A stretch of 36,588 nt of DNA, taken from an uncultured Verrucomicrobia subdivision 3 bacterium. Lineage in GTDB: Bacteria; Verrucomicrobiota; Verrucomicrobiia; Limisphaerales; UBA11358. Numbering within the stretch: the first letter of the stretch is position 1; every line of letters starts with the position of its first letter. The stretch lies in contig CAINLR010000110.1 of the NCBI GenBank assembly GCA_903850425.1, forward strand, positions 1 through 36,588, written 5' to 3'. This document shows, in pieces, positions 1 to 36,588 of this stretch. The notes under the pieces are model-generated. The model saw nothing but the letters and a program-made list of their open reading frames with translations, searched no databases and was not told the DNA's origin. A program made the translations under genes and the position numbers.

Positions 1-112
1 GGCGGAGCGAAATCTGGCGCCCAAGCGATACGTCTGGCGCAAGAAGGGTGAGGAAATTCTGGCCAAGATTTCCAAAGCCCGGGCGGCCCAAGTCGCCACA
101 TCACCGTTATGA
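1..112 (+). CDS. IS630-type transposase, C-terminal fragment
   Basis: This is an open frame from the window edge to a TGA at 110-112, with codons starting at position 2 and 36 residues visible. The residues around KRYVWRKKGEEILAKI and the alanine-rich end resemble the last helix of IS630-family transposases, which commonly end in a VW...EILAKIARAR type stretch. The stop lies 8 bases before the terminal repeat, as usual for compact insertion sequences. The DDE catalytic core is not in the window. The family call rests on this tail plus the terminal repeat and TA target. Confidence 0.7.
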   Translation, partial: AERNLAPKRYVWRKKGEEILAKISKARAAQVATSPL

Positions 113-138
113 CCCCTCATTTACAGAACACTACACTA
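1..138 (+). mobile_element. Right end of an IS630-type insertion sequence (truncated by window edge)
   Basis: The window opens inside the 3' part of a transposase gene. The element ends with a terminal inverted repeat at 121-136, followed by a TA dinucleotide at 137-138. The reverse complement of 121-136 (gtgtagtgttctgtaa) matches the repeat at 36453-36468 (gtgtagtgtcccttaa) at 13 of 16 positions. IS630/Tc1-mariner elements duplicate a TA target, and both window ends show TA directly outside the repeat. The element interrupts the receiver-domain gene that runs in from the right on the minus strand. The rest of this copy lies outside the window. Confidence 0.8.
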
Positions 139-361
139 GCGCCGCCAATTGATCCCCTTTTAAGCCTGGCATGAAATAATCGGTGAGAATGAGGTCGAAC
201 TGGCGGTGTTCCAATGTGGCTAGCGCGGCCAGCCCGCTATCAACGCACTCAACGACATGGCCATCTCGACTAAGCATCAAAGCAAAGACCTGACTGAGGT
301 CCTGCGCATCTTCCACTACGAGAATCTTATATTTGGGTTTAGGCAAAAGCATACAATTCAC
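131..361 (-). pseudogene. Response-regulator receiver domain truncated by IS630 insertion
   Basis: The first 74 residues are the front half of a CheY-like receiver: the strand ILVVED with the acidic pair Glu17-Asp18, then LILTDYFMP with the phospho-acceptor Asp61. The conserved Thr/Ser and Lys of the second half are missing. Residue 75 is encoded across the TA target at 137-138, and the next codons (gtg, tag) come from the inverted repeat, so translation ends two residues into the insertion sequence. A receiver is normally about 120 residues, so about 45 are lost. The start may be GTG at 361 or ATG at 352; neither has a clear Shine-Dalgarno sequence. The first codons overlap the end of the neighbouring integrase remnant. 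The protein probably cannot fold or signal. Confidence 0.75.
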
Positions 362-929
362 TCACTGCCATATAAACCAAGATCCGCGCACCGTCAAACC
401 GCCGGCTGGGAAGCGGGTAAGAAACGTCATCGAAGCCAAAGGAAGATGCCTTCACGGCGTCAGGCTCCGGTAATACAAAGCGGGCAAATTCGTGGATATT
501 TTGCCGCTCGCCGCCGGCCCCGAATTTCAATAAAAGCTCACCGGTGCTTTTAACCGTGCGGGGCGATTTCCCCGCGGCCAGTTTGCGATCCCGGAATTCA
601 GCGACCACCTTCGCAGAGGATGTGGGATCAACCGCCAGGTTCAAGGTGTCCATTTGCCGGCGTTTCCAGTCTTTCCCAATCCCGGCAATGGTTTGGCCAG
701 CCTCCCAGATTTGAACCAGGGCGGCCACCGTGGTGAGCCGTTCCGGTTCCGGCAGGCGGGCCTAGAAATCTCCGCCGGCTTACTGGTCTTTCTCTTATTT
801 TTCGCCGGGCGTGTCGGCGTCCCTTTCCGTGACGACGAGGTGGCGTTTTCGTTTGCCGAGGACCATGCCGAAATTAACTTCCCAACGAATTCGGCCAGTG
901 CGTTGAATGCGGCGTTTGATTGGATTCAT
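339..929 (-). pseudogene. Decayed tyrosine-recombinase (integrase)-like gene, N-terminal part
   Basis: From ATG at 929 one frame runs to 339 but is broken by three in-frame stops at 795-797, 780-782 and 762-764. The first 44 codons (RIRWEVNFGMVLGKRKRH...) resemble the N-terminal strands of verrucomicrobial integrases. After the stops the frame continues with VWEAG-like text (LVQIWEAGQTIAGIGKDWKR) and then KLAAGKSPRTVKSTGELLLKFG, which resembles the SAM-like core-binding domain. No catalytic domain (R...HxxR...Y) is present. The last 45 or so residues are not recognisable, so a deletion is likely. It lies 147 bases downstream of the tRNA-Ala 3' end, a classic attachment position. The integrase reading is by eye and remains moderate. 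Confidence 0.5.
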
Positions 930-1076
930 AGGGCACATTGACGTCGCCAGTTTTCGCCCCGTCAACTGCGATCAAACTAGGCAATATGGTTTGCCAAGTG
1001 AGGGTGGGGCTTTGGTGGAAAAACGGATAACTCCATTGTTTTACGGTCTAATGCGAAGAAATACCAACGTTTTGGA

Positions 1077-1152
1077 TGGTGGAGGATAGCGGTCTCGAAC
1101 CGCTGACCTTCTCAATGCCATTGAGACGCTCTACCAACTGAGCTAATCCCCC
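1077..1152 (-). tRNA. tRNA-Ala (anticodon GGC)
   Basis: The minus strand folds into a full cloverleaf of 76 bases. The acceptor GGGGGAT pairs with ATCCTCC and includes the G3:U70 pair that identifies alanine tRNAs. The D arm is GCTC/GAGC. The anticodon stem is TCTCA/TGAGA around the loop ATGGCAT, giving anticodon GGC (reads GCC). The T arm is AGCGG/CCGCT with TTCGAGA. The discriminator A and the CCA end are encoded. The 3' end faces the integrase-like pseudogene, so this tRNA is a plausible former integration target. Confidence 0.96.
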
Positions 1153-1257
1153 GTCCAAATGCGGAGGCATAATTTAAATTTTCCCCGCCGCAAGTCAAAA
1201 CATTTCGGTGCGTGGAATCTGGTTGAACCGTGGGCTCCATATCTTTAGCGTCTGCCT

Positions 1258-2472
1258 GTGCCGTCCCAACTTCGCATCGCCTTTCTCACGCACGAACCGT
1301 TTTATCCGCCGTCCGGCGGCGGTTCGGCGGAAGCGGTTTATCTGGTGCAAGAGATGGCGCGGCGCGGCCATGCGGTGCATGTCTTTGGCCCCAAAATTCC
1401 CGACGCGGACAGCGTGGCCAAAAAATTTGGCGTCACCCTGCACCCGTTTGAAAAATGGGAAATGGGCCGTTACGCGAAGCTGCGCAATTTTAAATACGTT
1501 GCGTATCCGTTTTTTCTCGAACGACTGGTGGCGGACGTCGCGCACAAAATTAAGTTCGAGCTGCTGTTTTCGCAGCACGCGATTTCGGCCGTGGCCGCCG
1601 GAAAATTGAAGCGAATACTCGGCGTGCCGGTGGTGATGAATTTTCCCGATTTGCTCACCGGCTTCATGGAAACGTGGCCCAGCTATGTCGCGCCGAAGCC
1701 GCTCGTCCGCGCGCTGATGCGCTATGAAATGTCGCTGCCGGTGCGCTACGACGTGGATGGCGTGTGCGCCATCTCGGATGAATTTGCCGACCGGCTCGTG
1801 GCGCGCGGCTACCCGCGCGCGAACATCTGTCCGATTTATTACGGCTACGACGCCCAGATGTTTCCCTTGCGCACCCAATTGCCGCCGCCGGGCCAGCCGC
1901 CGGTCGTGGTCATGCATGGCTCGTTTGACGCGCATCATCTCGGGCAGATTGCCTTTGACGCCGTCAAATTTGTCACCGCGAAAAAACCGCAGACCATTTT
2001 CCGTTTCGTTGGCAGGCGCACCGCCGGACTGGAGAAATTTCTGCAACGCGCGCAGACGATTCCTGGTTTCAAATGTGAGGCGGCCGGGTTTACGCCCTAT
2101 GCGGAAGTTGCCACACAGCTTGTCAGCGCCAGCGTGGGCATTGTGCCTTACGAAGAATCCGCCGGCACGCACTGTGCCTTCGTGGCCAAGATCGTGGAAT
2201 ACGTCGCCAGCGGTTTGCCGACCGTCTGCACGCCGCTGAAAAGCGTCCAAAGCTATTTCAAAAATGATCCGTTGGTGAAGTTTTCTAAATTCGACGGAGA
2301 AGATTTTGGCGGCAAAATACTGGCATGGCTCGACGAACCGGTTTCCCATTGGCAGCCGCACGCCGCCGCATCCGCCGCGCGCGTGAAGGCCGAACTCGAC
2401 TGGCAGCCGCTCTGCCGCAAGGCGGTGGCTTTTGCGGAGCAAGTTGGTTCGGCTGGCAAGTCGGCGCGCTGA
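1258..2472 (+). CDS. Glycosyltransferase, GT-B fold (family 4 type)
   Basis: The 404-residue product begins with RIAFLTHEPFYPPSGGGSA and EMARRGHAVHVFGP, the nucleotide-sugar transferase pattern of a glycine-rich first strand followed by a helix and strand. The C-terminal half contains FRFVGRR, AGFTPYAEVATQL and SVGIVPYEESAGTHCAFVAKI, which resembles the donor-binding half of GT4 enzymes with acidic residues near the sugar nucleotide. Length fits the family. It likely moves a sugar from an NDP-sugar to a lipid or glycan in the cytoplasm; donor and acceptor cannot be read. The start is GTG at 1258, since a stop lies in frame at 1246-1248. It is a single gene, convergent with the methyltransferase downstream. 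Confidence 0.85.
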   Translation: MPSQLRIAFLTHEPFYPPSGGGSAEAVYLVQEMARRGHAVHVFGPKIPDADSVAKKFGVTLHPFEKWEMGRYAKLRNFKYVAYPFFLERLVADVAHKIKFELLFSQHAISAVAAGKLKRILGVPVVMNFPDLLTGFMETWPSYVAPKPLVRALMRYEMSLPVRYDVDGVCAISDEFADRLVARGYPRANICPIYYGYDAQMFPLRTQLPPPGQPPVVVMHGSFDAHHLGQIAFDAVKFVTAKKPQTIFRFVGRRTAGLEKFLQRAQTIPGFKCEAAGFTPYAEVATQLVSASVGIVPYEESAGTHCAFVAKIVEYVASGLPTVCTPLKSVQSYFKNDPLVKFSKFDGEDFGGKILAWLDEPVSHWQPHAAASAARVKAELDWQPLCRKAVAFAEQVGSAGKSAR

Positions 2473-2696
2473 GCTATTCAAACTCGGCCGGAAAGAGTTT
2501 TTCCGTCGCCCGATAAACCACGCCGCCCCGCGCGCGCGCCGGAACCGGTGGAGGGCGGTGTCGGTAGCCGGTTGATCAAGCCGCTGAGGCGGGGCGCGAG
2601 GCGATGCGCACCCGGCGACAGACCGAGAAGGTTGATGAATACAGTGCGAGCGGCTTTGGTTTCGTAAGCGCGAGCGTGCGCGGCGGCGGCGCGCAT
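2473..2696. other. Intergenic stretch, possible repeat with a short minus-strand ORF
   Basis: These 224 bases separate two convergent genes and are unusually rich in CG runs. On the minus strand an open frame (ATG at 2696, TGA at 2478, 72 codons) starts immediately after the methyltransferase stop (TGA-ATG). Its product is arginine/alanine-rich and matches no family that I recognise. It may be a spurious reading of an intergenic repeat element. No convincing terminator is visible. Confidence 0.25.
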
Positions 2697-3515
2697 TCAA
2701 GTTTTTCCCCGCTGCCGGTTCACTTCGTAGAGAAACACGGCGGCGGCGGCACTGACGTTGAGCGAATCCACCTCATTCAGCATCGTAATCGCCACTGCCT
2801 CGTCACACGCAGCCAGCACGGGCGCGGAAAGGCCGTGGCCTTCGCTGCCGAAAACCAGACAGCAGTCGCCGGAAAAATCCGCGCGCGATAAAACCTTTCC
2901 GTCCGGGCGCGGATGCGCGGCGACGCAGCGGATGCCTTGCGCGCGCAACTCGCACAGCGTCTGCGCGAGATTTATGGATTCCAGCACGGGCAGTTTGAAC
3001 AGCGCGCCCATCGAGTTGCGGACGGTGCGGCGCAGAAACAGGCTGCTGCACGTTTCGCCCGCGATCAACGCCGACACGCCCAAGGCCACGCAGTTGCGCA
3101 TGAGCGCCCCGACGTTTTCCGCATTGGACAACCCGTCCATCGCCACCAAAAAATGCGGCCGCGGACTGGTCGTGAGAATGGTTTCCAAAGTCAGCGCCGC
3201 CGGCATTTTGGCGATGGCCAGCACGCCTTGATAAATTTCGAACCCGACCAGTTGTGCCATCACCGCTTTATCGCAGACGAACAAAGTGATGAGGCTTTCG
3301 GTTCGCGCCCGCAATCGTGTTTCGAATTCAGCCCGTCGTTCCTCGGTCAACAGCACCGAGACCACCGTGAAATCGCTGTCCAGCAGGCGGTGTAGCACCT
3401 TGTCGCCTTCCACCACGAAAATACCGAGCGCCGCGTGTTCCCGCGAACGCTTGAGCGTGCGATACGGTGCGAGCTCCGGCAAATCCAGCGAGGAAATGTT
3501 TGCGAGGCGGAGCAT
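2697..3515 (-). CDS. TrmH/SpoU-family RNA 2'-O-methyltransferase
   Basis: The 272-residue protein carries the three SPOUT motifs in order: motif 1 NAENVGALMRNC, motif 2 FGSEGHGLS and motif 3 VDSLNVSAAAAVFLYE. These form the trefoil knot that binds S-adenosylmethionine. The N-terminal 100 residues (RSREHAALGIFVVEGDKVLHRLL...) resemble the L30e-like substrate-binding domain of RlmB/TsnR-type enzymes. It should methylate a ribose in rRNA or tRNA; the exact nucleotide cannot be inferred. An upstream in-frame start at 3779 would overlap the previous gene by 260 bases, so ATG 3515 was chosen. It begins two bases after the stop of the hydrolase gene, which implies co-transcription. Confidence 0.9.
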   Translation of the reverse strand: MLRLANISSLDLPELAPYRTLKRSREHAALGIFVVEGDKVLHRLLDSDFTVVSVLLTEERRAEFETRLRARTESLITLFVCDKAVMAQLVGFEIYQGVLAIAKMPAALTLETILTTSPRPHFLVAMDGLSNAENVGALMRNCVALGVSALIAGETCSSLFLRRTVRNSMGALFKLPVLESINLAQTLCELRAQGIRCVAAHPRPDGKVLSRADFSGDCCLVFGSEGHGLSAPVLAACDEAVAITMLNEVDSLNVSAAAAVFLYEVNRQRGKT

Positions 3516-3517
3516 GC

Positions 3518-4300
3518 TTACAATTCCAGCGTCCCGCACGGCACCTCTTGCGCGGCGATTTGCATCTGGACGTGCTGCGCGCCGATGTGATGAAGCTGTT
3601 CGGCCATGACGTGGTGCGCCAGTTCGGGCTTGTTGCACTCGCGGCTCAAGTGCGCGAGGTAAAGATGTTTCAATTCGGCGGACATAATTTGCGCCACGGT
3701 TTCGGCGGCGGTCACATTGGAAATGTGGCCATGCCGGCCAAGAATGCGCTGCTTCAAGGCCCACGAGCGACGCGGACAATCCTGCAGCATCTTGACGTCG
3801 TGATTGGATTCGAGCACGAGCACATTCGCGGTGCGGATGCGTTCGAGCACGAGCTTGGTAACGTGACCAAGGTCGGTGGCAAAACCGAAATTGCCGGCGG
3901 CGGTGCGGATCAGATAGCCGACCGGATCCTGGGCATCGTGCGGAATGGCGAAGGAGTCCACGCGGGTATCGGCGATTTCAAAGCTCGCGCCGGTGTCGAA
4001 GAGATGGCAGGTGAATTTTTTCTGCAATTGAAATTCAAACGCGTCCTTCGTGGCGCGGTTGCAATAAATCGGGATGTTCAGCTTCTGCGCGATGCCGTTG
4101 AGGCCGGCGATGTGGTCGCTGTGTTCGTGCGTGATTAAAATGGCGGTGAGATTTTCCGGCGTGCGGCCAATGGTGGCGAGGCGCAGGCGGATCTGACGCG
4201 GGGAAAAGCCGGCGTCCACGAGGATGCGCGCTTCGGCGGTTTCCAGGTAGGCGCAATTGCCGCTGGAACCGCTGCCAAGGATGGTGAATTTGACGGACAC
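3518..4300 (-). CDS. MBL-fold metallo-hydrolase, WalJ/YycJ-like
   Basis: The product starts VSVKFTILGSGSSGNC, the hallmark N-terminus of the WalJ/YycJ group. It then has the metal-binding signature THEHSDH, followed by further metal ligands in the metallo-beta-lactamase fold (IPHDAQDP, GFATDLGHV, ESNHD, LAHLSRECN). Such proteins are predicted zinc-dependent phosphodiesterases or exonucleases; the true substrate here is unknown. GTG at 4300 gives 260 residues and the normal family N-terminus. A TTG at 4357 would add 19 atypical residues. No clear ribosome-binding site favours either start. It is transcribed ahead of the SpoU methyltransferase with a two-base gap. Confidence 0.85.
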   Translation of the reverse strand: MSVKFTILGSGSSGNCAYLETAEARILVDAGFSPRQIRLRLATIGRTPENLTAILITHEHSDHIAGLNGIAQKLNIPIYCNRATKDAFEFQLQKKFTCHLFDTGASFEIADTRVDSFAIPHDAQDPVGYLIRTAAGNFGFATDLGHVTKLVLERIRTANVLVLESNHDVKMLQDCPRRSWALKQRILGRHGHISNVTAAETVAQIMSAELKHLYLAHLSRECNKPELAHHVMAEQLHHIGAQHVQMQIAAQEVPCGTLEL

Positions 4301-4460
4301 GAGGAGGACGTTAATGGCCGGCTGGCGCGTGGGCAAATTCTTTTGTGCCGAGGCCAATTGACTTGGCGAAAAAGCTCCCTATTTTAGGCGGATTGCCGGT
4401 CGGGCAATTTTTGGAATGCGGCGTGCTTCTGCCAGCAGAGGCGCGTCAGAAATTTGAATC

Positions 4461-7400
4461 ATGTTGTCGAATCGTAGATTTTTAGCAGCTTTTACCATGC
4501 TCGGCTGGTTCTGGGCTTTCGGCACCGCTCCCGTTCTCGGCGCGGGTTGGAAAACTTTGCCGGGCCATGTGCCGTCCGTGATCCACCGGCTGGCCGCGCG
4601 CGGCGCGTTGCCGGCGACGAATGAATTGCGGCTAGCCATTGGCCTGCCGTTGCGGGACGCCGCCGGGCTGGACCAATTTCTGGCCGGGGTCAGTGATCCG
4701 GCGAGTCCGCATTTCCGGCAGTATCTGACGCCCGAAGAATTCACCGCACGGTTCGGACCGACCGAGGCGGATTACGCGGCGGTCACAACGTTTGCGCTGG
4801 CCAACGGGCTGACTATCACCGCGACGCACCGCAACCGGCTGGTGCTGGACGTGCGTGGCCGGGCGGCACAGGTGGAACGCGCATTTCATGTGCGCCTGCA
4901 AAAGTTCCAGCATCCGCGGGAAGCGCGCGAATTTTTTGCGCCCGATGGCGAGCCGAGCGTGGCGGATTTCCTGCCGGTGGCTGACGTGGCCGGCCTGACC
5001 GATTATGAGCGGCCGCATTCAAAACTGCATCCGGCCGCGGCGGCGGTCACGGTGGCCAAGGCTGCTCCGAAGTCAGGCTCCGGTGCGGGGGGCAATTATG
5101 CCGGGAGCGACTTTCGCAATGCCTATGCGGCCGGCACTTCGTTGACCGGCGCGGGCCAAATGGTCGGCCTGTTGCAGTTCGACGGATTTTATACCAACGA
5201 CATCAGCGCGTATGAAGACCTTATGCCCGGCCCGCCGCGCGTGCCCATCGAGACGGTGTTGCTGGACGGTTTCAACGGCGTGCCCACGGCGGGGGCGAAC
5301 AACGGCAATGCCGAAGTTTCGCTCGACATCGAAATCGCCATCGCGATGGCGCCGGGGCTGGCGAAAATCGTGGTCTTTGAAGCGCCGTCACTCGGCGGGC
5401 AACCCAATGACATTCTCAATGCCATGGCGGCGCGGAGTGAAATCAAAAATCTGAGCTGCTCCTGGGGTTGGAGCGGCCAGCAAAATGCCACCACGGAAAA
5501 TATTTTCAAGCAAATGGCGGCGCAGGGACAGTCCTTCTTCAACGCGTCGGGTGACAGCGCGGCGTTCACGGCGGGGCAAGTGGATGATCCAACGCAAGCC
5601 AATAATCCTTCCGCCAGTCCCAATATCACCCAGGTGGGCGGGACCGTGTTGCAGATGAATGGCCCGGGCGATTCCTACGCTTCGGAGGCGGTCTGGAATT
5701 CCGGCGGCGGCACCGGCAGCGGCGGCGGCGTCAGTTCCGCCAATTCGATTCCCGCCTGGCAACAAGGTCTGGACATGACCGCCAATCATGGTTCCACAAC
5801 GGGCCGCAATCTCCCGGACGTGGCCATGGTGGCCGAAAGTGTTTATGTCGCCTACGGCAACGGGGGCAACGGCGCATTCGTTGGCACCAGTTGCGCTGCC
5901 CCGCTATGGGCGGGCTTCATGGCGCTGGTCAATCAACAGGCCGCCGCAGCGGGTAATCCCCCCGCCGGCTTTGTCAATCCCGCCATCTATGCGCTGGGCC
6001 GGAGCGCGGACTACCATCTCTATTTTCACGACACGACTGCGGGTGACAATACCCGGCCCGGTAGTCCGACCAATTTTCCCGCCACTACCGGCTACGATCT
6101 TTGCACCGGTTGGGGCACGCCCAACGGCACCAACCTGATCTCTGCGCTGGCGGCGTTGAACCTCTCAACTCACTTGGCCGATGTCGTCCGGCCGACCGTG
6201 AGTATCATCAGCCCCGTCAACAATCTGAAATGGAGCAATGATGTATTCTCCGTCAGCGGCACGGCGGGCGACAATGTCGCCGTATCAAATGTATTCTATT
6301 CGGCGAACGGCGCGGATTGGGGCATCGCCACAACCGTCGGGCATGGTGCCAGTTGGTCGGCCAATGTGGCGCTCACCCCGGGCACCAACACCATTCAAGC
6401 TTATGTCCAGGATACCAGCGGCAATTACTCCATGACCAATCGGGTGAGTTTGATCTGTATTTTGAGTGCGCCCTTGGCGGTCAGCACGAATGGACGTGGG
6501 AGTATCAGCCCGAGCTACAATGGCGCAAGGTTGCAACTTGGCGCAAACTATGCGCTCACCGCCACGGCGGCCGCGGGCTTCAAGTTTACCGGTTGGCTGG
6601 ACGCCGAGGGGCAGGTGGTGACGAATAGTCCCGCGCTCAAGTTTCTCATGACGTCCAACTTGGCGTTCACCGCGAACTTTGCGGACATTGCCAAACCGAC
6701 CAATGCGATTCTCGCACCGCTGGCCAATCAACGATGGAGCAATGCCGTATTCACGGTTGCCGGCAAGGCGAGCGACAATGTCGGCGTGGCGAACGTATTC
6801 TACTCTTTGAACGGTGCGGATTGGACCCCGACCACCAACACAACTGGCTGGAGTAACTGGACGGCGGGAGTAACCCTGACGCCGGGCACCAACCTCATTC
6901 AAACCTATGCGATGGATGGAGCGGGCAACTTATCCACTACCAACCGAGTTAGCTTGGTCTATATCGTGAGTGCGCCCTTGATTGTCCGCACGAATGGACG
7001 CGGCAGTATCAGTCCGACCTACAATGGTGCTAGGCTTCAGGTCGGTGCGAACTATACGCTGACCGCCATAGCCGCAACCGGTTTCAAGTTTACCGGTTGG
7101 ACCGATGGAGATGGTCTGCTGCTGACTAATCGCGCGGCGCTCACCTTCATGATGGCGTCCAATCTGGCTTTCACGGCCAACTTTGTGGATGTCACTAAAC
7201 CGACGCTGAGTATTGTCAAGCCAGTGAACAATCAGAAAGGGAGCAATTATCTTTGCACCCTCAGCGGCAAGGCGATTGACAACGTCACGGTGACGAATGT
7301 TTTCTACTCATTGAACGGTGGCGCTTGGAGCCGTTCCTTGACGGCCGACAACTGGACTAACTGGACCGCGCAGGTCAGCCTCGTGCCGGGAACGAATACC

Positions 7401-8534
7401 CTCGCGGTCTGCGCCGTGGATATGGCCGGAAACCGCTCGGCGACCAACCAGGTGAGCTTTGTATATGTCTTTGCGCTGGGCGGAACATGGAATGTGGTGC
7501 AATTGCAGACCCCCAGCCAGATGACTTTGACTACGAGCGCTGGGCTGGCGGGCGGCAGGTCTTTTGGTGCGACTAACGGCACGCTCAGTTTTAATGCCGA
7601 TGGCACTTTGAACGGTCAGTTTGAAGATCCCTTCACCGGAACTTATGTGCCAGGCAGCAACGGCCTGGTGGCCACCACCATCGTGACTTCCGCCGCCACG
7701 AACTATTTCAACCTGTTCATCAATGCCAGCCAAGATACCATGACTTTGGTGGATGCCCAACGGGATGAAAGCAATAACCAGCAGGAACTGCTGATGTTCC
7801 AACGTGCGCCGACGACCAATACATTGGGCAGCCTGGCGGGGGCTTGGAATGTGGTGCAATGGCAGACACCCGGACAAGTGGCTTGGGACGAAGTCAACGG
7901 CCTGCAAGGTGGCGATCAATTCAGCGCGACCAAAGGTAGTCTGGTCTTGAATGTCAATGGCACGCTCAGTGGAAATCTGGGTGGCGCGTTTACGGGAAGC
8001 TATCGCCTCGGCAGTAATGGCGTGGTCAATCTGGCTACCGTTGCCGGTGGCCAGACCAATACTCACACTCTATTCGTGAACGCCAGTCGCAACGCGATGG
8101 CGCTGGTCGAAGGTCCGCTCGATGGGAGTGACCCTTCGCAACAAATAACTTTGTTTCAGCGAATGCCCTTGTTTGTATTACCCACGGATCCCGCAGGTTT
8201 GTGGAGTCTGGTGCAGTTGCGGACGCCGGCGCAGTTGTCCGGGGATGCGATCAATGGACTGCAAGGCGGCGGCAATTTTGGCGCGGCCAGCGGCTCGGTG
8301 CGGTTCAATGCTAATGGCACCATTACCGGCAACTTGAATGGCGCGTTCGCTGGAATCTACCAAACTGGCAACGCTGGCGTAATCAAACTCACGCTCATGA
8401 CCGGAAGCGCGACCAACTCCATCATCGTGTATCTCAACGCCAGCAAGGATGCCATGATGGGTGTGGCCAGCCGGTTTGACCACCAGCAGAATGATCAGCA
8501 ACTACTCTTGTTGCAGCGCGTGCCGGCCAATTGA
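4461..8534 (+). CDS. Secreted S53 peptidase (sedolisin/kumamolisin type) with long repeat tail
   Basis: The 1357-residue precursor starts with a signal peptide (about 1-28, LAAFTMLGWFWAFGTAPVLGA). An activation prodomain follows to about 190, with the family text SPHFRQYLTPEEFTARFGP. In the catalytic domain the S53 residues are visible: Glu285 and Asp289 (EVSLD), oxyanion Asp365 (NASGDS) and nucleophile Ser477 (GTSCAAP). A calcium-site region DLCTGWGTPNG comes later. The S53 family uses a Ser-Glu-Asp triad and works best in acid. The tail, about 573-1005, alternates three Ig-like units and two divergent InlB-type units (GFKFTGW...). Residues 1007-1357 hold three copies of an unrecognised unit of about 110 residues (W(N/S)(V/L)VQ...TP.Q). 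The tail may bind substrate or surface. It sits in tandem with its paralog. Confidence 0.92.
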   Translation: MLSNRRFLAAFTMLGWFWAFGTAPVLGAGWKTLPGHVPSVIHRLAARGALPATNELRLAIGLPLRDAAGLDQFLAGVSDPASPHFRQYLTPEEFTARFGPTEADYAAVTTFALANGLTITATHRNRLVLDVRGRAAQVERAFHVRLQKFQHPREAREFFAPDGEPSVADFLPVADVAGLTDYERPHSKLHPAAAAVTVAKAAPKSGSGAGGNYAGSDFRNAYAAGTSLTGAGQMVGLLQFDGFYTNDISAYEDLMPGPPRVPIETVLLDGFNGVPTAGANNGNAEVSLDIEIAIAMAPGLAKIVVFEAPSLGGQPNDILNAMAARSEIKNLSCSWGWSGQQNATTENIFKQMAAQGQSFFNASGDSAAFTAGQVDDPTQANNPSASPNITQVGGTVLQMNGPGDSYASEAVWNSGGGTGSGGGVSSANSIPAWQQGLDMTANHGSTTGRNLPDVAMVAESVYVAYGNGGNGAFVGTSCAAPLWAGFMALVNQQAAAAGNPPAGFVNPAIYALGRSADYHLYFHDTTAGDNTRPGSPTNFPATTGYDLCTGWGTPNGTNLISALAALNLSTHLADVVRPTVSIISPVNNLKWSNDVFSVSGTAGDNVAVSNVFYSANGADWGIATTVGHGASWSANVALTPGTNTIQAYVQDTSGNYSMTNRVSLICILSAPLAVSTNGRGSISPSYNGARLQLGANYALTATAAAGFKFTGWLDAEGQVVTNSPALKFLMTSNLAFTANFADIAKPTNAILAPLANQRWSNAVFTVAGKASDNVGVANVFYSLNGADWTPTTNTTGWSNWTAGVTLTPGTNLIQTYAMDGAGNLSTTNRVSLVYIVSAPLIVRTNGRGSISPTYNGARLQVGANYTLTAIAATGFKFTGWTDGDGLLLTNRAALTFMMASNLAFTANFVDVTKPTLSIVKPVNNQKGSNYLCTLSGKAIDNVTVTNVFYSLNGGAWSRSLTADNWTNWTAQVSLVPGTNTLAVCAVDMAGNRSATNQVSFVYVFALGGTWNVVQLQTPSQMTLTTSAGLAGGRSFGATNGTLSFNADGTLNGQFEDPFTGTYVPGSNGLVATTIVTSAATNYFNLFINASQDTMTLVDAQRDESNNQQELLMFQRAPTTNTLGSLAGAWNVVQWQTPGQVAWDEVNGLQGGDQFSATKGSLVLNVNGTLSGNLGGAFTGSYRLGSNGVVNLATVAGGQTNTHTLFVNASRNAMALVEGPLDGSDPSQQITLFQRMPLFVLPTDPAGLWSLVQLRTPAQLSGDAINGLQGGGNFGAASGSVRFNANGTITGNLNGAFAGIYQTGNAGVIKLTLMTGSATNSIIVYLNASKDAMMGVASRFDHQQNDQQLLLLQRVPAN
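7476..8531 (+). repeat. Three tandem copies of an unrecognised ~110-residue domain in the S53 tail
   Basis: Copies begin near residues 1007, 1126 and 1245 of the first S53 peptidase. Shared positions include W(N/S)(V/L)VQ, a TP.Q pair, a GL.GG(..)F segment, a G(T/S)L.(F/L)N..GT(L/I) segment, a G.Y..G..G(L/V) turn, an N(A/.)S..(A/T)M segment and a closing LFQR.P. The order suggests an all-beta fold with a repeated hairpin. I do not recognise it as a named domain. Copies differ at many positions, so the duplication is not recent. Confidence 0.75.
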
Positions 8535-8673
8535 CTCGGCGCGACGGCGCACTATTTTATTGCATTCCAATTTTGGCAACTTGTGGAATAGGGTGTGCCT
8601 GTCTGCACCAAGTCTAAGACCAATTCGCAAAGAGAAACGGTCGGGCGCACCATCTACTGATTGTCATTGGTAA

Positions 8674-11600
8674 ATGGTATCAGTCGAATTTTCTATGTCC
8701 GATAAAAGCCGTCCTTTCCGGATTTGCGCCGCACTCAGTCTGCTCTGGGTGCTGGGCTGGGCCCCGGTGCTCGGCGCGGACTGGCAGACCTTGCGCGGGC
8801 ATGTTCCGGCCGTGACGCGCCGGTTGGCGGCGACCGGACGGCTGGCCGCCACCAATCAATTGCGGCTGGCCATCGGCCTGCCGCTGCGCGACCCAGCGGG
8901 TTTGGAAACATGGCTCGCGGCAGTGTATGATCCGGCCAGTCCCCAATTCCGTAAATTTCTGACGCCGGCGGAGTTCACTGCGCGGTTCGGCCCGACCGCA
9001 GCCGACTATGCCGCCGTCAGGAATTTTGCACGGACGAACGGACTGCGTATCGCCGGCACATATGACAACCGGCTGCTGCTGGACGTGGTGGGTTCTGCGG
9101 CGCTGGTGGAGAAAGCTTTTCACATTTCGCTACGAACCTATCGGCATCCCACCGAGGCCCGCAATTTTTTTGCGCCCGACGCCGAACCAACCGTGGCGGG
9201 TAACTTGCCGCTGGTGGATGTCAGCGGGCTGGAAAATTTTTCGCGGCCACATCCGAAAGTTCGCCTGGTTGAGGCTTTGACCATGCGACCTCAAACAGCG
9301 GGGTCCAAGGGAGCTGGTTCCGGCCCGCTCTTCAATGGCTTTGCCACTTATGTCGGTGCGGATTTTCGCCACGCCTATGCGCCGGGCACGACCTTGGACG
9401 GCATCGGGCAGATGGTCGGACTGGTGCAGTTTGACGGGCATTATGCGAGCGACATTACTAACTATGAACATGTGGCTGGCCTGCCAAATGTGCCCATTGA
9501 AACCGTTTTGCTGGACAGTTTTGACGGTAGTTCCGGCGACGGCAACATCGAAGTCTCCTTGGATATCGAGATGGCGATTTCGATGGCGCCTGGACTCGCC
9601 CAGGTGGTGGTCTTCGAGGCCGGGCCGGATGGGATTCCCAACGATGTTCTGAATGCCATGGCGGCGCGCAGTCAGATCAAGAATTTGAGTTGCTCCTGGG
9701 GCTGGGCCGGCGGGCCGGATGCCACCACCGAAAATATTTTTTTGCAGATGGCCGCGCAGGGACAATCCTTTTTCAACGCGTCTGGCGACAGCGATGCCTT
9801 CCTACCCGGGTTGGTGGATAATCCGGGCTACGAGGGTTCGCCTTCCAGCAGTCCCAACATCACGCAAGTCGGCGGCACCGCTCTCTCCATGAATGGCGGA
9901 GGGGCCATGTTTGATTCAGAAGTGGTTTGGAACCGGGGCGGGGGTATCGGCAGCAGCGGCGGCGTCAGCTCCGATCATGCGCTTCCGGCCTGGCAGCAGG
10001 GGATCAATTCTTTTTTGACTCATGGCGGCTCGACGACGCACCGGAATATTCCCGACGTGGCCATGGTGGCGGACAATGTCTATGTCTTTTACGCCAATGG
10101 CGTCGGCGCACCGGTCGGCGGCACCAGTTGCGCTGCGCCGTTGTGGGCGGGTTTCATGGCACTGGTGAATCAGCAGGCGGCGGCCAGCGGCAAACCGCCG
10201 GCCGGCCTTATTAATCCGGCCATCTATGAAATCGCCAACGCGTCAGGTTACAACGCTGCTTTTCATGACACCACCGTCGGCGACACCACTTGGGCCTCCA
10301 GTCCGAACGTGTTCTACGCCGGCTCAGGTTATGACCTCTGCACCGGCCTCGGCTCGCCCACGGGAACGAACTTAATCAATGCCTTGCTGAAACCGGATCC
10401 GCTAATTGTGATTTCTAATTACGGGTTCACCGCCTTCGTTTCACCAGCGGGAGCATTCGATCTCAAGACGCAAACTTTTTTGCTGACCAATGCCGGGGCC
10501 ACTCCGCTCAACTGGTCGCTCCTCAACCCGGCGGCGTGGCTGATGGCCTCGACAAGCAACGGCACGCTCGCCGACGGAGCCAGCCAAACCGTGGAGGTCA
10601 GACTGAGCAACGCCGCCAGCAACCTGACCGCCGGGATTTATTCTACCAGCCTCTGGTTCTCGAATGTCACCAGCGGCGTGGCGCATGCCCGTTTTTTTAC
10701 GTTGCAAGTGAGCGACCCGCTGGTGCTGCTGCCAACAAACCAATTTTCTTTCAGCGGTGCCGTGGGCGGACCGTTTGCGCCGGCGTCCCAGGAATTGAGT
10801 TTGACCAATGCCCGCGCCGGCACTTTGAATTGGGGCATCAACCATACCTCCGCTTGGATTAATGTATCACCGACGAGCGGAAGTATTACGTCTGGCACAT
10901 CTCCCACCGTGACCTTCACGCTCACGCCAGCCGCCACACACTTGTCCGCCGGAATTTACCCGGCGACTTTTCTGGTGACCAATTTGCTCAGCCAGCAGGT
11001 GCAACCAGTCACGGCCCAAATTCGGGTGGGCCAGTCGCTCCTATCCAACGGCGGTTTTGAAACCGGCGATTTCACCGGCTGGACGCTCTTGGGCAACACC
11101 GTCGGCGGCGGATCCGTTTTCAACGCGGTCGAGACGGATTTTAATTTCCCCGGAGTGGTGCATGCGGGCATCTACGGTGCGTTTCTCGGCGATACCCAGT
11201 TGGCCACCCTTTCGCAAGCGCTCCTCACGATTCCGGGCCAAGACTATTTGATTTCAGGATGGCTGCACAATCCGGTGAGCGGCCCGGAGCAGATCTTTCT
11301 CGTCAATGCGAACACCAACCCTCCGGCCACCCACCAGGTTTGTTATCTCTCCAACCCGCCGGTGTTGGCCTGGACCAATCTGACGTTTGTGGTCACTGCG
11401 ACCGGCACGAATACCGTCCTTCAGATTGCAGCTAAAAATGAGCCTGACTTTTTCGGCCTCGACGACATCGCCGTCACCCCCATTCCCCGGCCATCGTTCA
11501 CCCTCGTCAATCAGACGACCAATGCTTTTATTTTCAGTTGGAACTCACTCGCCGGCCTCGTCTATCAGGTGCAATACCGGACGAATTTGCTCCAAGCCGG

Positions 11601-11709
11601 CTGGCTCGACCTGGGCAGTCCCATTCCCGCGACTGCCGACACGACCAGTCTCACCAACCACTTCGGCCCGGAGCCGCAACGCTACTATCGCGTCCGCCAG
11701 TTGCCGTGA
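8674..11709 (+). CDS. Secreted S53 peptidase, paralog with BACON-like and CBM-like tail
   Basis: This second S53 precursor (1011 residues) has a signal peptide (ALSLLWVLGWAPVLGA), the same prodomain text (SPQFRKFLTPAEFTARFGP) and the same catalytic set: Glu293, Asp297, Asp372 and Ser485. The catalytic half aligns along its whole length with the preceding gene, so the pair arose by tandem duplication. The tail differs. Two units from about 574 to 785 have BACON-like text (LNWSL...AAWL, LNWGINHTSAWINVSPTSGSI). About 788-935 is a jelly-roll like carbohydrate-binding module (LLSNGGFETGDFTGWTLLG). The last 70 residues form a small beta unit ending YYRVRQLP. ATG 8695 is an alternative start that would shorten the signal peptide. 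The gap to the first gene is 139 bases without a clear terminator. Confidence 0.92.
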   Translation: MVSVEFSMSDKSRPFRICAALSLLWVLGWAPVLGADWQTLRGHVPAVTRRLAATGRLAATNQLRLAIGLPLRDPAGLETWLAAVYDPASPQFRKFLTPAEFTARFGPTAADYAAVRNFARTNGLRIAGTYDNRLLLDVVGSAALVEKAFHISLRTYRHPTEARNFFAPDAEPTVAGNLPLVDVSGLENFSRPHPKVRLVEALTMRPQTAGSKGAGSGPLFNGFATYVGADFRHAYAPGTTLDGIGQMVGLVQFDGHYASDITNYEHVAGLPNVPIETVLLDSFDGSSGDGNIEVSLDIEMAISMAPGLAQVVVFEAGPDGIPNDVLNAMAARSQIKNLSCSWGWAGGPDATTENIFLQMAAQGQSFFNASGDSDAFLPGLVDNPGYEGSPSSSPNITQVGGTALSMNGGGAMFDSEVVWNRGGGIGSSGGVSSDHALPAWQQGINSFLTHGGSTTHRNIPDVAMVADNVYVFYANGVGAPVGGTSCAAPLWAGFMALVNQQAAASGKPPAGLINPAIYEIANASGYNAAFHDTTVGDTTWASSPNVFYAGSGYDLCTGLGSPTGTNLINALLKPDPLIVISNYGFTAFVSPAGAFDLKTQTFLLTNAGATPLNWSLLNPAAWLMASTSNGTLADGASQTVEVRLSNAASNLTAGIYSTSLWFSNVTSGVAHARFFTLQVSDPLVLLPTNQFSFSGAVGGPFAPASQELSLTNARAGTLNWGINHTSAWINVSPTSGSITSGTSPTVTFTLTPAATHLSAGIYPATFLVTNLLSQQVQPVTAQIRVGQSLLSNGGFETGDFTGWTLLGNTVGGGSVFNAVETDFNFPGVVHAGIYGAFLGDTQLATLSQALLTIPGQDYLISGWLHNPVSGPEQIFLVNANTNPPATHQVCYLSNPPVLAWTNLTFVVTATGTNTVLQIAAKNEPDFFGLDDIAVTPIPRPSFTLVNQTTNAFIFSWNSLAGLVYQVQYRTNLLQAGWLDLGSPIPATADTTSLTNHFGPEPQRYYRVRQLP

Positions 11710-12021
11710 AGCTATTGCAACTTTTTTGAAACAAAAGCCCCGGTTGCTGGGTTATGTAGGCAAGATATGAATAGATTTCACGCGAAGCCAAAATTGAATC
11801 CGGTGTGCAAACTGCGCCAGTCGTTGCCGACTTTGCCCTTGATTTTGCCGGCCAGCGCCCAGGTCGGGACCAAGCTTCCGCTCCTGGCACTGGACCCGAA
11901 ACTCGGGTCGGCGGCCCCGGCGACGCAAGGCGGCGGTTTGATTTCGTTATGCAAGAATTTTGCATTCAGCAATCTGTTTTAACGAGTATCGTTTCCGAAC
12001 AGTTACGGTCACGGCCCGGCC
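11710..12021. other. Intergenic region before the ECF sigma operon
   Basis: The 312 bases contain only short frames (for example 11767-11982) whose products match nothing I know and lack a ribosome-binding site, so no gene is called. A promoter for the sigma operon is expected here. A segment just before the start (gtatcgtttccgaacag, 11986-12002) cannot be assigned to a promoter class by eye. Confidence 0.4.
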
Positions 12022-12555
12022 ATGACAGATGCGCAACAGTTCGAGACGTTCATGCGAAACTACCAGAACATGGTGTTTAGCACGGCCATGCGTTTGCTCG
12101 CCAACCAATCCGAAGCCGAAGATGTGACGCAGGAAGTTTTCCTCAAAGCGCACGCGCATTTTGACAACCTGGATGGCAATCCCTCGGCGGGCGGGTGGCT
12201 CAAGACGGTGGCGACGAATTTGAGCCTGAACCATCTCTCCCGCTACCGCTCGCGCTGGAGTTTTTTCTCAGAACTCTTCGGCGGCCACGAGGAGCCGCAG
12301 GAACCGGATTTTCCGGCGGAGGACAATGTGGAAGAGGCCCTGCTCAAAACGGAACGTTGCGCACTGGTCGAGCAGGCCTTGCAGGAACTGCCGCCCGCAC
12401 AACGCGTGCCGCTGGTGCTGTTTCACCTGGACGAACTCGGCTACGAGGAAATTGCCGCGAAGCTGAACGTGTCGCTGGGCAAAGTGAAGACGGATATTTT
12501 TCGCGGCCGCGAAGTGCTGCGGCGGAAACTCCGGCTGAAGTTGAGCGTGGAATAA
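12022..12555 (+). CDS. ECF-type RNA polymerase sigma factor
   Basis: The product is 177 residues, normal for this class. Region 2 covers about 8-75 (FMRNYQNMVFSTAMRLLANQSEAEDVTQEVFLKA, then GGWLKTVATNLSLNHLSR). A short acidic linker follows. Region 4 covers about 115-172 (ALQELPPAQRVPLVLFHLDELGYEEIAAKLNVSLGKVKTDIFRGREVLRRKL) with its helix-turn-helix that reads the -35 element. ECF factors direct core polymerase to stress or envelope genes and are usually held by a membrane anti-sigma factor encoded next door. Here the next gene, 16 bases downstream, is a small membrane protein that fits that role. Confidence 0.95.
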   Translation: MTDAQQFETFMRNYQNMVFSTAMRLLANQSEAEDVTQEVFLKAHAHFDNLDGNPSAGGWLKTVATNLSLNHLSRYRSRWSFFSELFGGHEEPQEPDFPAEDNVEEALLKTERCALVEQALQELPPAQRVPLVLFHLDELGYEEIAAKLNVSLGKVKTDIFRGREVLRRKLRLKLSVE

Positions 12556-12571
12556 AAATCAATTTGACCCC

Positions 12572-13051
12572 ATGAATTCAAATCGCGACCAGCAACTGGA
12601 ATCACTCATCAGCCAGGAGTTGCAGGCACTGCCGGAACTGACCGCGCCGGCGGCGGTGGCGGACCGTGTCATGGCGAGCATCTCCCAGCGCCGGCCGGTT
12701 TCGTGGTATCGCCGCTCCTGGGCCACCTGGCCGGTGGCTTTGCGGGTGGCCTCATTCGCCGTCATGGTGGCGCTGTTCGGCGGGCTCTGTGCCGCCGGCT
12801 GGGGATTTTCGCACTCGGAAGCCTATTCGCAGGCGCTGCATCGCGGTGGCCATTGGTTCTCCGGCTTCGGCATGTTTGGCAATGTTTTGAGCACCTTGGC
12901 GGATTCGGCGGTGCTCGTGGTGAAGCACCTTGGCACGGTCTTTATCGTCGCCTGCCTGGTCGCCGCCGGTCTGGGCTATGCGCTCTTTCTCAGTTTGGGA
13001 ACGGTCTATTTCCGCCTGGCCTTTGCCAAATCTCAACCCGCTCATTTATGA
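12572..13051 (+). CDS. Small membrane protein, probable anti-sigma factor
   Basis: The 159-residue protein has a soluble N-terminal segment (DQQLESLISQELQALPELTAPAAVADRVMASI) like the cytoplasmic part of many verrucomicrobial anti-sigma proteins. One hydrophobic segment lies at about 52-72 and a second, longer one at about 105-150. No HxxxCxxC zinc motif is present, so it is not a ZAS-type anti-sigma factor. The role is inferred from position directly after the ECF sigma gene and from topology. Its TGA overlaps the ATG of the next gene (ATGA at 13048-13051), so translation of the two is likely coupled. Confidence 0.65.
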   Translation: MNSNRDQQLESLISQELQALPELTAPAAVADRVMASISQRRPVSWYRRSWATWPVALRVASFAVMVALFGGLCAAGWGFSHSEAYSQALHRGGHWFSGFGMFGNVLSTLADSAVLVVKHLGTVFIVACLVAAGLGYALFLSLGTVYFRLAFAKSQPAHL

Positions 13052-14745
13052 AAATCAGCCGAAAAATCCTGACGGTTTTAATTCTATCGCTTTTGGTCCT
13101 ACCACGGCTGCCAGTAATGGCACAGGGCGCAACCGCTGCCACAACCAGTGTCGAAACGGCCGAGGTGGCGACAGCGGTGTCCAATGCGCCACCGGTTTCG
13201 GTGAGCATCGAAGTAGCCACGAAAAAGAAGACCGTTTTTGGCGTTCGCATTAACAGCTCCAATCATTCGGAGCCGATGGTGATGTTCGGACAGAACGCGG
13301 AATTGAAAGCCGGTGAAACGGCCGAGGCGGTGGTGGTTTTCGGTGGTTCTGCCAAGGTCCATGGCAAGGTGCGGGATGCCGTCGTGGTGATTGGCGGCAG
13401 TGCGGAGGTGGATGGTGAGGTGGACGATGCGGTCGTGGCCATTTTTGGGAATGTTCATCTCCAGCCAGGCGCGGTCATTCATCACGATGCGGTTGCGGTC
13501 ATGGGATCCGTTACGGCCGGACCGGAAACACAAGTTAACGGCGATGCCGTCGCGATCGGCGGGAAATTGGAAATTGAGGATGGTGCCACCGTGAAAGGCG
13601 ACAAAGTGAACGTGAGTTTACCGCCGCCGTTTTCCGATTTTGGCTGGCTGCGCGACTGGTTCCGGTATTGCGCGCTTGAATTCCGTCCGCTCGCCCCGCA
13701 AGTCCCCTTCGTCTGGATCATTGCCGCGGTCTTCTTCCTGATTTACTTGCTGATCGCATTGGTGTTTCCGGGTGCGGTTACGACGTGCGTGGACGACTTG
13801 AACCGGCGGCCCGCCACCACATTTTTCATGGGCCTGCTAACCAAACTGCTCGTCCCGTTTGTGTATTTGATCCTGGCGGCCACGGGTGTGGGCTTGATCG
13901 TGACGCCGTTTATCTGGGTGGCGCTGCTGCTGTGCGCCATCGTCGGCAAGGTGGCCATTCTGCAATGGATCGGTTTCCGAATCGGACGCCCCTTTGGCGG
14001 TGGGTTTCAAACCCCGTTGCTGGCCTTTCTGCTGGGCATCTTCCTCCTCACGCTGCTTTACCTGGTGCCGGTCGTCGGCCTGTTGACCTACATCCTGCTG
14101 GGCGTTTGGGGCCTGGGTTGCGGCGTCAGCACGGCCTTCGCTCGGCTGCGCCGCGAAACGCCGGACAAACCAATTGGACGGCCGCCGCAGTTTGCCGACG
14201 CGCCGGGGTCAACGATGGCTCCGCCTACCGTCAATCCCGGCACTGCGCCCACCACGGGAACGGAAGCAACGTCAGAGGCCGCCGCTGCGTTTGGCACTGG
14301 GTCGTCAGCAACGCCAGCATCGCCGCCGCCCGCCAGCGCGCCGGTGGCACTTCCCGCGGCGGCCTCGTTTCCCAAAGCTGGTTTTTGGGAGCGCGTGTGT
14401 GCTGCCTTGTTGGACACCATTCTGATCGGGGTGCTAGTGACCATCACGTCCACCGGCTCGCTTTTCTTGATTGTCGCGCTGGCTTACTACGCGGGCATGT
14501 GGACGTGGCGCGGAACCACCATCGGCGGCATCCTGCTCAAATTGCAGGTGGTCCGGACGGACGGGCGTCCGCTGACCTTCGTCGTCGCGCTGGTGCGTGG
14601 ATTGGCAGCGGCCTTTTCCGTGGTAATTTTCTTCCTCGGCTTCCTCTGGATCGCATGGGACAAGGACAGCCAGGGCTGGCACGATAAAATTGCGGGAACC
14701 GATGTCATCCGGCTACCGCGTTCAATGCCGCTGGTGATGTTGTGA
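13048..14745 (+). CDS. Bactofilin-like repeat and RDD-domain membrane protein
   Basis: The 565-residue protein begins with a signal sequence (KILTVLILSLLVLPRLPVMAQG). About 78-190 is a run of short beta-helix-like repeats (AVVVFGGSAKVHGKV, AVVVIGGSAEVDGEV, AVAVMGSV, DAVAIGGKLEIEDGATV) resembling polymer-forming/bactofilin modules. Four to five membrane segments follow from about 214 to 365, then an Ala/Pro/Thr-rich linker to about 440. An RDD domain closes the protein (FWERVCAALLDTIL ... GGILLKLQVVRTDGRPL ... WDKDSQGWHDKIAGT). RDD proteins are multi-span membrane proteins, some linked to transport. ATG 13048 was chosen over the longer frame from 12703 because it yields a proper signal peptide. 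Likely envelope-located and part of the sigma regulon. Confidence 0.8.
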   Translation: MKISRKILTVLILSLLVLPRLPVMAQGATAATTSVETAEVATAVSNAPPVSVSIEVATKKKTVFGVRINSSNHSEPMVMFGQNAELKAGETAEAVVVFGGSAKVHGKVRDAVVVIGGSAEVDGEVDDAVVAIFGNVHLQPGAVIHHDAVAVMGSVTAGPETQVNGDAVAIGGKLEIEDGATVKGDKVNVSLPPPFSDFGWLRDWFRYCALEFRPLAPQVPFVWIIAAVFFLIYLLIALVFPGAVTTCVDDLNRRPATTFFMGLLTKLLVPFVYLILAATGVGLIVTPFIWVALLLCAIVGKVAILQWIGFRIGRPFGGGFQTPLLAFLLGIFLLTLLYLVPVVGLLTYILLGVWGLGCGVSTAFARLRRETPDKPIGRPPQFADAPGSTMAPPTVNPGTAPTTGTEATSEAAAAFGTGSSATPASPPPASAPVALPAAASFPKAGFWERVCAALLDTILIGVLVTITSTGSLFLIVALAYYAGMWTWRGTTIGGILLKLQVVRTDGRPLTFVVALVRGLAAAFSVVIFFLGFLWIAWDKDSQGWHDKIAGTDVIRLPRSMPLVML

Positions 14746-14759
14746 CAGCAGGATAAAAG

Positions 14760-14895
14760 CACCAAATTCCAAACTCCAAGCTCCAGAGAAATTTCAAGCG
14801 CCAAACTTCAAACGAACTCGTGACGATGGCTTGGGGCATGGTGTTTGAAAATTCTCCGGAGCTTGGAGGTTGGAGCTTGGAGTTGCTTGGAAACG
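14760..14895. repeat. Imperfect inverted repeat, CTCCAAGCTCC family
   Basis: A left arm rich in ccaaactccaagctcc (about 14762-14795) faces a right arm with gaaaattctccggagcttgg and further ggagcttgg units (about 14847-14890). The arms can form a long imperfect hairpin with a loop of about 50 bases. It fills most of the gap between the RDD gene and ispF and contains no open frame of interest. Confidence 0.6.
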
Positions 14896-14945
14896 TTTGC
14901 ATGAAAAATCTTGGTCGGCGACGCCAAGCATTCTAGCATCAGCAC

Positions 14946-15425
14946 ATGGTTCATGTTGGCATCGGTTATGACGTTCATCAATTAGTCGCCGGACGCAAGC
15001 TCGTCCTGGGCGGCGTGGAAATTCCGCACACCAGAGGCCTCGACGGCCATTCCGACGCGGATGCGCTGATGCACGCCATCTGCGACGCCGTTCTCGGCGC
15101 GCTTGGCGAGGAGGATATTGGCCACTTTTTTCCCAACACCGATCCGCGCTGGAAAGGCGTGCCGAGCAAAATATTTCTCGAAGAGGCGGCGAAGCAGGTT
15201 GCGAAGCGCCGCGGGAAGATTGTGAACGTGGATGCCACGCTGATCGCGCAGGCGCCGAAAATTTATCCCTACATCGCGCAGATGAAAAAATGCATCGCCG
15301 CCGCGCTGGGCGTTTCCGAAAAGCAGATCGGCGTGAAAGCCACGACGAACGAGTTGATGGGTTTCATCGGCCGCGAAGAAGGCATTGCCGCGATGGCCGT
15401 GGCGAGCGTGGATCTGCCGGCATAA
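14946..15425 (+). CDS. ispF: 2-C-methyl-D-erythritol 2,4-cyclodiphosphate synthase
   Basis: The 159-residue product matches IspF along its length, including GIGYDVH at the N-terminus (metal ligands Asp9 and His11), LDGHSDADALMHAICDA (third metal ligand His43) and ATTNELMGFIGREEGIAAMAV at the C-terminus. The enzyme forms a homotrimer and converts CDP-methylerythritol 2-phosphate into the cyclic diphosphate, with loss of CMP, in the MEP isoprenoid pathway in the cytoplasm. It stands alone here, flanked on both sides by repeat elements, so it probably has its own promoter. No strong ribosome-binding site precedes the ATG. Confidence 0.97.
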   Translation: MVHVGIGYDVHQLVAGRKLVLGGVEIPHTRGLDGHSDADALMHAICDAVLGALGEEDIGHFFPNTDPRWKGVPSKIFLEEAAKQVAKRRGKIVNVDATLIAQAPKIYPYIAQMKKCIAAALGVSEKQIGVKATTNELMGFIGREEGIAAMAVASVDLPA

Positions 15426-15428
15426 TTT

Positions 15429-15566
15429 CAACCACGGATGGACCCTGATAAACACGGATTCAAAATACGATATAGACACGGAGCAATTGCCAAAACGCCG
15501 ATGCTGAAAAACTCACGTAATTTGTTTCTTCAAATCCGTGTCCATCTGTGTCCATCCGTGGTTAAA
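15429..15566. repeat. Imperfect inverted repeat, ACCACGGATGGAC family
   Basis: The left arm (15429-15465: accacggatggac...aaacacggattcaaa) is nearly the reverse complement of the right arm (15531-15565: caaatccgtgtcc...gtccatccgtggtt). The spacer is about 65 bases. It occupies the whole gap between ispF and the next small gene and ends within ten bases of that gene's ATG. Confidence 0.75.
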
Positions 15567-15574
15567 TAGTTTTC

Positions 15575-15847
15575 ATGGCCATCAAATCTGAAATCAGTTG
15601 GAAGCGCGTCACCGACGACGGCGAGAAAATCCAAGTCAACGCCCAGCGCGTGGGTCGCCAATGGATATTTTCCCATCGCGGCAGGCGTTTCGACACCTGG
15701 GAGACGGTCGCGGAACCGCCGCTGGAAGACTGGCTGGAATTGCTCGACGCCGTGCAGCGGCTCATCAACCGCCGGCGTTACCAACCGGACGATGAGGAGG
15801 CTTTGCGTCGTATGATTCGTGAGCGTTTTCCCGACGCGGGTGTCTGA
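15575..15847 (+). CDS. Small hypothetical protein (90 residues)
   Basis: The product (SEISWKRVTDDGEKIQVNAQ ... WIFSHRGRRFDTWETVAEPPLEDWLELLDAVQRLINRRR ... ERFPDAGV) has a beta-rich front and a charged helical rear and no signal peptide or membrane segment. Codon use looks like that of the neighbours, with mostly G/C third positions. I do not assign it to a named family; it looks like a small cytoplasmic protein. Its stop overlaps a possible 42-codon frame that in turn overlaps the GH105-like gene, so these may be translated as a chain. Confidence 0.7.
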   Translation: MAIKSEISWKRVTDDGEKIQVNAQRVGRQWIFSHRGRRFDTWETVAEPPLEDWLELLDAVQRLINRRRYQPDDEEALRRMIRERFPDAGV

Positions 15848-15968
15848 ACCGCAGTTGCTCCCGGAAATTGAGTTTCGCCCCGCCAAGCTGGCGGTTGCGG
15901 ATTCCGCCGAAAAACAAGTCGTCACCTGCGTCCGGCCGGCGGCGTCAAAAACTAAAATCACTCTATGA
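15840..15968 (+). CDS. Possible translationally coupled 42-residue ORF
   Basis: A GTG at 15840, overlapping the last codons of the preceding gene, opens a frame of 42 codons that ends in TGA at 15966-15968. That stop overlaps the ATG of the GH105-like gene (ATGA). Third codon positions are mostly G or C, as in real genes nearby. No family is recognisable. It could be a small coupled protein or simply a chance open frame. Confidence 0.3.
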   Translation: MSEPQLLPEIEFRPAKLAVADSAEKQVVTCVRPAASKTKITL

Positions 15969-17077
15969 AAAACCTCGTTCTTCAACTGGCGGCACTGCTG
16001 GCTGTAACCAGCCTGTTCACCGGCTGCGCCGCCGCCAACAAAGGCTGCGCGGCGGCCACCGCGAGTTTTTCCAACCTGCCGGCGAACAGCGATCCCCAGC
16101 TCGTTGGGGGACAGGTCGCGGAGAACTTTCTGGCGCGCGCCTTCCGCACGAACAAGCCGGCCGGCTTCATTGTCTATCCTGAAGTCTGCGCGGCGTTTGG
16201 CGCCCTGCGCTTTGCCGACGCGATGGGCAATGCGGAGTTGAAACAAAAATTGGTCAACCGGTTTGCCGTGGTGTTGCAGCCGGAACATAAAATTCTGATT
16301 CCCGCCGGCGGCCACGTTGACTTGAGCGTCTTCGGCGTCGTGCCGCTGGAAATGTATCTACTGAATGGTGACACAAATCTGCTCGCGGTGGGACTAAGTC
16401 TCGCAGATGCCCAGTGGAAAGCCCCGCTCACCAACGGCCTCACGCGCGAAACCCGCTGGTGGGTGGATGACGCGTGGATGGTTGGCAGCCTGCAAATCCA
16501 GGCGTATCGCGCGACCAAGGATGCCCGGTATGCCGATCACGTTACCACGCAGCTCGCGGCGTATCTGGATAAATTGCAAGAGCCGAACGGTCTGTTTCAC
16601 CACGGACCCGAGGCTCCGTTTTATTGGGGCCGCGGCAACGGCTGGGTCGCCGCCGCGCTGGCGGAAGTGCTGCAATCCCTGCCGCCGGAACATCCGAAAT
16701 ATAAGCGGTTGATGGCCGGTTATAAAAAAATGATGGCGGGCCTCAAGGCGTGCCAGGCTCCGTCGGGTTTGTGGCGGCAACTGTTGGACGACCCGGCGGC
16801 CTGGGAGGAAACCTCGAGCACGGGCATGTTCACTTACGCCATGATTGTCGGCGTGAAACACGGCTGGCTGGACGCGGCGGAGTATGGCGACTGCGCGCGA
16901 CGCGGCTGGATTGCGCTGTGCGGAAAAATTGACGGGCAGGGAAATCTCCGGGACATCTGCGTGGGCACGAATCAGAGCAAGGAAAAGCAATTTTATCTGG
17001 ACCGTCCGCGTTTCACCGGGGATCTGCATGGCCAGGCACCGGTGCTGTGGTGCGCGTGGGCGCTGGTGGAAAAATAA
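15965..17077 (+). CDS. GH105/GH88-like unsaturated glucuronyl/rhamnogalacturonyl hydrolase, lipoprotein
   Basis: The 370-residue protein begins with a lipoprotein signal (LAVTSLFTGCAAA; Cys20 would be lipidated). The body has the alpha/alpha-barrel features of YteR-type hydrolases: WWVDDAWMVG, with the Asp pair that supplies the catalytic residue, then GLFHHGPEAPFYWGRGNGWVAAAL and ETSSTGMFTYAMIVGVKHGWLD. The family removes unsaturated uronic acids from oligosaccharides produced by pectin or similar lyases through hydration of the double bond. Length is typical. It is likely anchored in the envelope and acts in the periplasm. A terminator follows at 17204-17231. Confidence 0.88.
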   Translation: MKNLVLQLAALLAVTSLFTGCAAANKGCAAATASFSNLPANSDPQLVGGQVAENFLARAFRTNKPAGFIVYPEVCAAFGALRFADAMGNAELKQKLVNRFAVVLQPEHKILIPAGGHVDLSVFGVVPLEMYLLNGDTNLLAVGLSLADAQWKAPLTNGLTRETRWWVDDAWMVGSLQIQAYRATKDARYADHVTTQLAAYLDKLQEPNGLFHHGPEAPFYWGRGNGWVAAALAEVLQSLPPEHPKYKRLMAGYKKMMAGLKACQAPSGLWRQLLDDPAAWEETSSTGMFTYAMIVGVKHGWLDAAEYGDCARRGWIALCGKIDGQGNLRDICVGTNQSKEKQFYLDRPRFTGDLHGQAPVLWCAWALVEK

Positions 17078-17203
17078 AATTCTCGCGGCAGACCATCCCA
17101 CGACGGCAGCCAGCGCCGGGGCTCGGGTAGACAAAGTCGCAAAGCGAATTTGTCTGCCACGTTGGATTGCCACCAGACCTTTTTCGATTGGCCTTCAATT
17201 TGG

Positions 17204-17231
17204 CCGCTGACCTGGCAGCGGTTTTTCTTTT
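17204..17231 (+). terminator. Rho-independent terminator after the GH105-like gene
   Basis: CCGCTG (17204-17209) pairs perfectly with CAGCGG (17216-17221) around a six-base loop and is followed directly by TTTTTCTTTT. It lies 126 bases after the stop of the GH105-like gene and 40 bases before the next start, so it separates the two transcripts. Confidence 0.8.
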
Positions 17232-17270
17232 GGTGCGCCGAGGGAAGAATTAACCTGCGGACCAACCTAA

Positions 17271-18512
17271 ATGAAACCTCCGCGCTTCCAAATGCCCGCC
17301 GGCCAGAATTGGAGTTGCCACGGCTGCACGGATTGCTGTCGCGGGCAGTTGCTCATCACCCTTTCGCCCGAAGACAAGCTCCGCCTCGAACAACAGAACT
17401 GGTCACCGGCGGACGGCGTTGATCCGGCGAAGCTGATCGTGGCGGGGCTGAATCAATTCCGGCTCGCGCATCAGGCTGACGGAGCCTGTGTCTTTCTCGA
17501 TGCGACTGGCCGTTGTCGCATTCACGCCAAGTTTGGCGAAGCGGCGAAACCGCTGGCGTGCCGGCTGTATCCGCTGGTCCTGCATCCGGCGGGGCAGGAC
17601 GTGCTCATTGGCCTGCGCTTCAGTTGCCCCTCGGCGGTCGCGAACCAAGGTCGTCCGCTGGCAGAGCAGGGGACGGAAATTAAAACGCTCGCCCGGCTGG
17701 TTCTGCCCGACGATCACCAATCCATCCCGCCGCCGCCCGTGGCTGTCACGCCGGGAATGGACTGGCCGGATTTTTTGCGTTTCACGCGTTGGCTCGATGG
17801 CACGCTCGCCGCCGAAAAGGTCCCGGTGGCGTTGAAACTCTTGCGGGCCATGCACTGGCTGGGCGCGGTTGAACGCGGTTGTCTGGATCAAATCACCGGC
17901 GAAGACGCGGACGAAATCCTGGAGGCGTTGGGGCGTCGCGCGGCGGAAAAACTGCCCGCGCTGCCGGCGGCGGCAGAAAAGCCCAGTGGTTTTGGACGAT
18001 TGTTTCTGCGCCTGCTCGTGCTGGAACATGCCCGCACCGTGACTGTGGCCGATCAGGCTGTGCGCAGCTCGCATCGCTGGAAAATGCTGGCGGCCGCGTG
18101 GCGGCTGGCTCGTTCCAGTGGTCGGACTCCGGCCTTGCGCGCCGGGTTGCAGCGCGTGAAGTTCGCGGACATCGAGAAAAATTTCGGCCCGCTTTCGCCG
18201 GCGGCGGAGGCGTTGTTGACCCGCTATTTCCGCGTGAAAATTCAGAGCCTCCATTTTTGCGGCACGGCTTTCCATGACCGTCCGTTGATCGAAGGCTTCC
18301 GCAATCTGGCGCTGCTGTATCCGATTATCCTCTGGCTGGCCCGCTGGCTGGCGGTGAGCGACGGGCGAGCTGCCTTGAAGGACGCCGATGTGCTGAAAGC
18401 CGTTTCCATAGTGGATTACCAATACAGCTACGCACCTTACCTAAGCTGGCGAACCCGCCTGCTGCACCAGCGCGACGACATCGTCCGTCTCTGCGCGTGG
18501 TATGCGCGGTGA
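17271..18512 (+). CDS. YkgJ-type cysteine-cluster protein
   Basis: The 413-residue protein has an N-terminal cluster SCHGCTDCCRGQ, then CVFLDATGRCRIHAKFG and KPLACRLYPLVL, the pattern of the YkgJ (zinc- or iron-chelating) family. The last conserved Cys is in GLRFSCPSAV. Beyond residue 150 the sequence is helical and specific to long members; no second known domain is visible. The cysteines probably bind a metal or an Fe-S cluster. The biochemical role of the family is not established. Two close-set transcription units flank it, with a terminator before it. Confidence 0.8.
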   Translation: MKPPRFQMPAGQNWSCHGCTDCCRGQLLITLSPEDKLRLEQQNWSPADGVDPAKLIVAGLNQFRLAHQADGACVFLDATGRCRIHAKFGEAAKPLACRLYPLVLHPAGQDVLIGLRFSCPSAVANQGRPLAEQGTEIKTLARLVLPDDHQSIPPPPVAVTPGMDWPDFLRFTRWLDGTLAAEKVPVALKLLRAMHWLGAVERGCLDQITGEDADEILEALGRRAAEKLPALPAAAEKPSGFGRLFLRLLVLEHARTVTVADQAVRSSHRWKMLAAAWRLARSSGRTPALRAGLQRVKFADIEKNFGPLSPAAEALLTRYFRVKIQSLHFCGTAFHDRPLIEGFRNLALLYPIILWLARWLAVSDGRAALKDADVLKAVSIVDYQYSYAPYLSWRTRLLHQRDDIVRLCAWYAR

Positions 18513-18635
18513 AGTGCTTAGTTTCAGTCGTCCCGCTTAAAGATTTTGCCTCCCCCTTATTAGGTATTGTCTGGCTGTGAGGTTCGTTCCAAGCTGTTTG
18601 CGCCATCAATTTGGTTGAATCAGAACATTGGAACT

Positions 18636-19931
18636 ATGTCGTTGTCCGCACCGTCATTTGAATTTTCGCTGGCCGGCCAGAAACTCACCGCGCACACGGG
18701 CATCCTGGAATTGATGGATGATTTGGGGCGCGCCATGACCGTGGCTCCGCACATGCGGATGCTCGGCGGGGGCAATCCTGCTGCCGTGCCGGGTCTGCAA
18801 TCACTCGTGCGCGAGCGGATGGGCGAGTTGATGGCGGATGGCGACGCGTTTGAGCGGATGCTCGTCAGCTATGATCCGCCGCAGGGCAACCCGCGTTTCC
18901 TTCGCGCGCTGGCCGAACTGCTCCAGCGGACTTACGGTTGGAACATCGGCCCGCAAAATCTCGCCGTCACCGGTGGCGGACAAAGTGCTTTTTTCTTCCT
19001 GTTCAATTTGCTCGCCGGGCGCTTTGGCGGCGGCCGTCGGAAAAAAATTCTCCTGCCGCTCGCGCCGGAATACATCGGCTATGCGGATCAAGGATTGGAG
19101 CCGGATTTATTCGTGGCGTGCCGGCCCGTCATCGAATGGCCCCAAGGCCACGACGCAAAGGTTTTCAAATACACGATTGATTTCGCGGCGGTGGAACGGG
19201 CGCTGGTGCGCGGCGACATCGGAGCCATCGCGGCCTCGCGTCCGACCAATCCGACGGGCAACGTAGTGACCGACGCCGAAGTCGCACGTCTTTCCGCGCT
19301 CGCCCTCGCCCACGGCATCCCGCTGATTCTCGACAACGCCTACGGCACCCCGTTTCCCGACGTGATGTTCGTGCCGGCCAAGCCGTTCTGGGCACCGCAC
19401 GTCATCCTCACCTTGAGTCTGTCCAAACTCGGACTGCCGGGCACGCGGACCGGCATCGTCATCGCGCCGGAAAAAATCGCCTCAGCCATCGCTTCGCTCA
19501 CGGCGGTGGTCGGGCTGGCCAACAATAACATCGGCCAGCAAATCGTTTTGCCGTGGATCGAGAACGGAAAAATTCTGGAGCTCGGCCCGAAAATCCTCCG
19601 CCCGTTCTACGCGGAGAAGGCCGCCGCCGCCGCCCGCTGGGCGCGGGAATATTTTGACCCGGCGGGTTTGGACTGGGCGCTGCACGCGACCGAAGGCGCG
19701 TTTTTCCACTGGCTCTGGCTGAAGCATCTCCGCATCCCCACGCGCGAACTTTACGCGCGGCTCAAGGCGCGAAACGTGTTGACCGTGCCCGGCGAATATT
19801 TCTTTTTCGGCTTGGAAGAAGAGTGGTCGCACCAGCACGAATGTCTGCGCATGAATTTTTCCCGCGAGCCGGAGGTCGTCCGCGAAGGTTATCGCCTTAT
19901 CGCCGAGGAAGCGGCGAAGGCGTCTGCTTGA
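18636..19931 (+). CDS. avtA: Valine-pyruvate aminotransferase (AvtA-like, PLP)
   Basis: The 431-residue product resembles AvtA over its full length: FSLAGQKLTAHTGILELMDDL, MLGGGNPA, YDPPQGNPRFLRALAELL, GGGQSAFFFLFNLLAGR, LPLAPEYIGYAD, SRPTNPTGNVVTD, DNAYGTPFPD and LSLSKLGLPGTRTG. Lys264 in the last motif should carry pyridoxal phosphate. E. coli AvtA exchanges amino groups between valine (or alpha-aminobutyrate) and pyruvate/alanine in the cytoplasm. The frame extends upstream to 18567, but ATG 18636 gives the normal family N-terminus. hdc starts eight bases after its stop, so they are co-transcribed. Confidence 0.92.
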   Translation: MSLSAPSFEFSLAGQKLTAHTGILELMDDLGRAMTVAPHMRMLGGGNPAAVPGLQSLVRERMGELMADGDAFERMLVSYDPPQGNPRFLRALAELLQRTYGWNIGPQNLAVTGGGQSAFFFLFNLLAGRFGGGRRKKILLPLAPEYIGYADQGLEPDLFVACRPVIEWPQGHDAKVFKYTIDFAAVERALVRGDIGAIAASRPTNPTGNVVTDAEVARLSALALAHGIPLILDNAYGTPFPDVMFVPAKPFWAPHVILTLSLSKLGLPGTRTGIVIAPEKIASAIASLTAVVGLANNNIGQQIVLPWIENGKILELGPKILRPFYAEKAAAAARWAREYFDPAGLDWALHATEGAFFHWLWLKHLRIPTRELYARLKARNVLTVPGEYFFFGLEEEWSHQHECLRMNFSREPEVVREGYRLIAEEAAKASA

Positions 19932-19939
19932 AGTGATTT

Positions 19940-21124
19940 ATGAATCCGCTTCCGCCAAAGCATTTGCTCGCCGGCATCCCGCCCATGCCGGCGCTGCCGG
20001 CGGCGGCGGCCGCGCGACTGACGGGTTTTCTCACGGAGATGGAAGCGCAATCGGCGAGCCTGATCGGCTATCCGTGCAGCCAGGATTTTGATTATTCGGA
20101 ATTCGCCCCGTTGCTGCGCTTTTCCTTAAACAATGTCGGAGACCCGTTTGCTGAATCCAACTATCGCGAGAACACGTTCGCCTTCGAGCGCGAAGTCATC
20201 GCGTTTTTTCAAAAGCACCTGCGCGCTCCCGTCGGTGAGACGTGGGGCTATACGACGGCGGGCGGCACGGAGGGAAATCTTTACGGCCTCTATCTGGCGC
20301 GCGAACTCTATCCGGACGGCGTCGTGTATTACTCGGAGCACACGCATTACTCGGCGGCGAAAATTGTTCGCGTGCTGGGCGCGCGCAGCATCATGATCCG
20401 GGGGCGCGCGGATGGTGAAATTGATTACGACGACTTGCGGGAGACGCTCAAGATTCACCGCGATGTTCCGCCCATCATGCTCGCGAACATCGGCACCACG
20501 ATGCACGGCGCGGTGGATGACCTCAAAAAAATCCACGCCCTGTTGAAGGAACTGGCCATCGCGCGTTTTTACATCCACGCCGATGCCGCGCTTTCGGGCA
20601 TGATCCTGCCGTGGGTGGACGATCCCCAGCCCTTTGGATTTGACGCCGGGATAGATTCCATTTCGGTTTCCGGCCACAAGCTCATCGGCTCGCCCATGCC
20701 GTGCGGTGTGGCGCTGGCGCGGCGGAGTCATGTGGATCGCGTGGCGCGCAGCGTCGAGTATGTCGGCTGCATGGATACGACCATCGCCGGGAGCCGGAAT
20801 GCATTCAGCCCGCTGATTCTCTGGAGCGCGATCCAGCGGCGCGGCGAGGCGGGATTCCGGCAGCGTGTCGCGGACTGTTTGGCGGTGGCGGATTACGCGA
20901 TTGCCAAATTCAAGGAGGCTGGCATCCGTGCCTGGCGGCACCGCAATGCCAACACCGTGGTGATTCCGCGTCCCGGGCCGGCAGCCCTCAAGCGCTGGCA
21001 GATTGCGCCGAGCCACGACATCGCCCACATCATCACCATGCCCCACGTCACCCGCGCCATGATTGACGCCGTGGTGGCGGACGTGGCCCAATCACTTAAC
21101 CAACCGAAGGAGGCAAGCCGATGA
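19940..21124 (+). CDS. hdc: PLP-dependent histidine decarboxylase
   Basis: The 394-residue enzyme closely follows the Gram-negative histidine decarboxylase pattern: YPCSQDFDYSEFAPLLRFSLNN, GYTTAGGTEGNLYGLYLARELYPDG, YSEHTHYSAAKIVR, DGEIDYDDL, ANIGTTMHGAVDD, HADAALSGMILPWVDD and DSISVSGHKLIGSPMPCGV, with the PLP lysine at Lys247. TTIAGSRNA and the final AHIITMPHVT also match. It should convert L-histidine to histamine and CO2 in the cytoplasm. A related activity on another aromatic amino acid is possible but less likely given the level of match. The 30-residue N-terminal extension is Pro/Ala-rich. It follows avtA closely and precedes an ACT-domain gene. Confidence 0.92.
   Translation: MNPLPPKHLLAGIPPMPALPAAAAARLTGFLTEMEAQSASLIGYPCSQDFDYSEFAPLLRFSLNNVGDPFAESNYRENTFAFEREVIAFFQKHLRAPVGETWGYTTAGGTEGNLYGLYLARELYPDGVVYYSEHTHYSAAKIVRVLGARSIMIRGRADGEIDYDDLRETLKIHRDVPPIMLANIGTTMHGAVDDLKKIHALLKELAIARFYIHADAALSGMILPWVDDPQPFGFDAGIDSISVSGHKLIGSPMPCGVALARRSHVDRVARSVEYVGCMDTTIAGSRNAFSPLILWSAIQRRGEAGFRQRVADCLAVADYAIAKFKEAGIRAWRHRNANTVVIPRPGPAALKRWQIAPSHDIAHIITMPHVTRAMIDAVVADVAQSLNQPKEASR
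21107..21123 (+). promoter_or_regulatory. Strong Shine-Dalgarno and ATG now overlapping the hdc stop
   Basis: AAGGAGG at 21107-21113 stands seven bases before an ATG at 21121 that overlaps the hdc stop (ATGA). This is the best ribosome-binding site seen in the window, yet the frame it opens reads straight into the ATTCAAC repeat and stops at 21198 (25 codons). The next real gene, the ACT protein, starts 117 bases later without such a site. Confidence 0.6.
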
Positions 21125-21222
21125 ACATTCAACATTCAACATTCAACATTCAACCTCCAACATCCACTGAACGCACGACGGCAAAGTCCATTGGACGTTG
21201 AATGTTGAATGTTCAATGTTTT
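21124..21222. repeat. Imperfect inverted repeat, AACATTC family, between hdc and the ACT gene
   Basis: Four AACATTC heptamers run from 21124 to about 21154, and the reverse-complementary arm gttgaatgttgaatgttcaatgtt lies at 21197-21220. The arms flank about 40 bases. A related element occurs at 36100-36195. It occupies the whole gap between the two genes. Confidence 0.8.
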
Positions 21223-21240
21223 CCATTGCATCGAAAAGCC

Positions 21241-21633
21241 ATGAAACAAATCACCATCATCACTCCCGCAGACCGCCCCGGAACCGTCGCCGACATCGCG
21301 GAGCGCCTGGGCGCACGTGGCGTGAATATCCTGGAGATGAACGCCAGCGACGATCATGTTCACGGCGTCATTTTTCTGGAGGCGGAACCTTACGACGAAG
21401 CCCTGCGCGTGCTGGCCGACGCGGGTTACCACGCCATCAGCGAGGATTTGATCGCCATCCGCATCAAGGACGAGCCGGGCGCGCTGGCAAAGGTTTCGGC
21501 GCGTTTTCGCGAGCCGCAAATCAACATCCACTCCATGCGCTTCGTGCGGCGGGACGGCGGCTGGGCCACGGTCATCCTCTCGACCAACGACAACGCCCGC
21601 GCCCGGACGCTGCTCGCCGACTGCTTGGTTTAA
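21241..21633 (+). CDS. Protein of two tandem ACT domains
   Basis: The 130-residue product is two ACT-like units with little else. The first (about 1-65) begins QITIITPADRPGTVADIAERLGARGVNILEMNAS. The second (about 70-130) begins LIAIRIKDEPGALAKVSARFREPQINIHSMRFV. ACT domains bind amino acids as regulatory ligands. A free-standing double-ACT protein next to avtA and hdc may sense histidine, valine or another amino acid; this is inferred from position. ATG 21241 is chosen because the upstream 13 residues of the open frame come from the repeat. The fucosidase gene starts 15 bases after its stop. Confidence 0.85.
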   Translation: MKQITIITPADRPGTVADIAERLGARGVNILEMNASDDHVHGVIFLEAEPYDEALRVLADAGYHAISEDLIAIRIKDEPGALAKVSARFREPQINIHSMRFVRRDGGWATVILSTNDNARARTLLADCLV

Positions 21634-21648
21634 AATATTTTCCGCACC

Positions 21649-23112
21649 ATGAAAATCCTCCCGCTCATCGCCACCAGCTTGATCCTCGCCGCCGCTCGCA
21701 GCCCGGCAGTTGCGCCACCGCTGCAATTCGGGCCGGTGCCGACGGCACGCCAGCTCGCGTGGCATGAAATGGAATTTTACGGCTTCGTGCATTTCACGGT
21801 AAACACGTTCACCGACAAGGAATGGGGCTACGGCGACGAAGCGGAATCGGTTTTCAACCCCACGGATTTCAGCGCGAAGCAGATTGTGCAAGCCGCGAAA
21901 GTGGCCGGCATGAAGGGACTAATTGTGACCGCCAAACATCACGACGGCTTCTGTCTCTGGCCGTCTCAGTTCACCGAACATTCGGTGAAAAATTCGCCCT
22001 GGAAAAACGGCCACGGCGACGTGGTGCGGGAAATATCGGATGCCTGCCGCCAGGCTGGGCTGAAATTCGGCGTCTATCTTTCGCCGTGGGACCGTAACAG
22101 CGCCGTCTATGGCCGGCCGGAATACATCGCCTATTATCGCAATCAACTGCGAGAACTGCTGACGAACTATGGCCCGATTTCCGAGGTGTGGTTTGATGGC
22201 GCGAACGGCGGCGACGGCTTCTATGCTGGCGCGCGGGAAAAACGGAACATTGACCGGAAGACCTACTACGACTGGCCGAACACCTGGTCCATCGTCCGCG
22301 AATTGCAGCCGGGCGCGATGATGTTCAGCGACGGCGGGCCGGATGTTCGCTGGGTCGGTAACGAGCGCGGAACCGCCGGCGATCCATGCTGGGCCACGCT
22401 CAACCGCGCGGATTTTGCTCCGGGGCAAGCTGACGAACAGCGTTTAAACCGCGGCGACCGTCCCGGCACCGACTGGCTTCCCGCCGAATGCGATGTCTCC
22501 ATCCGCCCCGGCTGGTTTTATCACGCCAAGGAAGATGCCAAGGTGAAGACGCCGGAACAACTGGTGGATCTCTATTTCAAATCCGTTGGTCGAGGCGCGT
22601 CATTTTTGCTGAACCTGCCGCCGGATCGGCGCGGACGAATTGCGGACGAGGACGTGAAATCGCTCGCTGAATTCCGCCGACGTCTCGACGCAATTTTCTC
22701 AAGGAATCTCGCCGCCGGCGCCCGGGTCACCGCCAGTAATGTGCGCGGCCAAGACCAGCAATTCGCCGCGAAGAATGTCCTTGCCGGCAACGGCAAAAGA
22801 TACTGGAGCACCGATGACGACGTGAAAACGCCGGAACTGGTTTTGGATTTGGGTAAGCCGAAGACATTCAACATCGTCAGCCTCCGCGAATTTCTGCCGC
22901 TCGGCCAGCGCGTGGAAGCCTTCGCGCTCGACCAATGGAAAGACGGCCAATGGGTTCAATTCGCCGCCGGCCCGAGCATCGGCAGTCATCGTTTGATTCG
23001 CGGCGAGTTCGTCACCACGAGCAAAGTCCGTTTGCGCATCACCCAGTCGCCCGTCTGCCCCGCGCTCACCGAAGTCGGCTTGTTCACCGAGTCGCCAACG
23101 CAACATGAATAA
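21649..23112 (+). CDS. GH29 alpha-L-fucosidase with F5/8-type C-terminal domain
   Basis: The 487-residue secreted protein has a signal peptide (LIATSLILAAARSPAVA) and the GH29 barrel: WHEMEFYGFVHFTVNTF, GLIVTAKHHDGFCLWPS, GVYLSPWDRN and EVWFDGANGGDG with the nucleophile Asp183. ASFLLNLPPDRRGRI marks the end of the barrel. About 345-480 is a discoidin-like carbohydrate-binding unit (ASNVRGQDQQFAAKNVL, YWSTDDDVKTPELVLDLGKP, VRLRIT). GH29 enzymes release terminal alpha-L-fucose with retention. It is unusual that it lies inside a run of amino-acid metabolism genes, 15 bases after the ACT gene and 10 bases before putA. Confidence 0.93.
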   Translation: MKILPLIATSLILAAARSPAVAPPLQFGPVPTARQLAWHEMEFYGFVHFTVNTFTDKEWGYGDEAESVFNPTDFSAKQIVQAAKVAGMKGLIVTAKHHDGFCLWPSQFTEHSVKNSPWKNGHGDVVREISDACRQAGLKFGVYLSPWDRNSAVYGRPEYIAYYRNQLRELLTNYGPISEVWFDGANGGDGFYAGAREKRNIDRKTYYDWPNTWSIVRELQPGAMMFSDGGPDVRWVGNERGTAGDPCWATLNRADFAPGQADEQRLNRGDRPGTDWLPAECDVSIRPGWFYHAKEDAKVKTPEQLVDLYFKSVGRGASFLLNLPPDRRGRIADEDVKSLAEFRRRLDAIFSRNLAAGARVTASNVRGQDQQFAAKNVLAGNGKRYWSTDDDVKTPELVLDLGKPKTFNIVSLREFLPLGQRVEAFALDQWKDGQWVQFAAGPSIGSHRLIRGEFVTTSKVRLRITQSPVCPALTEVGLFTESPTQHE

Positions 23113-23122
23113 CTGACCGAAA

Positions 23123-26100
23123 ATGAAAGCCAGCCTGCTTGATCAATTGTTAAACAGTTTCCAACCGGATCCCAAATCAAAACCCGCGCCAGCCGTGCAG
23201 AAGGCGCTGTTCCTCGCGCGCCGCTTGCAGGAGCGCGCCACCGAGTTGCAGACCGCGCCGGAAAAACGCCAGCAGGCCGAGCTGGATCGGATGCTCCAGA
23301 CGCCGTCGGACAAGGCCACGCTCGCGCAGATGACCGACCAGGCGTTCCGCACGAACGATCCTGCGCGCGCCGTCGAGCACCTCACCCACATCCTCGACGT
23401 GCAGGGTGTGCCGCGCTTTTTTGGGCCGATGGATCGGACCCTGATGAAGGGTTTTCAATCTTTTGGCAGCTATCTGCCCGGCGTCGCGCTGCCGCTCGTC
23501 AAGGAGCACATGCAGAAGGAGACGGCCAACGTCATTCTGCCCGGTGAAAAGGAACTGCTCGTCCGGCATCTTTCCGATCGCACGCAGGAAGGCGTGCGCA
23601 TGAATGTGAATTTTCTCGGTGAAACCATTTTGAGCGAGGCGGAGGCGGAGAAGCGTTTGCAGCAATATCTGCAAGGGCTGCAGTGGCCAGAGACGGAAGT
23701 GGTCTCGATCAAGATCTCCACGCTCTACTCGCAAATTTCCGCACTGGCGCGCGAGCACACGGTGGCTGTCCTGTGCGACCGACTGGAACGATTATTTCTC
23801 ACGGCGGACCGTGCGCGGTTCACGCGGCCCGGCGGCGAAGCCGTGCCGAAGTTCGTCTATCTCGACATGGAGGAATATCGCGACAAGGAACTCACGGCCG
23901 AGGCTTTCATGCGCACGCTGGATCGCACCGGGCTCACGCATGTCCAAGCGGGCATTGCGTTGCAGGCCTACATTCCCGACTCGTTTGAAACGCTGCTGCA
24001 AATCCAAAACTGGGCGCGCGAGCGTGTCGCCGCCGGCGGTGGCCGCATTACGATCCGCCTCGTCAAAGGCGCGAACATGGAGAGCGAACGCGCCGAGTCC
24101 TCGGTGCGCGGCTGGCCACAGGCACCCTATCAAACCAAACTGGAAACCGACGCAAACTACAAGCGCATGGTGCATGAGCTATTGAAGCCGGAAAATCTCG
24201 CGGCCATGAATGCCGGCATTGCGTCGCATAATTTGTTCGACCTGGCCTACGCGCTGGTGCTCACGCAGGCAGGCAATGCCCTCGACCGCGTGCAGTTCGA
24301 GATGCTCGAAGGCATGGCCAACAATCAGCGCCGCGCGCTGTTTGAAATGTCGCGCAACCTGCTGCTCTACGCGCCCGCCTGTAAAAAAGAAAATTTCATC
24401 AACGCCATCGGCTATCTCATCCGCCGCCTCGACGAAAACACCGGGCCGGAAAATTTTCTCCGTCACGCCTTCAAGATCAAGGTCGGCACGCCGGAATGGC
24501 AGAAACTGGAACAGGGCTTTCTCGCGTCATTCGACGCCGTGGCGGCCACCAGCACCACGCCGAGGCGAAATCAAAATCGCCAACTGCCGCCGGCAAAAGT
24601 GAATGCGGTGGCGCGCGGTTGGCAGCACTTGGAGAGTGAACCGGACACGGATTTTGCGCTGCCGCAAAACGGCGAATGGGCGCAGCAGATCATCGCCAAG
24701 TGGCAGCCGCTCTGCGGCGCGAAGGCTACGCCGATTCCGCTGGTGATAGGCGGCGAGGAGATTTTTAGTGGCACAGGCGTCCCGCCTGTGAGTGCAGACG
24801 AACTGGCAACATACGAGCAGGATGCCCGCGCCACTAGGGACTGTCTTGATCCGTCGCGCCCCGGCGTGGTGGTTGGCAAGTATCGGCAGGCCAATGAAAG
24901 CGACGTGATTCGCGCCGTGGAAATCGCGGCCGCCGATTCTGACGGCTGGCGCCAACTTTCCCCGGCGGCGCGTTCGGAAATTTTGGGCAAGGTCGCGCAG
25001 GAACTGCGCGTGGCGCGTGGCGATCTGATGGGTGCCGCGCTCGCCGACGGCGGCAAGACGCTGCCGGAATCCGACCCCGAAGTTTCCGAGGCGATTGACT
25101 TTCTGGAATTTTACCGCGACACCGCGCGCTGGTGGCATGAAATGCCGACCCTCAAGGCACGTGGCAAAGGCGTGGTTGTCGTCGTATCGCCGTGGAATTT
25201 TCCCATCGCCATTCCATGTGGCGGTGTTGCCGCTGCGCTCGCCGCAGGCAACACCGTGATCCTCAAACCCGCGTCTGACACCGTGCTGGTCGCCTGGGAA
25301 TTTTGCAAATGTTTCTGGCGCGCGGGCGTCTCCAAAAATGTTTTGCAGTTCGTTCCCTGTGCCGGCGGCAAGGAAGGTCGCAAGCTCATCAACCATCCGC
25401 TGGTTAGTTCGGTCATTCTTACAGGCGGCACAGAAACCGCGCTCACCATGCTGCGCGACAATCCACGCCTGAATCTCTTTGCCGAAACCGGCGGCAAAGA
25501 CGCGACGATTGTCACCGCCGTGTCCGACCGCGATCAGGCCATCAAACACATTTTGCATTCGGCGTTCAGCCACGCGGGCCAGAAGTGTTCCGCCACGTCG
25601 TTGCTGTTGTTGCAGGACGAAGTCTATGACGACCCGGCCTTCCGGCGCGGTTTGTGCGAAGCCGTGCAGAGCATGAAGGTCGGCTCCGCCTGGGAGCTCG
25701 ACACGAAAATGGGGCCGCTCATCCGTCCGCCCGGTGGCGACCTGGAAACGGCGCTGAAAGTTCTGGAGCCGGGCGAGGAATGGGCTTTGATGCCGCAACC
25801 GATCGAAGGCAATCCGTGCCTCTGGACGCCAGGCATCAAATACGGCGTGCGTCCCGGCAGCTTCACACACCTGACGGAATTTTTCGGTCCCGTGCTGGCC
25901 GTGATGCGTTTCACCACTTTGCGCGAAGCCGTCGCACTGGTGAATCAAACCGGCTTCGGTCTGACCAGCGGACTCGAAAGTCTCGACGAACGGGAGTGGG
26001 ATTACTGGAAGCAGAACATCCACGCGGGAAATCTCTACATCAACCGCGTGACCACCGGCGCGATTGTCTTGCGCCAGCCGTTCGGCGGCATGGGCAAGTC

Positions 26101-26815
26101 GGTTTTCGGCGCGGGCATGAAAGCCGGCGGACCGAACTACGTGGCGCAGTTCATGGATTTCACCGATGCGCCGCTGGCGGCCAATTCCAACCGTCCGACG
26201 CTGGCGACCTTGGTGACTTTGTGTGATGGTCTGCTTGCCCGGAAGCATTCGCAAGCCGAATGCAATATCGCCGCCGCGTTGAGTTGTGAACGGGCGCAGC
26301 GCGATGAGTTCGGTCAGGAACACGATCATTTCCGCCTCGTCGGCCAGGACAACGTGCGGCGCTACCTGCCCTTTGAAAATGTGCGCGTGCGTGTTCACGC
26401 CGCCGACAGCGCGTTTGAAGTTTTCACGCGCGTCTGCGCCGCGCACGTCGCCGGCTGCCGTGTGACCGTGAGCGTGCCGGCGGGCGCGATGTTGCCGGCG
26501 GTGACGCTGCTGGAAGAACTCACGGAGTCGTGGGCCGGCGCGATTGAATTTGTGGAGGAGACGGACGAGCAACTGGCGGCGGCCATTCGCGAACGACATA
26601 CCGACCGCGTGCGCTATGCCGCGCCGGATCGCGCGCCGGTGGCGGTGTTGCTGGCGGGTGGCCAGAGTGGTGGTTGTGTGATCAGCACGCCGGTTTCCGG
26701 CGAAGGCCGGCTGGAGATGCTCTGGTATCTGCGCGAGCAAAGCATCAGCACGGACTATCACCGCTACGGAAATCTGGGGGTGCGCGCGGAAGAAAAACGG
26801 GCGGCAGTTTTGTAA
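23123..26815 (+). CDS. putA: Bifunctional proline dehydrogenase / glutamate-semialdehyde dehydrogenase
   Basis: The 1230-residue enzyme has a helical front (1-150), then the FAD proline dehydrogenase barrel to about 450 (RLVKGANMESERAE, FEMLEGMAN). The aldehyde dehydrogenase part runs from about 535 to 1015 (VVSPWNFPIAIPCGG, AETGGKDA with Glu788, HAGQKCSA with nucleophile Cys822, PFGGMGKSVFGAGMKAGGPNYV). A C-terminal ALDH-superfamily-like domain runs to the end. There is no N-terminal ribbon-helix-helix, so it should not bind DNA. It oxidises proline through P5C to glutamate, with channelling between sites, at the inner face of the membrane. Residues 549-571 are an in-frame repeat insertion. 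It starts 10 bases after the fucosidase gene. Confidence 0.96.
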   Translation: MKASLLDQLLNSFQPDPKSKPAPAVQKALFLARRLQERATELQTAPEKRQQAELDRMLQTPSDKATLAQMTDQAFRTNDPARAVEHLTHILDVQGVPRFFGPMDRTLMKGFQSFGSYLPGVALPLVKEHMQKETANVILPGEKELLVRHLSDRTQEGVRMNVNFLGETILSEAEAEKRLQQYLQGLQWPETEVVSIKISTLYSQISALAREHTVAVLCDRLERLFLTADRARFTRPGGEAVPKFVYLDMEEYRDKELTAEAFMRTLDRTGLTHVQAGIALQAYIPDSFETLLQIQNWARERVAAGGGRITIRLVKGANMESERAESSVRGWPQAPYQTKLETDANYKRMVHELLKPENLAAMNAGIASHNLFDLAYALVLTQAGNALDRVQFEMLEGMANNQRRALFEMSRNLLLYAPACKKENFINAIGYLIRRLDENTGPENFLRHAFKIKVGTPEWQKLEQGFLASFDAVAATSTTPRRNQNRQLPPAKVNAVARGWQHLESEPDTDFALPQNGEWAQQIIAKWQPLCGAKATPIPLVIGGEEIFSGTGVPPVSADELATYEQDARATRDCLDPSRPGVVVGKYRQANESDVIRAVEIAAADSDGWRQLSPAARSEILGKVAQELRVARGDLMGAALADGGKTLPESDPEVSEAIDFLEFYRDTARWWHEMPTLKARGKGVVVVVSPWNFPIAIPCGGVAAALAAGNTVILKPASDTVLVAWEFCKCFWRAGVSKNVLQFVPCAGGKEGRKLINHPLVSSVILTGGTETALTMLRDNPRLNLFAETGGKDATIVTAVSDRDQAIKHILHSAFSHAGQKCSATSLLLLQDEVYDDPAFRRGLCEAVQSMKVGSAWELDTKMGPLIRPPGGDLETALKVLEPGEEWALMPQPIEGNPCLWTPGIKYGVRPGSFTHLTEFFGPVLAVMRFTTLREAVALVNQTGFGLTSGLESLDEREWDYWKQNIHAGNLYINRVTTGAIVLRQPFGGMGKSVFGAGMKAGGPNYVAQFMDFTDAPLAANSNRPTLATLVTLCDGLLARKHSQAECNIAAALSCERAQRDEFGQEHDHFRLVGQDNVRRYLPFENVRVRVHAADSAFEVFTRVCAAHVAGCRVTVSVPAGAMLPAVTLLEELTESWAGAIEFVEETDEQLAAAIRERHTDRVRYAAPDRAPVAVLLAGGQSGGCVISTPVSGEGRLEMLWYLREQSISTDYHRYGNLGVRAEEKRAAVL
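24767..24835 (+). repeat. In-frame GTGVPPV...DARAT hairpin repeat inside putA
   Basis: The left arm agtggcacaggcgtcc (24767-24782) matches the reverse complement of the right arm ggatgcccgcgccact (24820-24835) at 13 of 16 positions. The span is 69 bases, so the frame is kept and 23 residues are added (SGTGVPPV ... EQDARAT, residues 549-571). The same peptide pattern is common in verrucomicrobial and planctomycete proteins. It sits near the start of the aldehyde dehydrogenase part, in a region expected to be a surface turn. Confidence 0.85.
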
Positions 26816-26830
26816 AAAATTAACGCCAAT

Positions 26831-26846
26831 CCAAAGCCGGCTTTGG
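26831..26846. repeat. Perfect 16-base palindrome after putA
   Basis: CCAAAGCCGGCTTTGG is its own reverse complement and lies 16 bases after the putA stop, between convergent genes. No T-run follows on either strand, so a terminator role is possible but not shown. Confidence 0.4.
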
Positions 26847-26854
26847 CCAACCGT

Positions 26855-26954
26855 AGTGGGACAAACAGCTTGCCTGTCGAGTTCCATGTTCGGCTTGGAA
26901 ATAATCAGCCGCGCAGCCCAACCACAACTGGTCAGGCCACATGCCAGTCCCACT
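26855..26954. repeat. Imperfect inverted repeat, AGTGGGAC family
   Basis: The left arm agtgggacaaacagcttgcc (26855-26874) faces the right arm ggccacatgccagtcccact (26935-26954), whose reverse complement begins agtgggactggcatgtggcc. The 100-base element fills the space between convergent putA and the GH127 gene. It resembles the putA insertion in architecture but not in sequence. Confidence 0.65.
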
Positions 26955-26992
26955 CCGGGTCGGAATTCCTGCTTCGGTCTTCAGGTTCCAGC

Positions 26993-29503
26993 CTACTTCA
27001 CTTTCCACTCCAGAATGCCGCCGGAAAATTGTGGCTGGAGCTGAACTTCAAGCCGTAGCTGGGTGGTTTCAATCATCGGAAACGCGACGCGGTTCCAGCC
27101 GTCTGGCTTCACTTCAAAATCCGCCGCCGCGCCGATCGGTTTCCAGGCTTCGCCCGACTTGTAGAGTAACCGCCACGACGTCGGCACGCGGCACTGACCG
27201 TGGCCGGTGTCGTCGAACCAATAGACCTCGGTGCTGGAAATTTTCTTCGGCGCGGCAAAGTCGTATTGCACCCATTCCGCCGTCCCACGGTGATTCCACC
27301 ACGTCAGCCGGGGAATATCTTCATCCGCTGAACTGTGCGGTTCGAGGCCGTCGCTCAACGCATCAATCGTGTCGCTGGCAAAGCAGTGCGACGCACTGGC
27401 CTGGTAAGCCGGTTTGCCGGTTTGCGTCGCGGTCTGCCATTTGTGCGCCGTCGGCGAATCGCTGACGGTCGGCAAGGACGCGATGCGCAACCGCGCCGCG
27501 CCCATTGGGACCAAGGTGATTTCCTGCGTCGGCTCGGTGCTCGCCGCCGGACTATCTTGCAACACGGCACACAAACCATGCCGGTCGAGTGTCCATTCGG
27601 GAATTTGCTTGCCCTTGGCCAGAATCTGAATCGGGCAACTCTCCTGGGTGAATGGATAATCGTCCGCCGGCCACGCGAGCTTTTTCACCTCGAAGGACTT
27701 CCCCGGCTGCGCGCCATCCAATACTAATCCGTAGTTCCATGGCGAGGTCGGGTAGATTTCAAACGACGGCCACTTCGAGGGATCGGCGGTCTTCTGCCAC
27801 GCCGAATCGCCGATGGCGGTCCGCGCACTATCCTGCCGCTCGTAGCGTTCGCCGATTTTGAGCGAGAAGGTCAGGGGACCATAGTTCACACTCACGCTGT
27901 TGTGGTTGGCCGCCCATGTCCGCACTGAAATCTCCATTGGCAGACCCAGCGTCAGCACGTCGCGGTTTTTCCATTCACGTTCGAGGCGCACATATTTGCC
28001 GGCCACCGCACTCACAGACATTTGTTTGCCGTTGACTAAAACTGTGGCGGCTTTGCACCAGTCTGGAATGCGCAGATAGAGCGGGAACGCAACAGCTTTT
28101 TCCGTTTGCATGGTGAAAATGATTTTGTCCTCAAATGGATAATGAGTCGCCTCCGCAATGCGCACGTTAGTGCCATCGCCGACTTGCGCGGTGACTTCAT
28201 TGGCGGCGAAAACAGCGGCACACAGCCCATTGTCCGGCGTGGCCAGCCAGAGATGCTTCGTGAAATACGGCCAGCCCATCGCGTGATTATGCTGGCAGCA
28301 ACGTGAACTGAAGGGATTCATCATCAGGAACGGCCCATTGTTTTGCAAACCGGGCGCGTGATTTTTGGAATCACTCACGACCATGTTCGGCGCGGTAAGA
28401 TAGCGGAGCGCGCGAAAGTCCGGCAGCAGCGCGGCCTGATAAGAATTGAAAGCGACATCCTCGCACTGATCCGCCCAGAAGGGATCACCACTGATTTGCA
28501 TGAGCAATTCGTCCGACAACATCTGCTCCACCATGCCGCACGTTTCGACTCCTTGGTGCGGATCCGAGTAGCCGGGGCGACAATTCTCATCGCCGCCAAA
28601 CATGCCGCCGGGCACCTGGCCGTAGCGTTTGCGAACTTCCTGGAAGTCAGCATACGTCGCCGCCAACTCCGCCTGATCGTGCGTTTGGAGAAAGTGCGTG
28701 GCGGGTTCACGGAAACATTCGGCGATGTTCACGTTATGCCAGTTCGGCAGGTTGTCCTTCATTTCCCAGTTCGCCGTGCAGCGATGAAGCTTGTCCCCAA
28801 GCTTGAGGAGTTCAGTGTCGCCGGTGCGATTATAGAGCCAATAGACGCTGTAAAGATTGTCGCCACCGCGCATCTTCTGCCAGTAGTGCGTCAGAAACTT
28901 GTCGTCCGGCACCGTGAGTTGATAGTGAAAATACTTCGTCATCACGTCGAGCACGCGGCTGTCTTGGGTCTGCTCATAGTAGGTTTGGAGGCAGAATAAC
29001 ATGAGCATGTTCGCCCAGTAATCGCGCGAGCCATCATCGTCAAATTTTTGGTCGGGACCAAAATCGCCGTTGGGCCGCTGGCTGTGAATAGCCCCTTCAA
29101 TCCAGATTTTGCTTTCGGCGATCACCTTGGGATCCTTTAAAACATAGCCGAGTTCGATGTAACCTTTAAGCCAGTAAGGCAGTTCTTCCCAGCCATACTT
29201 CCCCTTGCCATTCGTGCTCAACCACGCGTTGTCCTCCTTCTGCAACCACACACTGATCTCACCGAGGTTGCCGGACAAACCGTCGCGCTGACGTTTGAGC
29301 AACTCCAGCAACCAGCCTTTCGGCTGCACCGCGCCACCGGGCAATGGAATAAACTGGCTCGGCACCAACGGCAGGCGATTGCCCAAATAAAAGTGGTTGG
29401 TGGTCGCGGTCGAAGGTCTTTCGATGACCATCGCCGTGTCCGCACCGAGGGCGGAAAACGAGGCGAGCAAAGCGGCAATGAGCGCGGTGTGAGTCAGGTT
29501 CAT
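26993..29503 (-). CDS. GH127-family (DUF1680-type) glycosidase with C-terminal binding domain
   Basis: The 836-residue secreted protein (signal peptide THTALIAALLASFSALG) has the alpha/alpha-barrel of the beta-L-arabinofuranosidase group. Visible segments include FIPLPGGAVQPKGWLLELLKRQRDGL, GGDENCRPG, GVETCGMVEQMLSDELLMQISGD and NPFSSRCCQHNHAMGWPYF. Glu in the ETCGMVE segment and a Cys of the Cys402-Cys403 pair fit the Glu/Cys catalytic scheme known for GH127. A beta-sandwich part follows (PLYLRIPDWCKAATVLVNG). The last 140 residues resemble a discoidin-like domain (EWVQYDFAAPKKISSTEVYWFDDTG). It probably removes L-arabinofuranose or a related sugar from plant glycans. It is last in the minus-strand run led by the sensor kinase. 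Confidence 0.88.
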   Translation of the reverse strand: MNLTHTALIAALLASFSALGADTAMVIERPSTATTNHFYLGNRLPLVPSQFIPLPGGAVQPKGWLLELLKRQRDGLSGNLGEISVWLQKEDNAWLSTNGKGKYGWEELPYWLKGYIELGYVLKDPKVIAESKIWIEGAIHSQRPNGDFGPDQKFDDDGSRDYWANMLMLFCLQTYYEQTQDSRVLDVMTKYFHYQLTVPDDKFLTHYWQKMRGGDNLYSVYWLYNRTGDTELLKLGDKLHRCTANWEMKDNLPNWHNVNIAECFREPATHFLQTHDQAELAATYADFQEVRKRYGQVPGGMFGGDENCRPGYSDPHQGVETCGMVEQMLSDELLMQISGDPFWADQCEDVAFNSYQAALLPDFRALRYLTAPNMVVSDSKNHAPGLQNNGPFLMMNPFSSRCCQHNHAMGWPYFTKHLWLATPDNGLCAAVFAANEVTAQVGDGTNVRIAEATHYPFEDKIIFTMQTEKAVAFPLYLRIPDWCKAATVLVNGKQMSVSAVAGKYVRLEREWKNRDVLTLGLPMEISVRTWAANHNSVSVNYGPLTFSLKIGERYERQDSARTAIGDSAWQKTADPSKWPSFEIYPTSPWNYGLVLDGAQPGKSFEVKKLAWPADDYPFTQESCPIQILAKGKQIPEWTLDRHGLCAVLQDSPAASTEPTQEITLVPMGAARLRIASLPTVSDSPTAHKWQTATQTGKPAYQASASHCFASDTIDALSDGLEPHSSADEDIPRLTWWNHRGTAEWVQYDFAAPKKISSTEVYWFDDTGHGQCRVPTSWRLLYKSGEAWKPIGAAADFEVKPDGWNRVAFPMIETTQLRLEVQLQPQFSGGILEWKVK

Positions 29504-29512
29504 ACGTTTGTT

Positions 29513-29716
29513 TTACAGAAATCTCGGGTTGTCCAAATCAAAATAAACACGGTAAGGCAGGCGTTCCGGCATCTGATAGAAAGGCTTGAACATGCCGGGG
29601 TGCTGTTCGCGTTCGGCCAGGTCACTGACTTTGAAGTGCAAATCGGGCGTCTCGCGGGTGAAACGCGCCGCGAGATCGTTGCCGCGCAGTGCCGAAATGA
29701 ACTCACGGCGATTCAT
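29513..29716 (-). pseudogene. Remnant of a GH127-like gene (67 codons)
   Basis: The frame begins MNRREFISALRG, a Tat-like start, and soon runs into DLHFKVSDLAEREQHPGMFKPFYQMPERLPYRVYFDL. The PFY...RYxVYxDL pattern is what is seen near the C-terminus of the catalytic region in GH127/DUF1680 proteins. The middle of such a protein is absent, so this looks like a gene collapsed by an internal deletion. It ends nine bases before the start of the intact GH127 gene. It may still be translated. A genuine small protein cannot be ruled out. Confidence 0.5.
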
Positions 29717-29921
29717 GGCTTTCCAATTAATCGCGGCAAAGGGCTTGGGTTGGGGACGGCTTTGGATACATCTGAGACGGCTCGTAGTCTCGGGGATTTG
29801 ACTATCGTTGTCGTGTGGCATGAAACGGCCACGCCGGGTGAGAGGCCTTCCGAGCATTCCATCGTTTCTCTTTGAGAACTGGTATGAGTTCGGCAGCGTT
29901 TGCTGAATACTCTCGCAACAA
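29717..29921. other. Gap between GH2 gene and GH127 remnant
   Basis: The 205 bases hold no gene that I can support. Frames here are short, and the minus-strand one is the upstream extension of the GH127 remnant. No clear terminator or promoter is visible. Confidence 0.4.
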
Positions 29922-32150
29922 TCACTTGGTTGGCCCGGCTGTTTTCGCCGGGCGCAGGATGACGATGCCGACATCAATAAACTGCCCACCGCTCGTCTGG
30001 TGGCAATGCACGGCCATCCGGTTTACGCCCGGCTTCAGGGTGTCGGCGGCGTCGGTGTTTATGCCCGTCTCAAAATAATTCATGCTGAAACTCTTTACCC
30101 GGGTGGCCAGCACGCCATTCAAATAAACCTCGGCATCCTCATCATGGTGCAACTGGATTTGCGCGTTCCGCAAGTCTTCGGTCCCGAGTGTGAACTCCCG
30201 GCGCAACCAGATGTCAGCGGTTTTCCAAGCGGTGCCCACCAGCACGCCGGGGGTGATTTCCGTGCCGAAGCCCCCAACGCCTTTCAGCCAGGCCGCATCG
30301 TTGAACTCGGGCGACTGCCAATGGTCGCCTGGATCGTTGGTCGTGTATTTCCAAGTCACCCGCCCATAGAGTGCGTTCGGCGCAATGATCCGCAGCGGCC
30401 GATCCCGATTGTCCGTATGGTTGGCGGTGGCGAGGATAGCGGGGTCGAGTTTGAAGACGGTTCGATCATAAGTCATCAAGCCATTGCACTCAGTTTCCAC
30501 ATCGGTGGTCTGGGTGTAGATCGCCGCGCTCAACCCGAAAGAATTGCGCAGGACGCGGACGCGATCCAGCAGCTTGCAATAGCGCGCGGTCAGGGTCGCC
30601 ACGTTGGTCATGGGTTGGTATCCCCAGGATTGGTCCGACCATTTGTGTCCCGGCAAACCCAGGCCCAGTCCGCCAAATTCGCCCAGCACGGCCGCGCGAT
30701 CCATTTCCGGCTGCGGGCTTTCGGGACCGGGATAACTATGCACGTCAATAATGTCGCCCACCCGCTTGTCGGTCCAGCCGCTGGCGTTGTCCACGAGCCG
30801 GGTGGCATCCACGGACTTGAGCCACGGCACCAAGCGTTCGGTGTCATACTGCCCCCAGCCTTCATTAAAGAGCACCCAGACGATGATCGAAGGATGATTA
30901 AACAGGCCCGCAACCATCCGCTGCAATTCAACTTCAAACTGCGTGCGGCTCTCGGGCGTGGCATTGATGCCGAAGGGCATGTCCTGCCAGACGAGCAGCC
31001 CCAGCTTGTCGCACCAATAATACCAGCGGTCTGGTTCGACCTTCATATGCTTGCGCGTGAGGTTGAAGCCGGCTTGCTTTAGGAACTCTATATCTGAACG
31101 CAACGCGGCATCGGTCGGCGCGGTATAAATGCCGTCCGGCCAGAAACCCTGGTCGAGTGTGCCCATTTGAAACGTGAACTGATCGTTGAGCATGATCCGC
31201 GTGACGCCGGCGTCATCTTTGCGTAAGGCGATTTTGCGCATCCCAAAATAACTGGAGACGGAATCCACGACGTGTCCGCCTTCCGTCAGCGTGAGGCGCA
31301 AGTCATAGAGGAAGGGATCGTCCGGCGACCACAAGTGCATCCCTGTCAGCGGCAGGCTCAACTCCTGGTTTGCCGGCCCGGTTACGCGGCCGACTTCCTG
31401 GCCCGCAGCCAGCGCCGACACGGCGACTTGCGCCGACTCGTCACGGCTGGCGGTGGCCACCCGCACGCGCAGCAAATGACCATCTACGTCGGGAGTCAGG
31501 CGCAAATCATCAATGCCGTTTTTGGCGACCGGCTCCAGCCAAACCGTCTGCCAGATGCCGGAGTTGGGCGTGTAAAAAATTCCTTCGGGCTTGCGCGATT
31601 GTTTGCCGCGCGGTTGGTCGCCTTCGGTGGGGTCTATCACTGCCACGCGAAGCTCTTCCTCGCCGGACCATTTCAAACGTTCCGTGATGTCGAAGCTGAA
31701 AGCATCATAACCGCCGCGATGCTGGCCGATTTCGTGGCCATTGATGAGCACGCGCACCTGCCAGTCCACCGCGCCGAAATGCAGCCGCACCCGTCTGCCG
31801 GACCAGGCTGCGGGCACTTGAAAACGCCGCTGATACCAGAGTTGGCTGTATTCATCCAGCCGCCGCTTCACGCCGGACAAGGCGGATTCGATGGGGAAGG
31901 GGACCAAGATCTGGCCGTCAAAGTTGGTTGCCTCAGTCGCGGTCAGCGGCGTGATCGCGTAGGTCCACAGGCCATTGAGATTCAGCCATTCGGGCCGCAC
32001 CAACTGCGGGCGCGGATATTCGGGATGCGAATTCGTCGGGTTGACTTCCGCCGCCCAACGGGTGAGCAGCGGGCCGGGCGCAGGTTGCCAGGCGACCGCG
32101 GCAAGCAACGGGCTCGCGAAGATCAACGAACAAATTATAAAATGACGCAT
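29922..32150 (-). CDS. GH2-family glycoside hydrolase
   Basis: The 742-residue secreted protein (signal peptide RHFIICSLIFASPLLAA) has the GH2 order. First comes a jelly-roll sugar-binding domain (PEWLNLNGLWTYAI, WYQRRFQVP, VRLHFGAVDWQVRVLINGHEIGQHRGGYDAFSFDIT). An Ig-like domain follows, then the barrel with the acid/base Glu430 (VLFNEGWGQYD) and nucleophile Glu491 (VLGEFGG). LTRKHMKVEPDRWYYWCDKLGLLVWQDMP is typical of the family. The last 130 residues form another galactose-binding-like sandwich (IQLHHDEDAEVYLNG). It acts on a beta-galactoside, beta-glucuronide or related linkage. ATG 32150 is chosen because it begins the signal peptide; it lies inside a TGACGCR heptamer array. Confidence 0.92.
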   Translation of the reverse strand: MRHFIICSLIFASPLLAAVAWQPAPGPLLTRWAAEVNPTNSHPEYPRPQLVRPEWLNLNGLWTYAITPLTATEATNFDGQILVPFPIESALSGVKRRLDEYSQLWYQRRFQVPAAWSGRRVRLHFGAVDWQVRVLINGHEIGQHRGGYDAFSFDITERLKWSGEEELRVAVIDPTEGDQPRGKQSRKPEGIFYTPNSGIWQTVWLEPVAKNGIDDLRLTPDVDGHLLRVRVATASRDESAQVAVSALAAGQEVGRVTGPANQELSLPLTGMHLWSPDDPFLYDLRLTLTEGGHVVDSVSSYFGMRKIALRKDDAGVTRIMLNDQFTFQMGTLDQGFWPDGIYTAPTDAALRSDIEFLKQAGFNLTRKHMKVEPDRWYYWCDKLGLLVWQDMPFGINATPESRTQFEVELQRMVAGLFNHPSIIVWVLFNEGWGQYDTERLVPWLKSVDATRLVDNASGWTDKRVGDIIDVHSYPGPESPQPEMDRAAVLGEFGGLGLGLPGHKWSDQSWGYQPMTNVATLTARYCKLLDRVRVLRNSFGLSAAIYTQTTDVETECNGLMTYDRTVFKLDPAILATANHTDNRDRPLRIIAPNALYGRVTWKYTTNDPGDHWQSPEFNDAAWLKGVGGFGTEITPGVLVGTAWKTADIWLRREFTLGTEDLRNAQIQLHHDEDAEVYLNGVLATRVKSFSMNYFETGINTDAADTLKPGVNRMAVHCHQTSGGQFIDVGIVILRPAKTAGPTK

Positions 32151-32170
32151 GACGCGTGACGCATGACGAA
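32143..32170. repeat. TGACGCR heptamer array at the GH2 start
   Basis: Units TGACGCA, TGACGCG and TGACGCA run in tandem at 32143-32163, with a fourth partial copy to 32170. On the minus strand they supply the ATGCGTCA start of the GH2 gene and an out-of-frame ATG 14 bases upstream. The rest of the gap to the response regulator (to 32290) contains a second repetitive segment (gcggatttcggcattcgaatttcgg). Confidence 0.7.
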
Positions 32171-32290
32171 ACGGCAGCTTTGCCGTGTAAGCACCGGAAG
32201 CGTGGGTCTTCGTTGGTCGGCCGGATTGAGTCATTCGTGGTCTGGATTATTTCTTGCGGATTTCGGCATTCGAATTTCGGATTGGCCAGG

Positions 32291-32926
32291 CTAGTGCCGC
32301 AGATACTTTGCCACCGCTTCCGTGCGCGAACACACATGTAGTTTTTCGTAAATGCGGCGGATATAGTTGCGCACGGTGTGAATGCTCACGCCGAGTTTGT
32401 CCGCAATCTGCTTGTAAGCCTGCCCTTCGGCCAGTCCGTCCAGCACCTCGCGTTCGCGTGGCGAGAGGGCGATGGTTTCATCGCCCGGGGTCGCCAGCAC
32501 GGGGCGCAGCGAGAGCACCACTTTGCGCGCGATGGGTGCGGACATCGGCGAGCCGCCCTCGTGAACTTCGCGGATGGCTTCCAGCAATTTTGCCGGGGCC
32601 AGCCGCTTGAGGAGGTAGCCGCTCGCGCCCGCCGCCAGCGCGGCGAAGATTTTTTCCGTGTCTTCAAACACCGTCAGCATGACTATCTGCGTTTCCGCCA
32701 TTTTGGGTTTCAGGAGGCGGACACATTCGATGCCGTTCATGCCACCCATGTTGATGTCCATGAGCACCACGTCGGGATTCTCCTTGGGCAGGTTCAGGAG
32801 CGCATCTTCCGCGCTGCTGTGAACGCCGACGCAGCGAAAGCCTTTCGCCGAATCCACATAGCCGGCGATGTTCTCGCGCAGGTCCACCTCGTCATCCACG
32901 ATGGAAACTTTAATGGTCTTGGTCAT
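32291..32926 (-). CDS. NarL/FixJ-family response regulator
   Basis: The 211-residue protein has a receiver domain with Asp11/Asp12, phospho-acceptor Asp57 (VVLMDINM), Thr85 and Lys107. A LuxR-type helix-turn-helix follows at about 155-208 (LSPREREVLDGLAEGQAYKQIADKLGVSIHTVRNYIRRIYEKL). It should be phosphorylated by the kinase encoded just upstream, with a three-base gap, and then control transcription. The GH2 and GH127 genes downstream on the same strand are the likely targets. All catalytic positions are intact, unlike the truncated receiver at the left end. Confidence 0.95.
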   Translation of the reverse strand: MTKTIKVSIVDDEVDLRENIAGYVDSAKGFRCVGVHSSAEDALLNLPKENPDVVLMDINMGGMNGIECVRLLKPKMAETQIVMLTVFEDTEKIFAALAAGASGYLLKRLAPAKLLEAIREVHEGGSPMSAPIARKVVLSLRPVLATPGDETIALSPREREVLDGLAEGQAYKQIADKLGVSIHTVRNYIRRIYEKLHVCSRTEAVAKYLRH

Positions 32927-32929
32927 AGT

Positions 32930-35900
32930 TTACTTGCGTTTGGTCTGGTTGCGCACCGGGCCGAGCGGCACGGTCAAGCTCACGGTGGTTCCCTGTCCGG
33001 GTTGGCTGCGGATGGTGCATTTGCCGCCCACGTCGGCGAGGCGCTGCTGCAAATTCTTCATGCCATTCCCGATCCGCTTTTCAATCAGCGCCGCCGGATC
33101 AGCCGGCGCGGAGATTACCGCCTCCACCGCGAAGCCGCACCCATTATCTTCCACGCGGATTTCAAACTGGCCGGGTTCGATGCGCATGTCCACGCTGATG
33201 CGCTTGGCGCGACTGTGCTTGAGCGCATTGTTCAGCGCTTCTTCAAATGCGAGAAACAGATTGTGCCGCGCCTCGGCGGAGAGCGGATAATGGGGCAGCC
33301 CCTGGGGAATGTGCAGTTCACATTCCACCGCCGTATTCTGCAAATACTCCGTGGCGTAATGGCCCAGATACGCCGCCAGATGTTCGAGGGTGTCGTTGTG
33401 CGGGTTGACCGCCCACACGATTTCGTCCAATGATTGCAGCAGGTCGCGCGAGGTGTTGGCGATGGAATTGAGTTTGCGCGCCACGGGTTCCTGCCCTTGC
33501 AACTCGCCTTTCGCGCGCTCGCTCATGAAGGAAATTTTCGTCAGCTTGGAGCCAATCTCGTCGTGCATGTCCTTCGCGATCCGCATGCGCTCGCGCTCCA
33601 TCGCCTGCTGCTGCGCCAGCACCGCCAGCCGTTGGCGCAACCGGCGATTCGACACCAGGCGCGCCGTGGTGGCCACCAGCGTCACGGCTGCCAAAACATA
33701 AATCGCGAGCGCCCAATCCGTGCGCCACAGCGGCGTTGGGATGACAAACTTAAACGCGGCGACATTGGTGGCCCAGGCATCCGGGCTGCCGGCTTGCACG
33801 CGAAAAGTGTAATCGCCGTAGGGCAAATGTCCGTAATGCTTGCTGCGCTCGGCTCCGCCATCCAACCACTCCACGTCCGAGCCGTCGAGCCGGTGGCGGA
33901 ACCGGATTTTTTCCGGCTCGGAAAAATTCAGCGCGGTGAACTGGATGTCCAGCGAAGTCAAATTCGACGGCAGCCGCACCGGGTCTTTCACGCGGTTCGT
34001 TGCGGTGCCAGATCTGGCCAGCGGTTGGCCGTCCACCACCACGCTCTCGATCAGCACCGGCAGCGGGGTCAAATCCACCAGCAACCGGCGCGGGTCCAGC
34101 GTGACGACTTCGCCGGCGAGGCCAAACCAGAGTTTGCCGTCCGGGGAGCGCACGGCCTGCGGCCAGCCATAGGAACTCGCCGGATTCGGAACCGAGTCGG
34201 CGGCGAACACCAACTGCGAACGCAGCGGCACCTGGCCGGCGAGCGCCGCATTAATGTCCGCTAGCAGGAGGTGATAGATCGCCTTGCCCGTGCCCAGCCA
34301 CAAGTCGCCGTCGTTGTCCGAGAGGATTCCCTGGATCGTATCCTCCGCCAGTCCCAGATTTAAGTCCCAGGTGAAATATCTGCCGGTCACCACGCAGGCG
34401 AGGTGGCCGCCGGCCGTGCCGATCCAGATGCGGCCGCTGGCATCTTCATGCAGGGCGCGGATGGCTTTGCCACCAAACACCGCCGGCTCGATGATGCTCT
34501 TGAATTTGCCGGCGTCGCCGCGCACCACTCCGCCGTCGCCATAGCCGAGCCAGAGGACTCCATGGGGCGCCGGCAAAATGGCGGTGATCGGTTGCGCCGG
34601 CAACCCGGAACTGGTTCCAAAATGCGTGACGACTCCGGCCGCAATCCGGTTCAGTCCGCCGGAGAAGGTGCCTGCCCAGACCGCAGCTTCATCATCAATC
34701 GCCACCGACAAAACCATGTCGTCGGACAAGCCATTCGCCGTGCCGTAGTGGACCGTGCGCTGGTTCGCCACGCAGTAAACGCCCGCCCCCGGCGTGCCCA
34801 CCCACACACTGCCGTCCGCCGCCATCGCGATGGACGAAACCAAATTCTGCAAATCCGCGGCCGCCTCGCCCGCCAGCCGATCAAATCTTTCCGCCGAGCC
34901 GACATAGAGGCCGCCGCGATCAAAACCAATCCACACCTGTGCCTGCGGGTTGAGGCCGAGACAGACCGTCGGACGATTCGGCAGGCCGACGCTTGCGTCG
35001 AGCACGCGCACGTTGCGCGGCTGCAACCGGACGAGTCCGCCGCCGTAGGTGCCCAGCCAGAGATTACCCTCGCGGTCTTCGCAGAGCGCCCGCACATCGC
35101 TGGTGAGTCCGCCGTTGCGCAGAATCACCGGGAGGAACCGGTCGCCGGTAAAACAGTAGAGTCCCTTGCCGCTGGTGCCGATCCATAACTCGCCCTGCCG
35201 GCCCTCGCAGAGACTCCAGATGCGGAGGGAAGAGAGGTTGTCCCCGCCGCCAAAATGGTTGAGATGTTTGCCTTCCGTCAAGTTGACCAGATATGTATCG
35301 CCGAACGCCCAGAGGTTGCCGCTGCGGTCTTCATACACGCCCAGCGATTCGGGATTGCGGCCCGGGCTATCCGTTTGGAAAGGAAAGGGAACGATTTGTC
35401 CATGCTTGAACTGGCCCATGCCGCCGCGCGTGGTGATCCACACCGTGCCGGAACGGGCGACGTGGACATTGGACACAAAGTCACCGGGCAAGCCATCCTT
35501 GACGGTGAATCGCAGCAACCGTTCTTTCTCCAGCCGGTTCAACCCCGACGGCGTGCCCAGCCACAAGTTGCCCGCACTGTCCTCGGCGATGCTGTTGATC
35601 GTCTCGTCCAGTAGCTTTCGATCCGCCAGATACGGCGTCAGGTGGTCATTGGCGAGGCTGAACAGGCCCGCACCTTGAGTCCCAATCCACAAGCGCCCGG
35701 CGGCATCTTCACAGAGCGCCGTGACCCGGATGGGTTCATTGGTTTTTTGCGCGACGGGAAAGATGGGGACAAAGCGAATACCATCGAAGCGCGCCAACCC
35801 GCCCGAAGTGCCCACCCACAAGTAGCCGTCCCGCGTCTGCAGCACCGCCGTCACGGAGTCGTCCGGCAGACCTTGCTGCTTGCTCCACACCCGCACCGTC

Positions 35901-35995
35901 AAGTCCTGGGGCAGGCCCCCGGGAACATCGGCGCGGACCAGCACCGGCAGCAACGCCAGCACCAGCGGGAAAAGGCAGCGAAAGGTGAATGCCAT
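32930..35995 (-). CDS. Sensor histidine kinase with Reg_prop beta-propeller sensor
   Basis: The 1021-residue membrane protein has a signal peptide (FPLVLALLPVLVRA). A large periplasmic sensor follows, made of about a dozen two-component-propeller repeats (DGYLWVGTSGGLARFDG, AGRLWIGTQGAGLFSL, GNLWLGTYGGGLVRL and others). A Y_Y_Y-type domain follows (KIRFRHRLDGSDVEWLDGG ... LPYGDYTFRVQAG), then a membrane helix at about 759-780. The HisKA_3 box has His811 in IAKDMHDEIGSKL. The ATPase has FEEALNNALKHS and DNGCGF, then GNGMKNLQQRLADVGG. Such propeller kinases commonly sense oligosaccharides in the periplasm. Unlike Bacteroidetes hybrid systems, the regulator is a separate gene, three bases downstream. 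Confidence 0.95.
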   Translation of the reverse strand: MAFTFRCLFPLVLALLPVLVRADVPGGLPQDLTVRVWSKQQGLPDDSVTAVLQTRDGYLWVGTSGGLARFDGIRFVPIFPVAQKTNEPIRVTALCEDAAGRLWIGTQGAGLFSLANDHLTPYLADRKLLDETINSIAEDSAGNLWLGTPSGLNRLEKERLLRFTVKDGLPGDFVSNVHVARSGTVWITTRGGMGQFKHGQIVPFPFQTDSPGRNPESLGVYEDRSGNLWAFGDTYLVNLTEGKHLNHFGGGDNLSSLRIWSLCEGRQGELWIGTSGKGLYCFTGDRFLPVILRNGGLTSDVRALCEDREGNLWLGTYGGGLVRLQPRNVRVLDASVGLPNRPTVCLGLNPQAQVWIGFDRGGLYVGSAERFDRLAGEAAADLQNLVSSIAMAADGSVWVGTPGAGVYCVANQRTVHYGTANGLSDDMVLSVAIDDEAAVWAGTFSGGLNRIAAGVVTHFGTSSGLPAQPITAILPAPHGVLWLGYGDGGVVRGDAGKFKSIIEPAVFGGKAIRALHEDASGRIWIGTAGGHLACVVTGRYFTWDLNLGLAEDTIQGILSDNDGDLWLGTGKAIYHLLLADINAALAGQVPLRSQLVFAADSVPNPASSYGWPQAVRSPDGKLWFGLAGEVVTLDPRRLLVDLTPLPVLIESVVVDGQPLARSGTATNRVKDPVRLPSNLTSLDIQFTALNFSEPEKIRFRHRLDGSDVEWLDGGAERSKHYGHLPYGDYTFRVQAGSPDAWATNVAAFKFVIPTPLWRTDWALAIYVLAAVTLVATTARLVSNRRLRQRLAVLAQQQAMERERMRIAKDMHDEIGSKLTKISFMSERAKGELQGQEPVARKLNSIANTSRDLLQSLDEIVWAVNPHNDTLEHLAAYLGHYATEYLQNTAVECELHIPQGLPHYPLSAEARHNLFLAFEEALNNALKHSRAKRISVDMRIEPGQFEIRVEDNGCGFAVEAVISAPADPAALIEKRIGNGMKNLQQRLADVGGKCTIRSQPGQGTTVSLTVPLGPVRNQTKRK

Positions 35996-36099
35996 TTGCG
36001 TCCCTCACGGTAACAAGCATTCGCGAAAGTGCAATCTTGCGCCAAGGAAGGAAGGGGTGCGGCGCACCGGGCCGTGCGAAGTTATTATGGGCACCAAAG

Positions 36100-36195
36100 A
36101 AACATCGAACATTCAACATTCAACGCCCAACATCGAAGGCGGGCGGAGCGCGGGTGTTGCCTTGGGCGTTGGAAGTTAAATGTTGAATGTTTTCC
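36100..36195. repeat. Imperfect inverted repeat, AACATTC family (second copy)
   Basis: aacatcgaacattcaacatt at 36100-36119 with caacgcccaa after it faces gggcgttggaagtt...gttgaatgtttt at about 36164-36193. The arms can pair with several mismatches. It belongs to the same family as the element between hdc and the ACT gene. Confidence 0.7.
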
Positions 36196-36202
36196 GGCCG
36201 AC

Positions 36203-36313
36203 CGGAGCGCGCCCGTCCCCGGGCGCTGCAACGATGTGCTGACGCGCCGCTGGAAAGTGGCGGATGCCCTCGGTCGTAAGCGAATTGCTGCGCCGGAGGA
36301 CGGGCGCGCTCCG
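36203..36313. repeat. 111-base element with perfect 16-base inverted ends
   Basis: cggagcgcgcccgtcc at 36203-36218 is the exact reverse complement of ggacgggcgcgctccg at 36298-36313. The interior of about 79 bases contains no convincing gene. Perfect ends suggest either recent spread or selection on the hairpin. It lies directly beside the AACATTC element. Confidence 0.75.
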
Positions 36314-36450
36314 CCGGCGACACCGGCACGCAGCTCTGGGGAAAACTCCTGAAGGACTACCGCGAGGCGGATGGGTCAACGGGGCGTTTGTAGCCTATCC
36401 TCGTAATGGCCGAGGGGTTATGGAGCCTATCTGTTTTCATGAAGCGACCC

Positions 36451-36588
36451 TAGTGTAGTGTCCCTTAAAAGCGTGACACAACTGCTAATGGGGATTATTG
36501 TGGGTGAACGATGTCACGCCACGCCCCCCACCTTGAACTCACGGCGGCACAAGCCGTCGAGTTGCGTGCCTTGGTGCGCGCCACTACC
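36451..36588 (+). mobile_element. Left end of an IS630-type insertion sequence (truncated by window edge)
   Basis: A TA dinucleotide at 36451-36452 is followed by the terminal repeat gtgtagtgtcccttaa (36453-36468), which matches the inverted end of the left copy at 13 of 16 positions. A transposase reading frame opens 42 bases further in. The orientation is the same as that of the left copy, so the window is framed by two direct IS ends. Confidence 0.8.
36511..36588 (+). CDS. IS630-type transposase, N-terminal fragment
   Basis: The frame starts at ATG 36511 and runs off the window (26 codons). The text MSRHAPHLELTAAQAVELRA resembles the N-terminal end of IS630-family transposases, where a short basic leader precedes the first helix of the DNA-binding domain (L.LT..Q...L..LVR..T). 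Only the leader and first helix are visible, and the family call also relies on the terminal repeat and TA target. Confidence 0.7.
   Translation, partial: MSRHAPHLELTAAQAVELRALVRATT

Follow-up and report, generated by a model that had tools for sequence, protein, structure and literature searches.

An ECF sigma factor operon found in Verrucomicrobiota and other phyla, with a putative anti-sigma factor and a predicted exported bactofilin-fold/RDD protein

Introduction

The models for ECF sigma factors paired with membrane anti-sigma factors are RpoE-RseA of E. coli and SigW-RsiW of B. subtilis. The locus described here is like both systems in that a protein with sigma2 and sigma4 domains is followed by a membrane protein with a predicted cytoplasmic N-terminus, an ECF-like promoter motif is found upstream and the candidate targets in relatives are envelope-like. 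It is unlike them in its putative anti-sigma factor, in which a short N-terminus of two predicted helices precedes two TM helices, and in a third gene, nearly always linked, which encodes a bactofilin-fold/RDD protein (the fusion).

With the bactofilins (PDB 6rib; BacA, 2n3d) the fusion shares a right-handed beta-helix. It differs from them in a score below the Pfam cut-off, and its signal peptide and membrane domain would place it outside the inner membrane. The RDD domain, with invariant R, D and D, is like that of a Halobacillus andaensis protein, for which D154, R124, R129 and D158 are described as essential and R35/D42 as not involved in the available part of PMC5996927. In contrast to that protein, the RDD domain of the window is the C-terminal part of a larger, predicted exported protein in a sigma operon.

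A further comparison can be made with the Psp, Lia and Toastrack systems. In the accessible text of PMC11237479, Toastrack comprises DUF2154, DUF4097 and DUF2807, and sigma-linked Toastrack contexts are discussed. The common features are a beta-helix beside TM segments and a weak DUF4097 match in one candidate target, whereas the beta-helix of the present unit is bactofilin-like. In the Pfam search none of the three genes of the conserved unit was recognised as the PspA, PspC or LiaF partner expected of a Psp/Lia system.

Among the papers listed by the literature searches, none contains bactofilin together with RDD. Neither word appears in the main text of PMC11237479 in the form available, and RDD, bactofilin and Verrucomicrob are absent from those of PMC8103513 and PMC7406223. 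Bactofilin and sigma-factor words co-occur in three of the listed papers (PMC12288465, PMC10349175 and PMC11442865).

The preferred reading, with a probability of about 0.55, is that the operon forms an ECF sigma/anti-sigma module which regulates itself and responds to stress of the cell envelope (inner membrane), with the fusion most likely as an induced membrane effector.

Results

Operon structure and sigma factor

The window, i.e. the whole analysed stretch of 36,588 nucleotides from an uncultured Verrucomicrobia subdivision 3 bacterium, contains three consecutive genes. Their coordinates and spacings (16 and -4 bases) agree with the first-pass annotation:

12022..12555, + strand: ECF sigma factor, 177 aa, sigma2 + sigma4 (Pfam, NCBIfam)
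12572..13051, + strand: putative anti-sigma factor, 159 aa (weak NF052375 match, AF2 model, positive-inside count)
13048..14745, + strand: signal peptide / bactofilin-fold beta-helix / 5 TM / linker / RDD protein, 565 aa
14762..14880, no strand: 42-nt inverted repeat, 83% complementary, just past the operon; possible transcript end

The sigma stop and the start of the 159-aa gene are separated by 16 bases, and the ATG of the fusion gene at 13048 overlaps the end of the 159-aa gene by 4 bases (ATGA). The list of terminator-like sites holds none at the inverted repeat.

The sigma factor was matched in Pfam by Sigma70_r2 (8e-16, residues 11-76) and r4_2 (2.4e-15, residues 115-164), which are separated by 38 residues. 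This is the domain content of an ECF sigma factor, for which sigma2 and sigma4 only and a linker of <50 residues are given in the accessible part of PMC8103513. A matching numbered ECF group may already exist.

Anatomy of the fusion protein

The domain order proposed from the sequence (signal peptide, beta-repeats, membrane helices, Pro/Ala linker, RDD) agrees with the AlphaFold model, which was built with 65 sequences and has a mean pLDDT of 83.5 and a pTM of 0.63:

13048..13122, + strand: signal peptide, residues 1-25, cleavage near VMA-Q by eye (sequence; helix 5-20 in the model)
13276..13614, + strand: right-handed beta-helix, residues 77-189, predicted periplasmic (AlphaFold model; 6rib alignment)
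13705..14142, + strand: five-TM domain, residues 220-365 (AlphaFold model, loop charges)
14143..14382, + strand: Pro/Ala-rich linker, residues 366-445, predicted cytoplasmic (low model confidence)
14383..14712, + strand: RDD domain, residues 446-555 (Pfam, alignment)

In the model, the signal helix is followed by the beta-helix, a helical block up to residue 370, the low-confidence linker (residues 386-421 mostly with pLDDT <50) and the RDD block. The Pfam search gave no match for the five-TM domain of the window protein, which may have a known fold.

The segment 77-189 has the bactofilin beta-helix fold in the predicted model. When aligned with VIA-align, it reached a Z of 14.6 with the T. 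thermophilus bactofilin 6rib (rmsd 1.4 over 97 residues, 27% identity) and a Z of 11.9 with BacA 2n3d, where unrelated beta-helices begin at about 10.8. The Foldseek search with the whole fusion model returned no row at E <=0.001 (2n3d: E 0.21). The Bactofilin family (PF04519) scored 17.7 bits in the window protein, below the cut-off of 27.9, and of the 65 members 4 were matched with an E of at most 0.01; the bactofilin label is thus based on the fold, the Pfam gathering score being missed. The number of beta-helix turns seems variable, as residues 146-164 are unpartnered in at least 9/10 of the 74 sequences of one alignment, although the 65-sequence alignment puts its gaps elsewhere.

According to the topology prediction, the beta-helix lies on the outer side of the inner membrane, which the linker and RDD domain face or span. 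The placement of the beta-helix outside and the linker inside is consistent with the charges, which agree with the positive-inside rule. On average in the 65 sequences, the acidic beta-helix carries 6.9 K/R and 13.0 D/E, loops 240-256 and 305-322, the linker and residues 487-510 carry 2.4, 2.6, 4.3 and 3.8 K/R, and loops 280-283 and 340-344 carry none; the D/E of the linker (4.1) nearly offset its K/R. The predicted export argues against the cytoplasmic location that is typical of bactofilins. The earlier description of a bactofilin-like module inside or outside the membrane holds for the predicted fold and fails at the Pfam cut-off, with the location narrowed to predicted outside.

RDD (PF06271) was found in the window protein at 2.5e-18 (67.1 bits, cut-off 24.1) and, at E 0.01, in all 65 aligned members, so that the fusion, which had been called unusual, is ordinary within its own family. 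R449, D456 and D546 are invariant across the 65 sequences, and R449 and D456 are spaced like R35 and D42 of the Halobacillus RDD protein. The family-wide RDD domain and its invariant residues would also suit a plain ECF operon in which the fusion is an RDD cation/proton antiporter with a structural beta-helix and the response is ionic or osmotic instead of an envelope stress response. Na+(Li+,K+)/H+ antiport by one RDD protein is reported in the available part of PMC5996927; in the same part R35/D42 are not involved in antiport, hence the conserved R and D are no proof of transport. As the candidate targets in relatives (see below) are moreover envelope-like, this explanation is regarded as very unlikely.

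The putative anti-sigma factor

For the 159-aa protein, the AF2 model (pLDDT 80.2, pTM 0.38) and the positive-inside count predict a cytoplasmic N-terminus of about 53 residues, two TM helices and an inter-helix loop of about 40 residues. Two helices (3-19 and 27-40) precede the first TM helix in the model. The NCBIfam anti-sigma family NF052375 matched the window protein with an E of 1.6e-5 and 25 bits, below the cut-off of 100, and 22 of 64 aligned relatives at E 0.01 or better. The Pfam search of the protein gave no match, the N-terminal helix domain of class I anti-sigma factors (ASDI) included. Comparison of the model with PDB structures (best E 5.0) and of the profile with PDB sequences (best E 0.12) revealed nothing convincing. 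These weak NCBIfam matches, together with position and topology, suggest a putative anti-sigma factor.

Coevolution of the sigma factor and the 159-aa protein was analyzed by mean-field DCA. The input consisted of 144 triads, of which 131 are distinct at sigma residues 21-120, with six loci (L090, L098, L130, L145, L159, L197) excluded. The top score of the 131 pairs was 10.98, barely above the maximum of 10.45 in a null of 12 within-cluster shuffles, and the top pairs include gap-prone positions.

Conservation and distribution

The genome of the window contains one full-length fusion copy and one RDD-only match. A long fusion match was found in 17 others of a phylum sample of 288 genomes, all belonging to the family f5 (table read by eye). 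Within the order of the window, 102 of 196 genomes match the fusion at E 1e-15, some of them partially, including 3 of 9 genomes of its own genus. Phylum matches with E values of about 1e-6 to 1e-13 were rejected as other RDD proteins, in which mostly the RDD part alone is covered.

From the phylum and order searches 79 loci, a subset of all matches, were taken. Two 25% matches (L078, L079) gave no tblastn match and were dropped. In 71 of the remaining 77 loci the order sigma factor, small membrane protein, fusion is intact, with neighbour spacings of usually a few tens of bases and at most 161; these include two loci with a short sigma frame (L090, 125 aa; L130, 162 aa). Four of the six exceptions are due to contig edges, two loci starting there (L092, L117) and two being cut with the small protein present (L100, L125). 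In the other two (L098, L138), upstream DNA is present and no intact sigma or anti-sigma gene lies beside the fusion; L098 keeps short, weak matches.

A single-sequence search of genome contigs found no relative, whereas the alignment-based search did. From this profile search the best 80 of 518 confirmed loci were used. Among these 80, a sigma frame is present in 77, the small protein in 79 and the complete order in 77; L150, L155 and L207 lie at contig ends, and L145, L159 and L197 have a short sigma frame. Since the 77-locus and the 80-locus sets share some contigs, the two counts are not independent. By record titles, the best 80 of 518 loci belong to Verrucomicrobiota (Limisphaerales/Pedosphaera, Opitutae), Gammaproteobacteria (Povalibacter, Steroidobacter, Peristeroidobacter) and MAGs labelled Acidobacteria and Candidatus Aminicenantes. 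Hosts that are not labelled as MAGs are Povalibacter uvarum DSM 26723, Peristeroidobacter soli JW-3, P. agariperforans KA5-B and Opitutaceae bacterium EW11. The neighbours are thus conserved; a lack of such conservation had been named in the first-pass annotation as refuting its reading. A conserved fourth gene was sought, and none was found beyond lineage synteny; the gene after the operon differs by lineage (e.g., PurE-like, LepA-like or IspG-like, by eye).

With the near-constant linkage in both locus sets, the fusion may also act as a sensor or in feedback. As a sensor, the periplasmic beta-helix would read the state of peptidoglycan or membrane, and the anti-sigma factor would receive the signal by way of the membrane domain, which would make the fusion a third regulatory component. 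Besides the linkage, this is consistent with an exported beta-helix adjoining a multi-helix membrane domain and with an anti-sigma factor that exposes just about 40 residues outside, little for sensing. It is a tentative and somewhat unlikely alternative, given that no intact sigma/anti-sigma pair lies next to the fusion in L098 and L138 and that the antiporter reported in the accessible part of PMC5996927 suits an effector. More speculative, and doubtful, is an exported bactofilin-fold filament or patch, joined by a membrane domain to the RDD module, as a mechanical or peptidoglycan sensor gating the ECF anti-sigma factor, an extracytoplasmic 'skeleton' read as transcription. The induced effector is favoured over a pure sensor because of the fusions that are kept in L098 and L138.

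A promoter-like element upstream of the sigma gene

For promoter analysis, 128 distinct 200-base sequences 5′ of the sigma gene were collected. A free two-block motif search revealed GCAAC-N16-GTGT in 28 of these upstreams; in three shuffled sets, no motif of this kind reached more than 6. The pattern TGYAACT-N13..16-GTGTYC matched 31 of the 128, whereas neither its reversed form nor any of 50 shuffles gave a match; it was derived from the same 128 upstreams in which it was counted, of which 97 are without a match. The matching upstreams include Gammaproteobacteria and one Acidobacteria contig. An ECF-type motif TGCAACT-N14/15-GTGTTCT thus recurs in conserved form 5′ of the sigma gene and is a candidate promoter. 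In the window, the corresponding feature is:

11948..11963, + strand: putative autoregulatory promoter element (TATGCAAGAATTTTGC), positioned like the TGCAACT -35-like element of relatives

The -10-like part has diverged at this element. In the clade of the window, the element reads like TATGCAAsAnnTTTGC with a diverged -10; among 19 upstreams, TGCAA starts exactly 66 bases ahead (-66) in 9, lies elsewhere in 4 and is absent in 6, the position in the window and in one other locus (L081) being -72. The pattern TATGCAANANNTTTGC matches once in the window's own genome, at the site at 11948 before the operon.

Motif sites elsewhere in related genomes

Because the window's own genome shows only the diverged site of the operon itself, the regulon was inferred from relatives; in the window's genome it could consist of the operon alone. 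The strict motif TGCAACT-N14/15-GTGTTCT gave 15 sites in 16 f5 genomes (control 0) and 57 sites in 45 of 200 f5 genomes, including those 16 (reversed control 2). For all 57 sites, a gene start lies within 94 bases. The sigma gene follows 28 of them (27 by HMM, L241 by eye) and other genes follow 29. Among the latter are membrane proteins of 84-119 residues (11 sites, 8 of the proteins beginning MKTFLK), short secreted-looking proteins beginning MKTA or MKTT (5 sites, plus 3 others of about that size), MacB-like permeases (4) and DUF4252 proteins (3), and single sites precede DUF4097 (weak, 18.9 bits, cut-off 22.9), DUF4870 and signal peptidase genes. The target families were assigned by Pfam on one example each and otherwise grouped by eye.

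In the ten genomes behind named loci from Proteobacteria and Acidobacteria contigs, 12 sites were found (control 0), 5 of them at the sigma gene, and 4 of the ten genomes are without a match. The other seven sites lie near secreted-looking proteins (L285, L287, L288, L289), a TM2/zinc-ribbon protein (L279), an esterase-like protein (L286) and no clear gene (L283); apart from TM2, these assignments were made by eye. In the order of the window, a wider motif yielded 50 sites compared to 21 in the control (about 2.4-fold, our tally). Among 30 of these loci that were read, 7 lie at the sigma gene, a GYF_2-domain membrane protein recurs (L291, L294) and several recurring sites have no clear short-leader gene.

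The candidate targets in relatives are envelope-like, and their regulation by the sigma factor is suggested by the site enrichment. This putative regulon supports the envelope theme that had been proposed from the window.

The fusion is present in 43 of the 45 site-bearing f5 genomes (32 of 34, plus 11). The extra sites could nevertheless serve another ECF sigma factor of similar promoter taste, and the regulon would then belong elsewhere. The -35 elements of ECF sigma factors resemble one another. One genome with a DUF4252 site (G624) has no detected fusion, and the fusion is present in about half of the tested genomes that lack a site (23 of 50, plus six more, among the 56 of 155 that were checked; an RDD-only match in G558 is not counted). 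However, the fusion occurs in 24 of 25 genomes with a non-sigma site versus 29 of 56 site-less genomes (Fisher p 8e-5, inflated by relatedness), and the motif is identical to the one upstream of the operon's own sigma gene, which makes a second sigma factor rather improbable.

Discussion

In the preferred reading, the cytoplasmic N-terminus of the 159-aa protein would keep the sigma factor at the membrane at rest, and a disturbance of the envelope would free it. The freed sigma factor would transcribe its own operon from the TGCAACT-N14/15-GTGTTCT-type promoter, a motif that is conserved and whose use is presumed. In Opitutaceae-like relatives it would also transcribe genes for small membrane or secreted proteins, MacB-like permeases, DUF4252, DUF4097 and others. 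The third protein would be exported, and according to the predicted topology its bactofilin-fold beta-helix would lie outside the inner membrane, with the linker and the RDD domain facing or spanning it. As an induced effector, the fusion may stabilise or re-balance the membrane, and it may close the loop by relieving the stress or by touching the anti-sigma factor.

If this is true, an ECF module that crosses phyla gains a promoter, a first regulon and testable parts. It would also mean that a bactofilin-fold domain is located outside the cytoplasm and joined to an RDD domain.

Genomic context of the operon

The operon is preceded by a neighbouring pair of large, secreted-looking proteins (window 4461-8534 and 8674-11709), both of which contain pro-kumamolisin activation domains of sedolisin-type peptidases; Ig-like and InlB-B repeats were found in one protein and BACON-like repeats in the other. 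The following feature is located directly 3' of the operon:

14762-14880: imperfect 42-nt inverted repeat

This repeat is made up of CCAAACTCCAAGCTCC-like units, for which three matches were detected in the window (≤2 mismatches allowed) versus 0.01 expected.

Small membrane protein family at ECF motif sites

A family of small membrane proteins with the sequence pattern MKTFLK...SPIW.PVL... adjoins the promoter-like ECF motif at 11 sites (L232, L246, L248, L255, L256, L259, L262, L266, L269, L270, and L273). As the motif ends only 6-14 bases before the ATG at all 11 sites, the leaders of these genes would be very short or absent. A Pfam search with one example of the family gave no match.

Distribution of the operon

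The occurrence of the operon is patchy across the window genome's own genus, with matches in three of the nine genomes sampled. At L098, a locus from another genome, the following gene is retained:

3494-5419 (oriented locus): fusion gene

Upstream of it, sigma and anti-sigma factor are represented by short, weak matches only, and this may reflect decay of the regulators while the fusion gene is kept.
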